A DNA stretch of 64,000 bases from Nitrospira japonica (GTDB taxonomy: Bacteria; Nitrospirota; Nitrospiria; Nitrospirales; Nitrospiraceae): assembly GCF_900169565.1 (NCBI RefSeq), contig NZ_LT828648.1, positions 2,048,876 through 2,112,875 of the forward strand, read 5' to 3'. The position numbers were made by a program, and so were the translations under genes. Under the pieces are notes generated by a model. The model saw only the letters and a list, made by a program, of their open reading frames with translations, did not search any database and was not told the DNA's origin. This document shows positions 1-64,000 of the stretch, one piece after another; position 1 is the first letter of the stretch, and every line of letters begins with the position of its first letter.

Positions 1-789
1 CAACAGTTCCTCTCCCTGATCCGTCATCAGATAGATCACGGCGTAGGCGCCGAACGTAAACATCCAATAACCAGGCAGCCAACCCAGCAATGCCCCGACA
101 CCCAAGAACAGGGTCATGACGGCGAGCGTCGCCTGGATGGCCAGGATCAGCGAGAGCCTGGGAAATCCGACCGGGTGGGCGAGCACGGCGGCGAGGCGGC
201 GGCCGTTGATCTCCTGCTCGCCTGTCAGGCGCGAGGCGAGCAGGAGACGGTCTCGAAAGAGCGATCTCGGGGTCAATTCTTGAACGAGGCGCCGGCGAGC
301 CTCCCATTGCGCCTCGGACGGCGGCTGCGTCAACAGCCATGAGGTCAGACGATCGCGTCCGTGGTCCGAAACGGTGGTGTCGATCAGATGCAGCAGGGAA
401 TGCGGGCCGGTCAAATCGAGATCATTGGCATAGGCATGTGACTCCGGACGGCTTCCCGGAGGCAATGGCACGGCGGACCAGTCCAGCCTGATCCGTGCCA
501 AGTGGACCGACTTGAGCGTATGCCACAGGCGCAGTCTGTGAATCCGCTGCTCAAGCCTGCTATGATTGGAGGCCACCAGCACGAACAATGCGACGAACCC
601 GCCCAAGGCCAGGTTGCCGGTCTGATACCAGGCGGTCTTATAGAGCGTGACCGTGCAGACCAGGCCGGTGAGGAAGATCGCCAGGCGCCACTTCGTGTAG
701 GCTGAGCTGGCTCTTGCGCCCCGCGCAATCAGGCGATCAATCTGGCCCAGAAGCCGCTGCAGTTGGGCTGCGCGCGAGAATGCCGTCAT
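1..789 (-). CDS. MutS-related membrane protein, 3' end cut by window edge
   Basis: An open frame of 263 codons runs from ATG at 789 off the left edge. The N-terminus has two hydrophobic stretches after about 30 residues. It is followed by a segment of the type DLDLTG..SLLHLID....GRDRLTSWLL, then a run like RRRLVQEL.PRSLFR, and a further hydrophobic pair. This arrangement matches the membrane-anchored MutS-related ATPases, which keep the MutS lever/clamp and ATPase parts but are not classical mismatch repair enzymes. The ATPase domain (Walker A/B) would lie beyond the window, so catalytic competence cannot be judged. The gene is divergent from prmA with almost no space between the start codons, so its promoter must lie inside the prmA 5' region. 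Family assignment rests on recalled motif spacing; cellular role unknown. Confidence 0.7.
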   Translation of the reverse strand, partial: MTAFSRAAQLQRLLGQIDRLIARGARASSAYTKWRLAIFLTGLVCTVTLYKTAWYQTGNLALGGFVALFVLVASNHSRLEQRIHRLRLWHTLKSVHLARIRLDWSAVPLPPGSRPESHAYANDLDLTGPHSLLHLIDTTVSDHGRDRLTSWLLTQPPSEAQWEARRRLVQELTPRSLFRDRLLLASRLTGEQEINGRRLAAVLAHPVGFPRLSLILAIQATLAVMTLFLGVGALLGWLPGYWMFTFGAYAVIYLMTDQGEELL

Positions 790-818
790 AGGTGATGGGA
801 CCTTACTGGAAGCCCGAC

Positions 819-1691
819 ATGCCGTCAACGCCTTCCGACTGGATAGACGTACGAATCCTCTCCTGTCCCGCCGCCAGTGAATTTTTGGGACTGCTCGACG
901 ATCCGGACGTCGGCGGCGTGTGGGAAGACGGCGAGTCGCTGCATCTTTACTGGCCGACTCTTCGATGGTCTTCCGAGCGGTTGGATCGGGTGAGGCTCAC
1001 GCTGCGCCGGCTGCGCGGAGAAGAGCAACTGCTTCCGGAGATTCGGATCGATTCGCTGCCCCATCAGGATTGGAACCGCCAATGGGCCGAATCGGTCAAG
1101 CCGCTTAGGATCGGCCGGCGTATCGTCATTCGGCCGAGTTGGGAAGCGGCGGAGGTCCAGGCCGATCACGTTGAAATCGTGCTCGATCCCAAACAAGCCT
1201 TCGGGACCGGTCATCATGCCACGACCAGGATGTTGCTGGAATGGCTCGAAACGCTGGCTCTGGATGGAGCGACCGTGCTCGACGTGGGGACCGGCAGCGG
1301 AATTCTGGCCATGGTCGCGCTACGGCTCGGCGCCGTGCGGGCGGTTGGGTTCGACGACGATCCTGTCGCCGTCGAATGCGCACAGGACTATGCGCGCGAT
1401 AACCGGTTCGGTGAGGAGCTCACGCTGGGTTGCGGAACTCTGGCGCGGGGAGAACGGTTCGACCTCGTCCTTGCAAATCTGGACGCCGCCACCTTGACGA
1501 GCTTGACTGACGAATTGGCGGTGGCAACCGGACGCAGGTTGCTCGTCTCGGGCCTGTTGGTCGATCAACGCGGGGAGATTGCCGAGGGGTTTGCGCGCGC
1601 CGGATTGTACCAGGGCGGGGTGCGCGAGCTTGATGGTTGGACGGCCGTGGAATTTCTTCGTGCCGACGCCTGCGACGGACCGGAATCATGA
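819..1691 (+). CDS. prmA: Ribosomal protein L11 methyltransferase
   Basis: SAM-dependent methyltransferase that trimethylates ribosomal protein L11 in the cytoplasm. An N-terminal PrmA domain is followed by FGTGHHATT (substrate/SAM loop), DVGTGSGIL (SAM motif I) and ANLDAATL (motif IV, where most PrmA proteins have NI/NL). The protein is about 290 residues, normal for the family. The frame is open from GTG 792. I prefer ATG 819 because the PrmA-like sequence (SDWIDVRI) begins just after it and the earlier codons would leave only 2 bp to the divergent gene. The stop overlaps the next gene as ATGA, so the MOSC gene is probably translationally coupled. Confidence 0.9.
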   Translation: MPSTPSDWIDVRILSCPAASEFLGLLDDPDVGGVWEDGESLHLYWPTLRWSSERLDRVRLTLRRLRGEEQLLPEIRIDSLPHQDWNRQWAESVKPLRIGRRIVIRPSWEAAEVQADHVEIVLDPKQAFGTGHHATTRMLLEWLETLALDGATVLDVGTGSGILAMVALRLGAVRAVGFDDDPVAVECAQDYARDNRFGEELTLGCGTLARGERFDLVLANLDAATLTSLTDELAVATGRRLLVSGLLVDQRGEIAEGFARAGLYQGGVRELDGWTAVEFLRADACDGPES

Positions 1692-2176
1692 ACGGATCGA
1701 GCAGCCCGTCTTATCCACATGTGCATCAGATCAACGTCTCCGACGGAGGGATTCCCAAACATCCCCTGCTTGAAGCTTTCGTGGGGAAGGACGGCCTGGC
1801 GGGTGATGCGCAGCGTAATCGAAAGCTTCACGGCGGACCCGAGCGGGCGGTCTGTTTGTATTCGCTCGATCTGATCGAACGACTCCAGGATGAAGGCCAT
1901 CCTATCGATCCCGGTTCTTCGGGTGAAAATCTGACGTTGGCCGGACTTGAATGGTCCGGCTTGGGACCGGGAGCCAAGCTCAGGATCGGACCGGAGGTCG
2001 AGTTGGAGATTGCCAGCTATTGTGCCCCGTGCGAACTGAACGCCCAATGGTTCCGTGACCGGGACATCAGCCGGATTCACCAGAACAACAATCCGGGATG
2101 GAGCCGTCTTTATGCCCGTGTGCTGCAAAGCGGTGTCGTCAGGCCTGGCGATGCCGTTGAGATTCTGAAGCGCTGA
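1688..2176 (+). CDS. MOSC domain-containing protein
   Basis: Protein of 162 residues starting at the ATG that overlaps the prmA stop (ATGA); a longer in-frame start at 1637 inside prmA is unlikely. The MOSC beta-barrel signature is visible: HGGPERAVCLY near residue 40, GENLTL near 75, and the conserved cysteine in SYCAPC near 115. MOSC domains are the sulfur-carrier modules of molybdenum-cofactor sulfurases and YiiM-like proteins that handle Mo-cofactor or N-hydroxylated substrates. A Mo-dependent organism (NxrA is a molybdopterin enzyme) makes such a role plausible, but substrate and partner cannot be read from sequence. Confidence 0.85.
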   Translation: MNGSSSPSYPHVHQINVSDGGIPKHPLLEAFVGKDGLAGDAQRNRKLHGGPERAVCLYSLDLIERLQDEGHPIDPGSSGENLTLAGLEWSGLGPGAKLRIGPEVELEIASYCAPCELNAQWFRDRDISRIHQNNNPGWSRLYARVLQSGVVRPGDAVEILKR

Positions 2177-2273
2177 TGGCCGATGGCGTATGGCAAGAGC
2201 AGGAAGCGGCTCCCGGGACTGCATGCTTCGCGCACGTGCTATTTGCGACCAGCCATACACTCGTGGAGTGTGA

Positions 2274-2936
2274 ATGATGGATCGTATTCTGGAACCAGAG
2301 CTGATGGAAGACGACGAGCAAGTCGTCGCCTACGCCAATGCCGACTTTGCCGAGGAGAATCAGGGATTCGTCGATCGGTTTAAGGAGTACTTCCCAGACT
2401 TCACGGCGGGTCATATCCTCGACCTCGGATGCGGTCCCGGTGATATTCCGATCAGGCTGGCGAAGGCCTTTCCCGGGTGCCGCGTGACCGGAATCGATGC
2501 GTCGGCGCCCATGATCCGGTTTGCAGAGCGTGCCGTTCAATCAGAAGGATTGCAGGATCGGATTGCCTTCCAATGCGAACGGTTCGAACGTCTGGCCGGG
2601 GCCAATATCGTCGAGGCGGCGGTGTCCAACAGCCTGCTGCATCATCTGCCCAACCCGCTTCAATTCTGGAACAAGCTGCGGCAACTCGTGAAGCCCGGCT
2701 CCCCTGTGCTCGTCATGGATCTCCTGAGGCCGGATTCCCCGGAAGAAGCCCGAGTGATCGTCGATCGTTACGCGTCCGGCGAACCGGACGTCTTGCGCCG
2801 CGACTTCTATAATTCACTGCTCGCCGCCTTCACCGAGGATGAAATCACGTCCCAGCTGGCCCGCATGAACTTGACCCGCCTCCTGATCGACGTCGTGGAT
2901 GATCGTCATTGGGTGGTCGGGGGCATCATCCATTGA
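2274..2936 (+). CDS. Class I SAM-dependent methyltransferase
   Basis: Protein of 220 residues with a Rossmann methyltransferase core: motif I LDLGCGPGD near residue 47, acidic end of strand 2 at GIDASAPM, and the post-motif segment SNSLLHHLPNP typical of UbiE/Methyltransf_25 members. No substrate-specific motif is recognisable, so the acceptor is unknown. ATG 2274 and ATG 2277 are both possible starts, with a weak GTGGAG element upstream. The gene follows the MOSC gene after about 100 bp and precedes the SUMF1-fold gene in the same direction. Confidence 0.85.
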   Translation: MMDRILEPELMEDDEQVVAYANADFAEENQGFVDRFKEYFPDFTAGHILDLGCGPGDIPIRLAKAFPGCRVTGIDASAPMIRFAERAVQSEGLQDRIAFQCERFERLAGANIVEAAVSNSLLHHLPNPLQFWNKLRQLVKPGSPVLVMDLLRPDSPEEARVIVDRYASGEPDVLRRDFYNSLLAAFTEDEITSQLARMNLTRLLIDVVDDRHWVVGGIIH

Positions 2937-2953
2937 TCAGGAGGAGGAAAACG

Positions 2954-3829
2954 ATATCTGTCCCACCCATCCAGCCCCGTCGCGCTGAAGCGCATCCCGT
3001 CCCGAACGGCGTTCCCGGTCGTCTTTCAGCGAATTCCCGTGCGGCCTTGCCTGGTGAAAGGCTCGTCTCGGTTTATGAGATTGCCGACGCCCAGCTCGAC
3101 CGGCTTCGCAAGTCCAAAGATGCCGTCGCTGTACCGGTGCCCGATACTCCAATGGTGGCGGTGACGGAAGGTGAGTTTGTCATGGGTGCCGACGGGACGC
3201 AGGCGCTGGAAGACGAGCGGCCGGCCCATCGGCCCTGGCTTGCGGCCTTCTCCATCGATGTGCATGAGGTTACGACGGCTCACTATGCCGAGTTTCTGAA
3301 GGCCTCCGGACGCCCAGCGCCCTGGCAGTGGGAAACGGTCGAGCTCTCCCGTCACGGTGATCGTCCCGTGATCGGCGTGGACTGGGCCGATGCGGACGCC
3401 TACTGCCGGTGGAGGGGGAAACGGCTGCCGACTGAAGCAGAATGGGAAAAGGCCGCGCGAGGGACCGACGGTCGTCTCTATCCGTGGGGCAATCAAGGCC
3501 CTGTTCCGGATCTGGCCAATTTCGCGCTCGGAGCTCGATTCAGTTACAGCCAAGTCCTCATGCCGGTCCATTCATACGAGCGCGGGAAGAGTCCGTTCGG
3601 CGCCTTGCAGATGGCGGGCAATGTCTACGAATGGGTGCAGGATTGGTACGGGGCGAACTACTACGAGCTGTCATCCGATCGTAATCCGACCGGTCCGGAT
3701 CAGGGGCAATTCAAAGTACTGCGAGGCGGCTCCTGGTCTGATCTCCCCAAGTATTTGCTCACCTACGGACGGTTCAAACTTCCGCCGGAGACAAGGAACA
3801 GCTATACCGGCTTCCGCTGCGCCAAATAA
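2954..3829 (+). CDS. SUMF1/FGE-sulfatase-fold protein lacking the catalytic Cys pair
   Basis: The C-terminal about 230 residues are a formylglycine-generating-enzyme fold. Markers are EGEFVMG, DERPAH, DVHEVT, a WADADAYCRWRGKRLPTEAEWE block, YPWGN, GNVYEWVQDWY, LRGGSW and the terminal GFRCAK. True FGE enzymes carry a Cys-x4-Cys pair about 25 residues before the final GFRCA; the equivalent stretch here (TYGRFKLPPE) has none. It is therefore more likely a binding or EgtB/NirV-like member than a sulfatase activator. The start is unresolved: the frame is open from TTG 2909, but a perfect AGGAGGAGG ribosome site at 2939-2947 is followed in frame by ATA at 2954, with no ATG or GTG nearby. TTG 3047 is another option. 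Confidence 0.75.
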   Translation: MSVPPIQPRRAEAHPVPNGVPGRLSANSRAALPGERLVSVYEIADAQLDRLRKSKDAVAVPVPDTPMVAVTEGEFVMGADGTQALEDERPAHRPWLAAFSIDVHEVTTAHYAEFLKASGRPAPWQWETVELSRHGDRPVIGVDWADADAYCRWRGKRLPTEAEWEKAARGTDGRLYPWGNQGPVPDLANFALGARFSYSQVLMPVHSYERGKSPFGALQMAGNVYEWVQDWYGANYYELSSDRNPTGPDQGQFKVLRGGSWSDLPKYLLTYGRFKLPPETRNSYTGFRCAK

Positions 3830-3887
3830 CAAGACGCTGAAATAGACGGTCTTCTCACCCACCCTTCCATTCCGCCCTTATCTCAAA

Positions 3888-3930
3888 GGGGACAGACACC
3901 GCGCGGACGCGGGAAAGGGTGTCAGTCCCC
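3888..3930. repeat. REP-like inverted repeat
   Basis: GGGGACAGACACC (3888-3900) faces GGTGTCAGTCCCC (3918-3930) with a 17-nt loop. Twelve of thirteen positions pair. The sequence type (GGGGACAGACACC) resembles the REP elements mobilised by TnpA-REP (Y1 transposase) proteins in many bacteria. It lies between two convergent genes and could also act as a bidirectional terminator. Confidence 0.6.
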
Positions 3931-3971
3931 TCTCGCTGCAGACGCTACGGGTACCCACGGAAGGGTCTTGC

Positions 3972-5012
3972 TCAGTAGATACTCTTGTGGACTTCGGCGG
4001 ACAGCCCGCTTGTATTCCCCGCGTTGTCGTAGGCGGATAGGGCAAAGTAGTACGTCTGTCCCTGCGGTAGGTTATTGAGCGTGTACGTGGTGACTCGGCC
4101 GATCGTGAAGGGCGAACCCGGATAGCTGTAGGTCCCGGACCTGGTCCCGACGTAGACTTTGTAGCCTGCCAGGTCGTTCTCCGTGCCGATATTCCAAGAC
4201 AGAATCGCATTGCCCGTTTTCTGGACAGGGGCCGGTGCGTTGGACGGCTGGTTCGACGAAGGGGTGCTGGTCTGGGGATTTGGCGTCGAGCCACCGGACG
4301 AAGAGCTTGGCGGGGGATTGGAAGATGTGCTCGGGGCCGTCTGGGGCGTCGACTTGGGGGCTGTCGGAGCAGTGCTCGACGGGGTGACGACCGGAGGCAG
4401 GGGAGCGTGAACCAGATTCACCAGACCACGGATGTTGAAGAGGTTCAGCGCGGCGCGCGAGCCGCCGTATCCGTTGCTCGATCCGGTCCCGCTCGCCGCG
4501 ATCGGTTGGACCGGATGCGCAACCGCCATAGGTTGCTGAGCCGCTTGGATCGGACCCGCTGCGGCAATAGGAACAGTTCGGGACGTGCTGGAGAGGTTGA
4601 TAGCGCTGGCCGGCCTCTGACCGGGTCCAACCGAGACGACCGGAACGGGTTGGACAGCCGGGATTGAATTGGTTTGAGACTGGCTTTGCCGGGCAGAGCC
4701 CGGGGTCGTGGTTTGGGTTTCGGCGATCACCTGGATCCGTTCGACAGCGGGATACTTGGCTAGCTTGCGAGGCAAAGACGCAGATGGTGCACTGGCAGCG
4801 CCGGGATCAGCCTGATTTTCCAGGGATGAAACGGACGCCATGGCACGCATCTTCTCGGCGACTGGCCTGAGAATCAAGCTGTGACGTGTTCCTACCGCGG
4901 GGTCAGCTCCAAACGCCGGTGCCGCGGCCGAAAGGATGGCCAGACAAGCCACCAGATCGCGCAAGGTCGGCGTCTTGATTGAGAATAGATTTCGGGCTCG
5001 GCAGGTGATCAT
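3972..5012 (-). CDS. Secreted fibronectin type III domain protein
   Basis: Protein of 346 residues. An N-terminal signal peptide (hydrophobic ACLAILSAAAPAFGA, cleavage near AFGA-DP) is followed by about 220 residues rich in Ser, Pro, Thr and Ala with low complexity. A C-terminal FN3 domain of about 85 residues follows, visible from ILSWN...DLAGYKVYVG through LPQGQTYYFALSAYD. The layout (signal, flexible linker, single FN3) suggests a surface or periplasmic binding protein. No enzymatic motif is seen. It is a single gene, with a 227-bp space upstream that should hold its promoter. The low-complexity linker makes homology searches unreliable outside the FN3 part. Confidence 0.8.
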   Translation of the reverse strand: MITCRARNLFSIKTPTLRDLVACLAILSAAAPAFGADPAVGTRHSLILRPVAEKMRAMASVSSLENQADPGAASAPSASLPRKLAKYPAVERIQVIAETQTTTPGSARQSQSQTNSIPAVQPVPVVSVGPGQRPASAINLSSTSRTVPIAAAGPIQAAQQPMAVAHPVQPIAASGTGSSNGYGGSRAALNLFNIRGLVNLVHAPLPPVVTPSSTAPTAPKSTPQTAPSTSSNPPPSSSSGGSTPNPQTSTPSSNQPSNAPAPVQKTGNAILSWNIGTENDLAGYKVYVGTRSGTYSYPGSPFTIGRVTTYTLNNLPQGQTYYFALSAYDNAGNTSGLSAEVHKSIY

Positions 5013-5239
5013 GTGCGGAGATGTCCCGAGTTCGTTTCACGCGGTCATCGCAATGAGCGTGCCGAATCTCTGTCTGACGGAGCCGAAACAGCTGTGTCAT
5101 CGCTCTGACACGGAAGTCTGCAATTTGACGCGAAAATTCCCATTCGGTCGCAAATGATGGCTTTATGACAGCCGCGACGCGGATGGGTCCCCGTGGAGGA
5201 AAGCGCCTGCGAGAAGTACCAATACGAACGGATTGGTCG

Positions 5240-5689
5240 TCAATCCAGAAGGAGCGCAACAAGGAGGAGGAGGGTCAAGAGAGAAAGTACGGAGAGATAG
5301 AACGTCCCGCTGCGATCGCCCAGCCACGCGGTTTTCCAGCTATCCGGGTACAGGGTCTGATTCTCGACGATCAAGCCTTCTTCGTAGAAGCCCAGGGCCT
5401 GTTCAATCTGGATCAGCACCTGTTTGGCCAACCGATGCCGGTATTGTTGCTGCAAGACCAGCGCGCAAAATAGACCGCACCAGGTCAGGCCCACGACTCC
5501 CAACAAGACGGTCTCAGCCGAGGACATCCGGTGCTTTTGGGGACTGAGGAGGAGAGCGAACAGCATCGCGATGAGCCCGAACGAGCCCAGCGCCGTCAGG
5601 CGCATCATCTGCTCACGGCGTTTATAGACCTCGTCTTTGTACAGGGGATAGATGACCGTCAAAACCTGCTGAACGCCTTCCGACAGCAT
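5240..5689 (-). CDS. Three-TM membrane protein of unknown function
   Basis: Protein of 149 residues using ATG 5689 (MLSEGVQQV); the frame is open further, but that would overlap the hydrolase gene upstream. Two hydrophobic segments lie near residues 30-48 and 58-82 and a third at the extreme C-terminus (LSLLTLLLLVALLLD). Between them is a cytoplasmic or periplasmic region of about 45 residues. No family recognised. It starts 8 bp after the stop of the alpha/beta hydrolase, so the two are likely co-transcribed. Confidence 0.65.
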   Translation of the reverse strand: MLSEGVQQVLTVIYPLYKDEVYKRREQMMRLTALGSFGLIAMLFALLLSPQKHRMSSAETVLLGVVGLTWCGLFCALVLQQQYRHRLAKQVLIQIEQALGFYEEGLIVENQTLYPDSWKTAWLGDRSGTFYLSVLSLLTLLLLVALLLD

Positions 5690-5697
5690 GGAACGTC

Positions 5698-6471
5698 CTA
5701 AACTCGCGGTGGGGCAAGATGCAGAATCAGCCAATCGGCGATGGCGGTCGTCATGGTGCGAAAATCCTCGCCCCTGCTGAACTGATGGTCCGCACCGGGC
5801 AGAAGGTCAAGCCGCTTGGGTCCCTGTAACGCGTCCATCAATTGCCGGCTTTGATGGAGCGGCACCAACTCGTCGCAATCGCCTTGCACGATCAGGGTCG
5901 GGGCGGTGATACGGGTTGCCGGCTCATAGGCCACGCGCACGAGGCTGTCCTCATACAGGCGATAGTTGAGCCGCATGCGGTTCGGACCTCCATGAATGTC
6001 CGGAACCCTGTCCGTATCCTTCCAGCGGGCCAATTCTTCCACGCCAAATTCTAAGCGAAGCTCTTCGGCAAAATCCACTACCGGGCACTTGAGCCCCAAG
6101 CAGGAGATCGCCGGCCGTTCGGCGACCGCCAGGATTGCGACTAATCCGCCGAAGCTCGACCCCACCAGGCCGATGGGACCATGGCCGCGGGCGGCCACGA
6201 AATCCACCGCGGCTTTGGCTTGGCCGAGCGCCAGCGAGACGGTGATGTCCTCGAAACGGCCGTCGCTCTCGCCGTGACCGAAGAAATCGAATCGAAAGGT
6301 CGCGAAGCCCTGCTCATTGAACAGGCGGGTCAAGGTTTTATTGGTGGTGCTGTGTTTGTTGGAGAGAAACCCGTGGCAAAGCACTACTGTGCCACGAGCT
6401 TGCACCGGCGAGCTGAGGACCGCGGATACGTGATGTCCCAGGTCGTCCTGAATCGTTATCGTTTCTTCCAT
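5698..6471 (-). CDS. Alpha/beta hydrolase
   Basis: Protein of 257 residues with the complete catalytic layout of the alpha/beta hydrolase fold: oxyanion CHGFLSNK near residue 34, nucleophile elbow GSSFGG near 103, acid GDCDELVP near 197, and histidine GADHQFS near 227. The FFGHGES strand-4 motif is typical of the serine-aminopeptidase-like/monoglyceride-lipase-like clade. There is no signal peptide, so it is probably a cytoplasmic esterase or peptidase. Substrate unknown. It is first in a two-gene unit with the small membrane protein. Confidence 0.85.
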   Translation of the reverse strand: MEETITIQDDLGHHVSAVLSSPVQARGTVVLCHGFLSNKHSTTNKTLTRLFNEQGFATFRFDFFGHGESDGRFEDITVSLALGQAKAAVDFVAARGHGPIGLVGSSFGGLVAILAVAERPAISCLGLKCPVVDFAEELRLEFGVEELARWKDTDRVPDIHGGPNRMRLNYRLYEDSLVRVAYEPATRITAPTLIVQGDCDELVPLHQSRQLMDALQGPKRLDLLPGADHQFSRGEDFRTMTTAIADWLILHLAPPRV

Positions 6472-6524
6472 CTCATTGTATCCGTTTCAAGGTACTAGCG
6501 ACGGGCCACAGGCGCCGTCTCGGG

Positions 6525-7817
6525 TCACGCCGTGTCCTTGCCGGCCCGGGTGCTGAAGACCCAGGCAAGTTTGACCGAGAAGAGCGTGAGCGACGTCAGG
6601 AACAGGCCAAATGTGACCCACACCGCAGTCTGGACAACGACGGAACCGAGCGGTGCCGTCCACGTGAGTGAAGCCACCAGGCCAAGCCCCGCTGTTCCCA
6701 TGCTCAAGCCGACGACTTGCGCGACGCGCCATCGATTCATGATGCGGATGAGCATGTCGAGGTAGGGGCCGCGTTTCTTGTTGCTGGCGACCCGATGCGC
6801 GGCAAGCGTCACCGGGACCAAATGGGAGAGTGCGCCGAAAATCGTCTGCAGGACGAACCCGGTCAGCGCCGTATGTGTATAGGCTACGAGATGGAGCGTG
6901 CCGAACGGCAGGAAGGGATGCTCTCCCAGGTAATTGGCTGCGACCAGCAATCCCATGAACACGGCCAAGACCAGGAAGAACGTCGCGGTCAACAGATGGT
7001 CCGATGCGGCATCACCCGGACGGCTGGAAGCTCGCCAGGTGGCAAACAGGTTGAAGGCATAGAGACATACTGCGAGGGCGAGCGCGGTGCCGCCGATGAA
7101 CTCGATGGAGAGGGAAGAAAGGGCAAACCCGCTGATCAGCACCGCGATGCCTGCCGGCAGCAGGAAAAACACGAGCCTGGAAAGGCGCGGGTTGTGAAGC
7201 GGCTGTTGCAGGATCGTCGGAAGCAGGTTGTGCATCGTACCGACGATCGTTACCGTGACGAATCCCATGAGGTTTAAATGCAGGTGGACCAGCCTGGCCG
7301 AGCCGGTCCAGGCCGGCTGAATGACCTGCGCCGCCATGCCGATGCCCAGCGCGAGCCCGCCCGCCAGTGCCGCCAAGGCCAACGCGTAGTACCAGACATT
7401 CAGCGGCGGCCGGTTGACGCTTCGGCGTGCCTGTTGCCAGGTGTCTCGGCCCACCCAGAAGAAGGCCGCGAGTACAACACAGCCTGCCGCGGCCACCACC
7501 TGATAATTGCGGAACCCAAATCCTAAAACCAGCGCCAGGGCGCCGCCGTTCATGGCGGCGAAGAGCACGGGATGAGAGTCCCGCCGGTCCCGGCCGGTCA
7601 TCAACAGCGTGGACACAAAAGTCAGCATGGCCCCCATGATCATCTGCGCGACGCCGCCGACCAAGGCGCCGTGCACATGCACCAGTCTCAGTCCGGGCGG
7701 CAGCGGAGTGCCGCGGACCAATCCGATCAGCGAGGCCATCCCCAGCAACGAGGCGAGCAGCAGCCAGCCAAATCCGGTCATGATGAACGTCAGGGGGCGG
7801 CAGGCTGGGAAGGCCAT
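6525..7817 (-). CDS. 12-TM heme-copper oxidase subunit I-like / NnrS-like protein
   Basis: A 430-residue protein that is almost entirely membrane, with about 12 helices. Histidines cluster in three similar helices: VHVHGALVGG near residue 47, LVHLHLNLMGFV near 180, and YTHTALTGFV near 315 with GALSHLVP. Each follows a pattern H-x-x-L-x-G-x-V then G-x-x-x-x-L-P. This looks like a heme-binding integral membrane protein of the cytochrome oxidase subunit I / NnrS kind. The usual Tyr-His crosslink region and a partner subunit II or c-type cytochrome are not seen next to it, so it may not be a proton-pumping oxidase. Role uncertain; a heme/NO-related or electron-transfer function is inference. Confidence 0.6.
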   Translation of the reverse strand: MAFPACRPLTFIMTGFGWLLLASLLGMASLIGLVRGTPLPPGLRLVHVHGALVGGVAQMIMGAMLTFVSTLLMTGRDRRDSHPVLFAAMNGGALALVLGFGFRNYQVVAAAGCVVLAAFFWVGRDTWQQARRSVNRPPLNVWYYALALAALAGGLALGIGMAAQVIQPAWTGSARLVHLHLNLMGFVTVTIVGTMHNLLPTILQQPLHNPRLSRLVFFLLPAGIAVLISGFALSSLSIEFIGGTALALAVCLYAFNLFATWRASSRPGDAASDHLLTATFFLVLAVFMGLLVAANYLGEHPFLPFGTLHLVAYTHTALTGFVLQTIFGALSHLVPVTLAAHRVASNKKRGPYLDMLIRIMNRWRVAQVVGLSMGTAGLGLVASLTWTAPLGSVVVQTAVWVTFGLFLTSLTLFSVKLAWVFSTRAGKDTA

Positions 7818-7828
7818 CGATCGCTAGT

Positions 7829-7943
7829 AGGTTGTTGAAGAACTATTGTGTGACGCCAGCAATGCCGAGACAATCAGGCTCTCTGATTGAGGCAGAATGG
7901 CACGCAGGATGTCCAAAAAGCTGGCGGACTTTTTCAACATCCT
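7829..7943. repeat. MITE-like palindromic repeat element
   Basis: A 115-bp element with imperfect 15-bp terminal inverted repeats: AGGTTGTTGAAGAAC (7829-7843) and CTTTTTCAACATCCT (7929-7943), 12 of 15 pairing. It contains two internal hairpins: CAATCAG/CTGATTG at 7871-7877 and 7883-7889, and AGGATGTCCAAAAAG/CTTTTTCAACATCCT at 7906-7943. The AGGATGTTGAAAAAGTCC-type ends resemble a repeat I recall as common in Nitrospira genomes. It sits immediately after the thiD stop and could terminate thiD transcription. Confidence 0.6.
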
Positions 7944-7944
7944 G

Positions 7945-8745
7945 TCAGTTATCCAGAAAATAGAAATGATTGGTCGGGCCATGGCCATGGCCGATCGCCA
8001 AGCCGTGCCGGATGGCTTCGGTCAGATAATTTTTTGCGGTTTGGATTGCGTCATTGAGCGCTTTGCCCCGGGCCAGTTGCGCGGTGATGGCCGAAGCAAA
8101 GGTGCAGCCGGTTCCGTGGGTGTGGGGAGTTTCGATGAACGGGCTCCGAAACACGTGGAAAAAACGACCGTCGTAGAGCAGATCGGTGCCCCGCTCCGTG
8201 ATCAGGTGACCGCCTTTGATCAAGACGTGCCGGCAGCCGAATCCGTGAATCACTTTTGCAGCCCGGCGCGCGTCTGCCAACGATTTGATTTCGATGCCGG
8301 ACAGTTGTTGCGCCTCGTGGATGTTCGGCGTGACGAGCAAGGCGAGCGGGAACAACTGCGTCTTCAAGGCTTCGATCGCGTCCGGCTTCAGAAGGGGGTG
8401 TCCGGTTTTCGAAATCATCACCGGGTCGACCACCAGATTGGCAACCTTCTGGGGATTCAGAAGCCGGGCCACGACGTCGATGACGGCGGCGGAAGACAGC
8501 ATTCCGATCTTGACGCCCGCCACGTCGAAGTCGTCGAACACAGCGTCGATCTGCGCGGCGATGATGGACGTGGGAAGTTCAAACACGTCCGTCACCTCCT
8601 GGGTGTTTTGAGCCGTAATGGCCGTGATGACGGACATGGCAAAGACGCCGTTGGCCGACATCGCCTTGATGTCCGCCTGGATGCCGGCTCCTCCGCCGGA
8701 GTCGGATCCGGCGATCGTCAGGACTTGTTTGAGCGTCGTGTTCAT
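7945..8745 (-). CDS. thiD: Hydroxymethylpyrimidine/phosphomethylpyrimidine kinase
   Basis: Phosphorylates HMP and HMP-phosphate to HMP-pyrophosphate in thiamin synthesis. The 266-residue protein is full length for ThiD. The N-terminal AGSDSGGGAGIQADIK motif, the GVFAMSVITAITAQNT segment near residue 35, DPVMISKTG near 130 and the C-terminal HTHGTGCTFASAI near 212 (anion hole with catalytic Cys/Asp region) are all present. The gene stands alone; tenA, another thiamin salvage gene, lies 2 kb away on the same strand. No TPP riboswitch was seen upstream. Confidence 0.95.
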   Translation of the reverse strand: MNTTLKQVLTIAGSDSGGGAGIQADIKAMSANGVFAMSVITAITAQNTQEVTDVFELPTSIIAAQIDAVFDDFDVAGVKIGMLSSAAVIDVVARLLNPQKVANLVVDPVMISKTGHPLLKPDAIEALKTQLFPLALLVTPNIHEAQQLSGIEIKSLADARRAAKVIHGFGCRHVLIKGGHLITERGTDLLYDGRFFHVFRSPFIETPHTHGTGCTFASAITAQLARGKALNDAIQTAKNYLTEAIRHGLAIGHGHGPTNHFYFLDN

Positions 8746-8819
8746 AGGAAGTCCAAATGAGAGAATCGGATGTCTTTATAGCTCAGGGCACCGGGCCTGT
8801 CTAGCAAGGAGCATGTCGT

Positions 8820-9302
8820 TCAGCGAACCAGCAGACGGCCGAGGACTCGTCCCACGGCGTAGCCGACCGGCAGCAGTCCGGTGAGTCCGATGGGGAGAAA
8901 GATATACGCGAGGGCGCCTTGTGCGTCGGGAAACCATAGAGTGGAAAACTGGACCCAGGCGCTCAGGCCGATTGCCGCAAGAGCGGCCGTCGTCACGCCC
9001 AACATGCGCCGTCCGGCCAGCGGGAACGAGTGACTCGAGGTCCGGCCCAGATGGAGCAGCAGGAAAAGGGCCAGGAGGACGAATGGAACGGCATTCAACA
9101 GCCCGACAAGGAATAGATTATAGCCCGGCGCAAACAGGTGGATCCGCCACTGATGCAGTGCTTGTCCGATCGACTGGCGATGTTTAAGCAGATCGACCAG
9201 GATGACGGCGAACCAGGGGATAGTCAGGCCCAGGCCAATGCAAGCCCAGTAGAGGATTACGGTCGTCCGGCGGAACCTGGAATGCGAGACGGTTTCGCTC
9301 AC
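8820..9302 (-). CDS. Four-TM hypothetical membrane protein
   Basis: Protein of 160 residues with four hydrophobic segments (near 15-37, 55-83, 95-115 and 130-155) and few charged loops. No family recognised. It starts with GTG 9302, overlapping the stop of the HEAT-repeat gene as GTGA, so the two are translationally coupled and may act as a membrane pair. Confidence 0.7.
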   Translation of the reverse strand: MSETVSHSRFRRTTVILYWACIGLGLTIPWFAVILVDLLKHRQSIGQALHQWRIHLFAPGYNLFLVGLLNAVPFVLLALFLLLHLGRTSSHSFPLAGRRMLGVTTAALAAIGLSAWVQFSTLWFPDAQGALAYIFLPIGLTGLLPVGYAVGRVLGRLLVR

Positions 9303-10333
9303 GGGGTTGCTCCGGTGGCGGGCGTCGCTGACTCGATTGATCGCAGGGCGACCGCCACGGCTTCGCGAACGATCGGGTCCGGGTCGTCAAGGAGTCGCCG
9401 AAGGGCGGGTAGCACGTGCGCGGCGCCGGGGCCGATGGCCTCGAGCGTTTCGACCGCCAGGTAACGATGCAGGGGGAGACGGTCGTCGAGGAGCGGGACG
9501 ATGGCTGGAACCGCTTCCGCCGCCGGGGGCCCCAGCCTGGCGAGACGCTGCAATGCCTCCTCCCGATCGTTCCTGCGCTGCAATCGCGCCATGAGCATCT
9601 GGACGTCGGTGCGATGGACGCCGCCGCCGCGGTCCAATGCGATTCGCGCCAGCGAGGCCACGGCTTTGTCGGGATCCTTCTGTAAACCGGCCAGCGGGAC
9701 GAGCGCGGTCGTCGGGATTGGAACGGCGAAGGCGAACAGAGAGACGGCTCGATGCCGCACGCCGGGCGCCCGATCAAACAGAGCCGTGGTCAGCGCGGTT
9801 GATACGTCGGCCTGCGGAACGCCGATCGCGCCGAGCGCTTCGATCGCTCGTTCCCGAGTGAGGTCGTCTTCGTCCGCCAGCATTTTGACCAGCGCCGGCA
9901 CAACCGGCTTTGCGAGAAGTCCCAGCCCACCGAGCAAGGCGCAGGTGTGGCGTCTGACCTCCGCGTCCGAATCGCCCAACCCCGGAAGGGAATCGTGCAT
10001 GACTTGGCGAGCGGCCTGAAGGTCTATGGAGCGGAGCGCGGATGCCGCCGCAAACCGCATGCTCCAGTTAGGATGGTGTAAGGCATGATCGACGAGCAGA
10101 GATGCGGCGGGATACGCATCCGCCTTCAATTCCGAGAGTCCTTGTGCCGCCAGCATCTCGGTCTGCAGGTCCTGGCTCTGCAAGTCCCGGATAAGGCCCG
10201 GCACGGCCCGTGAGCCGGTGTGCAGCCAGAACGTCAGTGCCAACAGGCTTGCACCGACCAGCAAGGCAACGACATGCCCCGCGATCTGTCGCGGAGTGAG
10301 AATGGTAGGAGAAACGGCCTGATCCTTGTTCAC
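9299..10333 (-). CDS. Membrane-anchored HEAT-repeat protein
   Basis: Protein of 344 residues. One N-terminal transmembrane helix (about residues 20-38) is followed by roughly eight HEAT/PBS-lyase-type helical repeats. Repeat signatures include RFAAASALRSI, VRRHTCALLGGLG, TRERAIEALGAIG, VRHRAVSLF, HRYLAVETLEAIG and VREAVAVALRSI. Such repeats form a superhelical scaffold for protein-protein contacts; no catalytic residues are expected. It starts at GTG 10333 behind a GAAGG element and is coupled to the four-TM gene. It may anchor or regulate a membrane complex, but the partner is unknown. Confidence 0.8.
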   Translation of the reverse strand: MNKDQAVSPTILTPRQIAGHVVALLVGASLLALTFWLHTGSRAVPGLIRDLQSQDLQTEMLAAQGLSELKADAYPAASLLVDHALHHPNWSMRFAAASALRSIDLQAARQVMHDSLPGLGDSDAEVRRHTCALLGGLGLLAKPVVPALVKMLADEDDLTRERAIEALGAIGVPQADVSTALTTALFDRAPGVRHRAVSLFAFAVPIPTTALVPLAGLQKDPDKAVASLARIALDRGGGVHRTDVQMLMARLQRRNDREEALQRLARLGPPAAEAVPAIVPLLDDRLPLHRYLAVETLEAIGPGAAHVLPALRRLLDDPDPIVREAVAVALRSIESATPATGATP

Positions 10334-10729
10334 ACAGCCTTCCGCACGTTCTTTACTCTCCCTTCAGCTTGTGGCCGGTGCCTACGCCATTACAATCTGC
10401 TAGGGACGGGAGGGTTTCGAAGCGTTATCAGAACGCTGTTGGGGGGTTGCCGCGCGCATCAGTAATCCTTTCTTCTCTCCTCACACTTTCTTGGCCGGTG
10501 CGATTTCCCAAACTTTCATGGAATTCAGCGGCTGACCGGCGACTTGCATGGAGGCTCGGGTCACCGCACTTGCCGAACGGATGTGGTCCGCTCGGCGGAC
10601 GGCGAGCACTGTTCGAAGTTGCGTTCATGTGAAGCATCGAACGCAACAAGTTGCACAGCCGAGCAGACGTTGGGCTTAGTGCGGTCGAGCCGCAATGTCG
10701 GAGCCGACAGTCGCTGGATTCCCTGCCCG
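10334..10729. other. Gene-poor 396-bp intergenic region with one dyad
   Basis: No convincing ORF on either strand. A perfect 9-bp inverted repeat GTTGCGTTC/GAACGCAAC lies at 10618-10626 and 10639-10647, downstream of tenA. It has no T-tract, so a terminator role is uncertain. The GTG of the HEAT-repeat gene should have its promoter in the left part. Confidence 0.4.
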
Positions 10730-11398
10730 CTACACCGGCCACTGCTCCTCAGTCCAGGCCATTTCCCAGAACATCCATTCGTAGCGCGAGCTGATCACGA
10801 AGGACTCTTCCATTCTGCGCCGCTCTTCCTGTCCGGCCGTTTTCGCCCAGCGATCGACCTGGCGTCTCATCCACCGCTGCACGTCGGCAAATTCCGGAGA
10901 GGCATAGAGCATGAGCCAATTCCGATAGGGATGGGTGTTCGGAGGCGGGCCTTTCCGCAAAAGATGCCGGCCCACGACGTAATAGATCCAGGCGCAAGGC
11001 AGCGCCACCACGGCAATTTCGGCCGCCGTGCCGGAGGCGGCGACCGCGAGCATGTGACGCGTATAGGCGTAATTCGTCGGAGCCATCGGAACGGAGGCCA
11101 TGGCGCGGGCGGTTATTTTCCACCCGGTTCCATAGTTCTCGTGCAGGCTGCGTTCGACGGTGATGGTATCCTCCGCCAGCTTGGCGAATCGCAATGCCGA
11201 GTCCGAGTCCGGCGCGCGCAAGGCGCCGGCGGCGAATACGCGGGACAGGTCGCCGAGGAAACGCGCATCCTGCAGGATGTAGTAGCGGAATTTACGCTGG
11301 TGCAAGGTGCCGTTACCCAGCGCCACCACGAATGGGTGTGAGAGTTGCGCGGTCCAGATCGGCTCGGCGAGCCTGCGGAGATGATCGCTGAACGACAT
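10730..11398 (-). CDS. tenA: TenA-family thiaminase II / aminopyrimidine aminohydrolase
   Basis: Thiamin salvage enzyme that hydrolyses aminopyrimidine breakdown products to HMP. The 222-residue protein starts at ATG 11398, placed by a strong AAGGAGT site just upstream. TenA hallmarks are HPFVVALGNGTL near residue 20, KFRYYILQDARFL near 38, the active-site cysteine in ALPCAWIYY near 130, YRNWLMLY near 155, and the C-terminal YEWMFWEMAW. It could work with ThiD encoded at 7945-8745, which would phosphorylate the HMP product. An extended start at 11416 is possible but lacks a ribosome site. Confidence 0.9.
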   Translation of the reverse strand: MSFSDHLRRLAEPIWTAQLSHPFVVALGNGTLHQRKFRYYILQDARFLGDLSRVFAAGALRAPDSDSALRFAKLAEDTITVERSLHENYGTGWKITARAMASVPMAPTNYAYTRHMLAVAASGTAAEIAVVALPCAWIYYVVGRHLLRKGPPPNTHPYRNWLMLYASPEFADVQRWMRRQVDRWAKTAGQEERRRMEESFVISSRYEWMFWEMAWTEEQWPV

Positions 11399-11469
11399 GA
11401 AGGACTCCTTTCCCAATTCGACGGAACGTCGCCGACGCGGTCATTCCGCGGCTCGTCAGGCAATTCGGA

Positions 11470-12876
11470 CTATGTGACCGGCACCCAGGGCCTCGGCAAA
11501 CGATTGATGCCGTCGAGCGCGGCGACCTTGTAGCATTCGGCCAGCGTCGGATAGTTAAAGACGGTATCGACGAAGTAGTTGATCTGCCCCCGGTAGGCCA
11601 TGACGGCTTGTCCGATATGAATCAACTCGGTCGCTCCTTCTCCGATCGCATGGACGCCGAGAAGTTGGCGGGTCTGCCGGTGAAACAGCAGCTTGAGCAA
11701 GCCGGTTTCGTCGCCGATGATTTGGCCCCTCGCGATTTCACGATAGCGGGCGATGCCGATGCCGTACGGAATGTCCGCCTTTGCGAGATCTTCTTCGTTG
11801 CGTCCCACCATGGAGATTTCCGGGATGGAGTAGATCCCATAGGGAAGCAGCTCGGTATCGGTCCCGTCGGGAGCTCCGAAGGCGTGGCAGGACGCGTGAC
11901 GGCCCTGTTGCATCGACGTGGAGGCCAGGGCGGGAAACCCGATCACGTCCCCGACCGCATAGATATGGGGAATCGCCGTTTGAAAGTGTTCGTTGACGCT
12001 CACGCGTCCGCGCGCGTCCGGCGTAATGCCCACCGCGCCGAGATTGAGATCCTGGGTCGCTCCGACGCGGCCGATCGCATACATGAGCGTGGCCGCCGCG
12101 ATCGGGCCGGCATGCCGGAGCTGGACGTGAATCAGGCCGTCCTGCTGTTTATGGATCGAGACGACTTCCTCATTGTGGTAGAGCGTGACGCCGATCTCCT
12201 TCATCTGTTGTTGCAACGCATCAATGATCTCCGCATCCACGAATTCCAGGAGCCGAGGACGTTTGTCGATCAGGATGACGGGTACGCCCAGGGCCGCCAG
12301 CATCGAGGCGTACTCCGTCCCGATGACTCCTCCCCCGACGATGACGATGGACTGGGGTATGTGCTTGAGCGTCAACAACTCATCGGTGTCGATGATCGAT
12401 TCGTGGTCGAAGGGGACGTCGTCCGGTTTGGCCGGTTCCGATCCCACGGCGATGACGATGAAGTCGGCCTCAAACTCGACCGATCCTCCGCCGGCTTGCG
12501 TGACGCGGAGCCGGTGGGAATCGACAAAACTGGCGGTTCCATAGATCATGTCCACGCGGTTCCGCGTCATCTGGTTCTCGACGATCCCGATTTCGTTCTT
12601 GATGACGTGATTGGTGCGAAACGCAAGGTCTTCGATGGTAATGGCCGTCTTCAAGCGGTAGTCGGCCCCATAGATGCTCCGTTGGCGAAAGCCGGACAGA
12701 TAGAGGACCGCCTCGCGGAGAGACTTGCTTGGAATGGTTCCGGTGTTGATGCAGACGCCGCCGACGACGACCTTGCGCTCCACGATCCCGACTTTTTTGC
12801 CGAGTTTGGCGGCCTGTACGGCCGCTTTCTGTCCCGCCGGACCAGTGCCGATCACCAGGAGGTCGTAGCGACTCAT
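11470..12876 (-). CDS. sthA: Soluble pyridine nucleotide (NAD(P)+) transhydrogenase
   Basis: Flavoprotein that equilibrates NADH and NADPH pools in the cytoplasm. The 468-residue protein uses ATG 12876 (MSRYDLLVIG) behind AAGG. It shows the N-terminal FAD motif GTGPAGQKAA, and GGVCINTGTIPSK near residue 40 with only the first of the two redox cysteines of lipoamide-dehydrogenase relatives, the hallmark of SthA. The second Rossmann motif VGGGVIGTEYASM is near 180, followed by AVGDVIGFP and a C-terminal dimerisation domain with HAIGEGATELIHIG. In an organism that makes NADH by reverse electron flow this enzyme would supply NADPH (inference). Confidence 0.92.
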   Translation of the reverse strand: MSRYDLLVIGTGPAGQKAAVQAAKLGKKVGIVERKVVVGGVCINTGTIPSKSLREAVLYLSGFRQRSIYGADYRLKTAITIEDLAFRTNHVIKNEIGIVENQMTRNRVDMIYGTASFVDSHRLRVTQAGGGSVEFEADFIVIAVGSEPAKPDDVPFDHESIIDTDELLTLKHIPQSIVIVGGGVIGTEYASMLAALGVPVILIDKRPRLLEFVDAEIIDALQQQMKEIGVTLYHNEEVVSIHKQQDGLIHVQLRHAGPIAAATLMYAIGRVGATQDLNLGAVGITPDARGRVSVNEHFQTAIPHIYAVGDVIGFPALASTSMQQGRHASCHAFGAPDGTDTELLPYGIYSIPEISMVGRNEEDLAKADIPYGIGIARYREIARGQIIGDETGLLKLLFHRQTRQLLGVHAIGEGATELIHIGQAVMAYRGQINYFVDTVFNYPTLAECYKVAALDGINRLPRPWVPVT

Positions 12877-12935
12877 CGGGTGCCTTGGTTCGCGTTGAGG
12901 TGTCAGGCCGGTGTCGTGGGTGCGATTCCCCGTGG

Positions 12936-13619
12936 TCAATTTGCCGTGATTAGCGACCGCGCCACGTTAAAGGCTTCTTCCATGTCCGGCAGTTGGCCCA
13001 GTTCGGGGGGCACCTGGATGTAGCGGACCTTGTTGTGCGGATCCACCACCATGACGGCCCGTGCCAGGATGTGGGGATCCTTCAACAGCAGCCCATAGGT
13101 CTTGCCGAAATCGGCGCTTCGGTAATCGGACAGAAACGTGACGTTGGCGATCTTGGCGTCGGTCGCAAAGCGCTTCTGGGCGAACGGTGTATCGATGCTG
13201 ACGGTAATCAGTTCGACCATCCGGTCCAGCCCCTTGTTCTGCCCGCTGAGAATGTGCGTCTGCTGTTCGCAGACCTTGGTGTCCAATGAAGGCACGACGC
13301 TGATGATGCGGACCCTGCCCTTGCCCTTGGTTTCCGCGATATTGATGAGCGAGAGATCGGCTTGGGCCACCTTGACGTCGCGCAACTGGTCGCCGGTCTT
13401 GATGCCGGTCCCTGTCAGGACCATGGGACTGCCCTTGTACAGAACGGTATGTCCCTCCCCGGTCTGCGCCGTTCCATCCGCGACGGGAAGATTCTTGTAC
13501 GTGAAGACGGAACCGGATCCCGAACCCATGCAGCCTGACAAGACGAGGGTGCCGGCCGCCAGGAGCAGCAGTGGTCGTCGCATGCGGGGGACGGTCATGA
13601 CGATGCCCGGTTCGGTCAT
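12936..13619 (-). CDS. tpx: Thiol peroxidase (Tpx-type) lipoprotein
   Basis: Peroxidase of the Tpx/peroxiredoxin family. The active site PSLDTKVC (P-x3-T-x2-C) is clear near residue 115. A lipoprotein signal precedes the enzyme: RRPLLLLAAGTLVLSGC, with Cys as the lipidated residue, so the protein should be exported and membrane-anchored, unlike cytoplasmic Tpx. In E. coli Tpx the resolving Cys sits in PFAQSRFC; here the same segment reads PFAQKRFA, so only one mature redox Cys remains. ATG 13619 overlaps the stop of the upstream hydrolase (ATGA); ATG 13598 is the alternative start. It probably detoxifies periplasmic peroxides with an external thiol. Confidence 0.85.
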   Translation of the reverse strand: MTEPGIVMTVPRMRRPLLLLAAGTLVLSGCMGSGSGSVFTYKNLPVADGTAQTGEGHTVLYKGSPMVLTGTGIKTGDQLRDVKVAQADLSLINIAETKGKGRVRIISVVPSLDTKVCEQQTHILSGQNKGLDRMVELITVSIDTPFAQKRFATDAKIANVTFLSDYRSADFGKTYGLLLKDPHILARAVMVVDPHNKVRYIQVPPELGQLPDMEEAFNVARSLITAN

Positions 13620-14515
13620 GGCTCTGCGGTCCGAGACGTGAGGAATTCCATTATAGCCTGATTCGCCTGTTCCGGCTGTTCCCATTGCGGAATATGCCCG
13701 GCATGGGGAATCGTGACCAGTTTCGATCCGTGGATGGTCCGGTGCAAATCTTCGCCGACGGCAAGGGGGAAGACTCGGTCCTCCTGACCCCAGAGGATCA
13801 AGGTCGGATGAGTCAAGGTTCCGAGGCGCGGAGCGAAATCGGTTTCCCACACCGGCAGACTGTCCCGAAGGGCCATCAACGGCGGGATGAGACCCGGCCG
13901 CCGGCGGTTCCGATCCGACCGTTCGAGCACGGCCGGTGTCAGCAGGGCCGGATCGTGAACGACCTCCTTCAGCACCGATTCGAGCATCAATCCGCCGAAG
14001 AGCCAGTTGCCGAAGGACACCATCCAGGCCGGCGCGCGGGATTCCAGCGCCCGCTTGATCGTCGGACTCGTCAATTTGCTCGCCACGTGGCTCGGAAGAC
14101 CGTCGATGAGGATCAGTTTGTCGACGCGCTCCGGATGGGTCAAGGCCATGCCGATGGCCAGTCCGGCCCCCATCGAATTGCCGACGAGCGTGGCGCGGGA
14201 CAGGTGCAGCGCGTCCATGAACCCCGTAAAGTAGTCGAGCAATTGCCCGGTCGTGTAGGCAATGTCGGGTTTATCGGAGAGTCCGGAGCCAATCAGGTCG
14301 GGGGTAATGAGGCGGACATGCCGGCCCAGGACCGGCTGTTGATGTTCCCACTGCCACATGGATCCTCCGAAGCCGTGGAGGAGGATCATGGCGTCGCCCT
14401 GCCCGACGTCGAGATAGGCGATCTTGTGTCCGTGGACCGAGGCCGTGCGGATGGGAATGCGTTCGAACGCCTCGAACTGGGTGGGGATGGGAGCGGGCGA
14501 TGAGCAGGCGGTCAT
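13616..14515 (-). CDS. Alpha/beta hydrolase, probable lipoprotein
   Basis: BioH/haloalkane-dehalogenase-like hydrolase. It shows oxyanion LLHGFGGSMWQW near residue 45, nucleophile GNSMGAG near 113, acid GQEDRVFP near 250 and His HAGHIPQWEQP near 275. Upstream of ATG 14515 the frame stays open for 26 codons, back to the pycB stop. Those codons encode a hydrophobic run, LTTLLFWLP, leading into M-T-A-C, a lipobox-like ending. The only codon near a ribosome site (GGAG, 14603-14600) is ATT at 14593, so a non-canonical start giving a lipoprotein is possible. The gene is coupled to tpx by ATGA. Confidence 0.8.
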   Translation of the reverse strand: MTACSSPAPIPTQFEAFERIPIRTASVHGHKIAYLDVGQGDAMILLHGFGGSMWQWEHQQPVLGRHVRLITPDLIGSGLSDKPDIAYTTGQLLDYFTGFMDALHLSRATLVGNSMGAGLAIGMALTHPERVDKLILIDGLPSHVASKLTSPTIKRALESRAPAWMVSFGNWLFGGLMLESVLKEVVHDPALLTPAVLERSDRNRRRPGLIPPLMALRDSLPVWETDFAPRLGTLTHPTLILWGQEDRVFPLAVGEDLHRTIHGSKLVTIPHAGHIPQWEQPEQANQAIMEFLTSRTAEP

Positions 14516-14596
14516 CGGCAGCCAGAACAGCAGGGTAGTGAGAATCCGGAAGAGGCCGACAGGGGCCGGATTGGCGGTACCAAACGGCGAAATGGC

Positions 14597-16552
14597 CTAC
14601 TCCAGTTGGATGATGGTTTCGTCGGTCTTCACATGCTCCCCTTCCTCGACCAGAATGGCGGTCACCGTGCCGTCCATCGGCGCGGGAACCTGGCTCTCCA
14701 TCTTCATGGCTTCGATGATGAGCAGGGGATCGCCGGTCGAGACGCGGTCGTCTTTGGCGACCAGGACTTTGACGACGCGACCCGGCATCGGAGGGGCGAC
14801 GTCGCCTGGTTTGACCGGTTTGGGCCGTTTGGGCTTCGCTCCGCTCGACGTCTCCGCGGCTTCGGGCGTACCGGCGAGCACTTCCTGGATCGCTTCGAGG
14901 GAGACCTCCTCGAGCTTGTCGTTGACCCGGATGTAATAGGGCTTGCGTCCGTCGACCTTGCGTCCGGAGCCGGACACCTTCACGTGATAGGTTTCGCCGT
15001 GCACGGTCACATTGAATTCCACCGGAGCCAGATGAAGTTCGCCGCCGGCGGCGGGACCCATTGCGAGGTTGGCTTCGAGCGGCTCGGGCACCAGATCGCC
15101 CTTTTCACGGGCTTCGAAGAAGTCGCGGGCGATCGCGGGAAAGAGGACGAACGACAGATGATCCTCGACCGTCGTGGCGGAGTCGGGCAGTTCTTTTCGG
15201 GTCGCTTCCAGTTCCGGTTCCAGCCGGTCGGCCGGCCTGGTCTTGACCGGTTCTTCGTCGCCGATCGCACGGGCCATGACGTCGCGCGCCACCTGTCCAG
15301 GCGCCCGGCCATATAGACCGAGAAAATAGTTCTTCGTTTCGTTCGTGATGACCTTGTAACGCTCGCCGGTCAGGACGTTCAGGGTTGCCTGGGTGCCGAC
15401 GATCTGGCTGGTCGGCGTGACGAGGGGCGGATAGCCCATGTCTTTTCTGACCCGGGGAACCTCGTCGAGCACTTCCTTCATGCGGTCGAGCGCGTTCTGC
15501 TCGGACAGCTGCGCGGCGAGATTGGACAGCATGCCTCCCGGAATCTGAGAGGTGAGAATCTCGGCGTCGACGCCCGTGACGTCGCTCTCGAACTGCCGGT
15601 ACTTCCGTCGCACGGTGCGGAAGTGGTCCGCGATCGGTTGAAGGGCCGTGAGATCGAGTTTCGTGTCGTACAGGGTCCGCTGGAGAGAGGCGACGATCGA
15701 TTCGGTCGGAGGATGGGACGCTCCCCCGGCCAAAGGCGAAATGGCAGTGTCGAGGATATCGAGACCGGCCAGGACGGCCATGAGCGCGGACATCGTGCCC
15801 ATGCCGGAGGTATAGTGGGAGTGCAGATGGATCGGCACGCTGACCGCCTGCTTCAGGTTCTTGACGAGCATGTAGGCGTCCATCGGGGCCAGGAGTCCGG
15901 CCATGTCCTTGATGCAGATCGTGTCGGAGCCCAGGTCCTCCAGCCGCTTGCCCATCTCGACGAATCCTTCAAGCCGGTGAACGGGACTCACGGTATAAGA
16001 AATGGCCGCTTCAACGTGCTTGCCGCAGGCCTTCACCTCCTGGATCGCCCGTTCCAGATTGCGAATGTCGTTGAGCGCATCAAAGATCCGGAAGACGTCG
16101 ATGCCGTTCGCGGCCGAGCGCTCGATGAACCGGTCCAGCACGTCGTCCGCATAGTGCCGGTACCCGACGATGTTCTGCCCGCGGAGGAGCATCTGCAGCT
16201 TGGTGTTCGGCATTGCGGCGCGCAGCGCCCGCAGCCGCTCCCAAGGATCCTCCTTCAGGTAGCGCAGGCACGTGTCAAAGGTCGCGCCGCCCCAGACTTC
16301 CAACGACCAAAATCCGACCGCATCCAGCTTTTGGGCGATCGGCAGCATGTCCTCCGTCCGCATCCGCGTGGCCAGGAGGCATTGATGCCCGTCCCGCAAT
16401 CCCACTTCGGTCACGAGCACCTGCTTGCCCGCCGCCGGCTGAATCGGCCAATCCTGTTTCAGAACGGCGCGTTTCTTCGATGTCTTGGCCGCAGGAGCTT
16501 GCGGACGTTTCTTGTGCGTCGGTTTCTTTCCGGATGACCGTTTCGTAGCCAT
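14597..16552 (-). CDS. pycB: Pyruvate carboxylase subunit B / oxaloacetate decarboxylase alpha type, with biotinyl domain
   Basis: Carboxyltransferase that passes the carboxyl group from carboxybiotin to pyruvate, giving oxaloacetate. The 651-residue protein has a Lys-rich N-terminal extension (about 35 residues). A DRE-TIM-type barrel follows (EVGLRDGHQCLLATR, GGATFDTC, LLRGQN, KDMAGLL, HLHSHYTSG), then a PYC_OADA conserved domain and a C-terminal biotinyl domain with the biotinylation motif EAMKMES at about residue 615. It lies 43 bp downstream of the biotin carboxylase gene. Together they form the two-subunit pyruvate carboxylase, which would replenish the reductive TCA cycle expected in Nitrospira. 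The sodium-pump subunits of a decarboxylase are not nearby, favouring the carboxylase role. Confidence 0.9.
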   Translation of the reverse strand: MATKRSSGKKPTHKKRPQAPAAKTSKKRAVLKQDWPIQPAAGKQVLVTEVGLRDGHQCLLATRMRTEDMLPIAQKLDAVGFWSLEVWGGATFDTCLRYLKEDPWERLRALRAAMPNTKLQMLLRGQNIVGYRHYADDVLDRFIERSAANGIDVFRIFDALNDIRNLERAIQEVKACGKHVEAAISYTVSPVHRLEGFVEMGKRLEDLGSDTICIKDMAGLLAPMDAYMLVKNLKQAVSVPIHLHSHYTSGMGTMSALMAVLAGLDILDTAISPLAGGASHPPTESIVASLQRTLYDTKLDLTALQPIADHFRTVRRKYRQFESDVTGVDAEILTSQIPGGMLSNLAAQLSEQNALDRMKEVLDEVPRVRKDMGYPPLVTPTSQIVGTQATLNVLTGERYKVITNETKNYFLGLYGRAPGQVARDVMARAIGDEEPVKTRPADRLEPELEATRKELPDSATTVEDHLSFVLFPAIARDFFEAREKGDLVPEPLEANLAMGPAAGGELHLAPVEFNVTVHGETYHVKVSGSGRKVDGRKPYYIRVNDKLEEVSLEAIQEVLAGTPEAAETSSGAKPKRPKPVKPGDVAPPMPGRVVKVLVAKDDRVSTGDPLLIIEAMKMESQVPAPMDGTVTAILVEEGEHVKTDETIIQLE

Positions 16553-16595
16553 GGCTTCTCGCTTAGATCATGAACAATCGGAAGGCGCTGAGGGG

Positions 16596-18020
16596 TTACA
16601 GCCCTTCATAGGCCGCAATGGCGGCGGCGAGCGCCAGAACGAGATCTTCCGGCTGCTCGATTTCGTCGTAGGTGTACAAGTCCGGATGCGTGTCGAGATA
16701 GGAGGTATCGAACCGACCGGCGAGAAAATCCTGATCCTGCATGATCGCTTTCATGAAGGGAATGGTCGTCTTGACGCCACGCAACACATATTCCTCGAGC
16801 GATCGCCGCATACGGCTCACGGTCTCTTCCCAGGTCCGGCCCCGCACGGTGAGTTTGGCGAGCAGGGCGTCGTAATAGGGCGGAACGGTGTAGTCTTTAT
16901 AGACGGCGCCGTCGATCCGGACCCCGATTCCTCCCGGCGACAGGTAATCCGTCACGATTCCGGTGCAGGGCATGAAATTATTCTTCGGATCCTCGGCGTT
17001 GATGCGGCATTGAATGGCATGCCCCTGGAGAATGACGTCCTTCTGTTGAATGTCGAGCGGCTTGCCCGCGGCGATGGCGATCTGATTGCGGACGATGTCG
17101 ATCGCGGTGATCTGCTCCGTGACCGTATGCTCGACCTGAAGGCGGGGATTCATTTCGATGAAGTAGAAGCGGCCGTCCTGGTCGAGCAGAAACTCCACCG
17201 TTCCGGCATTGTCGTAGTTGACCGCTCGGGCGATCGCGGTGGCGGCTTTCCCCATCTCGGTCCGCAGCTTGGGAGTCAGGACGAGGGACGGCGCGATCTC
17301 GATCAATTTCTGATGACGGCGCTGAATGGAGCAGTCGCGCTCGCCCAGATGGATGATGTTGCCGTGGCGGTCGGCCAGGATTTGAAACTCGATATGATGG
17401 GGCCGCTCGATGTATTTTTCGATGAACACACTGCCGTCGCCGAATGAAGCCAGGGCTTCTCGCGCAGCGACTTCCATATTTTCGCGGAGTTCGGCGTCGG
17501 ATCGCACGACGCGGAGGCCCCGGCCGCCACCGCCGGCGTTGGCTTTGATGATGACCGGATACCCGGTCTGTTTGGCGAAGGCGAGTCCTTCTTTGACGTC
17601 CGTAATTCCACCCTCTGTTCCCGGGACGATGGGCACGCCGATCTTGTGGGCCAGTTCACGGGCCTTGACCTTGCTGCCCATGGTCGTAATGGCCAGGGGG
17701 GACGGACCGATGAACGTAATGCCTGATGCGTCGCACAGCTCGGCGAACTGCGCGTTTTCAGAGAGAAATCCGTATCCTGGATGGATAGCGTCGGCCCCGA
17801 TGCGTTGGGCCAACTCGACGATCTGGCGACTGTCGAGAAAACCTTTGACCGGACCGGGACCCACGAGATAGGCCTCATTGGCTTTCTTGACGTAGATTCC
17901 GGTGGAGTCGGCCTCCGAATAGATGGCGGCGGTGGCGATATTCAACTCGCGGCATGCGCGAATGATGCGCATGGCGATTTCACCTCGATTGGCCACCAAA
18001 ATCTTCCGAAACATCTTCAT
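16596..18020 (-). CDS. pycA: Biotin carboxylase subunit (pyruvate carboxylase subunit A / AccC-like)
   Basis: ATP-grasp enzyme that carboxylates biotin with bicarbonate. The 474-residue protein shows KILVANRGEIAMRI at the N-terminus, HPGYGFLSEN near residue 82, the glycine-rich ATP loop KANAGGGGRG near 160, ERDCSIQRRHQK near 235, EMNPRLQVEHTVTE near 288, and the C-terminal BC domain. It is the first gene of the pycA-pycB unit. It could also serve acetyl-CoA carboxylase, but adjacency to the carboxyltransferase supports pyruvate carboxylase. ATG 18020 or 18014 may be used. Confidence 0.9.
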   Translation of the reverse strand: MKMFRKILVANRGEIAMRIIRACRELNIATAAIYSEADSTGIYVKKANEAYLVGPGPVKGFLDSRQIVELAQRIGADAIHPGYGFLSENAQFAELCDASGITFIGPSPLAITTMGSKVKARELAHKIGVPIVPGTEGGITDVKEGLAFAKQTGYPVIIKANAGGGGRGLRVVRSDAELRENMEVAAREALASFGDGSVFIEKYIERPHHIEFQILADRHGNIIHLGERDCSIQRRHQKLIEIAPSLVLTPKLRTEMGKAATAIARAVNYDNAGTVEFLLDQDGRFYFIEMNPRLQVEHTVTEQITAIDIVRNQIAIAAGKPLDIQQKDVILQGHAIQCRINAEDPKNNFMPCTGIVTDYLSPGGIGVRIDGAVYKDYTVPPYYDALLAKLTVRGRTWEETVSRMRRSLEEYVLRGVKTTIPFMKAIMQDQDFLAGRFDTSYLDTHPDLYTYDEIEQPEDLVLALAAAIAAYEGL

Positions 18021-18138
18021 CCAGCTTCCCGGAATTCCGTGCCCGCAGAATTCCTTGACGGTCGGCGTAAAGAGAGCGCGTACGCTAGCATAGGTGGAAG
18101 AGGTCTGTCGAGGGAGTCGAGGGGAGCGGACGACGGAA

Positions 18139-18173
18139 AGAGCCCGGAAAGTCGTGGCGATTTTCCGGGCTCT
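18139..18173 (-). terminator. Intrinsic terminator after the TIG-domain gene
   Basis: A perfect 12-bp stem, AGAGCCCGGAAA (18139-18150) and TTTCCGGGCTCT (18162-18173), with an 11-nt loop. On the minus strand it starts six bases after the stop of the gene ending at 18179 and is followed by a short TTT. It separates that gene from the pycA-pycB operon. Confidence 0.75.
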
Positions 18174-18178
18174 GCGGT

Positions 18179-18646
18179 CTATTTGGACTTGATCAGGAGG
18201 GGTTTCGACTGGGCGCTGCCGCCGCCTGCGACGATGATCAGGAACGACATTCCGGCCTTGGCATCGGGAACCGTCGCCTCGATCGTCGTGTCGTTGACGA
18301 ATTTATACTCGACCGGCGCCTTGGGTGACGCGCTGAAGGTCACCGTGTGGAAGCACTCTTTCGTGCCGAAATTTTCGCCGGAGATGACGACCTTGTCGCC
18401 GGGCATGGCCTCGTCCGGTTCAACTTTGGCGATGCGAGGCCGCTTGTTGCGATCGCAGACCGGATCCTTGTCGAGCTTTTCCGCGTCGGATCCCTTGATC
18501 GATTCCATGTCGTAGAGCGTAAAACCCGCTCCTTCCACGATGGCGCCTTTTCCGTCCTCTTCCGCCCGAGGCGTCGAGACGGGTGCCAGCAATATGAATC
18601 CGCCCAGCGTCATCATCATGAGCCCCGATGAACGCCACGTCTGCAT
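18179..18646 (-). CDS. Secreted IPT/TIG-domain protein
   Basis: Protein of 155 residues. The N-terminal signal peptide (hydrophobic LMMMTLGGFILLAPV, cleavage near the ALA-like TPRAEE) is followed by one Ig-like TIG/IPT domain of about 85 residues. Its signature is clear: PRIAKVEPDEAMPGDKVVISGENFG, then TVTFS and VNDTTIEATVPDAKAG. The spacing of two cysteines (PVCDR and KECFH) could allow a disulfide in the periplasm. TIG domains bind ligands or other proteins; no enzyme activity is expected. It lies downstream of the PstS-like gene and may share its transcript. Confidence 0.8.
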   Translation of the reverse strand: MQTWRSSGLMMMTLGGFILLAPVSTPRAEEDGKGAIVEGAGFTLYDMESIKGSDAEKLDKDPVCDRNKRPRIAKVEPDEAMPGDKVVISGENFGTKECFHTVTFSASPKAPVEYKFVNDTTIEATVPDAKAGMSFLIIVAGGGSAQSKPLLIKSK

Positions 18647-18676
18647 AAGACCTCCTTCGGTATAAAAAGCCGGGAT

Positions 18677-19549
18677 TTAATTCCGTGTCACGGGAACGTA
18701 GGCTTCGGTCACGATTTGCTGTCCCGGAGGTGAGAGGGCAAATTGGATGAAGGCTTCGACCAGCGGGTTGGGTTCCTTCCGCGAGAGCAACAACACCGGC
18801 CTGCGTAACGGGTAGCGGCCATCCTTGACGGTGGGGACCTCGGGTTCCACCTTGTCGATCGGGAGGAGGCGGACCGCCACGCCTCCCGAGACCACCGATA
18901 AGCCTTGGCTCAGGGAGATATAGGACACGGCCGACAAGGGGGGCAGGGTGCCGACGACCGTCTTGACGACTTTGTCGTCCCTGGCGATCACCTTGGCCGT
19001 ATCCGGAATCTTGCCCGTGATGCCGAGCTCCGATTCAAAAGCGTCGCGGACGTTTTGGTTTCGCGGCCGGTCGATCAACAGGATTTTGGTTTCCGGACCG
19101 CCCAATTCGGACCATTCCTTGACCTTCCCGGAAAAAATGTCGGCAACCTGCTGTTTGGTAACTTCTTTCGTGAAATTGGACAAATGCACCAAAATACCGA
19201 TGCCGTCCCAGGCGATCTGCGTCGAGGCAAGCCCGCCGTCTTCGGAGCCCGTGACGGCCAGATGGGCCTCTCCCGTCTTTACCATCTCGACCGCTTTGGA
19301 GTGATCGTCCCAGACGACGTCCACGTACGCACGCGGGTTCGCTCTTTCGAACGCCCGCACCAACAATTCGATAATGGGCTGTTCAGGTCCGTTGCCTGCG
19401 ATGATCAGATTGCCGGACACTTCGGCCGTGGCGCTGCCGGTGACGGTCAACCACAAGCCGAGTCCAAGAACCGCAAAAGCGCCCCGCAGGTATGCCGGTC
19501 GCGGACCGAACAGCCGGTGGAGAAGCCTGCGTATCGCCTCGCCGAACAT
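18677..19549 (-). CDS. Phosphate ABC transporter substrate-binding (PstS-like) protein
   Basis: Protein of 290 residues with an N-terminal signal peptide (GAFAVLGLGLWLTVTGSATA, about residues 22-42) and a PBP-like domain. Matching segments are GNLIIAGNGPEQPII, NPRAYVDVVWDDHSKAV, GEAHLAVTGS, QVADIFSGKVKEWSELGG and the C-terminal RRPVLLLS.. followed by FIQFALSPPGQQIV. The VADIFSGKVKEW block is characteristic of the PstS family. No pstCAB genes are near, so it may be an orphan binding or signalling protein, or serve a remote transporter. ATG 19549 is 2 bp after the fmdB stop; TTG 19555 would overlap it. Confidence 0.8.
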   Translation of the reverse strand: MFGEAIRRLLHRLFGPRPAYLRGAFAVLGLGLWLTVTGSATAEVSGNLIIAGNGPEQPIIELLVRAFERANPRAYVDVVWDDHSKAVEMVKTGEAHLAVTGSEDGGLASTQIAWDGIGILVHLSNFTKEVTKQQVADIFSGKVKEWSELGGPETKILLIDRPRNQNVRDAFESELGITGKIPDTAKVIARDDKVVKTVVGTLPPLSAVSYISLSQGLSVVSGGVAVRLLPIDKVEPEVPTVKDGRYPLRRPVLLLSRKEPNPLVEAFIQFALSPPGQQIVTEAYVPVTRN

Positions 19550-19551
19550 GG

Positions 19552-19875
19552 TCAACTTTCTTGAGAAGGTTTGGAAGGCGCAGGGGGTGTCTCGAGGCTG
19601 GAAAACAGATCGGACGGCGGCATCGCCCTGGTACCCATCACCGGGGGGAGCTTCGAAAATTTGTCCATGCGTTCGTTCAGCATGTTGTAGGCTTTCATTT
19701 CGGCGAATCCCGTCTTATGGGTGCCGACCACTTTGGACGCGAAGGACGACAGCAGTTTCGTGGCATCCTGGGCCTGGCAGAAGGGGCAGACGGTGTCTTC
19801 GGTCCTGGCATGGACCGATTGGGTCGCCTCGAAGACCTTTTCGCACTGGCCGCAACGGTACTCATAAATGGGCAT
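19552..19875 (-). CDS. FmdB-family zinc ribbon protein
   Basis: Protein of 107 residues starting at ATG 19875 (MPIYEYRC) behind AGGAG. The N-terminus has the FmdB putative regulatory zinc ribbon: CGQC, then about 20 residues on CPFC. The C-terminal half is Pro/Ser/Met-rich and variable. FmdB was named from the formamidase operon regulator; most members have no defined target. It is followed closely by the PstS-like gene. Confidence 0.85.
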   Translation of the reverse strand: MPIYEYRCGQCEKVFEATQSVHARTEDTVCPFCQAQDATKLLSSFASKVVGTHKTGFAEMKAYNMLNERMDKFSKLPPVMGTRAMPPSDLFSSLETPPAPSKPSQES

Positions 19876-20002
19876 GTGATCGCTCCTGCTGGAGATTCCA
19901 CCCGCGCCGACTCTTGACCGGCTGTCGAACGATGCCGTATTGTACCACACCTGCCTGGTTCGGAGACTAGGGGTTCATAAGGAGTGTTGAGGAGGACGTG
20001 CG

Positions 20003-20179
20003 ATGGCGGTGTTGATTCGGCGATACAAGGGCCACAATGGCATGATGCAGGAAGAACGGATTGATGACGATGATCGCATCGAACGCTATTTTCGCCTGTT
20101 CGAAAAAGACGACGTCAAGAAACTCGAAACCGGTGTGAAAGTGTTCATTGAAAAGGACGAGTGGCAGCTCCTTCCCTGA
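20003..20179 (+). CDS. Small protein, 58 residues
   Basis: ATG 20003 is preceded by a strong ribosome site (GAGGAGGACGTGCG) and the frame ends with TGA at 20177-20179. The product begins MAVLIRRYKGH and contains a highly charged centre (QEERIDDDDRIERYFRLFEKDD) and the ending VFIEKDEWQLLP. Composition is unlike random sequence and codon use resembles the neighbours. No family recognised. It is divergent from fmdB and 28 bp upstream of another small ORF. Confidence 0.6.
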   Translation: MAVLIRRYKGHNGMMQEERIDDDDRIERYFRLFEKDDVKKLETGVKVFIEKDEWQLLP

Positions 20180-20207
20180 CACACGGCCCATTCCCTTCTA
20201 ATCCCAC

Positions 20208-20411
20208 GTGATTTATTGGATTCACATCGCACGCTCGATCGATCGGGTGACGTTGCACAATGATCGCTGCTCGGAGGTACCGTCGACGCAATCGTCCACG
20301 GACTATTGGGCCGGCGGCTGGTTCGACTACCCCGACAAAGAGCGCGCCCTGGCGGCGATGGAACAGGCGGGCACCACGGACCAACGCCGGTGCCCGCTGT
20401 GCAGACCGTAG
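20208..20411 (+). CDS. Small cysteine-containing protein, 67 residues
   Basis: Starts with GTG 20208. The product has a pattern H-N-D-R-C near residue 20, W..GWFDYPDKERALAAM in the middle and a C-terminal CPLC. I recall short proteins with this Cys, Trp, A-rich helix and CxxC layout from several environmental bacteria, possibly metal-binding. No named family can be given from sequence alone. It is in the same direction as, and closely spaced from, the 58-residue ORF. Confidence 0.6.
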   Translation: MIYWIHIARSIDRVTLHNDRCSEVPSTQSSTDYWAGGWFDYPDKERALAAMEQAGTTDQRRCPLCRP

Positions 20412-20433
20412 GATGATAAATGGTGAATGGTCA

Positions 20434-20482
20434 ATGATGAACGTTGAATTTCCGGCTATATTCAGCACTCATAATTCATCAT
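20434..20482. repeat. AT-rich inverted repeat between small ORF and EamA gene
   Basis: ATGATGAA (20434-20441) pairs with TTCATCAT (20475-20482), inside an AT-rich stretch with repeated AATGGTGAATGG-like words. It lies just before the EamA start codon at 20496. It may be a transposition footprint or a weak attenuator; function unknown. Confidence 0.4.
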
Positions 20483-20495
20483 TTGGCATTTCAAC

Positions 20496-21365
20496 ATGCC
20501 TCGTCTCGCGCTCCTGCTCACGACCCTGATCTGGGGTGCGACGTTTCCGGCGACGAAGGCGGCGCTGGAACAGATTCCCCCGCTGTCCTTCCTCTTCCTG
20601 AGATTTTTCCTCGGTACGGTGCTGGTCGCCGGATGGTTTGCGGCGGCAGGCCATGGGTTGCGGTATGACCGGGGAATGCTGCGCGCGGCGGCCATCGCCA
20701 CCGGGTTTCTGTTTCTTGGCTACCTTCTCCAGACCGTCGGATTGCGGTATACGAGCGCCTCCAATAGCGCGTTCCTTACAGCCCTCTATGTGGTGATCGT
20801 GCCGCTGATCCTGCGGCGATTCGATCGACGGATCATTTTGGCCACGTCCGTGGCCACGGTCGGATTGTGGCTGCTGGTCAAACCCAGCACGACGATGAGC
20901 GTGGGAGATCTCATGACCCTCGCCTGCGCGGCGGCCTTCGCGGCGCACATCGTCTGTCTTGAACGATTTTCCCGGCTGTTTGATGCGCCGTCGCTCCTGT
21001 TGTGGCAAATGACGGCCATGACATTGCTGTTCATTCCCGCAATGTGGTGGGAAGACGCGCCCGTCGAGGCCTTCGCCCCGACCGCCGTGCTGCTGATTGG
21101 ATTGGGGGTGACCGGCGGACTGGCGACCGGCGCCTTTGCCGTTCAGATGTGGGCACAGCAGTTGGTTCCCGCGCAGCAGGTCGCGCTCGTGTTTGCCTCG
21201 GAGCCGGCCTATGCCGCCTGGCTCTCCTGGTACTTTCTCGGTGAAACACTGGATGCCCAAGGATGGCTCGGCAGTGGCCTGATCCTGCTGGCGGTCGTCG
21301 TAGGTGCGCTGGCATCCGGCGCCAGCGCGGATGCGGAGCGCGGCGGCGCGGCCGCGACTGCGTAA
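20496..21365 (+). CDS. DMT-superfamily EamA transporter
   Basis: Protein of 289 residues with about ten transmembrane helices in two EamA halves. Typical signs are the N-terminal LLLTTLIWGATFPATKAAL, a GLRYTSASNSAFLTALYVVIVPL block near residue 80 and the second-half AQQLVPAQQVALVFASEPAYAAWLSW near 220, ending in GLILLAVVVGALAS. Family members export amino acids, metabolites or nucleotide sugars; the substrate is not predictable. It is followed 9 bp later by the gene at 21375. Confidence 0.88.
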   Translation: MPRLALLLTTLIWGATFPATKAALEQIPPLSFLFLRFFLGTVLVAGWFAAAGHGLRYDRGMLRAAAIATGFLFLGYLLQTVGLRYTSASNSAFLTALYVVIVPLILRRFDRRIILATSVATVGLWLLVKPSTTMSVGDLMTLACAAAFAAHIVCLERFSRLFDAPSLLLWQMTAMTLLFIPAMWWEDAPVEAFAPTAVLLIGLGVTGGLATGAFAVQMWAQQLVPAQQVALVFASEPAYAAWLSWYFLGETLDAQGWLGSGLILLAVVVGALASGASADAERGGAAATA

Positions 21366-21374
21366 GGGGGGACG

Positions 21375-21848
21375 ATGGCACAGAAATTCGGCAACGGCCG
21401 GTGGGTGCGGGAGGGGTTTCTGGACAACCGGGTCGAAGGGACCGTGATCGGGCGAATCGTATTGGCCGCGGTGGGTCCGGTGGACCTGTTTCTGAAGGGA
21501 AATTTCAAGGCTGATATCGCCGGGGAGATCATCGAATTCCGCAACCGGCGCTTCGAAGAAGACGATACGGCGGCGCAGGTCATCGGCGACATGGAGAATC
21601 CGCAGATCGGCACGGTTAACCTGATTTCATTCGATCCGCATCCCAATCTCGTCCCGCATCCGTACGTGGAATGGTTCTCCGGCCGGTCGAATCATTTCCG
21701 CTTCGAACTCGAGCCCGACGATGCATGGGTGGTAGCCGAGGAGCGACGGGCAACGATCGACGGGCAGAGCCGCGCGATCCGCGAGGCGTTGGCCGATCGG
21801 GTTGTCGTCGATCGGCCGCGTTCAGGCGAAGAGTCCGAATGGATCTAG
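21375..21848 (+). CDS. Hypothetical protein
   Basis: Protein of 157 residues without signal peptide or membrane segments. It is acidic in the middle (RFEEDDTAAQV) and has a His/Pro-containing segment (FDPHPNLVPHPYVEWFSG) near residue 85. ATG 21375 follows a GGGGG-ACG element. No family recognised. It lies directly behind the EamA gene, so co-transcription is likely. Confidence 0.65.
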   Translation: MAQKFGNGRWVREGFLDNRVEGTVIGRIVLAAVGPVDLFLKGNFKADIAGEIIEFRNRRFEEDDTAAQVIGDMENPQIGTVNLISFDPHPNLVPHPYVEWFSGRSNHFRFELEPDDAWVVAEERRATIDGQSRAIREALADRVVVDRPRSGEESEWI

Positions 21849-21864
21849 CGAGGAGACGACCGGG

Positions 21865-22839
21865 TCAGACGGCGAGGGCTTCCTGTTTGCTCTTTTGCTC
21901 GCGCACGTAGATCGGGACGTCCTTGATGTCCCAGACCAGCCCGAGCCATTCCATCACCTTCAACCCGTAATAGGTGATGTCGATTTCCCACCAGTAGAAT
22001 CCTTGTCTCGTCGAAGCGGGATAATAGTGATGGTTGTTGTGCCATCCCTCGCCCAGGGTGATCAGCGCCAGAATGAAGTTGTTGCGGCTGTCGTCTCCGG
22101 TGTCATAGCGCTGTGAACCGTAGACGTGGGACAGGGAGTTGATCGTGCAGGTTCCATGAATCAAGGCCACCGTCGAAATGAAGAATCCCCAGATCAGCAT
22201 TTGAGGTCCGTTCGTTCCCAGTTCCGGGGCGTAGATTTCCAACAGCTTGCCCAGGCCGAACATTCCGAACCCCGCGATGGTCGGCACGAGAATGTCGAAT
22301 CGATCGAGGAAGCGCAGTTCCGGGTATTTTGCAAAGTCCGCGATCCCCTTCAGCCGCGGAGGGAAATGCGTCTGCGATGTAAACCAGCCCATATGCGACC
22401 AGAGAAAACCTCCATGACGCGGAGAATGAACGTCGTCTTTCGTATCGGAGGCGATGTGATGATGGCGATGGTGACCCGCCCACCACAACGGCCCGCGCTG
22501 GGCGCATGACCCGCCCAAGACTGCGAAGGCGAACTGACAAGCCCGGGTGGTTTTGAACGATCGGTGGGAAAAGTACCGGTGATACCAACCGGTGATCGCG
22601 AACATTCGAACGACGTAAAACGCAACGGCGACTGTCACGGCGACCCAGCTGACGCCTACCCAGATGACGCCCAGACACATTGCATGGACGGCAATGAGAG
22701 GGATGCAACGGAACCAATCCATCTTCGGGGTCCCGTCCGTCTTCATGTACTCGAGTCCGGCCCATGAGTCGAACCATCGGACGAACGTCAGCCAGAGATG
22801 CTGGACCTTGGTCGGGCGCAAGGTGCGAACGTCGGACAT
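21865..22839 (-). CDS. Acyl-CoA/acyl-lipid delta-9-type fatty acid desaturase
   Basis: Membrane di-iron desaturase that introduces a double bond into acyl chains. The 324-residue protein starts at ATG 22839 behind GGAGG. All three histidine boxes are present: HRYFSH near residue 90, HRHHH near 127 and HNNHH near 270. Several hydrophobic spans match the family's four-helix topology. It is a single gene with its own promoter region to the right, and would adjust membrane fluidity. Confidence 0.92.
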   Translation of the reverse strand: MSDVRTLRPTKVQHLWLTFVRWFDSWAGLEYMKTDGTPKMDWFRCIPLIAVHAMCLGVIWVGVSWVAVTVAVAFYVVRMFAITGWYHRYFSHRSFKTTRACQFAFAVLGGSCAQRGPLWWAGHHRHHHIASDTKDDVHSPRHGGFLWSHMGWFTSQTHFPPRLKGIADFAKYPELRFLDRFDILVPTIAGFGMFGLGKLLEIYAPELGTNGPQMLIWGFFISTVALIHGTCTINSLSHVYGSQRYDTGDDSRNNFILALITLGEGWHNNHHYYPASTRQGFYWWEIDITYYGLKVMEWLGLVWDIKDVPIYVREQKSKQEALAV

Positions 22840-23230
22840 TCTGGTACCTCCAGCTAAATCCGACAGAGAATCTGCCGGACACAGACGACATCCCGTATGG
22901 CTCAGTGGAACCGCGGCAGCTATTTGGTGAATCAAGGCAGGCCGCAGAAGCCGGATCACGAAGAGGCTCACGTTTCGCGTTCTTCGGACCCTATCGATGA
23001 CGGGAGCTCATTATACATGCAATGCAGGACAAATGGTACCGGGCGATTCCGACCGCATGGCCAACCCTGCAAGTCATTATACTTAAAAGGATTTTCCTGT
23101 CCACTAATTCGCCGAACTGCTTTAGTATGCTGCGCATTTTGGTTGATGCGATGAAGCCTGGCGACCATCGCTGATCGGCGTTTACCATTTGACACATTCC
23201 GCAGGGCCCTCCTAGAATGCCGCCCCAGCT
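22840..23230. other. 391-bp divergent intergenic region
   Basis: Contains the ribosome site of the desaturase at the left and the hemE promoter at the right. No convincing ORF on either strand. Confidence 0.5.
23189..23218 (+). promoter_or_regulatory. Sigma-70-type promoter of hemE
   Basis: TTGACA (23189-23194), 18-bp spacer, TAGAAT (23213-23218). The predicted start site is only about 6 bp before the hemE ATG at 23231, and no ribosome site is visible, so the transcript may be leaderless. Confidence 0.65.
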
Positions 23231-24256
23231 ATGAACGATCGATTTCTCAAAGCCTGCCGGCGCGAGCCGGTCGATTGCACCCCCGTCTGGTTCATGCGGC
23301 AAGCGGGCCGGTACATGACCGAGTATCGGTCGCTTCGCGCGAAGCACTCCATGCTCGAACTGTGCAAGACTCCCGAACTTGCGGCGCAGGTGACACTGCA
23401 ACCGATTGAGCGGTTTCCCCTCGACGCCGCGATTATCTTTGCCGACATCCTACTGCCGCTCGAAGCGATGGGTTTGCATCTGGAGTTTGCCGAGGGAGAA
23501 GGGCCCGTGATCCACAATCCGGTCCGGGAGCGGGCGGATGTCGAGCGGTTGCGACTTATCGAGGGGGGGGAGTTGGAATATGTGTGCGACGCGATCCGTC
23601 AGGCGCGCCAAGCTCTCCACGGGAGGGTGCCGTTGATCGGATTTGCGGGAGCCCCGTTTACCTTGGCGAGCTATGCCATCGAGGGAGGGGGATCGCGAAA
23701 CTATGTCCTGACGAAGTCGATCATGTATCGGGAACCGGATGTCTGGCACAAGCTGATGGACAAGCTGGCCCGTGTGGTGACGGGCTATCTCCGTCGTCAG
23801 ATCAAGGCGGGCGCCCAGGCCGTCCAGCTGTTCGACAGCTGGGTGGGTTGTCTCTCGGCCGGGGATTATACGGAGTACGTGCTCCCTCATGTGCAGCTGA
23901 TTTTCGAGGGGTTGAAACGTGAAGGCGTTCCCATGATCCATTTCGGGACCGGCACAACCGCTATTTTGAAGCACATGCGAGCAGCGGGCGGCGACGTCAT
24001 CGGCGTGGATTGGCGCGTACCGCTGGACGAGGCCTGGTCCCTGATCGGCCATGACCGCGCCGTGCAGGGGAACCTGGACCCTGTCGCATTGTACGGTCCG
24101 CTGGGCGAGATCGAGCGGCGGGTGGAGGATATCCTGCGCCGTGCAGCCGGACGTCTCGGCCATATTTTCAATTTGGGTCACGGCATCCTGCCGACGACGC
24201 CCGTCGAACACGTCGAAGCCGCCATCAGCATGGTCCACAAGCTGAGCATGAAGTAG
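23231..24256 (+). CDS. hemE: Uroporphyrinogen decarboxylase
   Basis: Decarboxylates the four acetate side chains of uroporphyrinogen III to coproporphyrinogen III. The 341-residue protein is full length. It has PVWFMRQAGRYM near residue 18 (substrate-binding Arg), FADILLP near 75, GFAGAPFTLASY near 138, QLFDSWVG near 198, HFGTGT near 238 and NLGHGILPTTPVE near 315. First gene of hemE-hemH-hemG. Confidence 0.97.
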   Translation: MNDRFLKACRREPVDCTPVWFMRQAGRYMTEYRSLRAKHSMLELCKTPELAAQVTLQPIERFPLDAAIIFADILLPLEAMGLHLEFAEGEGPVIHNPVRERADVERLRLIEGGELEYVCDAIRQARQALHGRVPLIGFAGAPFTLASYAIEGGGSRNYVLTKSIMYREPDVWHKLMDKLARVVTGYLRRQIKAGAQAVQLFDSWVGCLSAGDYTEYVLPHVQLIFEGLKREGVPMIHFGTGTTAILKHMRAAGGDVIGVDWRVPLDEAWSLIGHDRAVQGNLDPVALYGPLGEIERRVEDILRRAAGRLGHIFNLGHGILPTTPVEHVEAAISMVHKLSMK

Positions 24257-24348
24257 AGGTCCTCGGCCTTTCGCGATAAATGGACGACCGGCGAGGTACA
24301 GCTGCCGGGCGGTCCGCTGCCACCAGAGAACGTGACGAAGAGGGGATT

Positions 24349-25296
24349 GTGAACGACGCCCAACGTCCTATCGCCGTGTTGCTGATGGCGATGGGTGGAC
24401 CGGACAAACTGGAAAACGTAGAGCCGTTCTTGCTCGACGTGCGCAGAGGGCGTCCCACGCCGCCAGAATTGGTCGAAGAGATCCGCGAGCGGTATCGAGC
24501 CACCGGCGGCAAGTCTCCCGCTGTCGACATCACACAATCGGTGGCGGCCCGGCTCGAACGGCGGTTGAACGAATCGCGCGCTCGCTATCGTGTGTTCGTC
24601 GGCTTGCGGCACTGGCACCCCTTCATTCGTGACACCTACGCGGAATTGCTGCGCGAAGAGCCGGAGCACGTCATCGGTCTCTGCATGGCGCCGCAACAAT
24701 CGTCGCTGAGCACCGGGGCCTACCGCAAGAAGGTGGAAGAAGCCCGGCTTGCTCTGGGAGGCACCTGTCCCGTGAGTTACGTGGGCAGCTGGCATCAGCA
24801 TCCCCGCCTTATCAACGCCATTGCCGACCATATCCAACAGGCGTTGGCGCGGTTTCCTCTCGAAACGAGGCCGTCGATTCCCGTGCTGTTCACGGCCCAC
24901 AGCCTACCGGAGCGGATCGTGGCAATGAACGATCCGTATCCGGATGAAGTCCGGGGCACCGTGGAGGCCGTCACCGCACAGCTAGGCGGCCAGCCGACGG
25001 GCTTCGCCTATCAAAGCCAGGGCCGGTCGGGAGAGAAATGGCTGGGGCCGACGGTCGAATCGAGGATCCACGAGCTGGGCGCGGCCGGCCACCGGCACGT
25101 GCTGGTGGCCCCGATTGGATTCCTGTGCGACCATGTCGAGACGCTGTACGACATCGACATCGAATTGAGGCAGTTGGCCGCAGGGCTCGGCATGCGTCTC
25201 GAACGCATGCCGATGCTCAACGATTCGCTTGCGCTGGTGGAGACGCTGATGGACGTGCTGGCCGCCCATGAATCCTCGCTGACGCTCACGTCGTGA
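24349..25296 (+). CDS. hemH: Ferrochelatase
   Basis: Inserts Fe(II) into protoporphyrin to make heme. The 315-residue protein uses GTG 24349 behind GAGGGG; an upstream start at 24280 gives an unlikely Arg-rich leader. Features are LLMAMGGPD at the N-terminus, the metal-site histidine in FTAHSLPER near residue 183, YQSQGRSGEKWLGP near 222 and APIGFLCDHVETLYDID near 255. The stop overlaps the hemG start as GTGA. Confidence 0.95.
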   Translation: MNDAQRPIAVLLMAMGGPDKLENVEPFLLDVRRGRPTPPELVEEIRERYRATGGKSPAVDITQSVAARLERRLNESRARYRVFVGLRHWHPFIRDTYAELLREEPEHVIGLCMAPQQSSLSTGAYRKKVEEARLALGGTCPVSYVGSWHQHPRLINAIADHIQQALARFPLETRPSIPVLFTAHSLPERIVAMNDPYPDEVRGTVEAVTAQLGGQPTGFAYQSQGRSGEKWLGPTVESRIHELGAAGHRHVLVAPIGFLCDHVETLYDIDIELRQLAAGLGMRLERMPMLNDSLALVETLMDVLAAHESSLTLTS

Positions 25297-26750
25297 CCGC
25301 GCTCAAGACCGTCGCCATCGTCGGAGGAGGGATCTCAGGGCTGGCGACGGCATTTTCGATACTGGAGCGTTCACAGCAGGCGGGCATACCGGTCGTCTGC
25401 ACGGTTCTCGAACGCAGCTCCTCATGGGGCGGAAAGATCGTAACCCACCGGGTCGGCGAATTGGTTACGGAAGCCGGCCCCGACTCGTTTCTGTCCCAAA
25501 AGCCTGCCGGTCTGCAACTCATCGACAAGCTGGGTCTCACCGATCAGATCATCGACACCAACAAGACCACCACGAAAGCCTGCGTGTATTCCCAGGGCCG
25601 CCTCCGGGAATTGCCCGAAGGCCTGGTGGTCATCACGCCGGGCCAAGTCGGTCCCTTTCTCCGCAGCGGTCTGTTGAGCCCTGCCGGATTGCTTCGCATG
25701 GGCATGGATATGATCTTGCCGGCCGGACGTTCGAAAGAAGACGAATCTCTCGCCTCCTTTTTCAGGCGACGGTTCGGCCGTCAAGCGTTCGAGCGCATGA
25801 TGGAGCCGCTGATGGCCGGCATCTATGCCGGCGACGCCGAACAGCTGAGCATCAAGGCCACGTTCCCGCGGTTTCCCGATCTCGAGCGGACCCACGGCAG
25901 CGTCATTCGCGGGATGCTGGCCACGAGGGCCGAGGCGACCGTCTCACGGGCAAATGGACGTACACGGACGATGTTCGTCAGTCTCAAGAACGGGCTGGAA
26001 GATCTCGTTGCCGCGCTTCGCCGGTCGTTGACGGACCGGGGTGTAATGCTGCGAAGCGGTACATCCGTGGAATCGCTTCGGGTTCGATCCCATGAGTTGG
26101 GCCGGTGGACCTATGACGTGATGTTGAGCGGGGGCAGTGCGCTGTCGGTCGACGGGTTGGTTCTGGCGACCCCGGCCTTCGTGTCGGCGGATCTGCTTCG
26201 GCCGTTGACGCCGCTTGCGGGCGGCCTGTTGGAACAGATTCCCTATGCCTCGACGGTGACGGTCGCGATGGCGTATCCTGCGTCGGCGGTGGGGCCGGGG
26301 GTGCAGGGGTTCGGTTTCGTCGTTCCGCGCGTCGAGCAACGAGACTTGATCGCGGCGACGTGGACGTCGTTGAAGTGGCCTCATCGCGCCCCGTCCGACC
26401 AGGTGCTGGTCCGCTGTTATCTCGGAGGTGTCGGGCGTGAATCCGTGCTGGAGCTGGACGATGCCTCGCTGGTGACCCGGGTCCGTGCCGAGCTGCAGCG
26501 CATCTGCGGACTCGCCGCCGAGCCGACGTACGTCGAAGTCAACCGCTGGACAAAGGCGATGCCGCAGTACGTGCTGGGACATCTGGAACGACTCGATGAA
26601 ATCGAGAGGGCCCTCAGCCGGTTTGGCGGGCTGGTGCTGACCGGCTCGGCATACCGGGGCGTGGGCATTCCCGACTGTATCCGCGCCGGAGCGATTGCGG
26701 CCGACCGCGTCGTCCGACATTTGGCAGGAGAACGAGTGAGGGAGATGTGA
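25293..26750 (+). CDS. hemG: Protoporphyrinogen oxidase (HemY type)
   Basis: FAD enzyme oxidising protoporphyrinogen IX (or coproporphyrinogen III) in the last steps of heme synthesis. The 485-residue protein starts at GTG 25293, overlapping hemH. It shows VGGGISGLATAF for FAD, GGKIVTHR near residue 48, TEAGPDSFL near 60, and the C-terminal LTGSAYRGVGIPDCI FAD-contact segment. The presence of both HemE and HemH in the same operon fits the classical protoporphyrin-dependent route. Its own stop overlaps the next gene as GTGA. Confidence 0.93.
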   Translation: MTALKTVAIVGGGISGLATAFSILERSQQAGIPVVCTVLERSSSWGGKIVTHRVGELVTEAGPDSFLSQKPAGLQLIDKLGLTDQIIDTNKTTTKACVYSQGRLRELPEGLVVITPGQVGPFLRSGLLSPAGLLRMGMDMILPAGRSKEDESLASFFRRRFGRQAFERMMEPLMAGIYAGDAEQLSIKATFPRFPDLERTHGSVIRGMLATRAEATVSRANGRTRTMFVSLKNGLEDLVAALRRSLTDRGVMLRSGTSVESLRVRSHELGRWTYDVMLSGGSALSVDGLVLATPAFVSADLLRPLTPLAGGLLEQIPYASTVTVAMAYPASAVGPGVQGFGFVVPRVEQRDLIAATWTSLKWPHRAPSDQVLVRCYLGGVGRESVLELDDASLVTRVRAELQRICGLAAEPTYVEVNRWTKAMPQYVLGHLERLDEIERALSRFGGLVLTGSAYRGVGIPDCIRAGAIAADRVVRHLAGERVREM

Positions 26751-27169
26751 AAAGCATGGCGACAGACAACAAATTGACCGTCCTCGAGGTGACGGGCCCC
26801 TTTCGCGAGCCCCGAGAGCCGGTGTTCTCCTACGACTATGCGGTCCAGCGGGTATCCTGGAGCATGCCGCACGCGGTACGCGTCAAGGTCGCCATTGCCG
26901 AAGAACTCGACGTCATCAAAGGCCGGTTGCTGGGCCAGGTGACCGGATCGCCGGGGCAGCACCTGCTGATCGCCCGAGCGCTGTCGCGTCGGATTGCCGA
27001 CGAAAAGCTCAAGATCGCGGAAGCCGAGGGCACTCTGTCGGATCGGCGGGACGTCGTCATCGAACCGTTCACCGGGCAGCAGGCGCATCTCTTCGCCCAG
27101 CTGGACGAGTGGTTCGAGCGTGAACGCCAAGTCTTGCTGGCCGAAGTCAAGGCGCGTGCCGGCGTCTGA
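26747..27169 (+). CDS. Hypothetical protein in the heme operon
   Basis: Protein of 140 residues, soluble. It carries a helical, charged centre with an RIADEKLKIAEAEG-type coiled stretch and a helical end (DEWFERERQVLLAEVKA). No family recognised. GTG 26747 overlaps the hemG stop; ATG 26756 is the alternative. Tight coupling to hemE-hemH-hemG suggests a link to heme metabolism, but this is guilt by association only. Confidence 0.7.
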   Translation: MKSMATDNKLTVLEVTGPFREPREPVFSYDYAVQRVSWSMPHAVRVKVAIAEELDVIKGRLLGQVTGSPGQHLLIARALSRRIADEKLKIAEAEGTLSDRRDVVIEPFTGQQAHLFAQLDEWFERERQVLLAEVKARAGV

Positions 27170-27171
27170 CC

Positions 27172-27789
27172 TCAGAAGATTTTTCGATAGTGCCTGGAAT
27201 GGACGCCTGATTCGTCGGCGAATCCCACCGAACCGGTGTCCGGCGCGCCCGTGTTGTGGAGATCGATGCGGTAGTGGCCCTTGATTTCCTCCATGGCCAC
27301 TTCGAACGGGACCGCGTCCGGATAGAGCCCGCCAGGCGCATGGGCGCCGCGCGTGAGGGTCCTGATCACCTCCGACTTGGCGTACTTGGGATCGGAGGTT
27401 ACGTAAATGTCCGCGATGGCATGATCCCCCAGCTTGTGCCCCGGCGTCGTGGCCGGGATCAGATCGGACAATGAGCCTGCCAGCCGTTCCTTCTTGAGTC
27501 GCTTCAACAAACCCACGACCTGGCTCTCGGTAGCCTGGGCTGGAACGACCAGGCTGACGGCATTCATGTCCGGCACTGTCGCTTCGACTTTAAAGATGAC
27601 CGGGGCGGCTTCCGGATCCTCGATCATCGGCATGGCCGGTCCTTCGGTGCCGGTCGCTTGTTTATTTTTTGAACTCGGCACGATCAACGCGACGAACAGC
27701 CACAAGCCGAGCAGGACCGCGAATACCACGATCAAGGGATGGACTCCGGCGCGCTTGCCTTCTTCGTACGGGTCCGGTTGGTCGCTCAT
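27172..27789 (-). CDS. Single-TM hypothetical protein
   Basis: Protein of 205 residues using ATG 27789 (MSDQPDPYEEGKRAG), which overlaps the mazG stop as ATGA. One transmembrane helix (PLIVVFAVLLGLWLFVALIV, about residues 18-37) is followed by a periplasmic domain of about 165 residues. That domain has mixed alpha/beta character and ends in a segment resembling HYRIDLHNTGAPDTGSVGFADESG. No family recognised. It converges with the previous gene with only 2 bp between the stops. Confidence 0.7.
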   Translation of the reverse strand: MSDQPDPYEEGKRAGVHPLIVVFAVLLGLWLFVALIVPSSKNKQATGTEGPAMPMIEDPEAAPVIFKVEATVPDMNAVSLVVPAQATESQVVGLLKRLKKERLAGSLSDLIPATTPGHKLGDHAIADIYVTSDPKYAKSEVIRTLTRGAHAPGGLYPDAVPFEVAMEEIKGHYRIDLHNTGAPDTGSVGFADESGVHSRHYRKIF

Positions 27790-28640
27790 GCAGGATCGTC
27801 CTGGGCGTGAGCCGAGCCGCCTCGCTTGGCGGCCTCCCACAAATTGTTCATCTCATCGAATGACAATTCTCCCACGCTTCGTCCGGTTCGGGACGCTTCT
27901 CGCTCGATGAATCGGAAGCGCTCGACGAAGCGGTTGACGGAGAGGCGAAGCGCGTCTTCGGGATTGACCTTCATGAACCGGGACAGATTCACCAGCGAAA
28001 ACAGCACGTCGCCGAGTTCCGCGACGATGTCCCGCTGTCGGGTGGAAGACGCTTCGTCCGTCTCGGGCAGGCGGAAGGCCTCTTGCAACTCACGGATTTC
28101 CTCTTCGACCTTGGCGAGCACCTGCTCGAATCCTCCCTGGTCATGGCTCCAGTCGAATCCGACCCGGGAGGCTCGGGCCTGAATCTGATAGGCCCTGAGC
28201 AGCGCCGGTAGCGCGGCGGGTATGCCGTCCAGCACGGAGTCGGGCCGTCCCGCTGCCCGGCGTTCCGCCTTCTTGATGTCCTCCCACCGGGTGAGGACTT
28301 GGTCCGAATTGAGGGGCGTCGTCTCATTCGTTCCGGGAGCGAATACGTGCGGATGCCGGCGAATCAATTTGTCAGCCAGTCGATCCAACACGTCGTCGAG
28401 CGTGAAGGCGCCGTTCTCCGAGGCGATTTGACCATGAAAGAGGACTTGCAGCAGCACATCGCCCAATTCCTCGGACAGCTTCGCGCGATCCTGATGATCG
28501 ATCGCGTCCAGCACTTCATAGGATTCTTCGAGCAGATACGGTTTGAGGGATTCGTGGGTCTGCTTGCGATCCCACGGACAACCGTTCGGTGCCCGCAATG
28601 CGGCCATCAGCTGCGCCAATTTGTCGAACCGTGTTGACAT
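27786..28640 (-). CDS. mazG: Nucleoside triphosphate pyrophosphohydrolase MazG
   Basis: Hydrolyses NTPs to NMP and pyrophosphate, a house-cleaning enzyme. The 284-residue protein has the tandem MazG domains. The N-terminal domain carries CPWDRKQTHESL, LLEESYEVLDAID and EELGDVLLQVLFH (metal-binding Glu/Asp). A second domain near residue 165-265 has KVEEEIRELQEA and ELGDVLFSLVNL. The length matches E. coli MazG. The gene is divergent from the DUF1844 gene. Confidence 0.95.
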   Translation of the reverse strand: MSTRFDKLAQLMAALRAPNGCPWDRKQTHESLKPYLLEESYEVLDAIDHQDRAKLSEELGDVLLQVLFHGQIASENGAFTLDDVLDRLADKLIRRHPHVFAPGTNETTPLNSDQVLTRWEDIKKAERRAAGRPDSVLDGIPAALPALLRAYQIQARASRVGFDWSHDQGGFEQVLAKVEEEIRELQEAFRLPETDEASSTRQRDIVAELGDVLFSLVNLSRFMKVNPEDALRLSVNRFVERFRFIEREASRTGRSVGELSFDEMNNLWEAAKRGGSAHAQDDPA

Positions 28641-28802
28641 GCTCGGTCTCGCGGTCAGGTCGATGCGCGCGTCATTATACCCGGTTCCACCGGCGCTTCA
28701 ATGCGCCGCGCGCCTTGCACGCTCTGAGAACCCTATGATAGGGTAACCCTCCGCGAGCGGTGCGTGTGAGACGAATTGGAGAGTGGCCTTCGGGACGTGT
28801 CT

Positions 28803-29195
28803 ATGGCGACCGACAAGGAAGAGGGGTTCGTCGTTCGAGATCGACGAGGGGGCGGATCGACGGAACAGCCCGCTGCCACGCCGCCGCCTCTCTGGGCGGA
28901 ATCTGCCGGCAAAGTTTCGCCGGATGATCCGGGGCAGGCTCACGACATCCCCGTCACCTTCGCGTCGTTCGTCATTTCCCTGGGAAGCTCTTCGTTGATG
29001 CTGATGGGGGAGAAGTTGGATCCCCAGCAGCCGGCCATGCCCGTCAACCTGCCTCAAGCCAAGGAAATCATCGATCTTCTGTCGATTCTGGAAGAGAAGA
29101 CTGTCGGAAACCTCACGACCGAAGAGCAAGCGGTCTTGCGGGACATGCTCTATGCCCTGCGTATGAAGTACGTCAGCCTGAGTGCCGGAACATAA
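28803..29195 (+). CDS. DUF1844 domain protein
   Basis: Protein of 130 residues. The N-terminal half is polar and Pro/Gly-rich. The C-terminal half is the DUF1844 helical module: FASFVISLGSSSLMLMGE, NLPQAKEIIDLLSILEEKT and GNLTTEEQAVLRDMLYALRMKYV. The family is common in proteobacteria, Nitrospirae and Acidobacteria and has no known function. ATG 28803 is preferred; an open frame continues to TTG 28776. Confidence 0.8.
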   Translation: MATDKEEGFVVRDRRGGGSTEQPAATPPPLWAESAGKVSPDDPGQAHDIPVTFASFVISLGSSSLMLMGEKLDPQQPAMPVNLPQAKEIIDLLSILEEKTVGNLTTEEQAVLRDMLYALRMKYVSLSAGT

Positions 29196-29230
29196 CCTCC
29201 GTTCATCATCCTCTCCCTGCCGGCGGCGTT

Positions 29231-29259
29231 TTGAGACGAGCGAATAAATCCGCTATAGT
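29231..29259 (+). promoter_or_regulatory. Sigma-70-type promoter upstream of the NtrY-like kinase
   Basis: TTGAGA (29231-29236), 17-bp spacer, TATAGT (29254-29259), about 45 bp before the start codon at 29311. Confidence 0.65.
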
Positions 29260-29310
29260 AGGAGTTCTTGACTCTTCGTCCCAGGGCTCGATCACCCCGG
29301 GCGGCCGGCC

Positions 29311-31656
29311 ATGAATGACTTTCAGAAGCAAACCGGACCTCCGACGTGGCCTTCCACCGAACCTTCCGAGGCTGCGGAGCAGGGTATGCGGGCGGATGTT
29401 CCCCTCCGGCCGATGGGGATGGCGCCCGCCGTGCTCGAGCCCGAGCGCCGGACACGCCATTTTTTCCGCCCGGTCCGCGTCGTCTTCCTGCTCTTGGTGT
29501 CTTGTCTCGCACTGACTTTCTACTACACCCAAGTCGTCGTTCCGGGAGGAGAGGACAGCGATTCGTTCATTCCGACGACCAGCTACGCGCTCGTTCTCCT
29601 GCTGATCAACCTGGATCTGATCGGGGTGGTCGTTCTGCTCCTGCTCCTATCCCGCAACCTGATCAAAGCCTACTTCGAGCGGCGGCACCGGCTCATCGGT
29701 TCAGGATTCCGCACCAAACTCGTGGCGGCTTTCATCGGGTTTTCATTGATTCCCACGGTGCTGCTCGCCCTCGTCGCGAGCGGGCTGGTCAACAAGGCGG
29801 TGGACGTGTGGTTCAGTGACCAGATTGACCGGGTCATGCGCGACTCGTACGAAGTGGCCCGCATGCAGCACGCCGGCCATATTACGCTGGCCGTCAACAG
29901 CGCCAGGGCGATCAGCCATGAAATTTTCCGCGAAGATCTCCTGTTACCGGCACAGAGGGACATCCTGATTTCGGCCATGGCGAGAAAACGGGTGGAATTC
30001 GGCGTGGCGGGCATCGAGGTCTATTCGGCGAAGATGGAAACACTTACAAGATCGCTGGATCCCGATGTGCCGGCCGGGGTGCTGGACCTGCCGGTGGGCC
30101 AGTTGGTGCTGCAGGCGATCAACGGCAAGCAGGAGAACAATACGGTCCAGGAAGCGCCGACGGGACGGTTGGTCAGGGCCGCGGCTCCCATTGCCGCCAG
30201 CGGCCGCGGCGGCGAAGTCGGCGGGGTTGTCCTCGTCGACGCCTACGTTCCGGAGTCGCTGCTGGCCAAAATGGACGGGATCGGGCGTCAGTATGAGGAA
30301 TACAAGCAGATCAAGGCGATGAAGAATCCGATCAAGGCCGGAGCCTATTTGTTCGTGGCGGTCATCACGGTCCTGATTCTCTTTGGCGCGACCTGGTTCG
30401 GATTTTACGTGGCTCGGAGCATTACCGTGCCGATTCAGCGGCTGGCCGAGGCCACGGAAGCCATCGCTCAGGGGGACTTGTCGGTGCGAATCGACGCCAA
30501 GGCCACGGACGAGATCGGCACGCTCATCGAGTCCTTCAACCGCATGACCACGGACCTTCAGAGCGGCAAATCCGCGATCGAGGCCGCAAACGTGTCGCTG
30601 CGGCAGAACAATCTCGAGCTGGACCGGCGCCGTGCCTATATCGAAACCGTCGTGGCGACCATTGCGGCGGGTCTCCTGTCGATCGGGAAAAACGGGATCA
30701 TCACGAATTTCAATCCGTCGGGCGAAAGGATCCTGGGGATCTCGGCCGACCGCTTTCACGGCCGATCCGCGAACGACGTCTTCAAGGAATTCGGACTCAC
30801 GCTGTTTCAAACGCTCTACGACCGCATGCTGGTGGATCAGCGGGATGACCTGACGATGGATGGGACCGCGGAGGTCGAGGGGAAGTTCCTGACGATCGCC
30901 TTGCACGGTTCCAGGATGAAGGACGAAATGAACCAGGACTTGGGCATTGTCCTGGTGTTCGAGGATTTGACGGAACTGCTGAAGGCGCAAAAAGTCGCGG
31001 CCTGGCAGGAGGTCGCGCGCCGGGTGGCTCATGAAATCAAGAACCCGCTCACCCCCATCCAGCTGTCCGCCCAGCGCATGCGCAAGAAGTTTTTCGAGAA
31101 GGCCTCGGACTTCGAGCGCGTATTCGACGAATCGACGAACGTCATCGTCAACGAGGTCACCAGCCTGAAGCACATGGTCGATGAATTCTCGAAGTTCGCC
31201 AGATTGCCGGCGCCGCAACTGGTGCAGCAGTCGCTGCACGACGTCATCAACGAGGTAGTCGCCCTGTATCGGGGCGCCCACAAAGACATCGAACTGGTCG
31301 TTTCGCTGGACGAGGACCTGCCTCCGTTGAAGTTCGACTGGGAGCAGATCAAGCGGGTGCTGGTGAACCTGCTGGACAATTCCATTCAGGCGATGAGTCA
31401 AAAGGGCCGGCTGTGGCTCACCACCCAATATGACACGAAACGTCGTCGCGCCGTGGTGAGCATTGCCGACGAGGGGAGCGGTATTGCGTTGGAAGACCAG
31501 GAAAAACTGTTTGTGCCCTATTTCACGCGAAAGAAAACCGGGACCGGGCTGGGATTGGCCATCGTCCGCCGTATTATCACGGACCACGAAGGGCACATCC
31601 AAGCGGGGAACAACCATCCCAAAGGGGCGATCTTTACGTTCGAATTGCCGGTCTGA
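29311..31656 (+). CDS. ntrY: NtrY-like sensor histidine kinase
   Basis: Membrane kinase of the nitrogen-regulation NtrY class. The 781-residue protein has four TM helices: three within about residues 50-165, then an extracytoplasmic region, then one near 345-370. A HAMP domain (about 370-425), a PAS domain (about 445-560), a HisKA domain with the phospho-acceptor in RRVAHEIKNPLTPIQ, and an ATPase domain with NLLDNSIQAM (N box), DEGSGI (G1) and GTGLGLAIV (G2) follow. It is directly upstream of its response regulator and should phosphorylate it. A role in nitrogen or redox signalling is inferred from the family. Confidence 0.9.
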   Translation: MNDFQKQTGPPTWPSTEPSEAAEQGMRADVPLRPMGMAPAVLEPERRTRHFFRPVRVVFLLLVSCLALTFYYTQVVVPGGEDSDSFIPTTSYALVLLLINLDLIGVVVLLLLLSRNLIKAYFERRHRLIGSGFRTKLVAAFIGFSLIPTVLLALVASGLVNKAVDVWFSDQIDRVMRDSYEVARMQHAGHITLAVNSARAISHEIFREDLLLPAQRDILISAMARKRVEFGVAGIEVYSAKMETLTRSLDPDVPAGVLDLPVGQLVLQAINGKQENNTVQEAPTGRLVRAAAPIAASGRGGEVGGVVLVDAYVPESLLAKMDGIGRQYEEYKQIKAMKNPIKAGAYLFVAVITVLILFGATWFGFYVARSITVPIQRLAEATEAIAQGDLSVRIDAKATDEIGTLIESFNRMTTDLQSGKSAIEAANVSLRQNNLELDRRRAYIETVVATIAAGLLSIGKNGIITNFNPSGERILGISADRFHGRSANDVFKEFGLTLFQTLYDRMLVDQRDDLTMDGTAEVEGKFLTIALHGSRMKDEMNQDLGIVLVFEDLTELLKAQKVAAWQEVARRVAHEIKNPLTPIQLSAQRMRKKFFEKASDFERVFDESTNVIVNEVTSLKHMVDEFSKFARLPAPQLVQQSLHDVINEVVALYRGAHKDIELVVSLDEDLPPLKFDWEQIKRVLVNLLDNSIQAMSQKGRLWLTTQYDTKRRRAVVSIADEGSGIALEDQEKLFVPYFTRKKTGTGLGLAIVRRIITDHEGHIQAGNNHPKGAIFTFELPV

Positions 31657-31719
31657 GCAGTGCTCGCCGGTTGGGCGATTGGCATGACGGTCGGGCGCGA
31701 ATCATAAAGTGAGGAACTC

Positions 31720-33129
31720 ATGTCGGCTTCGATTTTGGTGGTGGACGACGAAGAGGCCATTCTGTCTTCGCTCAGCAGCATCCTGCTGGATGAAGGCTAT
31801 GAGGTGGCGGTGGTGAAAAGCGGCACGGACGCGTTGAAGATCTTCACAACGGATCCTCCCGATCTCATGCTGCTGGATATCTGGATGCCGCAAATGGACG
31901 GACTGGAAACCCTCAAGCGCGTCCGCGAGCTGGTACCCACGGCGCAAGTGATGATGATGTCGGGGCACGGGTCGATCGAGACGGCCGTCAAAGCCATCAA
32001 GCTCGGAGCCTACGACTATATCGAGAAGCCGCTGTCGCTCGAGAACGTCACGCTTCGCGTCAAGCATGCGCTCGATCAGCACCGGCTGGAGCAGGAAAAC
32101 CGGTCGTTACGCACGAAAGTACAGCGGCGATTCGAACTGGTGGGACAGTCCCCGGCGATGAAGCAACTTCGTCAACTGATCGAAACGGCCGGGCCTACCA
32201 ACAGCCGGGTCTTGATCGGCGGTGAGAACGGAACGGGCAAGGAGTTGGTGGCGCGGGGAATTCACGAACACAGCGCGCGCGCTGATCGACCATTCGTCGC
32301 CGTCAATTGCGCCGCCATTCCGGAAACGCTGATCGAGAGCGAGCTGTTCGGCCACGAAAAGGGCGCATTCAGCGGCGCCACGTCGATGAAGCGGGGCCAG
32401 TTCGAACAGGCGGACGGCGGGACGCTGTTCCTGGACGAGATCGGCGACATGAGCCTGAGCACACAGGCCAAGGTGCTGCGCGCATTGCAGGAGCAGCAGT
32501 TCAACCGGGTCGGTGGCACGAAGCTGATGAAGGTCGACGTCCGAGTCCTTGCCGCGTCGAACAAGGATCTCCAGAAGGAAATCGAAAAAAGCGCCTTTCG
32601 TGAAGACCTGTTTTATCGGCTGAACGTCGTGCCGATTATCGTCCCGCCCCTGCGCGAGCGCCGGGAGGATATCGCGCTGCTGATCCGGCATTTTCTCAAG
32701 CTGCATGGAGAGGAACAGGGGCTGCGAATGAAAGAAATCACCCCGGATGCGATGGCGGTGTTCGAGCAGTACGAATGGCCGGGAAACATCCGGGAACTGG
32801 GGAACCTGGTCGAACGGCTGATGATCATCGTGCCGGGATCGACGATCGATGCGGCGCAGGCCACGATGGCTTTGCAGGTGCGCCCGTCCGGCTCCTCCGT
32901 GCAAACCATGTCTGCGGGAGGCGGCTCGGGTTCGGTGAGCGCGCTGCTGGGACAACCGTTCGATTCGCTCCGTGACGCCCGCAACGCGTTTGAAAAGGAA
33001 TACATCGGGCGCAAACTGCGCGAGCATCACTGGAACATTTCCCGCACGGCCGAAGACTTGAAGATCGAGCGGAGTCACCTGCATCGCAAGATCAAGCTGC
33101 TGGATGTGGAAATGCGGCCGGAAAGCTGA
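31720..33129 (+). CDS. ntrX: NtrX/NtrC-family sigma-54-dependent response regulator
   Basis: The 469-residue protein has a receiver domain (phospho-acceptor Asp in LMLLDIWMP near residue 52), an AAA+ domain (Walker A GENGTGKE near 170, LFLDEIGDM Walker B near 237) and a C-terminal Fis-type helix-turn-helix (ISRTAEDLKIERSHLHRKIKLL). The sigma-54-contacting loop reads GAFSGA instead of GAFTGA, a conservative Thr to Ser change that may weaken activation; NtrX members often deviate here. It forms a pair with the kinase 63 bp upstream. Confidence 0.9.
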   Translation: MSASILVVDDEEAILSSLSSILLDEGYEVAVVKSGTDALKIFTTDPPDLMLLDIWMPQMDGLETLKRVRELVPTAQVMMMSGHGSIETAVKAIKLGAYDYIEKPLSLENVTLRVKHALDQHRLEQENRSLRTKVQRRFELVGQSPAMKQLRQLIETAGPTNSRVLIGGENGTGKELVARGIHEHSARADRPFVAVNCAAIPETLIESELFGHEKGAFSGATSMKRGQFEQADGGTLFLDEIGDMSLSTQAKVLRALQEQQFNRVGGTKLMKVDVRVLAASNKDLQKEIEKSAFREDLFYRLNVVPIIVPPLRERREDIALLIRHFLKLHGEEQGLRMKEITPDAMAVFEQYEWPGNIRELGNLVERLMIIVPGSTIDAAQATMALQVRPSGSSVQTMSAGGGSGSVSALLGQPFDSLRDARNAFEKEYIGRKLREHHWNISRTAEDLKIERSHLHRKIKLLDVEMRPES

Positions 33130-33155
33130 GCGGCCCGAGGAACAGGGAGTCATCG

Positions 33156-33185
33156 TTGACCTAGGATCGAGTGCCTCGCTAAGAT
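33156..33185 (+). promoter_or_regulatory. Candidate sigma-70 promoter for purM-purN
   Basis: TTGACC (33156-33161), 18-bp spacer, TAAGAT (33180-33185), about 85 bp before purM. An unusual run of eight T residues lies just before the purM start codon. Confidence 0.5.
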
Positions 33186-33271
33186 GCCCCTTCTAATGTA
33201 GATCTGTTGAAGTTAAGGACTATCCTTGTCTCACTTAGCCTAACCCTAAACATGTCCTGTTTTTTTTAAGT

Positions 33272-34309
33272 ATGACGACCTATCGCGATGCCGGAGTCGA
33301 TATCGATGCAGGCGACGAATTCGTCGACCGCATCAAGCCGTTGGTCCGCTCCACGTTTCGTCCGGAAGTGCTGACGGATCTCGGGGGGTTCGGCGGGTTA
33401 TTCCGCTTTCAAGCGAGTCGATATACGGATCCCGTGTTGGTATCGGGAACCGATGGAGTGGGGACCAAGCTCAAGATTGCGTTTCTCATGGATAAGCATG
33501 ATACGGTCGGCATCGATCTGGTCGCGATGTGCGTCAACGACGTGGCGGTCAGCGGAGCGGAGCCGCTGTTCTTTCTGGACTATTTTGCTTCGGGAAAACT
33601 GTCGCTGGCCAAGGCTCAGAAGGTCTTGGAAGGTATTGCGGAAGGGTGCCGACAGGCCGGATGCGCGCTGATCGGCGGTGAAACCGCGGAGATGCCGTCG
33701 TTCTATCCGGACGGGGAATACGATCTTGCCGGATTCGCCGTCGGCGTCGTCGACCGACCCAAGCTCATCGATGGAAAGTCCATCCTGCCCGGCGATGCCG
33801 TGATCGGTTTGGCATCCACCGGTCTCCACAGTAACGGATATTCCCTGGTCCGGCGGATCCTCTTTGACAAGGCGAAGCTGAACGTCGACAGCCGGGTGGC
33901 CGGACTGGATCGTCCGCTCGGAGAGGTATTACTGACGCCGACCAGGATCTATGCCAAACAGATTCTGGCCCTTGCGTCGGAGCAGCCGGTGAAGGGAATC
34001 GTCCACGTCACGGGAGGCGGGATCACGGAAAATCTTCCACGGGTGTTGCCGGACGGAATAGGGGCGAGGATTCATCGGAAGAGCTGGCCTGTTCCGCCTG
34101 TCTTTGACGTGGTCGCGCGCCTCGGGCAGGTTGATCGAGAGGAAATGTACCGGGTCTTCAACATGGGAATCGGCCTCATTCTCGTGGCACCGGCTTCCTC
34201 CGCCGCCGGTCTGGTCAAGCGGGCCGCGATGCTGGGGGATCGGGGATGGGTGATCGGAGAGATCGTCGCGGGAAATTCCGGAGAGCCGCAGGTCGAATAT
34301 GCCGACTAA
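33272..34309 (+). CDS. purM: Phosphoribosylformylglycinamidine cyclo-ligase
   Basis: AIR synthetase, fifth step of purine synthesis. The 345-residue protein carries YRDAGVDIDAGDEFV, GTDGVGTKLKIA near residue 65, FFLDYFASG near 108, GGETAEMP near 140, TGLHSNGYSLVRRI near 188 and TGGGITENLPRVLP near 248, all family signatures. It overlaps purN by 11 bp. Confidence 0.96.
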   Translation: MTTYRDAGVDIDAGDEFVDRIKPLVRSTFRPEVLTDLGGFGGLFRFQASRYTDPVLVSGTDGVGTKLKIAFLMDKHDTVGIDLVAMCVNDVAVSGAEPLFFLDYFASGKLSLAKAQKVLEGIAEGCRQAGCALIGGETAEMPSFYPDGEYDLAGFAVGVVDRPKLIDGKSILPGDAVIGLASTGLHSNGYSLVRRILFDKAKLNVDSRVAGLDRPLGEVLLTPTRIYAKQILALASEQPVKGIVHVTGGGITENLPRVLPDGIGARIHRKSWPVPPVFDVVARLGQVDREEMYRVFNMGIGLILVAPASSAAGLVKRAAMLGDRGWVIGEIVAGNSGEPQVEYAD

Positions 34310-34973
34310 GAGAGCCGCTCCGCTTCGCGTCGCCGTATTGGCATCGGGCCGCGGGTCCAATCTTCAGGCGGTCATCGACGCGATCGAAGCCGGACGGGTC
34401 GAAGCCACGATCGTGGCCGTCATCAGCAATAAGAAGGACGCTCTCGCTCTGGAACGGGCCAGAAAACACGGGCTTCCTGATGTATTCGTCGATCCCAAGC
34501 CCTTTGCCGGTCGTCCGGACAGCCGGGTGGCGTACGATCACGCGCTCTTGGACGTGCTTCGCCGGCACGACGTTGAACTCGTGTTGTTAGCGGGTTATAT
34601 GAAGATCATCACGGCCGTGCTGATCGACGCCTATGCCAACCGGATGATGAATATTCATCCATCCCTCTTGCCGTCCTTCCCCGGACTGGACGTACAAAAG
34701 AAGGCCATCGACTGGGGATGTAAACTTGCCGGCTGCACCGTCCATTTCGTCACGGAAGGCGTCGACGAGGGACCGATCATTCTGCAGGCGGCGGTTCCGG
34801 TGCTGGACGGCGACACTCCGGATACGCTGGCCGCGCGCATTCTCGAACAAGAACATCGGATCTACCCCCGCGCCGTCGAACTCTTCGCCGAAGGCCGCCT
34901 GCGGGTAGAAGGCCGCCGAGTCTTCATCGACGGAGGCAAGCCGGTGGGAGACGCGATCCTCTGCCCGTTTTGA
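34299..34973 (+). CDS. purN: Phosphoribosylglycinamide formyltransferase
   Basis: Transfers a formyl group from 10-formyl-THF to GAR in purine synthesis. The 224-residue protein shows LASGRGSNLQAVIDA, the active-site block MMNIHPSLLPSFPG near residue 116 with catalytic Asn-x-His, and the Asp-containing GCTVHFVTEGVDEGPIILQ near 145. Its start lies inside purM (11-bp overlap), indicating coupled translation. Confidence 0.95.
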   Translation: MPTKRAAPLRVAVLASGRGSNLQAVIDAIEAGRVEATIVAVISNKKDALALERARKHGLPDVFVDPKPFAGRPDSRVAYDHALLDVLRRHDVELVLLAGYMKIITAVLIDAYANRMMNIHPSLLPSFPGLDVQKKAIDWGCKLAGCTVHFVTEGVDEGPIILQAAVPVLDGDTPDTLAARILEQEHRIYPRAVELFAEGRLRVEGRRVFIDGGKPVGDAILCPF

Positions 34974-35140
34974 CCCTCTTGGGAGAAGCGGACAGGTTGA
35001 TCCGGACTTGTCCCGTATCGTTCAGCCGGCGAAACTCATACAGGTAAGAGCGAGCCAGAAGCATCCCGGTCGTCCATCGCACCATGGAATTCAAGAGATG
35101 GCTCCGGCTGTCTAGGCACATCACTTGGGATGATCCAATC

Positions 35141-35169
35141 TTGACACCCATTCTACTGGTCTGTAACTT
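35141..35169 (+). promoter_or_regulatory. Candidate promoter of the first patatin gene
   Basis: TTGACA (35141-35146), 17-bp spacer, TAACTT (35164-35169), ending 9 bp before ATG 35179. The second patatin gene has a similar arrangement, so both transcripts would have almost no leader. Confidence 0.45.
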
Positions 35170-35178
35170 CCTCATCCC

Positions 35179-36594
35179 ATGAAAAAGGCGAGCCTATGGG
35201 TACTGGTCGGGCTGATTGTCCTCTTGAGCTTGATCTTTGGGGGCGAGTACGTGCGGCCTACCATGAACGCGCCGCTTCCGAAGTGGAATCCTGAGTATGG
35301 ATATCGCTTTGCCAATCTCCCGCCGTCCGTGGAACACAGCACGGATAGCCTCTTTATGGTGGCATCGTTCTCCGGAGGCGGCGCACGGGCCTCGGCGCTG
35401 TCCTATGGCGTGCTGCGTGAGCTTGCCAAGACTCCCATCGTCTGGGAGGGGTATCGGAAAAATCTCGCCGACGAACTCAATATCATCAACGCTCTCTCAG
35501 GCGGCAGCTTCACGGCTGCGTATTATGCGCTGTACCATGACCGAATTTTCCGTGACTTTGAATCCCGATTTCTGCGAAAAAATTGGGAGCATGAACTTCG
35601 CGCGCGGATTTTGCAGTCTCCGAGAAATTGGTTGCGGCTCTTGTCCCCCTATTTCGGCCGGGCGCACATCTTTGCCGAACTCCTGGACGAAGGACTATTC
35701 GGCGGCGCCACGTTCAATGATCTCGTCTCGAGCAGCCAGCGGCCCATCATCTTTATTCATGCCTCCGACATGGCCACGGTCTCGCGGTTCGAATTCAACC
35801 AGCGGCAGTTTGATCTGATCTGTTCGGATCTCAGCAAAATGCCGTTGTCAGTGGCCACCGCGGCCTCGAGCGCTCTGCCGCTCGTCCTCAGCCCGATTTC
35901 GTTGAAGAACTATGCAGGCGAGTGCGGGCTCGATCCGCCGGCATACCTGAGCGAGACCAAACGGACTTCGTGGGGCCGAAGGCGTGCTAATGAGCTGCGG
36001 TCATATATTAATGCGGACAAACGCCCATACATCCATCTGCTGGACGGCGGGTTGGCTGACAACATGGGCATGCGCAGCGTGCTGGAACTCTCTGCCCTAG
36101 TGGACGATCTCGAAGCCACGTTCCAGATTCTCGGGGTGAAGAAAGTTCGGAAACTCGTGTTTCTCATGGTGAGCGCAGAAACCGATCCGGATCTGAGCCA
36201 TTACGAACTGGATGAACTCCCAAGTCTCACGCGCGTTTTGAATGCCTTGGTCGACATCCCGATCAACCGGTATTCCGACGATACCTTGGAACTGATGCGT
36301 CAGGCCGTCGTGCAGTGGCAGGTACAACTCCACCAGCGTGCACGGACGGAAAAAAGCGTCTTTGCACCCGATGCGGAAATCTATTTCATCGATGCCAGTT
36401 TGTCGGAGTTGGACGATCCGGTGGAGCGGGGACGTCTCATGAGCATTCCCACGAATCTGGCGCTGACCGACAGTCAAGTTGACGACCTGCTGCTGGCAGG
36501 ATCCAAGCTCATCAGGAGCGACAAGGATTTTCAGAGACTCGTGCGGGATCTTAAGATCGAAGCCGCAAAGGCTCCGATCATTTCCAGACGGTAG
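35179..36594 (+). CDS. Patatin-like phospholipase, copy 1
   Basis: Membrane-anchored lipid acyl hydrolase. The 471-residue protein has an N-terminal TM helix (about residues 6-21). Patatin motifs follow: oxyanion loop SGGGARAS near 66-72, nucleophile in ALSGGS with Ser near 107, and the dyad Asp in LLDGGLADN near 293. It is very similar along its whole length to the gene at 38346-39758, from the PTMNAPLPKW segment onward. The two copies flank a convergent SDR-PAS gene. Substrate is unknown; a role in membrane remodelling or envelope defence is inference. Confidence 0.85.
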   Translation: MKKASLWVLVGLIVLLSLIFGGEYVRPTMNAPLPKWNPEYGYRFANLPPSVEHSTDSLFMVASFSGGGARASALSYGVLRELAKTPIVWEGYRKNLADELNIINALSGGSFTAAYYALYHDRIFRDFESRFLRKNWEHELRARILQSPRNWLRLLSPYFGRAHIFAELLDEGLFGGATFNDLVSSSQRPIIFIHASDMATVSRFEFNQRQFDLICSDLSKMPLSVATAASSALPLVLSPISLKNYAGECGLDPPAYLSETKRTSWGRRRANELRSYINADKRPYIHLLDGGLADNMGMRSVLELSALVDDLEATFQILGVKKVRKLVFLMVSAETDPDLSHYELDELPSLTRVLNALVDIPINRYSDDTLELMRQAVVQWQVQLHQRARTEKSVFAPDAEIYFIDASLSELDDPVERGRLMSIPTNLALTDSQVDDLLLAGSKLIRSDKDFQRLVRDLKIEAAKAPIISRR

Positions 36595-36663
36595 GGCCAC
36601 TAAGGCGGGTGCAAACGGTCCGTGGTCGCGGCTCGCGAAGCGGGGAGGGTCGGTGCGATCCGA

Positions 36664-38019
36664 TCAGGCGACTTTCTCGTTGAGCTCGATCACCGTGAAA
36701 GATCGGGTGTCCGGGTTTTGCTGGGCGCTCCAGCGACTATTGACGGTGATACGGGAGCCGTCGCGGCGTTTATGAATCAGCTGCCCGCGCCAGGCGTTCT
36801 TTTCCTGCATTTCGCGTTCAATGTTCTGAAGGGGTTCGGGAAACTTCGTCTCGAACAAGTGATGCGTGTTTGTGCCCAAAACTTCCTGGGGCGTCCACCC
36901 GTAAATGCGTTCGGCTTCGCGGCTCCAATAGCGGATCGTTCCATCCGCGTCACGCACGATCATGGCTTCGTGCGCGGCGGGCGATGCCGCATGGACCACC
37001 CGATCTTCACCACCCCGGCGGCTTGGGTGCGCCGTGCCCGTCTTTGCCTGCGAGGCGAAGTAATCCTGATACCAGCGGACCGTGCGTTCGAGGCCTTGCA
37101 TGAATCCATAAGACGGCTTCCAATCCAGCAGGCGTTTCGCTTTTTCCGATGACAACTCCATGTGCGGAATTTCGGTGGTGCTGTCTTCTCCCAAGCGCGG
37201 TTCGTCCGGGGAGTCGAGCATTCTGCAGATGTGCTGAACGATGTCTCGAACTTCTATCCGCTCGCCGTAGGAAAAGTTGAACGCCTCTCCATAGAGCTCA
37301 GGATTTTCCGATAGCCGTTCCGCCAATAGAAGCTGCACGTCGACCGCGTCCCCGATGTAGAGAAAATCCCGCGTGAACCGGCCGTTTGAACGCAGCGTGG
37401 GGATCTGGCCCTGCATGATGCTGCGGACCACGCCGGGAATCAACCGTGTGAAGTTGAAGTCGTACCCGCCAAAATAATTGCCGCAACGCGTGACGGCTAC
37501 GGGGCACTTGAAGATTTTGCCGTACGATTGGGCCGCATGATCCTGCGAGGCTTTCGCCGACTCGTAAGGATGCAGCGGCTGGAGCGCCATATCTTCCCGA
37601 TATGGGATCTCCTGGCGTCCGTAGACCTTATCGGTCGAACTGATCACGGAAATGCATTGCGGGCGGTGTTGCCGGAGAAATTCCAAGATCTGCCAGGTAC
37701 TGAGCGCGGATGACTTGAAGCACTCCAGCGGCTCCTTTAAGACCCGATGAACGTCCGCGCCGTAGGCGGCATGGAAAAAGACGTCGACCTGATGGCGGTC
37801 GAAGATACGCTCGATCACGTGCTGATCGGCAACGCTGCCCCATTCAACCCATGTCTGGTTGTCGAGCGACTCCATGAAGAATTGGGAATTGGCTTTGTGG
37901 GAACGAACCAAGCTCACGACGTGCGCGCCGCGCGAAACCAGCCGGCGCACCAGCCATCCGCCTAAAAATCCCGTCGCTCCCGCAACCAAAGCCGTTTTGT
38001 CGGTCCAGAAATTTGTCAT
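36664..38019 (-). CDS. Nucleotide-sugar 4,6-dehydratase-like SDR fused to a C-terminal PAS domain
   Basis: The 451-residue protein uses ATG 38019. Residues about 8-330 are an extended SDR of the CDP-glucose 4,6-dehydratase (RfbG) type: NAD motif GATGFLGG near 14-20, SSTDKVYG, catalytic YESAK (Y-x3-K), RCGNYFGGYD and RLIPGVVRS. Residues about 345-450 are a PAS/PAC domain: IVRDADGTIRYWSREAERIYGW, VLGTNTHHLF and RRDGSRITVNSRW. A PAS sensor on a sugar dehydratase is unusual; PAS normally binds a small ligand or heme/flavin. It may tune enzyme activity, or the enzyme part may have become a regulator. The gene converges with the first patatin gene. Confidence 0.85.
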   Translation of the reverse strand: MTNFWTDKTALVAGATGFLGGWLVRRLVSRGAHVVSLVRSHKANSQFFMESLDNQTWVEWGSVADQHVIERIFDRHQVDVFFHAAYGADVHRVLKEPLECFKSSALSTWQILEFLRQHRPQCISVISSTDKVYGRQEIPYREDMALQPLHPYESAKASQDHAAQSYGKIFKCPVAVTRCGNYFGGYDFNFTRLIPGVVRSIMQGQIPTLRSNGRFTRDFLYIGDAVDVQLLLAERLSENPELYGEAFNFSYGERIEVRDIVQHICRMLDSPDEPRLGEDSTTEIPHMELSSEKAKRLLDWKPSYGFMQGLERTVRWYQDYFASQAKTGTAHPSRRGGEDRVVHAASPAAHEAMIVRDADGTIRYWSREAERIYGWTPQEVLGTNTHHLFETKFPEPLQNIEREMQEKNAWRGQLIHKRRDGSRITVNSRWSAQQNPDTRSFTVIELNEKVA

Positions 38020-38103
38020 GTTCGTTACCCTAGACGATTGCATTCGTGAAAACAACTCTGGATTCTACCAGCGGTGTTCAAGGGTGAACGTGGGCGTTCT
38101 CTT

Positions 38104-38235
38104 ACGCCTTCACCACCTAGGGGGTACTCGACTACGACAATTGTGCCATAGGTTGAGCGTGGTCTCGCCTAACGCGCAACGATTCATTCGATGTGGGTTC
38201 GGCCGGCACGACGAACCGCTGCGATCAGGATCTGC
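38104..38235. pseudogene. Remnant related to the 3' ends of the genes at 46185-46310
   Basis: The 19-mer ACTACGACAATTGTGCCAT occurs at 38131-38149 and 46211-46229. CGACGAACCG follows at the same 60-bp offset in both places (38209-38218 and 46289-46298), and ACGCCTTCACCAC precedes both. In the plus frame both encode LRQLCH then GF.R.DEP; in the minus frame both encode a hydrophobic tail ending VRR-[AS]-G. Only the tail is present here, without a start or signal peptide. Confidence 0.55.
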
Positions 38236-38308
38236 GAGGCCAACAGGTGACTTGGCTCCTCACAGGTAGCCCGTCCTTCTCGAAAATACTGCGACAGCCA
38301 CGCTCATC

Positions 38309-38338
38309 TTGACCCTTCGGTTCCCATCTCTGTACCCT
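38309..38338 (+). promoter_or_regulatory. Candidate promoter of the second patatin gene
   Basis: TTGACC (38309-38314), 18-bp spacer, TACCCT (38333-38338), ending 7 bp before ATG 38346. It sits at the same place as the promoter of copy 1. Confidence 0.4.
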
Positions 38339-38345
38339 GCGCGTC

Positions 38346-39758
38346 ATGAAACGAGCGGGTATTGCCATCGTCGGCATCTTGGCGCTGATCGTCTTACTGG
38401 TCCGGACCGTGGACTGGGAATTTGCCCGGCCCACGATGAATGCTCCGCTTCCGAAGTGGCATCCGGAATACGGGTACCGCTTTGCCAATCTTCCCCCCAC
38501 GGTGGATCGAAATTCGGACAGTCTCTTCATTATCGCGTCTTTCTCCGGTGGGGGCGCCCGGGCGTCGGCCCTCTCGTACGGCGTACTGAAGGAATTGGCG
38601 AAGACCCCCATCGTGTGGGAAGGCTATCGGAAGCGGCTGATCGATGAAGTGACAATGATCAATGCCCTGTCGGGCGGCAGTTTCACCGCAGCGTATTACG
38701 CGCTCTATCACGATCGCATCTTTCGGGACTTCGAATCCCGGTTTCTGCGGAAGGATTGGGAAAGCGAACTGCGCGCGCGAATCCTGCGCTCTCCGAGCAA
38801 CTGGATCCGGTTGTGGTCGCCCTACTTCGGCCGCGCCCACATCTTTGCCGAACTGCTGGACGAGGCGCTGTTCGACGGCGCCACCTTCAACGATCTGGCC
38901 TCGAGCGATCAACGGCCGATTGTCATCCTGCACGCCTCCGACATGGCGACGGTTTCGCGGTTTGAATTCAATCAACGGCAGTTCGACTTGATCTGCTCCG
39001 ATCTCAGCCAACTGCACTTGTCCGTCGCCACCGCTTCGTCGAGCGCGCTGCCGATGGTCCTCAGCCCTATTTCGTTGAAGAACTATGCCGGGCAGTGCGG
39101 ATTCGATCCTCCGCGATACCTGCTCGAGGACAACCGAAACCCGAACGGTCGTACGCGACGGAACGAACTACGCTCGTATCTCGACTCCGAGGCACGGCCA
39201 TACATCCATCTGTTGGACGGGGGGTTGGCGGACAACATCGGGATGCGTGGCGTGCTGGAGTTGTCGGCACTCGTCGATGACATCGAATCGTCCTTGGAAT
39301 TGCTGGGAGCGAAAAAGATCAAGAAGCTCGTCTATCTGATGGTGAGTGCGGAAACGATGCCGGACTTGAATCACTACAAGCTCGATGAAATCCCGAGCCT
39401 CACGCGGGCTTTGAATGCCTTGATCGACATCCCGATCAACCGGTATTCCGATGACACCTTCAAGTTGATGCGGCAGGCGGTGTCGGAATGGCGAATCCAG
39501 CTTCGGAACCGAGTCCGGACCGAGGGCGGCGTGTTCACACCGGACGTCGAGATCTACTTCATCAATGCGAGTTTGTCGGAGTTGGAAGACCCGGATGAAC
39601 AGGCCCGCTTGATGCGTATTCCGACCAATCTGGCTCTCTCCGGCAGTGAAGTCGACCATTTGATCTCCGCGGCTTCCAAGCTTCTCCGGAACGACAAGGA
39701 GTATCAGCGCCTGCTTCGTGATTTGGAGACGGAAGCGGGCAAGGGCATCATCCACTAA
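38346..39758 (+). CDS. Patatin-like phospholipase, copy 2
   Basis: The 470-residue paralogue of the gene at 35179-36594 has the same architecture: N-terminal TM helix, SGGGARAS oxyanion loop near residue 66, nucleophile Ser in ALSGGS near 107, and Asp in LLDGGLADN near 292. Long blocks are identical between copies (for example PTMNAPLPKW, SRFEFNQRQFDLICSDLS and DIPINRYSDDT). The N-terminal helix and the C-terminus differ most. Both active sites look intact, so neither copy is an obvious pseudogene. It converges with the PiT gene with 17 bp between the stops. Confidence 0.85.
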   Translation: MKRAGIAIVGILALIVLLVRTVDWEFARPTMNAPLPKWHPEYGYRFANLPPTVDRNSDSLFIIASFSGGGARASALSYGVLKELAKTPIVWEGYRKRLIDEVTMINALSGGSFTAAYYALYHDRIFRDFESRFLRKDWESELRARILRSPSNWIRLWSPYFGRAHIFAELLDEALFDGATFNDLASSDQRPIVILHASDMATVSRFEFNQRQFDLICSDLSQLHLSVATASSSALPMVLSPISLKNYAGQCGFDPPRYLLEDNRNPNGRTRRNELRSYLDSEARPYIHLLDGGLADNIGMRGVLELSALVDDIESSLELLGAKKIKKLVYLMVSAETMPDLNHYKLDEIPSLTRALNALIDIPINRYSDDTFKLMRQAVSEWRIQLRNRVRTEGGVFTPDVEIYFINASLSELEDPDEQARLMRIPTNLALSGSEVDHLISAASKLLRNDKEYQRLLRDLETEAGKGIIH

Positions 39759-39775
39759 GACTCTCGGACCTGCGA

Positions 39776-41368
39776 TTACGCGGTGAACTGTCGGATCAGC
39801 CAATAGAGTGCTCCTGATAAGGCGATGGAGATGGGGAGCGTCAACACCCAGGCTGTAAGAATATTCCGGACCGTGGTCCAGCGCAGGCCGGAGTGATTGG
39901 CGGCCATGGTTCCGGCGACACCGGACGACAGCACTTGCGTGGTGCTGACGGGCAATCCAAAAACGTCGGCGGCACCGATCGTGCCCATTGCCACTAACTC
40001 GGCCGCTCCTCCCTGCGCGTAGGTCAGATGAGCCTTCCCAATGCGTTCGCCCACCGTGACGACGATGCGCTTCCATGCGACCAGCGTGCCCAGCCCAAGG
40101 GCAATGGCCACGACGATTTTGACCCAGATAGGGATGAATTTCGTCGCTCGATCGAGCGCATGGCGGTACTGCTTCAGGACCTGCACCTCTTCGGCCGAAA
40201 AAGCAGGAGTCTTCGACTTGTCCATTTTACGCAGCGCTTCATTCATGAGGTACATATCGTTGCGGATGTTGCCTTTCATCTCGTCAGGCACGTTTCCGTA
40301 GGTGCCGTACTCCGCCACCTGACTCGCGATGGAATTCATCAGGCCTTGCAGCGAGGGAAGCGTGGTCGCGTCCAGTTGTCCCGTCTGCACATAGCGGGTC
40401 ACACGTGACCGCACGTCCTGTTCGACGGTCGGCTGGGCTGAAGCCGTGTGGTCGACCATGATTTGAGAGGCCTGCTGCGAGATGCCTACGAAACTTTGCA
40501 CATGAGCGGCCGGGACCGCCCGGTCAAGGGCATAAGCCATGGGTACGGTGCCGATCAGAATCAGCATGATCAGCCCCATTCCCTTCTGGCCGTCATTGGA
40601 TCCGTGGGCAAAACTGACGCCGGTGCAGGTCAATACGAGCAAGCTGCGTATCCACAGCGGCGGCGGTTGTTGGCCTTGGGGTGCGCGAAACAATGCGGGA
40701 TTGTTCGCAAGACGCTTCATGACCAGAAGAAGCAGGGCGGCGCAGATGAAGCCGATGAGAGGAGACAAGAGCAGCGAATAACCGATCTTCGTGGCTTGCC
40801 CCCATTCTATGCCGCTCGTGGGGCTGCCGGGGTGCATGAGCTGGTTAGCCAAACCAACGCCGATGATTGAACCGATCAATGTATGCGAACTGGAGGCGGG
40901 CAATCCCAGGTACCACGTCCCCAGGTTCCAGAGAATCGCGGCGATGAGCAATGCAAATACCATGGCGAATCCGGCGCCCGTTCCCACTTGGAGAATGAGT
41001 TCGACGGGAAGCAGGGCGATGATGCCAAACGCGACCGCGCCGCTTGAAAAGAGGACGCCGAGAAAATTCCAAAATCCGGACCAGAGCACGGCGGCCTGCG
41101 GAGGGAGCGAGTGGGTGTAAATGACGGTCGCCACCGCATTGGCGGTATCATGGAACCCGTTCACAAATTCGAATCCCAGTGCAATGAGGAGGGCGATGCC
41201 CAAGAGTACGTACGGAAGTTCCACGCCGATCCGGATCGACGATAGGTCCAAAAATAATTCATAGCCGGCGTAGGTGAGTCCTGCAGCCAACGTAGTCGCG
41301 ATGAACACCAGAATCGGACGACTTGAAGCGGAAGACTCGGCGGGGAAGGTGGTAGTCGCGGTGTGCAT
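39776..41368 (-). CDS. pit: Low-affinity inorganic phosphate transporter, PiT family
   Basis: Imports phosphate as a neutral metal complex with H+ or Na+. The 530-residue protein has about ten TM helices in two inverted PD001131-type repeats: GFEFVNGFHDTANAVATVIYTHSL near residue 65 and SFAHGSNDGQKGMGLIML near 255. The characteristic GLPASSSHTLIGSIIG block is near 155 and the second copy, GLPVSTTQVLSSGVAGTMAANHSGL, near 475. A cytoplasmic loop of roughly 110 residues separates the halves, longer than in minimal Pit proteins. It is divergent from ppk1. Confidence 0.92.
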   Translation of the reverse strand: MHTATTTFPAESSASSRPILVFIATTLAAGLTYAGYELFLDLSSIRIGVELPYVLLGIALLIALGFEFVNGFHDTANAVATVIYTHSLPPQAAVLWSGFWNFLGVLFSSGAVAFGIIALLPVELILQVGTGAGFAMVFALLIAAILWNLGTWYLGLPASSSHTLIGSIIGVGLANQLMHPGSPTSGIEWGQATKIGYSLLLSPLIGFICAALLLLVMKRLANNPALFRAPQGQQPPPLWIRSLLVLTCTGVSFAHGSNDGQKGMGLIMLILIGTVPMAYALDRAVPAAHVQSFVGISQQASQIMVDHTASAQPTVEQDVRSRVTRYVQTGQLDATTLPSLQGLMNSIASQVAEYGTYGNVPDEMKGNIRNDMYLMNEALRKMDKSKTPAFSAEEVQVLKQYRHALDRATKFIPIWVKIVVAIALGLGTLVAWKRIVVTVGERIGKAHLTYAQGGAAELVAMGTIGAADVFGLPVSTTQVLSSGVAGTMAANHSGLRWTTVRNILTAWVLTLPISIALSGALYWLIRQFTA

Positions 41369-41762
41369 GTGGCCTCCTAATTGTGAACGTCAGGACAGTC
41401 ACATAGTGCATCCGCGGAGTTACCGTTGTGTTACAAGGGAGAGGCGAGAACATTAATAAGTTGGAGAGAACAATCGCGTCAAAAAGTGTGCCGGACAATT
41501 TCTGCGGTTGACGTTTTCCGAATCGCTTGAAAGAATTGGGCACAAGGGCCGGATTTCACGACGGGGGCGCACTCATGGCTCGGGGATACTCACAGTCAAT
41601 TCCATGAAGTTCATGCAGAGTTAACCGTGGTGTGATAGCACCGTAACTGTTTGGAATTGTGATGGCACTAGGATAGCGTCCGGCGGACCTAGCCCGGATC
41701 GTGGCACGTCTCGCTGTTCAAAGAGGCCATCGAATGATCATTCACCTTGTCGCAAGCACACC
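41369..41762. promoter_or_regulatory. 394-bp divergent control region between PiT and ppk1
   Basis: It contains a GTTAC direct repeat with 11-bp period (41419-41423 and 41430-41434) near the PiT start. It also has a dyad-like GTTAACCGTGGTG...CACCGTAAC at 41620-41646. Period-11 repeats are the geometry of PhoB/PhoP boxes, but the sequence is not a clear Pho box. Confidence 0.35.
41663..41678 (+). promoter_or_regulatory. Candidate sigma-54 promoter of ppk1
   Basis: TGGCACTAGGATAGCG has the -24 GG and -12 GC dinucleotides at the correct 12-bp distance and a perfect TGGCAC. The -12 box reads TAGC instead of TTGC. The predicted start is about 74 bp before ppk1. Confidence 0.4.
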
Positions 41763-43940
41763 ATGACCAATACGCCAAACGCACACTCGCCTCATGCTCC
41801 GGAAGAAACCATTGCGGATCTCGATCGTGCGAGCCTCTTCTTGAATCGTGAGCTAAGTTGGCTTCAATTCAATCTCCGCGTTCTTGAAGAAGCTGAGAAT
41901 ACAAGCAGTCCGTTATTGGAGCGTGTAAAGTTCTTTACAATCTTTGCATCGAATTTGGATGAATTCTTCATGACCAGGGTCTCTGCCTTGCACCGTCAAA
42001 TCGCAGCCGGCGTGACGGATCTTCCGCCAGATGGGATGACGCCCTCGGAACAAATGATGGCAATTTGTCGTGAGGTCACAAGTCAGCTCCGACGACATCA
42101 GGCCTGCTGGCATCAGGATCTGTGCCCGAAGTTATCCAGTGCTGGGATACACGTACTGCCCAGCAAGAGCCTCTCCGAGGCGGAGCGTCTGGGCCTCAGG
42201 GACTCCTTCCGTACGGAAATATTCCCCGTTCTGACACCCCTGGCCATCGACCCCACCCACCCGTTTCCACACGTGTCAAATCTCAGTTTCAATCTGGCGG
42301 TGATCGTCAGGGACCCCGAACGAGGGGAGTGTTTTGCGCGTGTGAAGTTGCCGAGCGGCGTCAAGCGCCTCATCCCAGTTCCTGAGCCGTCGCCAGAATC
42401 CCGCGACCCGGCGGTGCCTGGAATTGTTCTGAGGAATTTGCGTTTTGTTTGGCTCGAGGACGTCGTCGCAGACAACTTGGATCTGCTCTTCCCAGGATTG
42501 GAAATCGTGGCTTCCTATGCATTCAGGGTCACCCGGGATGCGGATTTAACGATCAAGGAGAGCGAAGCCGCCGATCTTCTCACGACGGTTGAACAACAAC
42601 TTGACCTGCGGGAATTCGGTTCCGTCATTAAACTGGAACTCGACGAAGAAATGCCGAGTGCTATTGCGGACGTGCTCATCGCCAATCTTCAGTTGCCGCC
42701 GCATTTGGTGTATTCCGGAATGCGCCCGATCGGTGTGGCTGGAATTGCGGAGCTCATGGCGCTCGACCGTCCGGATCTCAAGGATGCATTCCATGTCCCT
42801 GCCGTCCCCCAGCTGTTCGCCCAATCGGGCGGCATGTTGGCGACGATCCGCCAACAGGACGTCCTGTTGTTCCATCCCTACGACAGCTTTGTTCCGGTGG
42901 TGGACTTCATCCGCGAGGCTGCGAATGACCCGGCCGTTCTTGCCATCAAACAGACGTTGTATCGGGTCGGCGCGAAATCCCCCGTCGTGGATGCACTGAT
43001 GGAAGCCCGGATGAACGGCAAGCAAGTCGCCGTCCTGGTCGAGCTGAAAGCGAGATTCGACGAAGAAAGCAACATCGAGTGGGCTCGAAGACTCGAAGAC
43101 GAGGGTGTCCATGTCGTGTATGGCGTGCGCGGTTTGAAAACCCACGCCAAAATGTGTCTCGTGATACGCCGGGAAGCGGAAGGGATACGGCGATACGTTC
43201 ATCTGGCCACCGGCAATTACAATATCGTGTCCAGTCGCATTTACACGGACGTGAGTTATTTGACCTCGGATCCCGTGATCTGCAATGACGTCTCCGACCT
43301 GTTCAATGCCCTGACGGGATACTCTCGCAAACAATCGTATGAGAAATTGCTCGTCGCCCCCAAGCTCTTACGACAGGAAGTGATTGAGCGAATCAACCGG
43401 GAAATCGCCCACCAACGCGCCGGCCGTGAGGGCTACCTTGCCTTCAAGATGAATGCCTTGGTCGACAAGGCCTGCATACAAGCGCTGTACCGAGCCTCGC
43501 AAGCCGGAGTGAGGATCGACTTGCAGGTCCGGGGCATCTGCTGTTTGCGACCCGGGGTCAAAGGATTGAGCGACACGATTCGAGTGATATCCGTCGTCGG
43601 GAGGTTTTTGGAGCACGCGCGAGTCTATTATTTCAAGAACGGCGGGCAAGAAGAAGTGTTCGTGGGAAGTGCGGATCTCATGCCCCGCAATCTTGACCAG
43701 AGGGTGGAGGTTCTGTTTCCGGTTGCAAACCCGCTTTGGCGGGACGTCCTCGTCAATGAAATTATTGGCGTCGGCATTCGAGACAACGTTCAAGCCAGGC
43801 AGTTGTCTCCGGATGGGACGTACAAACGCCTCCATCCGTCCGACGGAGAACCCGCGATCCATTCTCAGGAATGGTTTGTGACCCATTGGAAGTCCCGGCG
43901 GCTGCCGGATGGTGTAATCATGCCGGCCATTTCATCCTGA
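41763..43940 (+). CDS. ppk1: Polyphosphate kinase 1
   Basis: Reversibly polymerises the gamma-phosphate of ATP into polyphosphate. The 725-residue protein is full length. It shows FLNRELSWLQFNLRVLEEA at the N-terminus, FASNLDEFFMTRV near residue 60, ATP-site blocks such as KQTLYRVG near 400, and the phosphohistidine segment GLKTHAKMCLVIRRE near 455 with YVHLATGNYN. C-terminal HKD-like motifs continue to SADLMPRNLDQRVEVLFPV near 640. It is immediately followed (no gap) by the CorA-like gene. Confidence 0.96.
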   Translation: MTNTPNAHSPHAPEETIADLDRASLFLNRELSWLQFNLRVLEEAENTSSPLLERVKFFTIFASNLDEFFMTRVSALHRQIAAGVTDLPPDGMTPSEQMMAICREVTSQLRRHQACWHQDLCPKLSSAGIHVLPSKSLSEAERLGLRDSFRTEIFPVLTPLAIDPTHPFPHVSNLSFNLAVIVRDPERGECFARVKLPSGVKRLIPVPEPSPESRDPAVPGIVLRNLRFVWLEDVVADNLDLLFPGLEIVASYAFRVTRDADLTIKESEAADLLTTVEQQLDLREFGSVIKLELDEEMPSAIADVLIANLQLPPHLVYSGMRPIGVAGIAELMALDRPDLKDAFHVPAVPQLFAQSGGMLATIRQQDVLLFHPYDSFVPVVDFIREAANDPAVLAIKQTLYRVGAKSPVVDALMEARMNGKQVAVLVELKARFDEESNIEWARRLEDEGVHVVYGVRGLKTHAKMCLVIRREAEGIRRYVHLATGNYNIVSSRIYTDVSYLTSDPVICNDVSDLFNALTGYSRKQSYEKLLVAPKLLRQEVIERINREIAHQRAGREGYLAFKMNALVDKACIQALYRASQAGVRIDLQVRGICCLRPGVKGLSDTIRVISVVGRFLEHARVYYFKNGGQEEVFVGSADLMPRNLDQRVEVLFPVANPLWRDVLVNEIIGVGIRDNVQARQLSPDGTYKRLHPSDGEPAIHSQEWFVTHWKSRRLPDGVIMPAISS

Positions 43941-45626
43941 ATGATGACGCGTGCCATGTCTGATCCGGGCGTTCTTCCCGCTGAGAAGCTTGTCAGGCAC
44001 TTCCGGCAAATTCTTCTGTGGCCGTTGCAGCTCATGCCAATCCGTGAGGACGCGTCGATTCAGAAACACTGGGAGCGGCTCCAAGTGCCGGACCGCGACA
44101 ACCCGTGGCGGGAGTTGCAGGACGAGTTCACGGGCGATCCAAAGCAATTTCAGGAGCGGCACTATAGTGAGTTCGTGACATTTCTCCCGTTTGTGCAGCG
44201 ATTTCTGTATGGAGAAGGCAAAGGATCCGGCACGGACATTCTCCAAGAATCATCTCTTCGCGTGTTCAGACGGAATGATATTGCCGGAGTGCGGATAGCC
44301 TGCCCTGCCCCCGGCAGCAAAGCGATAGTGCTGACCGTCGCTCATGTGGATCTATATTTCTTCTACGACATCGACGTGGCCATTTTGGTCGTTGAAGTGT
44401 GTGGAGACGACCTCGCGCTTCCATTGGTCCAAAATGTCCTGTTCCGTTTTGGCCGCTGCTATCCCACGTACTGGGACACGGATGGACATGGAGGGCACTG
44501 TCCCCAAAGCGTTGAATGGTTGTCTATCGAAGGAAAAGTCTTGGCAAGATCCGACTACGAGAATCGAGACAAATATCTGTCGTTTGTCTGTCAGTACCGT
44601 TCACCGTGCATGGCCTCTCATTGGGAATACGTGCTTGAACCCTTGGTACTCCACCATTCGGGCAAGAAGGGGCTGATCCGCTATCGGCAGATCGAATACC
44701 ATCTCATGCCGCTCATGGCGTATCTCGTCATGGACGATGCAAAGTCACTGACGCGCCAGGAATTCATACAGTTGGGACTCGCGGCCGCCCCGGCCTCGTC
44801 GGAATCACCCCTCTATTTCGATCGCCACCTTGGGGATTTCGAATCGCGCTTCTGTTATGACCGGTTTTGGAACGGACAGGAGCAGGAATGCGCCGGGACT
44901 CGTTTCATGTGTACAGGACGCGTGTTTACGATGGTTGGAGATCGAAATCCCAGCGCAATCGGTCGCAAGACAGATCTGGAGCAATTCAGACATGAATATT
45001 TCCTTCTCTTCCTGATTTCCCATTTTCATAGGGCGGCGTTGCTGATGCTGCAGGATCGGCTGGTCGACGTCACGAATCGTCTGGATGTTTCCAGTGTACA
45101 GTCGCTCCGGTCGTTCCGGCGGACTATTCGCCAAATGTTGGGCGTCTTTCTTCGTTTCACTCAGCGCTATTGGTTCCATGAGGTCTCCGATCACAGCCAA
45201 GCGAAAGACCTCTTTCGCATGATCAGCCAACACCTCAACACGCCGCGGCTCTATGACGAAGTGCGGACCGCCATTGAAGATACGAATCAGTACCTGGACA
45301 GCGATGCCTTGCGCAGACAGGGAGAGACGATGGTGCGGCTGACCGTTGTGGCGACGGTCGGTCTGATCGGCGTATCGACGACGGGGTTCTTGGGCATGAA
45401 TTTGTTTGCATTGGCTGAATCTTCAGCCATGACACGGGTATTCGTGTTTCTCGTCGTCCTTGTTACTGTGTTCGTCGTCACGTTCTATACGGTACTGAAA
45501 TCCAGCCGTCTCGCCGACTTTCTGGAATCCCTGGCTGACGAGCGCCAGTCATCACGAGGAAAGCTAGCGGCCTTTACCAATGTGTGGAAGGGGAAACGAG
45601 AGAAGGCGAATCCCTTCGCTCGTTGA
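43941..45626 (+). CDS. CorA-like membrane protein with GMN motif, directly behind ppk1
   Basis: The 561-residue protein starts at the base after the ppk1 stop (ATG 43941 or 43944). The first about 450 residues are soluble. The last about 110 hold a long helix, then two TM helices near 470-520 with the loop motif GFLGMNLFALA, containing the Gly-Met-Asn of CorA divalent-cation channels. The N-terminal domain does not look like classical CorA and is about 200 residues longer than usual. Polyphosphate binds Mg2+, so a linked metal-transport or sensing role is plausible but unproven. Confidence 0.65.
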   Translation: MMTRAMSDPGVLPAEKLVRHFRQILLWPLQLMPIREDASIQKHWERLQVPDRDNPWRELQDEFTGDPKQFQERHYSEFVTFLPFVQRFLYGEGKGSGTDILQESSLRVFRRNDIAGVRIACPAPGSKAIVLTVAHVDLYFFYDIDVAILVVEVCGDDLALPLVQNVLFRFGRCYPTYWDTDGHGGHCPQSVEWLSIEGKVLARSDYENRDKYLSFVCQYRSPCMASHWEYVLEPLVLHHSGKKGLIRYRQIEYHLMPLMAYLVMDDAKSLTRQEFIQLGLAAAPASSESPLYFDRHLGDFESRFCYDRFWNGQEQECAGTRFMCTGRVFTMVGDRNPSAIGRKTDLEQFRHEYFLLFLISHFHRAALLMLQDRLVDVTNRLDVSSVQSLRSFRRTIRQMLGVFLRFTQRYWFHEVSDHSQAKDLFRMISQHLNTPRLYDEVRTAIEDTNQYLDSDALRRQGETMVRLTVVATVGLIGVSTTGFLGMNLFALAESSAMTRVFVFLVVLVTVFVVTFYTVLKSSRLADFLESLADERQSSRGKLAAFTNVWKGKREKANPFAR

Positions 45627-45881
45627 GGTCGCCGCCTCTGCATGCGCGGCCATAGCCGTCGAGACGAGAGGGGATTCTTTCTCATCCTCGCATGGTCATT
45701 GGCGCTGTAGCCGTCCTCCCTTGCCTTTCCATGTTCCCGTCGTCGCACATCCCAAGCTGACACCTCCACATAAGTCAGCGTGGGACAACGCATTGGCTCT
45801 CAGGACAACCCGGCCTCTCACTCTCTCCTTCATATGCGTCTCGCGTGGGTCCATGCCGGCATCTCCATCCGATGCCTGCGA

Positions 45882-46337
45882 ATGATGACGTTCTATGGAG
45901 CACTTCTGGGATACCTGTGCAGTCAAACTCATCTTCTATCGGCCGCATGTGCAGAGGAAACGGAACATGAACCCGCCAACAGCCGGACGCCTGCACAAGA
46001 GGGCATCAGAAAGTACCGGGAGTTGGAATCCGTTGTCGACGGACCAATTCTTCTTAGCGCTGTCGACATCGATCCTGCCGGGCAGTTTCACGGCCAGTAC
46101 TTTGTGTTTGGCAAGGTTGGCCATCAAGCGTTTGGCGAGACACTCACGACTTATCCCGCCGATTCCTCTGTCTATCTTCGTGCGACGCCTTCACCACTTC
46201 AAGGTATTCAACTACGACAATTGTGCCATGTAATGGGTGAGTCTCGCATGACGCTGCGCGAGACATTCGGTCATGGTTTTAGCCGCTACGACGAACCGGT
46301 AGGATCAAAACCAACGCGGCGAGGAGTACGCTCGTGA
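45882..46337 (+). CDS. Probable secreted hypothetical protein
   Basis: Protein of 151 residues from ATG 45882; the frame is open from GTG 45780. An N-terminal hydrophobic stretch (TFYGALLGYLC...LLSAACA) looks like a signal peptide ending before EETEHEP. The mature part has VDIDPAGQFHGQYFVFG and a C-terminal LRQLCHVMG. No family recognised. Its last 59 bp overlap the convergent gene at 46279. The C-terminal part is related to the fragment near 38104-38235. Confidence 0.5.
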   Translation: MMTFYGALLGYLCSQTHLLSAACAEETEHEPANSRTPAQEGIRKYRELESVVDGPILLSAVDIDPAGQFHGQYFVFGKVGHQAFGETLTTYPADSSVYLRATPSPLQGIQLRQLCHVMGESRMTLRETFGHGFSRYDEPVGSKPTRRGVRS

Positions 46338-46947
46338 CCATGAACTCCATGGTCGCGATGCGGAGCGAGACATCCGCCTCTTTGCGAACTTCACCGGCGA
46401 TCTCTGCCACCACTTCGAGCAGACGATCGAGTTCCAGTGTGACGCCGATAAGCTTTCTTCCCGCATCTTTTGCGGCATGTTCCTCGGCGGCCTTCCTGAG
46501 GCGGCTGGCTTCATTCGCCGACTTGGCTTCCCAGCGATTCTTTAATAGTTCGATGGTGTAATGCGAGGAATCAATGTAGGCGGTCAGTCGCTGTTGTACG
46601 TTCTTCAGTTCCTCAAGCTCACGCGCATCCATGTTCTTGCCGGGCGAGGCGTCATTTGTTGCGTCGACGAATCGTTGTATGGCCTTGTCGATTCTGGAGT
46701 GAACGTTCGGCAACGACGCCGCAATCCGTACGAAGTCGGCTTTGGTTTCGGCTTCGATCGCCCGTAGAACCGTCGTACGATATCGAATCAACTCTCCATT
46801 GACGTGTCCTAAATCCGCGGCGGCCATCGTATACTCCGCATATATGGTGCGTAGATCCTGGTCCACGTGGGACAAGGTCTGAGAACCAATCCATCCACAC
46901 CCTATGATCACGATGCTGAAAAGGCAGGAGGTCCAGCCGATTCTCAA
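46279..46947 (-). CDS. Stand-alone four-helix-bundle (4HB_MCP-like) membrane sensor module
   Basis: Protein of 222 residues starting at TTG 46947 behind GGAGG-TAACG (ATG 46968 lacks a proper site). TM1 (SCLFSIVIIGCGWIG) is near residues 7-22. It is followed by about 155 residues of heptad-rich helices typical of the 4HB_MCP/TarH extracytoplasmic sensor domain. TM2 (TSVLLAALVLILPV) is near the very end, and the protein stops after PVRRSG. No HAMP, kinase or methyl-accepting part follows. It is either a truncated receptor or a periplasmic sensor that works with another protein. It lies just past the nxrB terminator. Confidence 0.65.
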   Translation of the reverse strand: MRIGWTSCLFSIVIIGCGWIGSQTLSHVDQDLRTIYAEYTMAAADLGHVNGELIRYRTTVLRAIEAETKADFVRIAASLPNVHSRIDKAIQRFVDATNDASPGKNMDARELEELKNVQQRLTAYIDSSHYTIELLKNRWEAKSANEASRLRKAAEEHAAKDAGRKLIGVTLELDRLLEVVAEIAGEVRKEADVSLRIATMEFMVTSVLLAALVLILPVRRSG

Positions 46948-46971
46948 CGTTACCTCCAGTGCATGCACAAA

Positions 46972-47001
46972 GGGCAGGAAACTCGTTCGAGCCTCCTGCC
47001 C
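46972..47001 (-). terminator. Terminator of the nxrA-nxrB operon
   Basis: GGGCAGGA (46972-46979) pairs with TCCTGCCC (46994-47001), and an inner CTCG/CGAG adds four pairs. On the minus strand the stem is followed by TTTGTG. It starts 85 bp after the nxrB stop. Confidence 0.7.
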
Positions 47002-47086
47002 CTCATGTACTCATGTCGACGAAGACATCGGCGCCGGGGCGAGACGACAGATCTCTCTCCCCAGGCCCACGCTTCTGGTAAGCCTC

Positions 47087-48376
47087 TTACAGCCAGTTCA
47101 CCCGTTCCGCGGGTCTGATGTAGATCGGCTCTTCGACCTGAATGCGCGCCACTTCCTTCCCCGACTTGTTGAAGCCCAGCACGGTATCGTTGTACATCTC
47201 GAACCGCTTCCCGTGAATCTGGGTCTCAAACACCTTCGGGCCCGGAATGACGTCATACCGGAAGACGATCTGCTGACTGGCGCGCCACAGCTGCAGCACC
47301 GCCAACAACTCCCGGCTCGGCACCAGATACTTCTCAATGGCATTGTCCACGCCCGGACCGAACATCTGCCGGGCATAGCCCCGCGGGCTGTGCCGCGGCG
47401 GAATGTAATAGCCATTGGGCTCCGTGCCCCACTGCGGATACAGAGGCAACGCCACCTGCTCCACCCGAATGGTGTAGTACAGGGGGTGCCACCGGTCCTC
47501 CGCCCACAGGCCGTCCTCGCCGATGCGCACCAGGCTCTGCATGCGGATCTTCCCCACGCACGCCGCCATACAGCGCGTTTCCATCGGCTCGCCGCCCGTC
47601 AGCGGATCCTTCCCCTCGATCCGCGGATAGCACGCAATGCACTTCTCCGACACCCGGGTCGTCCCCCGGTACATCGGCTTCTTGAACGGGCACTGCTCCA
47701 CGCACTTCTTGTACCCGCGGCAGCGGTTCTGGTCGATCAACACAATGCCGTCTTCCGGCCGTTTATAGATCGCCTTGCGCGGGCAGGCGGCCAAACAGCC
47801 CGGATACGTGCAGTGGTTGCAGATCCGTTGCAGGTAGAAGAAGAACGTCTCATGCTCCGGCAGCGAGCTGCCGGACAGCCGCCACGGTTCATCGCGCGAG
47901 AACCCCGACCGATCGATCCCCTCCACCAAGGAGCGCATCGACGTGGCCGTGTCCTCGTAGATGTTCACGAAGCGCCATTCCTGGTCCGTCGGAATGTACC
48001 CGATCGCCGCCTGGCCCACCTTGGCCCCCGCGTCGAAAATGGTCATCCCTTCGAACACCCCGTAGGGCGCATGGTGCTTGCGGCCCACCCGCACGTTCCA
48101 CACCTGCCCCCCCGGGTTCACTTGCTCGATCAACTGCGTGATCTTCACGTCGTAGAACTGGGGATACCCGCCGTACGGCTTCGTCTCCACGTTGTTCCAC
48201 CACATGTATTCCTGGCCCTTCGAAAACAGCCAGGTCGACTTGTCCGCCATCGAACACGTCTGACACGCCAAACACCGGTTGATATTGAACACAAAGGCAA
48301 ACTGCCACTTCGGATGCCGCTCCTCATACGGATACAGCATCTTCCGTCCCAGTTGCCAGTTATAGACTTCTGGCAT
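47087..48376 (-). CDS. nxrB: Nitrite oxidoreductase beta subunit
   Basis: Electron-transfer subunit carrying four Fe-S clusters that moves electrons from NxrA toward the membrane chain. The 429-residue protein has CLACQTC at residues 35-41, CNHCTYPGCLAACP near 186-199, CRGYKKCVEQCP near 220 and CIACYP...CMAAC near 245-270. These match the NarH/DMSO-reductase beta layout. It has no signal peptide, so export with the Tat-signal-bearing alpha subunit is expected. ATG 48376 follows AAGGAGGATTCACA, a strong ribosome site, 78 bp after nxrA. Sequence and length match Nitrospira NxrB, widely used as a marker gene. Confidence 0.97.
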   Translation of the reverse strand: MPEVYNWQLGRKMLYPYEERHPKWQFAFVFNINRCLACQTCSMADKSTWLFSKGQEYMWWNNVETKPYGGYPQFYDVKITQLIEQVNPGGQVWNVRVGRKHHAPYGVFEGMTIFDAGAKVGQAAIGYIPTDQEWRFVNIYEDTATSMRSLVEGIDRSGFSRDEPWRLSGSSLPEHETFFFYLQRICNHCTYPGCLAACPRKAIYKRPEDGIVLIDQNRCRGYKKCVEQCPFKKPMYRGTTRVSEKCIACYPRIEGKDPLTGGEPMETRCMAACVGKIRMQSLVRIGEDGLWAEDRWHPLYYTIRVEQVALPLYPQWGTEPNGYYIPPRHSPRGYARQMFGPGVDNAIEKYLVPSRELLAVLQLWRASQQIVFRYDVIPGPKVFETQIHGKRFEMYNDTVLGFNKSGKEVARIQVEEPIYIRPAERVNWL

Positions 48377-48454
48377 TGTGAATCCTCCTTCTCATGATCA
48401 GTTGGTTACGTGGTCTCATAGGGCATCGCAGCTCAAGCTGCAAGTCCAGTTGCC

Positions 48455-51400
48455 TTACACCTTGATCTTGATGTGCTCACCTTTGAGCCACTTGATCATG
48501 AACTCGTTCTCCTGTCCCGGGGTAAAGCCGGTGCGCACCGGTTCCCACGGGCCGCGCGCTCCGATGCCGCCGTCTTCCGCCTTGGTGATGCGGATCAAGC
48601 ATTCCTTCGGCACCGTGTTGACCGCGTGGTGGTCGATTTCGAACCCCCACTTCCATTTCAACCCGTTGGCGTGTTTGCCCGGGAGCGAGTCGGTCTGGTG
48701 CATCGGCATCAGCCACGACCGGGTAAAGGACTGTTGGGCCCCGTACCGGAAGTTGGACTGATAGCCGGTGTCCACCGCGATGGCTCGGCCGTCCGGCCGG
48801 GTCTCGTGGCCCTTCACCGACTTCGCCGTCGACACGTACGGGGCGTGCTTCGCCATCGTCACGTGGTACGGATAGGCGGGGTTGTACTTCGCCCGGATCA
48901 TCAGACGGGCGACTTTATAGTAGGGGTCACTCGGCTTCCAGCCACGATAGGGCCGGTCCACCGGGTTGCCGTCCACATAGACGTAGTCGCCGTCGTTGAT
49001 GCCGCGGTCTTTGGCCGCCTGCGGGTTGATGTGCAACTGGTGCTCGCCGACGCCCGGCGTCCGTTTGTCCATGCGGTACGGATCGCCGAAGTTCGACTCG
49101 TAAATCTGCACCCAGTCGTTCACCGACCACTGGCTGTGCACCCGGTGCCGGGTCTTGGGCGTCACGCAGTAGAACTGGTAGCCCTTCTCCCACAACGGGT
49201 TGCTGTGCCGCTTGATCTCCGACCACGGCAGCTTGATGTTGCGCACCGTCTTGTCGTCATGGTGCTGCGCCGTGATCGGAATGCCGTAGTCGTCAGGCCG
49301 GCAATAGGGATTGCTGGTCATGATGGCGTTTGGCAGATACGGAGTCGCCTCCGTTCCCTCTCTGTGGGAAATGAAGTTTTCCCCGTACTCGATCGCCTCC
49401 GGTTCGGTTCGATAAGTTTCGAACCGCCCGGTACGCGTCCACATCGGCTTCGATTCGTTCGTCTCTTCCCAGAATGGCACGCGGGGATAGGTCCGCACCA
49501 TCACCATCCAGCCCTTTTCCGACTTCAGCATGGTGTCCGCACTGTAGCCGTAGAAGGTCGCCGACGCATCGAGCAACCGCTGCACATAGACGTCCACGCG
49601 ATTCATATAGACCATCGCGAAGTAGTCCCGCATGCGTTTGTCACCGGTTATCTCCGATAACTTGGCCGCGACCCCGGCAAAGGTATCCAGGTCGTTGCGG
49701 GTGTCGTACAGCGGCCGGATGCCGCCCTTCCAGACCTGTACCCACGGATTCGACACCGTGACGGTCATCTCCGGATAGGTGAATTCCATCCAGGAGTTGC
49801 AGGCAAACGCGATGTCGTTGTGGTTGACGTCCGAGGTCATCTCGATGTCCTGCGTGATCAGGGTCTCGATGCTCGGATCCACATTGCGCACCATGTCATA
49901 GTGGTGCTTGGCGTTGTTGAGCACGTTTACGTTGGTCACCCAGCGGAACTTGCTCGGCGTTGGCATGTGCGTCTTACCCGTGAACACCTTGCGTCCGTAC
50001 TTCGGCGTATTGACGATCAGGGCGGTGTCGCCGTGGTTCCAGTAGCCGACCTCCTCGCCGTAGTAGTAGGACTTCGTCTTGATCTCCTTCCCGTGTGCGT
50101 TCGGATCGAGCGTGATGTTGAACGGATCCTCGCCCGTATGCACCGCCAGGCCGGCGCCCGACCAGGGTGTGGCAACCCAAGTTCCGGCTTTATAGTTACC
50201 GGCCCAGGTATGCTGTCCCGTGCCGAACTTGCCGACGTTGCCGGTGATGATCAGCACCATCGCGGCGCCTCGCGAGTTGACGGTCATGTGGAAGTAATGA
50301 TTGGTGCCTTCGCCGTTGTGGATCGCGGCGGGCTTGACCGTGCCCGAGTCCCGCGCCCAGCGGACCAGGAGGTCCTTCGGAGTCCGGCAGATTTGATGGA
50401 CCGTATCCAGGTCATAATCCTGGAAATGGACCAGGTACAACTGCCAAACCGGCATGACGTCAATTTCACGGCCGTTCAACAGCTTGATCCGATAGGTGCC
50501 GGTCAACGCTGCATCAATGCCGCTGTTCGAATAGTGCCATCCTACTTGCTCGCGATGGAGCGGTACCGCCTGCTTCTTGTTGAGATCCCAGACCATCATG
50601 CCGCCCAAGCGCTCGACTTGTTCCGGTTTCAAGGTTTGAACCCGACCCGAGTAGCTCTTGGAGAAGTCCGGGAACTTGTAGTCGCGGACGACGTCCCGCG
50701 GATCCACGAACTGAAGCGTGTCCGTGCGCACAAGGACCGGGGCATCGGTATACCCCTTGAGGAAGTCAATATCGTGCATGTTCTCATCGGTAATGATCTT
50801 CATCGCGCCTAAGAAGATGGCTCCGTCCGATTGGGGACGAAGGGGCATCCAATAGTCGGCCCGGTAGGCCGTCGGATTGTATTCCGGCGTGATGACCACG
50901 ATGCGACCGCCACGCTCGATGGACTCGAGCTTCCAGTGGGCTTCCGGCATCTTGTTCTCGACGAAGTTCTTGCCCCAACTCGTATTAAGTTTGGAGAAGC
51001 GCATGTCGGACAGGTCGATGTCGGACGCTTGCGCGCCGCACCACCAGGGTTGCGAGGGATTCTGGTCGCCGTGCCAGGTGTAGTTGGACCAATAGCGGCC
51101 CCCCTGAGCCTGGTCAGACGTCACCTTGCGAATCCAGGTATCCAGCAAAGCGTTGATGCCTCCGTTCATTCGTGTGTTGCCCATCTTGCCGATGATACCG
51201 AGCACGGGCATGCCGGCGCGGTGCTTGAAGCAACGCGTTCCTGCACCCTTCATCATCTCGATCATTTCCGGCGCATAGCCCTGCTCGCGCAGACGCCGCG
51301 CGCCCGCTTCGCCGCTATATCTCGTGGCGATGACAATCATCGATTTGGCGGCATAGGTAAAGGCTGTATCCCAAGACACCCGCATCATATCGTCGAGGAA

Positions 51401-51892
51401 GCGGCTGTCGAACTTGTACTTCCGCTTCGTCTCCGGCGTGAGCTCCGGGGAGCCGTCGTCCATCCACTGCTTCCAGCCCTTCCGCATCAACGGTCCCTTC
51501 AACCGATACGGCCCGTAGACGCGGCGATGGAACGTGAATCCCTTCAAGCACATGCGCGGATTGTGCGCGAACGTCCCGCGGTTGCCGTAGAGATCTTCGT
51601 AGGTTTGATGGTCATAGTTCTGCTCCACCCGCATGACGACGCCGTTGCGGACGAACGCCCGAATGCGGCATGCATGGGTATCGTTCGGAGAGCAGACCCA
51701 GGTAAATGACGAATCGTACCGGTACTGATCGTGATACACCCGCTCCCAGGAGCGGTCCGGATAATCGCCCAGCGGGTTCCCGACTTCGATGACCGGCTGT
51801 AAGGCCGTCAACGCCAGGACCTTGTCCGCTACCGCCACCGCGGCCACGGTGCCCGCCGAGACTTTCAAGAATTGCCGACGTGACAGAAACAT
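48455..51892 (-). CDS. nxrA: Nitrite oxidoreductase alpha subunit
   Basis: Catalytic molybdopterin subunit oxidising nitrite to nitrate, in Nitrospira located on the periplasmic face. The 1145-residue protein begins with a twin-arginine signal (SRRQFLK, then a hydrophobic VSAGTVAAVAVA). Fe-S ligand candidates follow: Cys67 in WVCSPND, Cys75 in THACR and Cys115 in PRMCLKG. Central type II Mo-enzyme blocks include RCFKHRAGMPVLG, MGNTRMNGGIN and GNVGKFGTGQHTWAG. The C-terminal domain carries the molydopterin-binding tail. ATG 51892 is placed by AGGAGGTAATCACG. The gene is co-transcribed with nxrB and preceded by a sigma-54-type promoter. Confidence 0.97.
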   Translation of the reverse strand: MFLSRRQFLKVSAGTVAAVAVADKVLALTALQPVIEVGNPLGDYPDRSWERVYHDQYRYDSSFTWVCSPNDTHACRIRAFVRNGVVMRVEQNYDHQTYEDLYGNRGTFAHNPRMCLKGFTFHRRVYGPYRLKGPLMRKGWKQWMDDGSPELTPETKRKYKFDSRFLDDMMRVSWDTAFTYAAKSMIVIATRYSGEAGARRLREQGYAPEMIEMMKGAGTRCFKHRAGMPVLGIIGKMGNTRMNGGINALLDTWIRKVTSDQAQGGRYWSNYTWHGDQNPSQPWWCGAQASDIDLSDMRFSKLNTSWGKNFVENKMPEAHWKLESIERGGRIVVITPEYNPTAYRADYWMPLRPQSDGAIFLGAMKIITDENMHDIDFLKGYTDAPVLVRTDTLQFVDPRDVVRDYKFPDFSKSYSGRVQTLKPEQVERLGGMMVWDLNKKQAVPLHREQVGWHYSNSGIDAALTGTYRIKLLNGREIDVMPVWQLYLVHFQDYDLDTVHQICRTPKDLLVRWARDSGTVKPAAIHNGEGTNHYFHMTVNSRGAAMVLIITGNVGKFGTGQHTWAGNYKAGTWVATPWSGAGLAVHTGEDPFNITLDPNAHGKEIKTKSYYYGEEVGYWNHGDTALIVNTPKYGRKVFTGKTHMPTPSKFRWVTNVNVLNNAKHHYDMVRNVDPSIETLITQDIEMTSDVNHNDIAFACNSWMEFTYPEMTVTVSNPWVQVWKGGIRPLYDTRNDLDTFAGVAAKLSEITGDKRMRDYFAMVYMNRVDVYVQRLLDASATFYGYSADTMLKSEKGWMVMVRTYPRVPFWEETNESKPMWTRTGRFETYRTEPEAIEYGENFISHREGTEATPYLPNAIMTSNPYCRPDDYGIPITAQHHDDKTVRNIKLPWSEIKRHSNPLWEKGYQFYCVTPKTRHRVHSQWSVNDWVQIYESNFGDPYRMDKRTPGVGEHQLHINPQAAKDRGINDGDYVYVDGNPVDRPYRGWKPSDPYYKVARLMIRAKYNPAYPYHVTMAKHAPYVSTAKSVKGHETRPDGRAIAVDTGYQSNFRYGAQQSFTRSWLMPMHQTDSLPGKHANGLKWKWGFEIDHHAVNTVPKECLIRITKAEDGGIGARGPWEPVRTGFTPGQENEFMIKWLKGEHIKIKV

Positions 51893-51978
51893 CGTGATTA
51901 CCTCCTGCTAAAAGACAACGGACGGACGTTCTCTTGCTCTACTCGGATACCATCTCACCTCCCTTCACTGGCAGATTG

Positions 51979-52010
51979 AGAGCACGTCGTGGGCACAACA
52001 CGAATGCTCT
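51979..52010 (-). other. 5' leader hairpin of nxrA
   Basis: AGAGCA (51979-51984) pairs with TGCTCT (52005-52010), with inner CGTG/CACG pairing. It would form within a few bases of the predicted sigma-54 start site and may protect the long (about 123-nt) leader. Confidence 0.5.
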
Positions 52011-52025
52011 CGCCGTGAGCGATAG

Positions 52026-52041
52026 AGCAAAGAGATTGCCA
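52026..52041 (-). promoter_or_regulatory. Sigma-54 (RpoN) promoter of nxrA
   Basis: On the minus strand the sequence is TGGCAATCTCTTTGCT. TGGCA (-24) and TTGC (-12) are both perfect and their GG and GC dinucleotides are exactly 12 bp apart. The predicted start site is about 52015. The adjacent gene encodes a sigma-54 activator. Confidence 0.75.
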
Positions 52042-52108
52042 AGGTGGTCGGAGGAGAGCGGGGGAAGCGTAAGTAACTGATCTGTCGAATGAATTATGGA
52101 TTAGCTCC

Positions 52109-52138
52109 CGAGAAGCGGCGCAGGAGGCGTGCTTCTCG
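52109..52138. promoter_or_regulatory. Candidate activator binding site (UAS) for nxrA
   Basis: Perfect 8-bp dyad CGAGAAGC/GCTTCTCG (52109-52116 and 52131-52138) with a 14-bp spacer. It is centred about 108 bp upstream of the predicted start site, the usual distance for enhancer-binding proteins. Confidence 0.5.
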
Positions 52139-52149
52139 AACGTCATAAA

Positions 52150-52248
52150 CGCATAGTGTCATATGCGGATTCAAACAATGAGCAAATCATCTTGTGACAA
52201 CAATGACTTGCCTTGCATATTCTGATACGCGATCGGCGGTTTGATCGC
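52150..52248. promoter_or_regulatory. Two further dyads upstream of nxrA
   Basis: CGCATA/TATGCG at 52150-52155 and 52162-52167, and GCGATC/GATCGC at 52229-52234 and 52243-52248. Both are perfect 6-bp inverted repeats in the same non-coding region; they may be additional protein sites or chance. Confidence 0.3.
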
Positions 52249-52378
52249 ACGAGGCGACTCACATGAACACTCCGGCGCCTCGCTTGACCATGGAGTTGGT
52301 TACCGAAAGACCGCAAGGGTGAGAGATCGGAAGGCAGAATCGTGGAGGGGAGGGGTTACGACCTGACCGAAACGAGAC

Positions 52379-53848
52379 TTAGGTTTCTCCGGCCGCGTCG
52401 CTGCCGAGAAAACGCTTCATCAAGAGGGAGAAGTGCTGCCGTGGGATGCCGCTGCTCTCCGCCGCTTTGGTGATGACGCCTCCGTGCTGGACGAGCTTCG
52501 CTTCGAGGTACGCCTTCGTGAATTGATCGATTGCACGTTCCTTGGCTTCGATATAGGGAAGCGAGGTGAGACCGATGTCGGGGATTCCGGCTGAATCCGC
52601 CTCCCGGCCTGGCAGCAGTCCGCGGATATCGGAGGCGCGGACGGTCTCGTTCGTCGCCAGCAGCACCGCGCGTTCGACCACGTTGCGGAGCTCACGGCCG
52701 TTTCCTGGCCAGTCATAGGCCACCAAGGCCTCCATCGCGCGCTCGTCAAAGTGGCAGCCGGGTTTACCCATTTCACGGCTCAGCTTTGTCAGCAGATGAC
52801 GAGCTATGACGGGGATATCCTCACGGCGCTCCCGCAGAGGCAGAACCGCGATCGAGATGACGGCCAGCCGGTAGTACAGATCTTTGCGGAACGATCCGTC
52901 CCGTACCCGGCGCTCCAAATCGCGATTGGTGGCCGCGATGAACCGTATATTCACCGTCCTGACACGGGTTCCTCCGACCGGTCTCACTTCGTTGTCTTCT
53001 AGGACGCGGAGTAGCTTGGATTGCAGCGGCAGGGGCAACTCCCCGATCTCATCGAAAAAGACCGTCCCGCCGTTGGCCAACTCGATCAAACCTGGTTTGT
53101 CGGAAATGGCGCCGGTGAAGGCACCGCGAACGTGGCCAAAAAGTTCGCTTTCCATCATACCTTCAGGCAGCGTCGTACAGTCGATGATCTGAAACGGATG
53201 GTCCGGTTGGAGACTTTGCTGATGAATCGCGCGGGCGATGAGGCCTTTTCCGGTTCCTGTTTCGCCGGTGATCAAGACCGTCGAACGAGACTGTGTGGCT
53301 TCCCTGATGCGGGAGATTATCTGCTCGAACGCCCGGCTGCCTCCGACGAGGCTGTTGGATTCGTACACCTGCCGATCGTGATGCTCATAGATTGCATGTC
53401 GCCTCAAGATCTCGGAAATCCGGATCGCCCGGTGAAGACGCATCTCGAGATCGGCCGCATTCACCGGCTTGACGATATAGTCGAATGCCCCGCGGCGCAT
53501 CGCGTCGACGGCTTGTGAAACGGTATTCATCCTCGTCACCACCAAGACGGGCAAATTGGGATCAAGGGCCTGGATGCGACCGACCAGGTCCAGGCCGCTC
53601 AGACCCGGCAGCATCATGTCGGTGAGCACCAGATCCACAGATCGCTCGGCAAGCAGTTGAAGGGCGCCTTCGGCGTTGGCTCGCACTTCCATTTCAAAAT
53701 CTCCGCCCAACGGTTTCAGGTCCGCATCCTCGAGCGCATGCAGCATCAACTCGATGTCCGTTGGGCTGTCTTCGACGATCAAAATCGTAAAGGGCGCTTT
53801 AGACCGCTTCCCCGGCGTCTTGGCATCCAGCACTCCGCCGTGACTCAT
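52379..53848 (-). CDS. Sigma-54-dependent response regulator (NtrC-type), likely activator of nxr
   Basis: The 489-residue protein has a receiver domain (about residues 20-140, phospho-acceptor Asp77 in LVLTDMMLPG) and an AAA+ domain (about 165-395) with Walker A GETGTGKG, the intact sigma-54 loop GAFTGA and FFDEIGELP. A C-terminal Fis-type helix-turn-helix (TKAAESSGIPRQHFSLLMKRF) completes it. All activation elements are present. It is 13 bp behind its kinase and the next operon on the same strand is nxrA-nxrB with a matching promoter. The region between (51893-52378, 486 bp) holds no gene. Confidence 0.9.
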   Translation of the reverse strand: MSHGGVLDAKTPGKRSKAPFTILIVEDSPTDIELMLHALEDADLKPLGGDFEMEVRANAEGALQLLAERSVDLVLTDMMLPGLSGLDLVGRIQALDPNLPVLVVTRMNTVSQAVDAMRRGAFDYIVKPVNAADLEMRLHRAIRISEILRRHAIYEHHDRQVYESNSLVGGSRAFEQIISRIREATQSRSTVLITGETGTGKGLIARAIHQQSLQPDHPFQIIDCTTLPEGMMESELFGHVRGAFTGAISDKPGLIELANGGTVFFDEIGELPLPLQSKLLRVLEDNEVRPVGGTRVRTVNIRFIAATNRDLERRVRDGSFRKDLYYRLAVISIAVLPLRERREDIPVIARHLLTKLSREMGKPGCHFDERAMEALVAYDWPGNGRELRNVVERAVLLATNETVRASDIRGLLPGREADSAGIPDIGLTSLPYIEAKERAIDQFTKAYLEAKLVQHGGVITKAAESSGIPRQHFSLLMKRFLGSDAAGET

Positions 53849-53861
53849 GCATCACCTCGGG

Positions 53862-55958
53862 TCATAGTAGGTTGCTCGGGACGGCTTCGACATCCAGCGG
53901 ACGGGTCGGCGACGCCGTTGATGCCGCCACGATCCCATCCTCTCTCAATCGCGGGAGGGTAAACGTCACCGTGCAGCCTCCTTGTTGGGCTCCGTCAATG
54001 GTGACGGCGCCGCCATAGAGCTCAACGATGCGCTGTACGATGGTCAAACCGATCCCGCTGCCCTTGGCATCCGAGGCCATCAAGCGGACGAATGGTTGAA
54101 ATACGCGGGTTCTCTGGATCGGCGGAATGCCGATCCCCTGATCTTGCACCGAAAATGCCGCGAGGTTCCCCTCGATCCGCGACGAAACGGTCACGATCGG
54201 GGGGGTATTAGGTTTCTGGTACTTCAGCGCGTTGGAAATGAGGTTGTCGAACACTTGGCGAAGGTACGCCGCATGGCAAGCCACAAGCGGGAATTCGCTG
54301 TCCACATGAATAGTGGCTCGAAGCTGTTCGATGTTTCCCGATCGGCCTTTAAGTACCTCGTCGATCACGAGTCTGGGATCGACCGCGGTGACGGCCCCCA
54401 GCCCAGTGCCCACTCGCGCCACTTCGATAATAGCCTCGACTCGCTCGACGATCTCCCGGCCGTTTTCTTGGATCAAGGCGAGTAGGCGGGCCGTGCGTTC
54501 GTCGAGTTGGCCGGAGAACTTTTGCGACAGGATCGTGGCTAGCTCCTCCATCCTGGATCCCGGCCCCTTGAGGTCATGCGCCAGGGTTTCCGCCAGATGC
54601 TCGAGGTGTCGCAAGCGGGCCGTCAACCCCCGCTGTTTCTCCTGGGCTGCCTCGTAAAGACGCGCGTTTGAAATGGCCAGAGCGGCCTCTTGCGCCAGCC
54701 CTTTGGCCAACCGCTGATTCCACGAAGCGGCTGACCGTCGCTCCTCGGACAGAAAAGCCAATACGCCGAAGGGGAGACCTTGGGCAAGGAGCGGAATCGC
54801 GAACATGCTTTCCCCGATAAGATTTCGTCGAACGACTTGAGGGCGCCCGTCGGATCGAAGCCGCTCTCCAATGGCGACGTCGCGCGTGGCATAGGCCTGA
54901 ACGCAAACGGGTAATTCCTCCCACAGCATGATCGACGTTTTCAACCGATCATCCCATATCCCTGATGCAGCTTCGACGATCCAGCAACCCATACGCTCGT
55001 TTCGAAGCAAGATGAGGCACACGTCTGCCTGTACCAGTTCTCCTGCACGGTCGAGAATCCGGTGCAGCACGCCGTCGAGGCCGTCCGGTCCTATCGTATT
55101 AATCTCATGACCGATCGTGCTGAGGACTTCGAGTTCACCGATGTGCGTTTCGATTCGGCGGGCCATCTCGAGGTAGGCCACGGCCAATTGCCCCAGTTCA
55201 TCCTGTGATCGTCCTTGTGCCGGGGTCAATAAGGCTGTGATTTCTTGAACGCACGCGCCTTCTCCCAATCTTGCCGTCGCCGATTGCAGCTTGGTGATCG
55301 GGACGGTGAGTGATCGGGCAAGCACTCGGGAACTGATTAACCCGAGTATTACGACGCCAGCCAGTGCAATCCAGAGCCCGACGAAGGTGCGTTCAGACAG
55401 GATCACCGCTTGATCGTGGATCAGACTCTGCTGGTGCTCCAGATGGTCCTCGATCACACGGAGCTTCTCCTTCAATCGATCGGACAGTCGCAGACCCTCG
55501 CCTGACTGCACATACGCCAGAGCTTTGGACGCGTCTCCTTTCTGAATGGCGGTAATCAGTTCGTGTTTGCTTTTCAGAAAGTCCTTCAATTCCCGTTCGA
55601 TCGGTTCCAGTGTGGCAGGATGATGTGACAATTTCTCCAGCGCTGTGGCGGCTCTCGCGAACGCGTGATCCATCTTTGCTTCGGCTTCGGTGAGCGGATC
55701 GAGAAAGACGGGACGCTGAGTCAGAACAAAACCTCGGAAACCGTCCTCGATGTCCACGGTCAGCCGGCGCAGCACGTGCACGTCCTCGTGGGCAATGACA
55801 AGTTCCTGCCGCTGCTGTTGAAGGGAGAGGAGGCGTTGGACGGTATAGAGGTGGGTGGCGAGACCGCCGACCAGCGGCAAGCAGAGAAGAAGCAGGACCG
55901 CCCACACCTTGTGTTGGATGCGGAGTTGATCCCACCACTGAATCACTGAGTTCATCAT
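53862..55958 (-). CDS. CHASE3-HAMP-GAF sensor histidine kinase
   Basis: The 698-residue protein uses ATG 55958 (MMNSVIQWW); the frame is open to TTG 56018. TM1 (VWAVLLLLCLPLVGGLA) is near residues 18-35. A CHASE3 extracytoplasmic domain follows, marked by DVHVLRRLTVDIEDGFRGFVLT. TM2 (FVGLWIALAGVVILGLIS), a HAMP domain, a GAF domain (about 295-445), the histidine box LAHDLKGPGSRM and an ATPase domain with NLISNALKYQ, DQGIGIP and GSGIGLTIV come next. The sensor may read a periplasmic signal and the GAF a cytoplasmic one. It should phosphorylate the adjacent regulator. Confidence 0.88.
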   Translation of the reverse strand: MMNSVIQWWDQLRIQHKVWAVLLLLCLPLVGGLATHLYTVQRLLSLQQQRQELVIAHEDVHVLRRLTVDIEDGFRGFVLTQRPVFLDPLTEAEAKMDHAFARAATALEKLSHHPATLEPIERELKDFLKSKHELITAIQKGDASKALAYVQSGEGLRLSDRLKEKLRVIEDHLEHQQSLIHDQAVILSERTFVGLWIALAGVVILGLISSRVLARSLTVPITKLQSATARLGEGACVQEITALLTPAQGRSQDELGQLAVAYLEMARRIETHIGELEVLSTIGHEINTIGPDGLDGVLHRILDRAGELVQADVCLILLRNERMGCWIVEAASGIWDDRLKTSIMLWEELPVCVQAYATRDVAIGERLRSDGRPQVVRRNLIGESMFAIPLLAQGLPFGVLAFLSEERRSAASWNQRLAKGLAQEAALAISNARLYEAAQEKQRGLTARLRHLEHLAETLAHDLKGPGSRMEELATILSQKFSGQLDERTARLLALIQENGREIVERVEAIIEVARVGTGLGAVTAVDPRLVIDEVLKGRSGNIEQLRATIHVDSEFPLVACHAAYLRQVFDNLISNALKYQKPNTPPIVTVSSRIEGNLAAFSVQDQGIGIPPIQRTRVFQPFVRLMASDAKGSGIGLTIVQRIVELYGGAVTIDGAQQGGCTVTFTLPRLREDGIVAASTASPTRPLDVEAVPSNLL

Positions 55959-56008
55959 GGAAAACGTTTCGCTCTCGCGTCGCGTTCCGGAGAGAACCTC
56001 AACTGCTG

Positions 56009-56037
56009 AGCATCCCAACAGAGAGCTCTAATGTCAA
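56009..56037 (-). promoter_or_regulatory. Candidate promoter of the kinase/regulator operon
   Basis: On the minus strand TTGACA (56037-56032), 17-bp spacer, GATGCT (56014-56009). The -35 box is perfect, the -10 box weak; about 50 bp before the kinase start. Confidence 0.4.
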
Positions 56038-56160
56038 GCCCCGCTCAAGTGCAGTAGGGCAGCCAACAGTTCGGTGCAAGCCTGTGACTGCGTGATCCAA
56101 GATGGTTCTCGGCCTGTACTGCTGGTAATTCGAAGGAAGAAAGGGGAGCAGATGGGGATT

Positions 56161-56988
56161 CTAAGGCATGATTGCCGGATGCGCCTGAGCTTCATGACCC
56201 TCTGATAAAGAGGCCTTGCGTAATGCGTGATGCCACAGCCGTGCTGCCTCGTCCAAGCCTTTGGTCGAGAAATGGCATCGATCGAAACGAAAGGCTTCAC
56301 CAAGATCGTCGGTATTGGGGCCGGCGAAAATTCCGTTCTGTGGGTCAACCAACTCCTTTTGAGCCTGCTGTATCGTGGTGTCCACTGTCATATTGCCGCC
56401 ACACACTGTGGCGATCGATACCATGATGGGAGCAGTAATTCCATTTTCACGAATTGCGCGTACCATGTCACGAAACTGCTGCATATAGACTGTCTTCGAC
56501 GTGACGTGGGCATCTGCTTCGCCTTGATGCCAGAAAATATGAGTGATCGGCAGGCCGGCCTTTTGAGTATCATTGAGTGTCGCCTGAAGGTGGGAGGACA
56601 AATCTCCACCCGGTGCCCATTGCGAGACAGCCGAGCTTCCCACTGCGATGGCAACGAAAATGACGGCATCGTAGTCTCCGTCGGTTACCAAGAGATCGCC
56701 CAGACGAGTCCAGACACTGCCGCGATCTCCCGTGGCCCCCAAAAGAGGATCCTCGGCGTGATAGAGCTTCCCCTGATAAAAATTGTAGACGCGTTGTGTC
56801 GATACCCACCGAGATTCTCCGTGATTCGCGGCATTGGACTGACCGAGCACGAGTGCTACCATCGTATGGCGATCACTTATAGGAGAGAGGGGAACTTCTT
56901 CGCGACTCGATGGGCCAGAGGGAACTTCCTCGGCCATGAGGGGCAGATGCGTCAGGACAAGCAGAAGGGTAAAAAATAAGACTCTCAT
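56161..56988 (-). CDS. Secreted SASA/DUF303-type carbohydrate O-acetylesterase
   Basis: The 275-residue protein has an N-terminal signal peptide (LFFTLLLVLTHLPLMA, cleavage near MAEE). SGNH-hydrolase motifs follow: LGQSNAANHGE near residue 50 (block I Ser), GSSAVSQWAPGGDL near 117 (Gly/Asn region), FWHQGEADA near 155 and the His in DRCHFS near 243. This is the sialate O-acetylesterase / CE6-like family, which removes acetyl groups from sugars. It is divergent from the MBOAT O-acetyltransferase gene, so it may counteract that enzyme. Confidence 0.82.
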   Translation of the reverse strand: MRVLFFTLLLVLTHLPLMAEEVPSGPSSREEVPLSPISDRHTMVALVLGQSNAANHGESRWVSTQRVYNFYQGKLYHAEDPLLGATGDRGSVWTRLGDLLVTDGDYDAVIFVAIAVGSSAVSQWAPGGDLSSHLQATLNDTQKAGLPITHIFWHQGEADAHVTSKTVYMQQFRDMVRAIRENGITAPIMVSIATVCGGNMTVDTTIQQAQKELVDPQNGIFAGPNTDDLGEAFRFDRCHFSTKGLDEAARLWHHALRKASLSEGHEAQAHPAIMP

Positions 56989-57121
56989 GCTATCGAAAAG
57001 AATAGCGAAATTTGCTATCTATTTCCATTCTCTATGCAACAGGTCCGCTCGTTGCTCCGGACCACGCAAGAGATGACACCTTGCGAAAGATATAGCACGA
57101 CACTAGAAGCCTTGGAAGGTT

Positions 57122-58684
57122 ATGTTCTTTATTTCAGGCGACTTCCTGTTCGTTGTTTACCCAGTCATTCTCATTGTATTTCTGGTCTTACAGAAGTCCT
57201 CCCTCCGTTCTCTTGCTCTCGGCTGGCTTGCACTTTCGTCTGTTCTGCTCTATGCGTGGTGGGACCCCGCCAGCGCTCCTCTCCTCCTCGTCTCGTTGGT
57301 GGGGAACTATTGGCTGGGTAACCGGATCATCCGTGTGCCCGAGGCCGCTCGGTCGCGCAAGTCGATACTCCTCATACTGGGGATCAGCCTCAATCTCTCG
57401 GCGCTCGCCTACTACAAATATCTTACATTCTTCGCGAACATTGTCCGCCCTCTACTGGGTCTGTCTCAGGACAATACGCCGTCTCCGGCTCCACTGGGGA
57501 TTTCATTCCTCACGTTTTTGCAGATCGCCTATCTCGTCGACGTATCGCGTCATACGGAAGTTCGGACGTCGTTTCTTCACTACAGCGTATTCGTCACCTT
57601 CTTCCCGAAAATACTGGCAGGCCCCATTACTCGCCTGGAGCAATTCTTCCCTCAGTTGCAGGCGCTGGCACAGCCCGTACATTCCATAACGCCTCAGGTG
57701 GCTGAAGGCGTGACGGTGTTCGCCATCGGACTCTTCAAGAAGTTGGTCCTGGCTGATCCTCTTGGCCACGTTGCCGATCCCATCTTTGGGAGACTCTCCG
57801 ATGGGACGAACATTGGCGGCATGGAAGCCTGGGTCGGGGTACTCGCCTACACCTTCCAACTGTATTTTGATTTCTCCGGCTATACCGATATGGCAATTGG
57901 CCTCGCACGGGCTTTCGGTATTGCCCTTCCCCAGAACTTTAACGCTCCGTACCAGGCCACCAGCATCATCGATTTTTGGAGACGATGGCACATCACATTC
58001 TCCACATTCCTTCGTGACTTTCTCTACATCCCGCTGGGTGGCAATCGTAAAGGTCTGCTGCGCCAGCACGCGAATCTGCTCATCACCATGGTGCTGGGCG
58101 GGCTCTGGCATGGAGCGAATTGGACCTTTGTCATTTGGGGAGCATTGCACGGCACCTATCTCAGTGTGAACCATCTCTGGAAAAGGACGTCTATCGTCTG
58201 TCCTTCGTGGATAAGCAGGGGACTCACATTTGTGTGCGTCGTCTTCGCGTGGGGATGGTTTCGGGTCGACAGCGTTGAGGGGGGGCAGCGTCTTTGCCGA
58301 TCCCTCGCCGGTTTTAACGGCGTGATGTCCGAGAGAACCAACCAGTCTCTGGTCGGCAAAGTTTTTGAAACTCCGGCGCCGGCTTATGATTACTTTTCGT
58401 CTGTATTCCACGACATGGGATTTGTTGTGTCCCTGGGACGTTGGAGCATCTACCCGGTTGATGTCCTGTTATCTGAAGTGATGCTGACGATGTATCTTTT
58501 TGCAACCGCAGCCGTCATCAGCTTCTGGGGTCCGACGACGGATTCATGGGTAAGATCGCAGGGACAACCTGGGTCTCCCTGGTTCACGCCTTGTCGAGCG
58601 TTCGTCGTGGGGATGCTGCTCTACGCGGCCTTCGTGGCGTCAATCCAGGTGCATCCCGGCGCGTTCATTTACCGACAGTTTTAA
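57122..58684 (+). CDS. MBOAT-family membrane O-acyltransferase (AlgI/DltB-like)
   Basis: Transfers acyl groups across the membrane to polysaccharides. The 520-residue protein has about 11 TM helices. It shows the early RSRKSILLILGISLNLSALAYYKY block, PLGISFLTFLQIAYLVD near residue 127, FFPKILAGPITR near 165, DFWRRWHITFSTFLRDFLYIPLGGN near 290 and the catalytic His in LWHGANWTFVIWGALHG near 335. The start at ATG 57122 follows GGAAGG. The SGNH gene follows immediately, the usual AlgI-AlgJ/PatA-PatB pairing. Confidence 0.9.
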   Translation: MFFISGDFLFVVYPVILIVFLVLQKSSLRSLALGWLALSSVLLYAWWDPASAPLLLVSLVGNYWLGNRIIRVPEAARSRKSILLILGISLNLSALAYYKYLTFFANIVRPLLGLSQDNTPSPAPLGISFLTFLQIAYLVDVSRHTEVRTSFLHYSVFVTFFPKILAGPITRLEQFFPQLQALAQPVHSITPQVAEGVTVFAIGLFKKLVLADPLGHVADPIFGRLSDGTNIGGMEAWVGVLAYTFQLYFDFSGYTDMAIGLARAFGIALPQNFNAPYQATSIIDFWRRWHITFSTFLRDFLYIPLGGNRKGLLRQHANLLITMVLGGLWHGANWTFVIWGALHGTYLSVNHLWKRTSIVCPSWISRGLTFVCVVFAWGWFRVDSVEGGQRLCRSLAGFNGVMSERTNQSLVGKVFETPAPAYDYFSSVFHDMGFVVSLGRWSIYPVDVLLSEVMLTMYLFATAAVISFWGPTTDSWVRSQGQPGSPWFTPCRAFVVGMLLYAAFVASIQVHPGAFIYRQF

Positions 58685-58686
58685 AC

Positions 58687-59724
58687 ATGGGTCACCATTT
58701 AAGATACCTCATGTTGGTGGCTTTGACCGGGCTCCTGGCGGTCTTTCTTCACCTCTCACTGTTCGTCTATCAACTGGGTGCGCCAGTTAAGGCTGAGTAT
58801 TGGCTGCGTGAGCTCAAAATCGTCAAACGGGTGATTGCAGCCAATATCAAGGGACCCAAACTGGTGGTCCTCGGTGGATCGAATGCGTTGGTTGGTATTG
58901 ATTCGACCATGCTTGAGGAAACGGTAGGTATTCCAACAGTCAATCTGGCACTCCACGGCGCGCTCAACATTCACTATCTGCTCCTCGATGCGCGTGAGGT
59001 GCTGCGGCCATACGACTACCTCCTCCTCGCCCTCGAATACGAAGCCTATACCCGTGACCCAAACACGTTGTGGTTCACCAATCAAGTCATGACCTGGGAT
59101 ACGACGTACTTCTGGGATTTGCCGCTCAAAGACAAGGGAACCTTCATTCACGCAGTCCCCTTGAACCGTTTGATGGCAGGCGCAGTGGCACAGCTGCAAC
59201 GAGGGCGTACGGCGAACGTGTTGCATCGAACCGTCGCGAACGATGACGATGTACTGCGTCGATATGCGCAAGCCTTCACCGATACATCGACCGGGTCCCG
59301 GGAGGTGTACTCAGTGGAGAATGTTGATGCTCATGGAGATCTCCGTCGTCTTCCACAAAGCCGATCGTATAGGGAAGATTCGGACTATGGACTCTCGACC
59401 CCCTTTGTCGCACCTGCGCATGTGTGGGATGAACTCCGAGAGTTTTCAGAATACTGTCAGGCACGGCACATTACGCTTTTCTTTGCATGGCCTCCGTCCA
59501 TAAAGAGCCCTATGCTCGACGCTCCGGCAGTCATCAATCATGTGCAACAACATCAAGCATACATGCGCCAGCACCGTATGCAGATGCTCGGCCTCCCGTG
59601 GGAATTTTCCTATGAGCGGACGTTCTTCAGCGATACGGGGTATCATCTGACGCCTGCAGGGCGATCGAAACACACGGAAGCCCTCTTGCGATATTTGCGT
59701 CCCCTGATGCTCGCTCCTTCCTAG
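58687..59724 (+). CDS. Membrane-anchored SGNH-like protein (AlgJ/DltD-like)
   Basis: The 345-residue protein uses ATG 58687, 2 bp after the MBOAT stop; the longer frame from 58546 overlaps MBOAT and is unlikely. One N-terminal TM helix (YLMLVALTGLLAVFLHLSLFV) is followed by a periplasmic domain. That domain has VVLGGSNALVGID near residue 57 (Ser nucleophile block), LNIHYLLLDAREVL near 100, and SDTGYHLTPAGR near 320 with the catalytic Asp and His spacing. It probably completes acetyl transfer to an exported polysaccharide in partnership with the MBOAT protein. Confidence 0.78.
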   Translation: MGHHLRYLMLVALTGLLAVFLHLSLFVYQLGAPVKAEYWLRELKIVKRVIAANIKGPKLVVLGGSNALVGIDSTMLEETVGIPTVNLALHGALNIHYLLLDAREVLRPYDYLLLALEYEAYTRDPNTLWFTNQVMTWDTTYFWDLPLKDKGTFIHAVPLNRLMAGAVAQLQRGRTANVLHRTVANDDDVLRRYAQAFTDTSTGSREVYSVENVDAHGDLRRLPQSRSYREDSDYGLSTPFVAPAHVWDELREFSEYCQARHITLFFAWPPSIKSPMLDAPAVINHVQQHQAYMRQHRMQMLGLPWEFSYERTFFSDTGYHLTPAGRSKHTEALLRYLRPLMLAPS

Positions 59725-59800
59725 TCCTGCAATGGGCGTCCCGCGAGCCTCCTCCAACTCACTGGAAGTCACTCAGTCTCATTCCAGTTCCAGGTCGTGT

Positions 59801-60082
59801 TTACGCGGCGTTGATCGCTCGGACTTCTACCGCGCGCTCATCGACTTGGATGACGGGCAGTTCCCCCGGGTTCTTCACCGGCAGGTTGCGGAGGTGGTCC
59901 ATGATTGCCTGCCATTCCTTAATCTCACGGATCGTGTCCTTCGCCATCCCCGTGGCAATACTGCCCTTGTCCGTCATGCCCGGCGGGGGCAGCAGATATG
60001 GTGTGTTGCTGTCGCCCAGAGGATGGGGATAAGCTGGTGGAGTGGTCCTGACAAAGACACCAGAGGGTGGCCCTATGGCCAC
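59801..60082 (-). pseudogene. Possible decayed 3' gene fragment
   Basis: The minus frame encodes a protein-like C-terminus of about 93 residues (for example IREIKEWQAIMDHLRNLPVKNP) starting at GTG 60082 or ATG 59977. Further upstream a different minus frame contains DNFKHPLLYNSLPQ, which also looks coding. A frameshift between the two could explain both, but no family is recognised. The remaining part of 59725-60168 holds nothing else visible. Confidence 0.35.
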
Positions 60083-60086
60083 CCTC
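60063..60086 (-). terminator. Strong hairpin downstream of the DUF1579 gene
   Basis: Perfect 10-bp stem GAGGGTGGCC (60063-60072) and GGCCACCCTC (60077-60086) with a 4-nt loop. On the minus strand it is followed by the T-rich TGGTGTCTTTGTC. It lies 83 bp after the stop of the gene ending at 60169. Confidence 0.65.
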
Positions 60087-60168
60087 CTGAGGCAGAGAGT
60101 TGTACAGCAGCGGATGCTTAAAGTTGTCCGGCCAAACGTGTCAGCGGGGGAGATCGAAGGAAATAATC

Positions 60169-60756
60169 CTATGACTTCCTTGTATAGGTGATTTCCATCA
60201 TCTTCACTTCCTGACCGCCTTTATCGTCGGTGCCGTACATCTCGAACACATGGGTGTTGTCATCGACGATCTTCATGACGGAACGCAATTTCATATGACC
60301 GCGGATCGGACACGTGGTCTCGCCTTGCTGGTTGATGGTTTTCGCATCCCCAGCCATACCTTCCATTACATGCAAGCTGGTGGACATGTTATCCATCCAG
60401 GTGGACGTGTATTTCTTGGAGGTATTGTCGTACCCCGTGACACCCACGCCTTCGAATTTCTTTCCCATCATGTCGCCCATACACTTCTGCTTTAAGAACC
60501 GTCCGTCCATCACCATCTTGTGCTCGCAACTTCCCATGGTTTCCATTGGGGGTGTGTTCGGCTCCATCCACGACTTCGTCTTCGTCTCCCACTTGCCTTC
60601 CATCTTCGCCAGTTGCTTGTGCTGTTCACCGGGCGCGCCCGCTTTCTCCATCTTTTCCATCATTGCCTTCATGTCCTGTTTCTGCTCCTCGGCCACTGCC
60701 AATGAAGCCGACAGCATTAATCCTGCACCCACGAGCATCAACTGTTTCAATTGCAT
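60169..60756 (-). CDS. Secreted DUF1579 protein
   Basis: Protein of 195 residues starting at ATG 60756 behind AAAGGAG. A signal peptide (KQLMLVGAGLMLSASLAVA, cleavage near AVA-EE) is followed by a Met/Lys-rich segment. The DUF1579 domain follows: KMEGKWETKTKSW, MVMDGRFLKQK, GYDNTSKKYTSTWMDNMST and a C-terminal beta region ending MMEITYTRKS. The family is predicted to form a lipocalin-like beta-barrel; no ligand is known. Single gene with a downstream hairpin. Confidence 0.85.
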   Translation of the reverse strand: MQLKQLMLVGAGLMLSASLAVAEEQKQDMKAMMEKMEKAGAPGEQHKQLAKMEGKWETKTKSWMEPNTPPMETMGSCEHKMVMDGRFLKQKCMGDMMGKKFEGVGVTGYDNTSKKYTSTWMDNMSTSLHVMEGMAGDAKTINQQGETTCPIRGHMKLRSVMKIVDDNTHVFEMYGTDDKGGQEVKMMEITYTRKS

Positions 60757-60869
60757 GATTGTCTCCTTTGGTAAGAGTCTGGTGAACTGTAGTCGCCTAA
60801 GTCTAGGTTCTGTTCGCGGCAAGGGCAACTACTACCTCCCTCTATAGCCCCAGCACAATGTCGGTGATG

Positions 60870-61013
60870 TTACGCTTGGGTTAAATTCACGGAGCGCGAG
60901 CCCGTTTTTTCAAAATGAATATCCGAGTCGGGAGGGCGAGAGATTCCCGTACCCGGTTCCCCATATCGCAGTGTGCTCTCAGGCTTTTGTGATGGTTGTT
61001 TCTTGATATGCAT
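60870..61013 (-). CDS. Small ORF with strong ribosome site, 47 residues
   Basis: ATG 61013 follows GGGAGGAATGTAAG, an excellent ribosome site. The product begins MHIKKQPSQKPES, is basic and lacks hydrophobic segments. No family recognised; the ribosome site is the main support. The rest of 60757-61235 shows nothing else clear. Confidence 0.4.
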   Translation of the reverse strand: MHIKKQPSQKPESTLRYGEPGTGISRPPDSDIHFEKTGSRSVNLTQA

Positions 61014-61235
61014 CTTACATTCCTCCCGAGTTTGAAATGAAGGTGGCACTCTTACAGAAAGTGGAGAGCCAGCGCACATTTCAAGAAGGAAACAGGAGGC
61101 GAGGACTAAAGCTGCCTAATCGGAATCAAACAGCGGGAGCGTGATCTGAAGGAAGACGGGAGGAATCTGAACAGAATAGTGCGGGAGCGAGCTTGGGGGC
61201 TAGCACGCACTGCTCTTCTCAGTAATCTGATCCAG

Positions 61236-61475
61236 TCAGTCTTTGGATAACCCCGGAATTTTACCGTCAATGATCAATTCCCCGAGAGCCAAGCCTTGGA
61301 GAGTAGCTTCTTCAGAAGTCTGGTAGGCATCCTGAGACGAAAAAGAGCGGGTTGTCTTGGCGTCATGCGGCGCCCAGGAGATGAAGATGCGCGCTTTCCA
61401 CTGCTCCGTCCCAGCATGTTGAGACGGGCATGATTCAATTCGAAAGTCCTTGTAATAAACTGAGGTGCTGTCCAC
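61236..61475 (-). CDS. Small hypothetical protein, 79 residues
   Basis: Starts with GTG 61475 behind AGGA. The product has YKDFRIESCP, QWKARIFISW and a C-terminal A-rich helix ending in ALGELIIDGKIPGL. This layout (small beta sheet, then a helix and IDGKIPGL-like tail) recalls small DUF6566-type proteins. It is probably soluble; function unknown. The tail LIIDGK.PGL is the most useful search handle. Confidence 0.6.
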   Translation of the reverse strand: MDSTSVYYKDFRIESCPSQHAGTEQWKARIFISWAPHDAKTTRSFSSQDAYQTSEEATLQGLALGELIIDGKIPGLSKD

Positions 61476-61610
61476 GGCATTCCTGTTTCTTCTCCCCCCT
61501 CTTAAACAAACCCAATTCCTGGCTTGGAACTACTAGTAAAAACCCCAGATCCTCCTCCGGCGCCCAACTGGTACTCTCCATTTAGCTCGTACATGCAAAA
61601 GGAGAGGCAT

Positions 61611-62303
61611 ATGGCCCCCACCTCACGGCGTCCCTTCTTGTTCATGGAATGCAGCGAGATACGGGAAATTCTCGGTGAGGCAGCCGAAGACGAAAGACGA
61701 CTAGTCGAGTTGCTTGAGTCCGTACCTTTGGATTCGATTTACTTCCATACCCATAGCTATTTTCTTCGGCATAGCTACGTTGAACGCGTCTATCCCAACG
61801 ATTTTGCACAGTGGGTAGCCATGGAAGTGCGGGACCATGTGTTGGCGGAACGCCTCGCAGTCGTGGATCCATTCGAATTCAGGGGGCTCGAAGCATTTCG
61901 AGGGGAGCTCATTTCGATAATCGACGATCATCTGTCCAAGATGCCTATCGTGCCACGCGTCATCTTTGGGCAACCGTTCTATTTCAACACGTCTCGCATC
62001 CTGCAAGTGCCAACGAGCAGGGAGGTTCGGACGCTGCAGGAGTTTCGGACGGCGCTGAGCGACGTGGAAGTGAGCGCGATCTATTTTCATGTCTTCGAAG
62101 CCCGCCATCGATTAAAGGAGGAAGAGAGCGATTTTTCTACATGGGTCGAACAAGGTCTTGGCTTTCCGGAACTTGCGGAACGACTGCGCGCCATTAATCC
62201 ATATCTCGGAAGCCTCGAACGGCTGCGGTCCGCATTGCTGACGGCATGCGACGACTTCCTGAAATCTCAAGACAGTTCGGAAGAGAGGAGGGAATTGCTT
62301 TGA
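61611..62303 (+). CDS. DUF5752 family protein
   Basis: Protein of 230 residues from ATG 61611, placed by AAAAGGAGAGGCAT. It consists of two similar halves, each with an IYFH(T/V) core: [18 protein letters not shown] near residue 50 and [20 protein letters not shown] near 170, each followed by FA-or-FSTWVE and a helix. This is the DUF5752 repeat. The stop overlaps the treS start as TTGA, so the protein is coupled to trehalose synthase. Family members are often found next to treS or glycogen genes, but no activity is known. Confidence 0.8.
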
Positions 62304-63976
62304 TATCAGAGACATTGTGGTTTAAAGACGCCGTTTTTTATGAGCTTCATGTCAAAGCGTTTTGTGATGGCAACGATGATGGCATCGGAGATTTTCGAGG
62401 TCTCATAAACAAACTGGATTACCTCGAGTGGCTGGGGGTCGACTGTCTTTGGTTGCTACCATTCTTTCCCTCTCCCTTGCGCGATGACGGCTACGACGTT
62501 GCGGATTATCGACAAATCGCGCCGGACTACGGTTCGATGGAAGATTTGCGAATGTTCTTGGACGAGGCCCATCGACGAGGCATGCGCGTCATTTCCGACC
62601 TTGTGCTGAATCACACCTCTGACCAGCATCCCTGGTTCCAGGAAGCCAGAAGTTCGCCGCAGTCATCCAAGCGTGACTACTATGTGTGGAGTCAGAGCAA
62701 TAGGCGGTATGACAAGGCAAGGATAATTTTTATCGATACAGAAAAGTCGAACTGGACTTGGGATCCAATGGCCAATGCGTATTACTGGCATCGGTTTTTC
62801 AGCCATCAGCCCGATCTCAACTATGACAACCCGGATTTGCAAAGGGCGATGTTAGACACGATGTCTTTCTGGCTGGAGCAGGGCCTCGATGGATTTCGCT
62901 GCGATGCCGTGCCCTATCTGTTTGAGCGGGAAGGCACCATTTGTGAAAACCTTCCTGAAACACATGCGTATTTGAAAGAAGTACGGAAACGAATCGATGA
63001 GAACTATCGAGGGCGAATTCTGCTCGCGGAAGCCAATCAATGGCCTGCTGATGTGCGACCGTACTTTGGTGATGGCGATGAGTGTCACATGGCCTTCCAT
63101 TTTCCACTCATGCCGAGACTGTTCATGGGAGTGCGGAGCGAAGATTGGCACCCCATTGTGGACATGTTCACGCATACACCTCCAATCCCTGAAAACTGTC
63201 AATGGTGCCTGTTTCTACGGAACCATGACGAATTGACTTTGGAAATGTGCGCTGGCGAAGAACGAGACTATATGTATTATGCTTATGCACGAGATCCGCA
63301 GATGCGGCGCAACATTGGAATTGCTCGCCGCTTGGCTCCGTTATTGGATAACGATCGACGGAAAATCGAGCTGCTCAATAGTCTCGTCTTTACCCTTCCA
63401 GGAAGTCCAATTGTTTACTATGGCGATGAAATCGGGATGGGAGACAATGTGCATCTCGGGGATCGCAATGGTGTACGGACACCAATGCAGTGGACAGCGG
63501 ATCGCAATGGCGGATTTTCAAAGACGGACCCGTCGAAGCTATACCTGCCGGCCATAACCGACTCGGTGTACGGATTTCAGGCCATCAACGTGGATTCGCA
63601 GCAGCAATCGCCTCATTCGCTATTGCATTGGATGAAACGCATGATTGCAGGGCGCAAAAAGTATCCCGCGTTTGGGCGTGGCACCATTGTCTTTCTGCGT
63701 CCCCAGACAGACAAAGTGTTCGCGTATTTGCGTGAGTACCGCGGAGAAACCCTCTTGTTGGTGCACAACCTAGCTGGATCGGCTCAAGCCGTGGAGTTGG
63801 ACCTGGCTCGATTCGAGGGCGCAATTCCGATTGAGGTATTCGGCGACTCACGATTTCCGACAATCGGCAAGCATCCCTATGCGTTGAGCCTCGCGCCCTA
63901 TGGGTTCTACTGGTTCAAGCTTCAGCGCACCATGGGCGACGATTTCTCGTATGGATTCGAAGAAAGCGTCATCTAA
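62300..63976 (+). CDS. treS: Trehalose synthase / GH13 maltose alpha-D-glucosyltransferase
   Basis: Interconverts maltose and trehalose. The 558-residue protein uses TTG 62300, overlapping the DUF5752 stop, behind GAGGAGGGA. GH13 regions: [28 protein letters not shown] near residue 25, [14 protein letters not shown] near 100, the nucleophile Asp in [10 protein letters not shown] near 200, the acid/base Glu in LLAEANQWP near 243 and the transition-state Asp in LRNHDEL near 313. [12 protein letters not shown] and the C-terminal beta domain end the protein. There is no fused maltokinase, so it is a stand-alone TreS. Likely role: osmoprotection or glycogen-linked trehalose metabolism. Confidence 0.93.
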
Positions 63977-64000
63977 TCCGTTCCGCTCGCTGTGGGGGCA

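Follow-up and report, generated by a model that had tools for sequence, protein, structure and literature searches.

A probable RfbG-like nucleotide-sugar dehydratase ending in a PAS domain in Nitrospira japonica, and related PAS domains on other surface-glycan enzymes

PAS domains are known mainly as the input of kinases, cyclases, phosphodiesterases and transcription factors, and they commonly dimerise. Nitrospira are major nitrifiers of flocs and biofilms, and surface polysaccharide matters in aggregation. PAS domains fused to enzymes are already known; it is the set of partners described here that is unusual, and a full-text literature search – weak evidence, because its coverage is incomplete – returned no paper on the SDR-PAS architecture and none on a C-terminal PAS domain, lacking an output, that is common to glycan enzymes. 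For the AT3 acyltransferases, a review describes fusions with SGNH and alanine-racemase domains and leaves PAS unmentioned (PMC9558356), and the SGNH domain of such AT3 fusions lies outside the cytoplasm (PMC7448272, PMC9558356).

The gene studied here lies on the minus strand of a 64,000-nucleotide stretch of N. japonica DNA (the window), at 36664..38019, and reads as a single frame of 451 aa plus stop, uninterrupted from an ATG at 38019 to a stop at 36664-36666. From N- to C-terminus it encodes an RfbG-like NDP-sugar 4,6-dehydratase domain of the extended SDR type (residues 3-322; 37054..38013), a 22-residue linker (residues 323-344; 36988..37053) and a PAS domain (residues 345-451; 36667..36987). 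A preliminary description of this DNA had placed both domains in one continuous frame, and a second, independent full-length SDR-PAS fusion bears this out: it too is a single open frame, found in a Nitrospiraceae genome of a different genus (G146), where the locus is not the same and the neighbour genes are unrelated to those of the window gene. The two copies are 75% identical in the SDR, 18% in the linker and 60% in the PAS domain, and NG86 dN/dS between them comes to about 0.07 (SDR) and about 0.11 (PAS domain), values that are indicative only since dS is saturated. Both domains are apparently under purifying selection, and the linker is apparently fast-evolving. A frameshift or chimera is ruled out by the second intact copy together with this selection pattern, and a virus or plasmid origin was rejected, as the viral contigs and plasmids searched held no fused relative.

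The domain order, which at the outset had seemed non-standard, is indeed rare: the G146 copy is the only other full-length fusion among 147 family genomes and 79 genomes of its own genus. Close SDR homologues (69-80% identical) without PAS are present in at least eight other Nitrospira genomes; because these proteins stop soon after the SDR, the PAS domain is an extra part, and because they exist, it is not required for catalysis. The SDR-PAS gene is flanked, on the opposite strand, by a pair of patatin-like paralogues (35179-36594 and 38346-39758, both plus) that share 74.4% identity over 469 residues, and the position of the gene looks like an insertion into a tandem duplication of a patatin-like gene. 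A functional tie to these neighbours was dropped, as the G146 copy has other genes around it.

The RfbG-like extended SDR with intact glycine and YxxxK motifs noticed in the preliminary description is upheld by Pfam (GDP_Man_Dehyd, 1.1e-40, residues 11-312; Epimerase, 9.2e-40, residues 10-240), by PDB sequence and fold matches, and by the motifs themselves. Read directly, the NAD(P)-binding motif is GATGFLGG (residues 14-21; 37957..37980), invariant in 20 relatives, and the catalytic motif is Y152-x-x-x-K156 (37552..37566), also invariant. T129-D130-K131 (37627..37635), read directly and aligned to 1rkx and 1g1a, occupies the site of T-D-E in RmlB-type enzymes, with the active-site Lys in place of the RmlB Glu just as in the CDP-glucose enzyme 1rkx; D130, K131, Y152 and K156 are invariant in the alignment of 20 relatives. 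A fold search with the SDR model gives as its top match 1wvg, a CDP-glucose 4,6-dehydratase, and the best NCBIfam model is that of the same activity (TIGR02622), for which the window SDR is the top match in its own genome (173.7 bits; runner-up 76). The score against this model, 173 bits, is below the curated cut-off of 278, and for that reason CDP as the nucleotide is not settled.

Genomic context is suggestive for relatives of the SDR more than for the SDR-PAS gene itself. A genuine glucose-1-phosphate cytidylyltransferase, RfbF (446 bits), is encoded in the same genome 1.88 Mb from the SDR-PAS gene, in a glycan locus having an epimerase of another type. An unfused SDR relative, 69% identical, lies two genes from RfbF on an Acidobacteria contig (L032), and relatives of 39-40% identity directly adjoin RfbF in three further genomes (G019, G080 and G086). 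RfbF is present in 10 of 11 genomes with a strong SDR homologue versus 63 of 136 others (Fisher p 0.0045, uncorrected for relatedness). We regard the SDR as RfbG-like and probably CDP-glucose-specific. Unfused Nitrospira relatives of the SDR (L047, L049 and L051) have nearby either a histidine kinase paired with a response regulator or a response regulator of the diguanylate cyclase type.

The PAS half matches Pfam PAS (PF00989) at 8.7e-15 over residues 348-441, with 55 bits against a gathering cut-off of 22.6, and also exceeds the cut-offs of PAS_9 (38.9 bits against 27) and PAS_4. The protein stops four residues past E445-L-N447, ahead of the expected DIT position, and both the DIT motif and an output domain after the PAS are absent from it. 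Among PAS domains of the same genome, located by profile search, the nearest relative, 56% identical, forms the C-terminus of an AlgX-like SGNH protein. That SGNH-PAS gene is followed by one for a putative membrane-bound O-acyltransferase (AlgI type, N-terminus judged by eye; L070 5525-8890, near C1:2865000). Structure prediction, proposed in the preliminary description, succeeded for part of the protein: in the AlphaFold2 model the SDR is confident and the C-terminus is low-confidence with its secondary structure in PAS order. Both PAS models (PAS alone and full protein) were computed without relatives, and their pLDDT over the PAS domain is too low for comparing folds or pockets. The preliminary description suggested that a ligand or the redox state gates the making of sugar nucleotides, which is possible. 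The window PAS sequence gave no identifiable ligand motif and no assignable haem or flavin signature; a match to FixL is restricted to residues of the first PAS strands, and the Asn of the NifL W..G...N motif would, we presume, correspond to H416.

The pattern is wider than the preliminary description had seen, in that the same PAS clade ends several other predicted glycan-modifying enzymes. A profile search of family genomes, with the hits then read from sequence, yielded SGNH/AlgX-like proteins with PAS (n=14, 566-599 aa), AT3-SGNH O-acyltransferases with PAS (n=12, 748-814 aa, L124 including masked sequence), hexapeptide-repeat acyltransferases with PAS (n=3, 376-406 aa), the two RfbG-like SDR fusions, and four PAS fragments or remnants. 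In all 31 intact carriers examined the PAS domain ends within 37 residues of the C-terminus, and neither a DIT signal motif nor an output domain is present. In a tree of 29 enzyme and 14 kinase rows, the C-terminal PAS domains of enzymes form one branch (support 98/97), separate from the kinase PAS, and the window PAS belongs to this branch together with the PAS domains of the SGNH, AT3-SGNH and hexapeptide carriers. Histidine kinases of the same family have a homologous PAS that continues as '...LELNTDIT...' into the kinase, whereas the enzyme carriers stop soon after E-x-N. The two share the core residues R356, W365, Y373-G-W, H386, T391-x-F-P, W410-x-G-x-L-x-H416, S428-x-W430 and E445-x-N447, from which we infer that the PAS fold, and perhaps the type of ligand, has been kept. 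At least 28 PAS positions are nearly invariant across the four enzyme types. To judge from these sequences, the enzyme-attached PAS looks like an attachment common to unrelated surface-glycan enzymes.

Profile matches at threshold were found in 36 of 395 Nitrospirota genomes, two of them kinases, leaving 34 genomes with enzyme-PAS proteins, part of these being counted from the profile match and not every one read as a full open reading frame. The 34 fall in three genera of Nitrospiraceae. Enzyme-PAS proteins were found in none of 398 genomes of the phylum of a Mesorhizobium locus and none of 247 of the phylum of the Acidobacteria locus, where the sole match is a kinase. Confinement of the clade to Nitrospiraceae is provisional, because the samples are thin and distribution scoring covered only the best candidate places per genome. 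Three candidates outside the family (G434, G341 and G1070) turned out to be histidine kinases.

Exchange of modules is indicated by a locus with matching flanks – a symporter gene, a gene of 144-145 aa and a dinB-like gene – in two genomes. Between these flanks G146 has an SGNH-PAS gene (L107 4319-6118) and G098 an AT3-SGNH-PAS gene (L108 4158-6503). Identity between the two is 80% over the PAS domain and the tail that follows, and the enzyme parts ahead of the PAS show no significant similarity to each other; SGNH-PAS proteins from other genomes match the L107 enzyme at 60-65% identity. Read from these alignments, the enzyme has been swapped ahead of a closely similar PAS domain. At two further loci PAS outlasts the loss of most of the enzyme: an acyltransferase-3 remnant in the N. 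japonica genome consists of a short N-terminal piece, a stop, and a C-terminal piece with an intact PAS (L071 6261-6860, near C1:1386305), and an AT3-SGNH-PAS gene in G041 (L118 4766-5422) has an in-frame internal deletion that leaves a 218-aa frame with the AT3 start, the SGNH end and the PAS. This swap and these remnants, like the close SDR homologues without PAS, are what would be expected if the PAS were a folded but functionally minor passenger, spread onto gene ends by recombination and retained for stability only. We consider that improbable, given purifying selection on the PAS, its nearly invariant positions over four enzyme types, and its retention across 34 genomes.

The carriers appear to differ in compartment. 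By simple hydropathy, strongly hydrophobic segments are absent after the SGNH domain of the Nitrospira AT3-SGNH proteins and absent altogether from the SDR and hexapeptide carriers. Homology places the PAS of AT3-SGNH carriers outside the cytoplasm, while the carriers of the SDR and hexapeptide types look cytoplasmic, and we infer that enzyme-attached PAS domains would act on each side of the inner membrane. This bears on the idea that PAS serves docking or dimerisation, keeping the dehydratase, like the other glycan enzymes, within a complex or at a site of assembly, with no small molecule being sensed. Dimerisation is frequent among PAS domains, the closest solved sequences to the window PAS include dimerising BMAL/ARNT-like PAS, and docking would suit one module on functionally related enzymes from which the output domain is absent. 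Carriers predicted on both sides of the membrane (PMC7448272, PMC9558356) make one common partner unlikely, however, and the PAS has its core residues in common with the input PAS domains of kinases; we therefore think docking rather unlikely, while giving it more credence than a passenger.

The preliminary description had also raised the possibility that the SDR is itself a sensor. On such a reading it would bind nucleotide sugar or NAD(H), and the PAS would relay the signal to a separate signalling protein. RsbQ-RsbP, in which a hydrolase acts via a PAS domain (PMC3183031), offers a precedent, and the unfused SDR relatives near two-component or diguanylate cyclase genes fit it as well. We do not favour this reading, because no output domain follows the PAS and the catalytic residues are all intact and conserved; moreover, the same PAS clade is found on acyltransferases, and neither the window gene nor the G146 copy is adjoined by a kinase or cyclase. 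It is the least probable of the readings considered, and very unlikely.

Most likely, on the sequence evidence, the window protein is an enzyme of the CDP-glucose-4,6-dehydratase type that its PAS module tunes or docks. We favour the ranking of tuning over docking, docking over a passenger, and a passenger over the SDR as sensor. Tuning, in which PAS would be a ligand-binding or conformational module acting on its own enzyme, is favoured because the fusion is found in two genera, the PAS is under purifying selection while the linker drifts, and the PAS carriers are all glycan enzymes; our confidence in it falls just short of even. The SDR would convert NDP-glucose, most likely CDP-glucose, to NDP-4-keto-6-deoxyglucose under regulation by the C-terminal PAS, a module that is kin to the PAS of Nitrospira histidine kinases and would have spread among surface-glycan enzymes of Nitrospiraceae. 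By binding a small ligand or shifting conformation, the PAS may adjust the activity of the attached enzyme, and one cue could in this way govern multiple steps of surface-polysaccharide synthesis and O-acylation; a single common cue is made less simple by carriers predicted in two compartments. More broadly, and quite tentatively, this lineage-specific, output-less PAS may serve Nitrospiraceae as a common plug-in, placed on enzymes of surface-glycan assembly and acylation to either side of the inner membrane, with the catalytic domains ahead of it exchanged and one cue reaching several steps directly, without kinase or transcription.

A PAS clade that sits at the end of its polypeptides, fused directly to glycan enzymes, would put the domain to another use, in which envelope enzymes are tuned or docked directly. 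The same PAS on four enzyme types is a natural series for separating the role of the PAS from that of its partner. Compared with RfbG (TIGR02622; 1rkx, 1wvg), the window SDR has the extended SDR fold, the TDK and YxxxK site, and RfbF beside its relatives, but it scores below the family cut-off, carries a C-terminal PAS absent from the solved enzymes, and is not in an operon with RfbF in its own genome. With the Nitrospira PAS-histidine kinases (e.g. L126) it shares the PAS subfamily, the core residues and the E-x-N ending the last strand; theirs runs into '(T)DIT' and the kinase, whereas the window protein stops and its PAS falls on the separate branch. The Nitrospira AT3-SGNH carriers keep the standard AT3, SGNH order of OafA/OafB-type O-acyltransferases (PF01757 and PF19040) and differ from them in the additional C-terminal PAS. 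As in the RsbQ/RsbP-PAS system, an enzyme and a PAS domain would cooperate and one PAS type has several partners (PMC3183031); unlike in the window fusion, the PAS of RsbP is N-terminal, is encoded apart from the hydrolase, and is normally tied to a phosphatase, kinase or cyclase output (PMC3183031).
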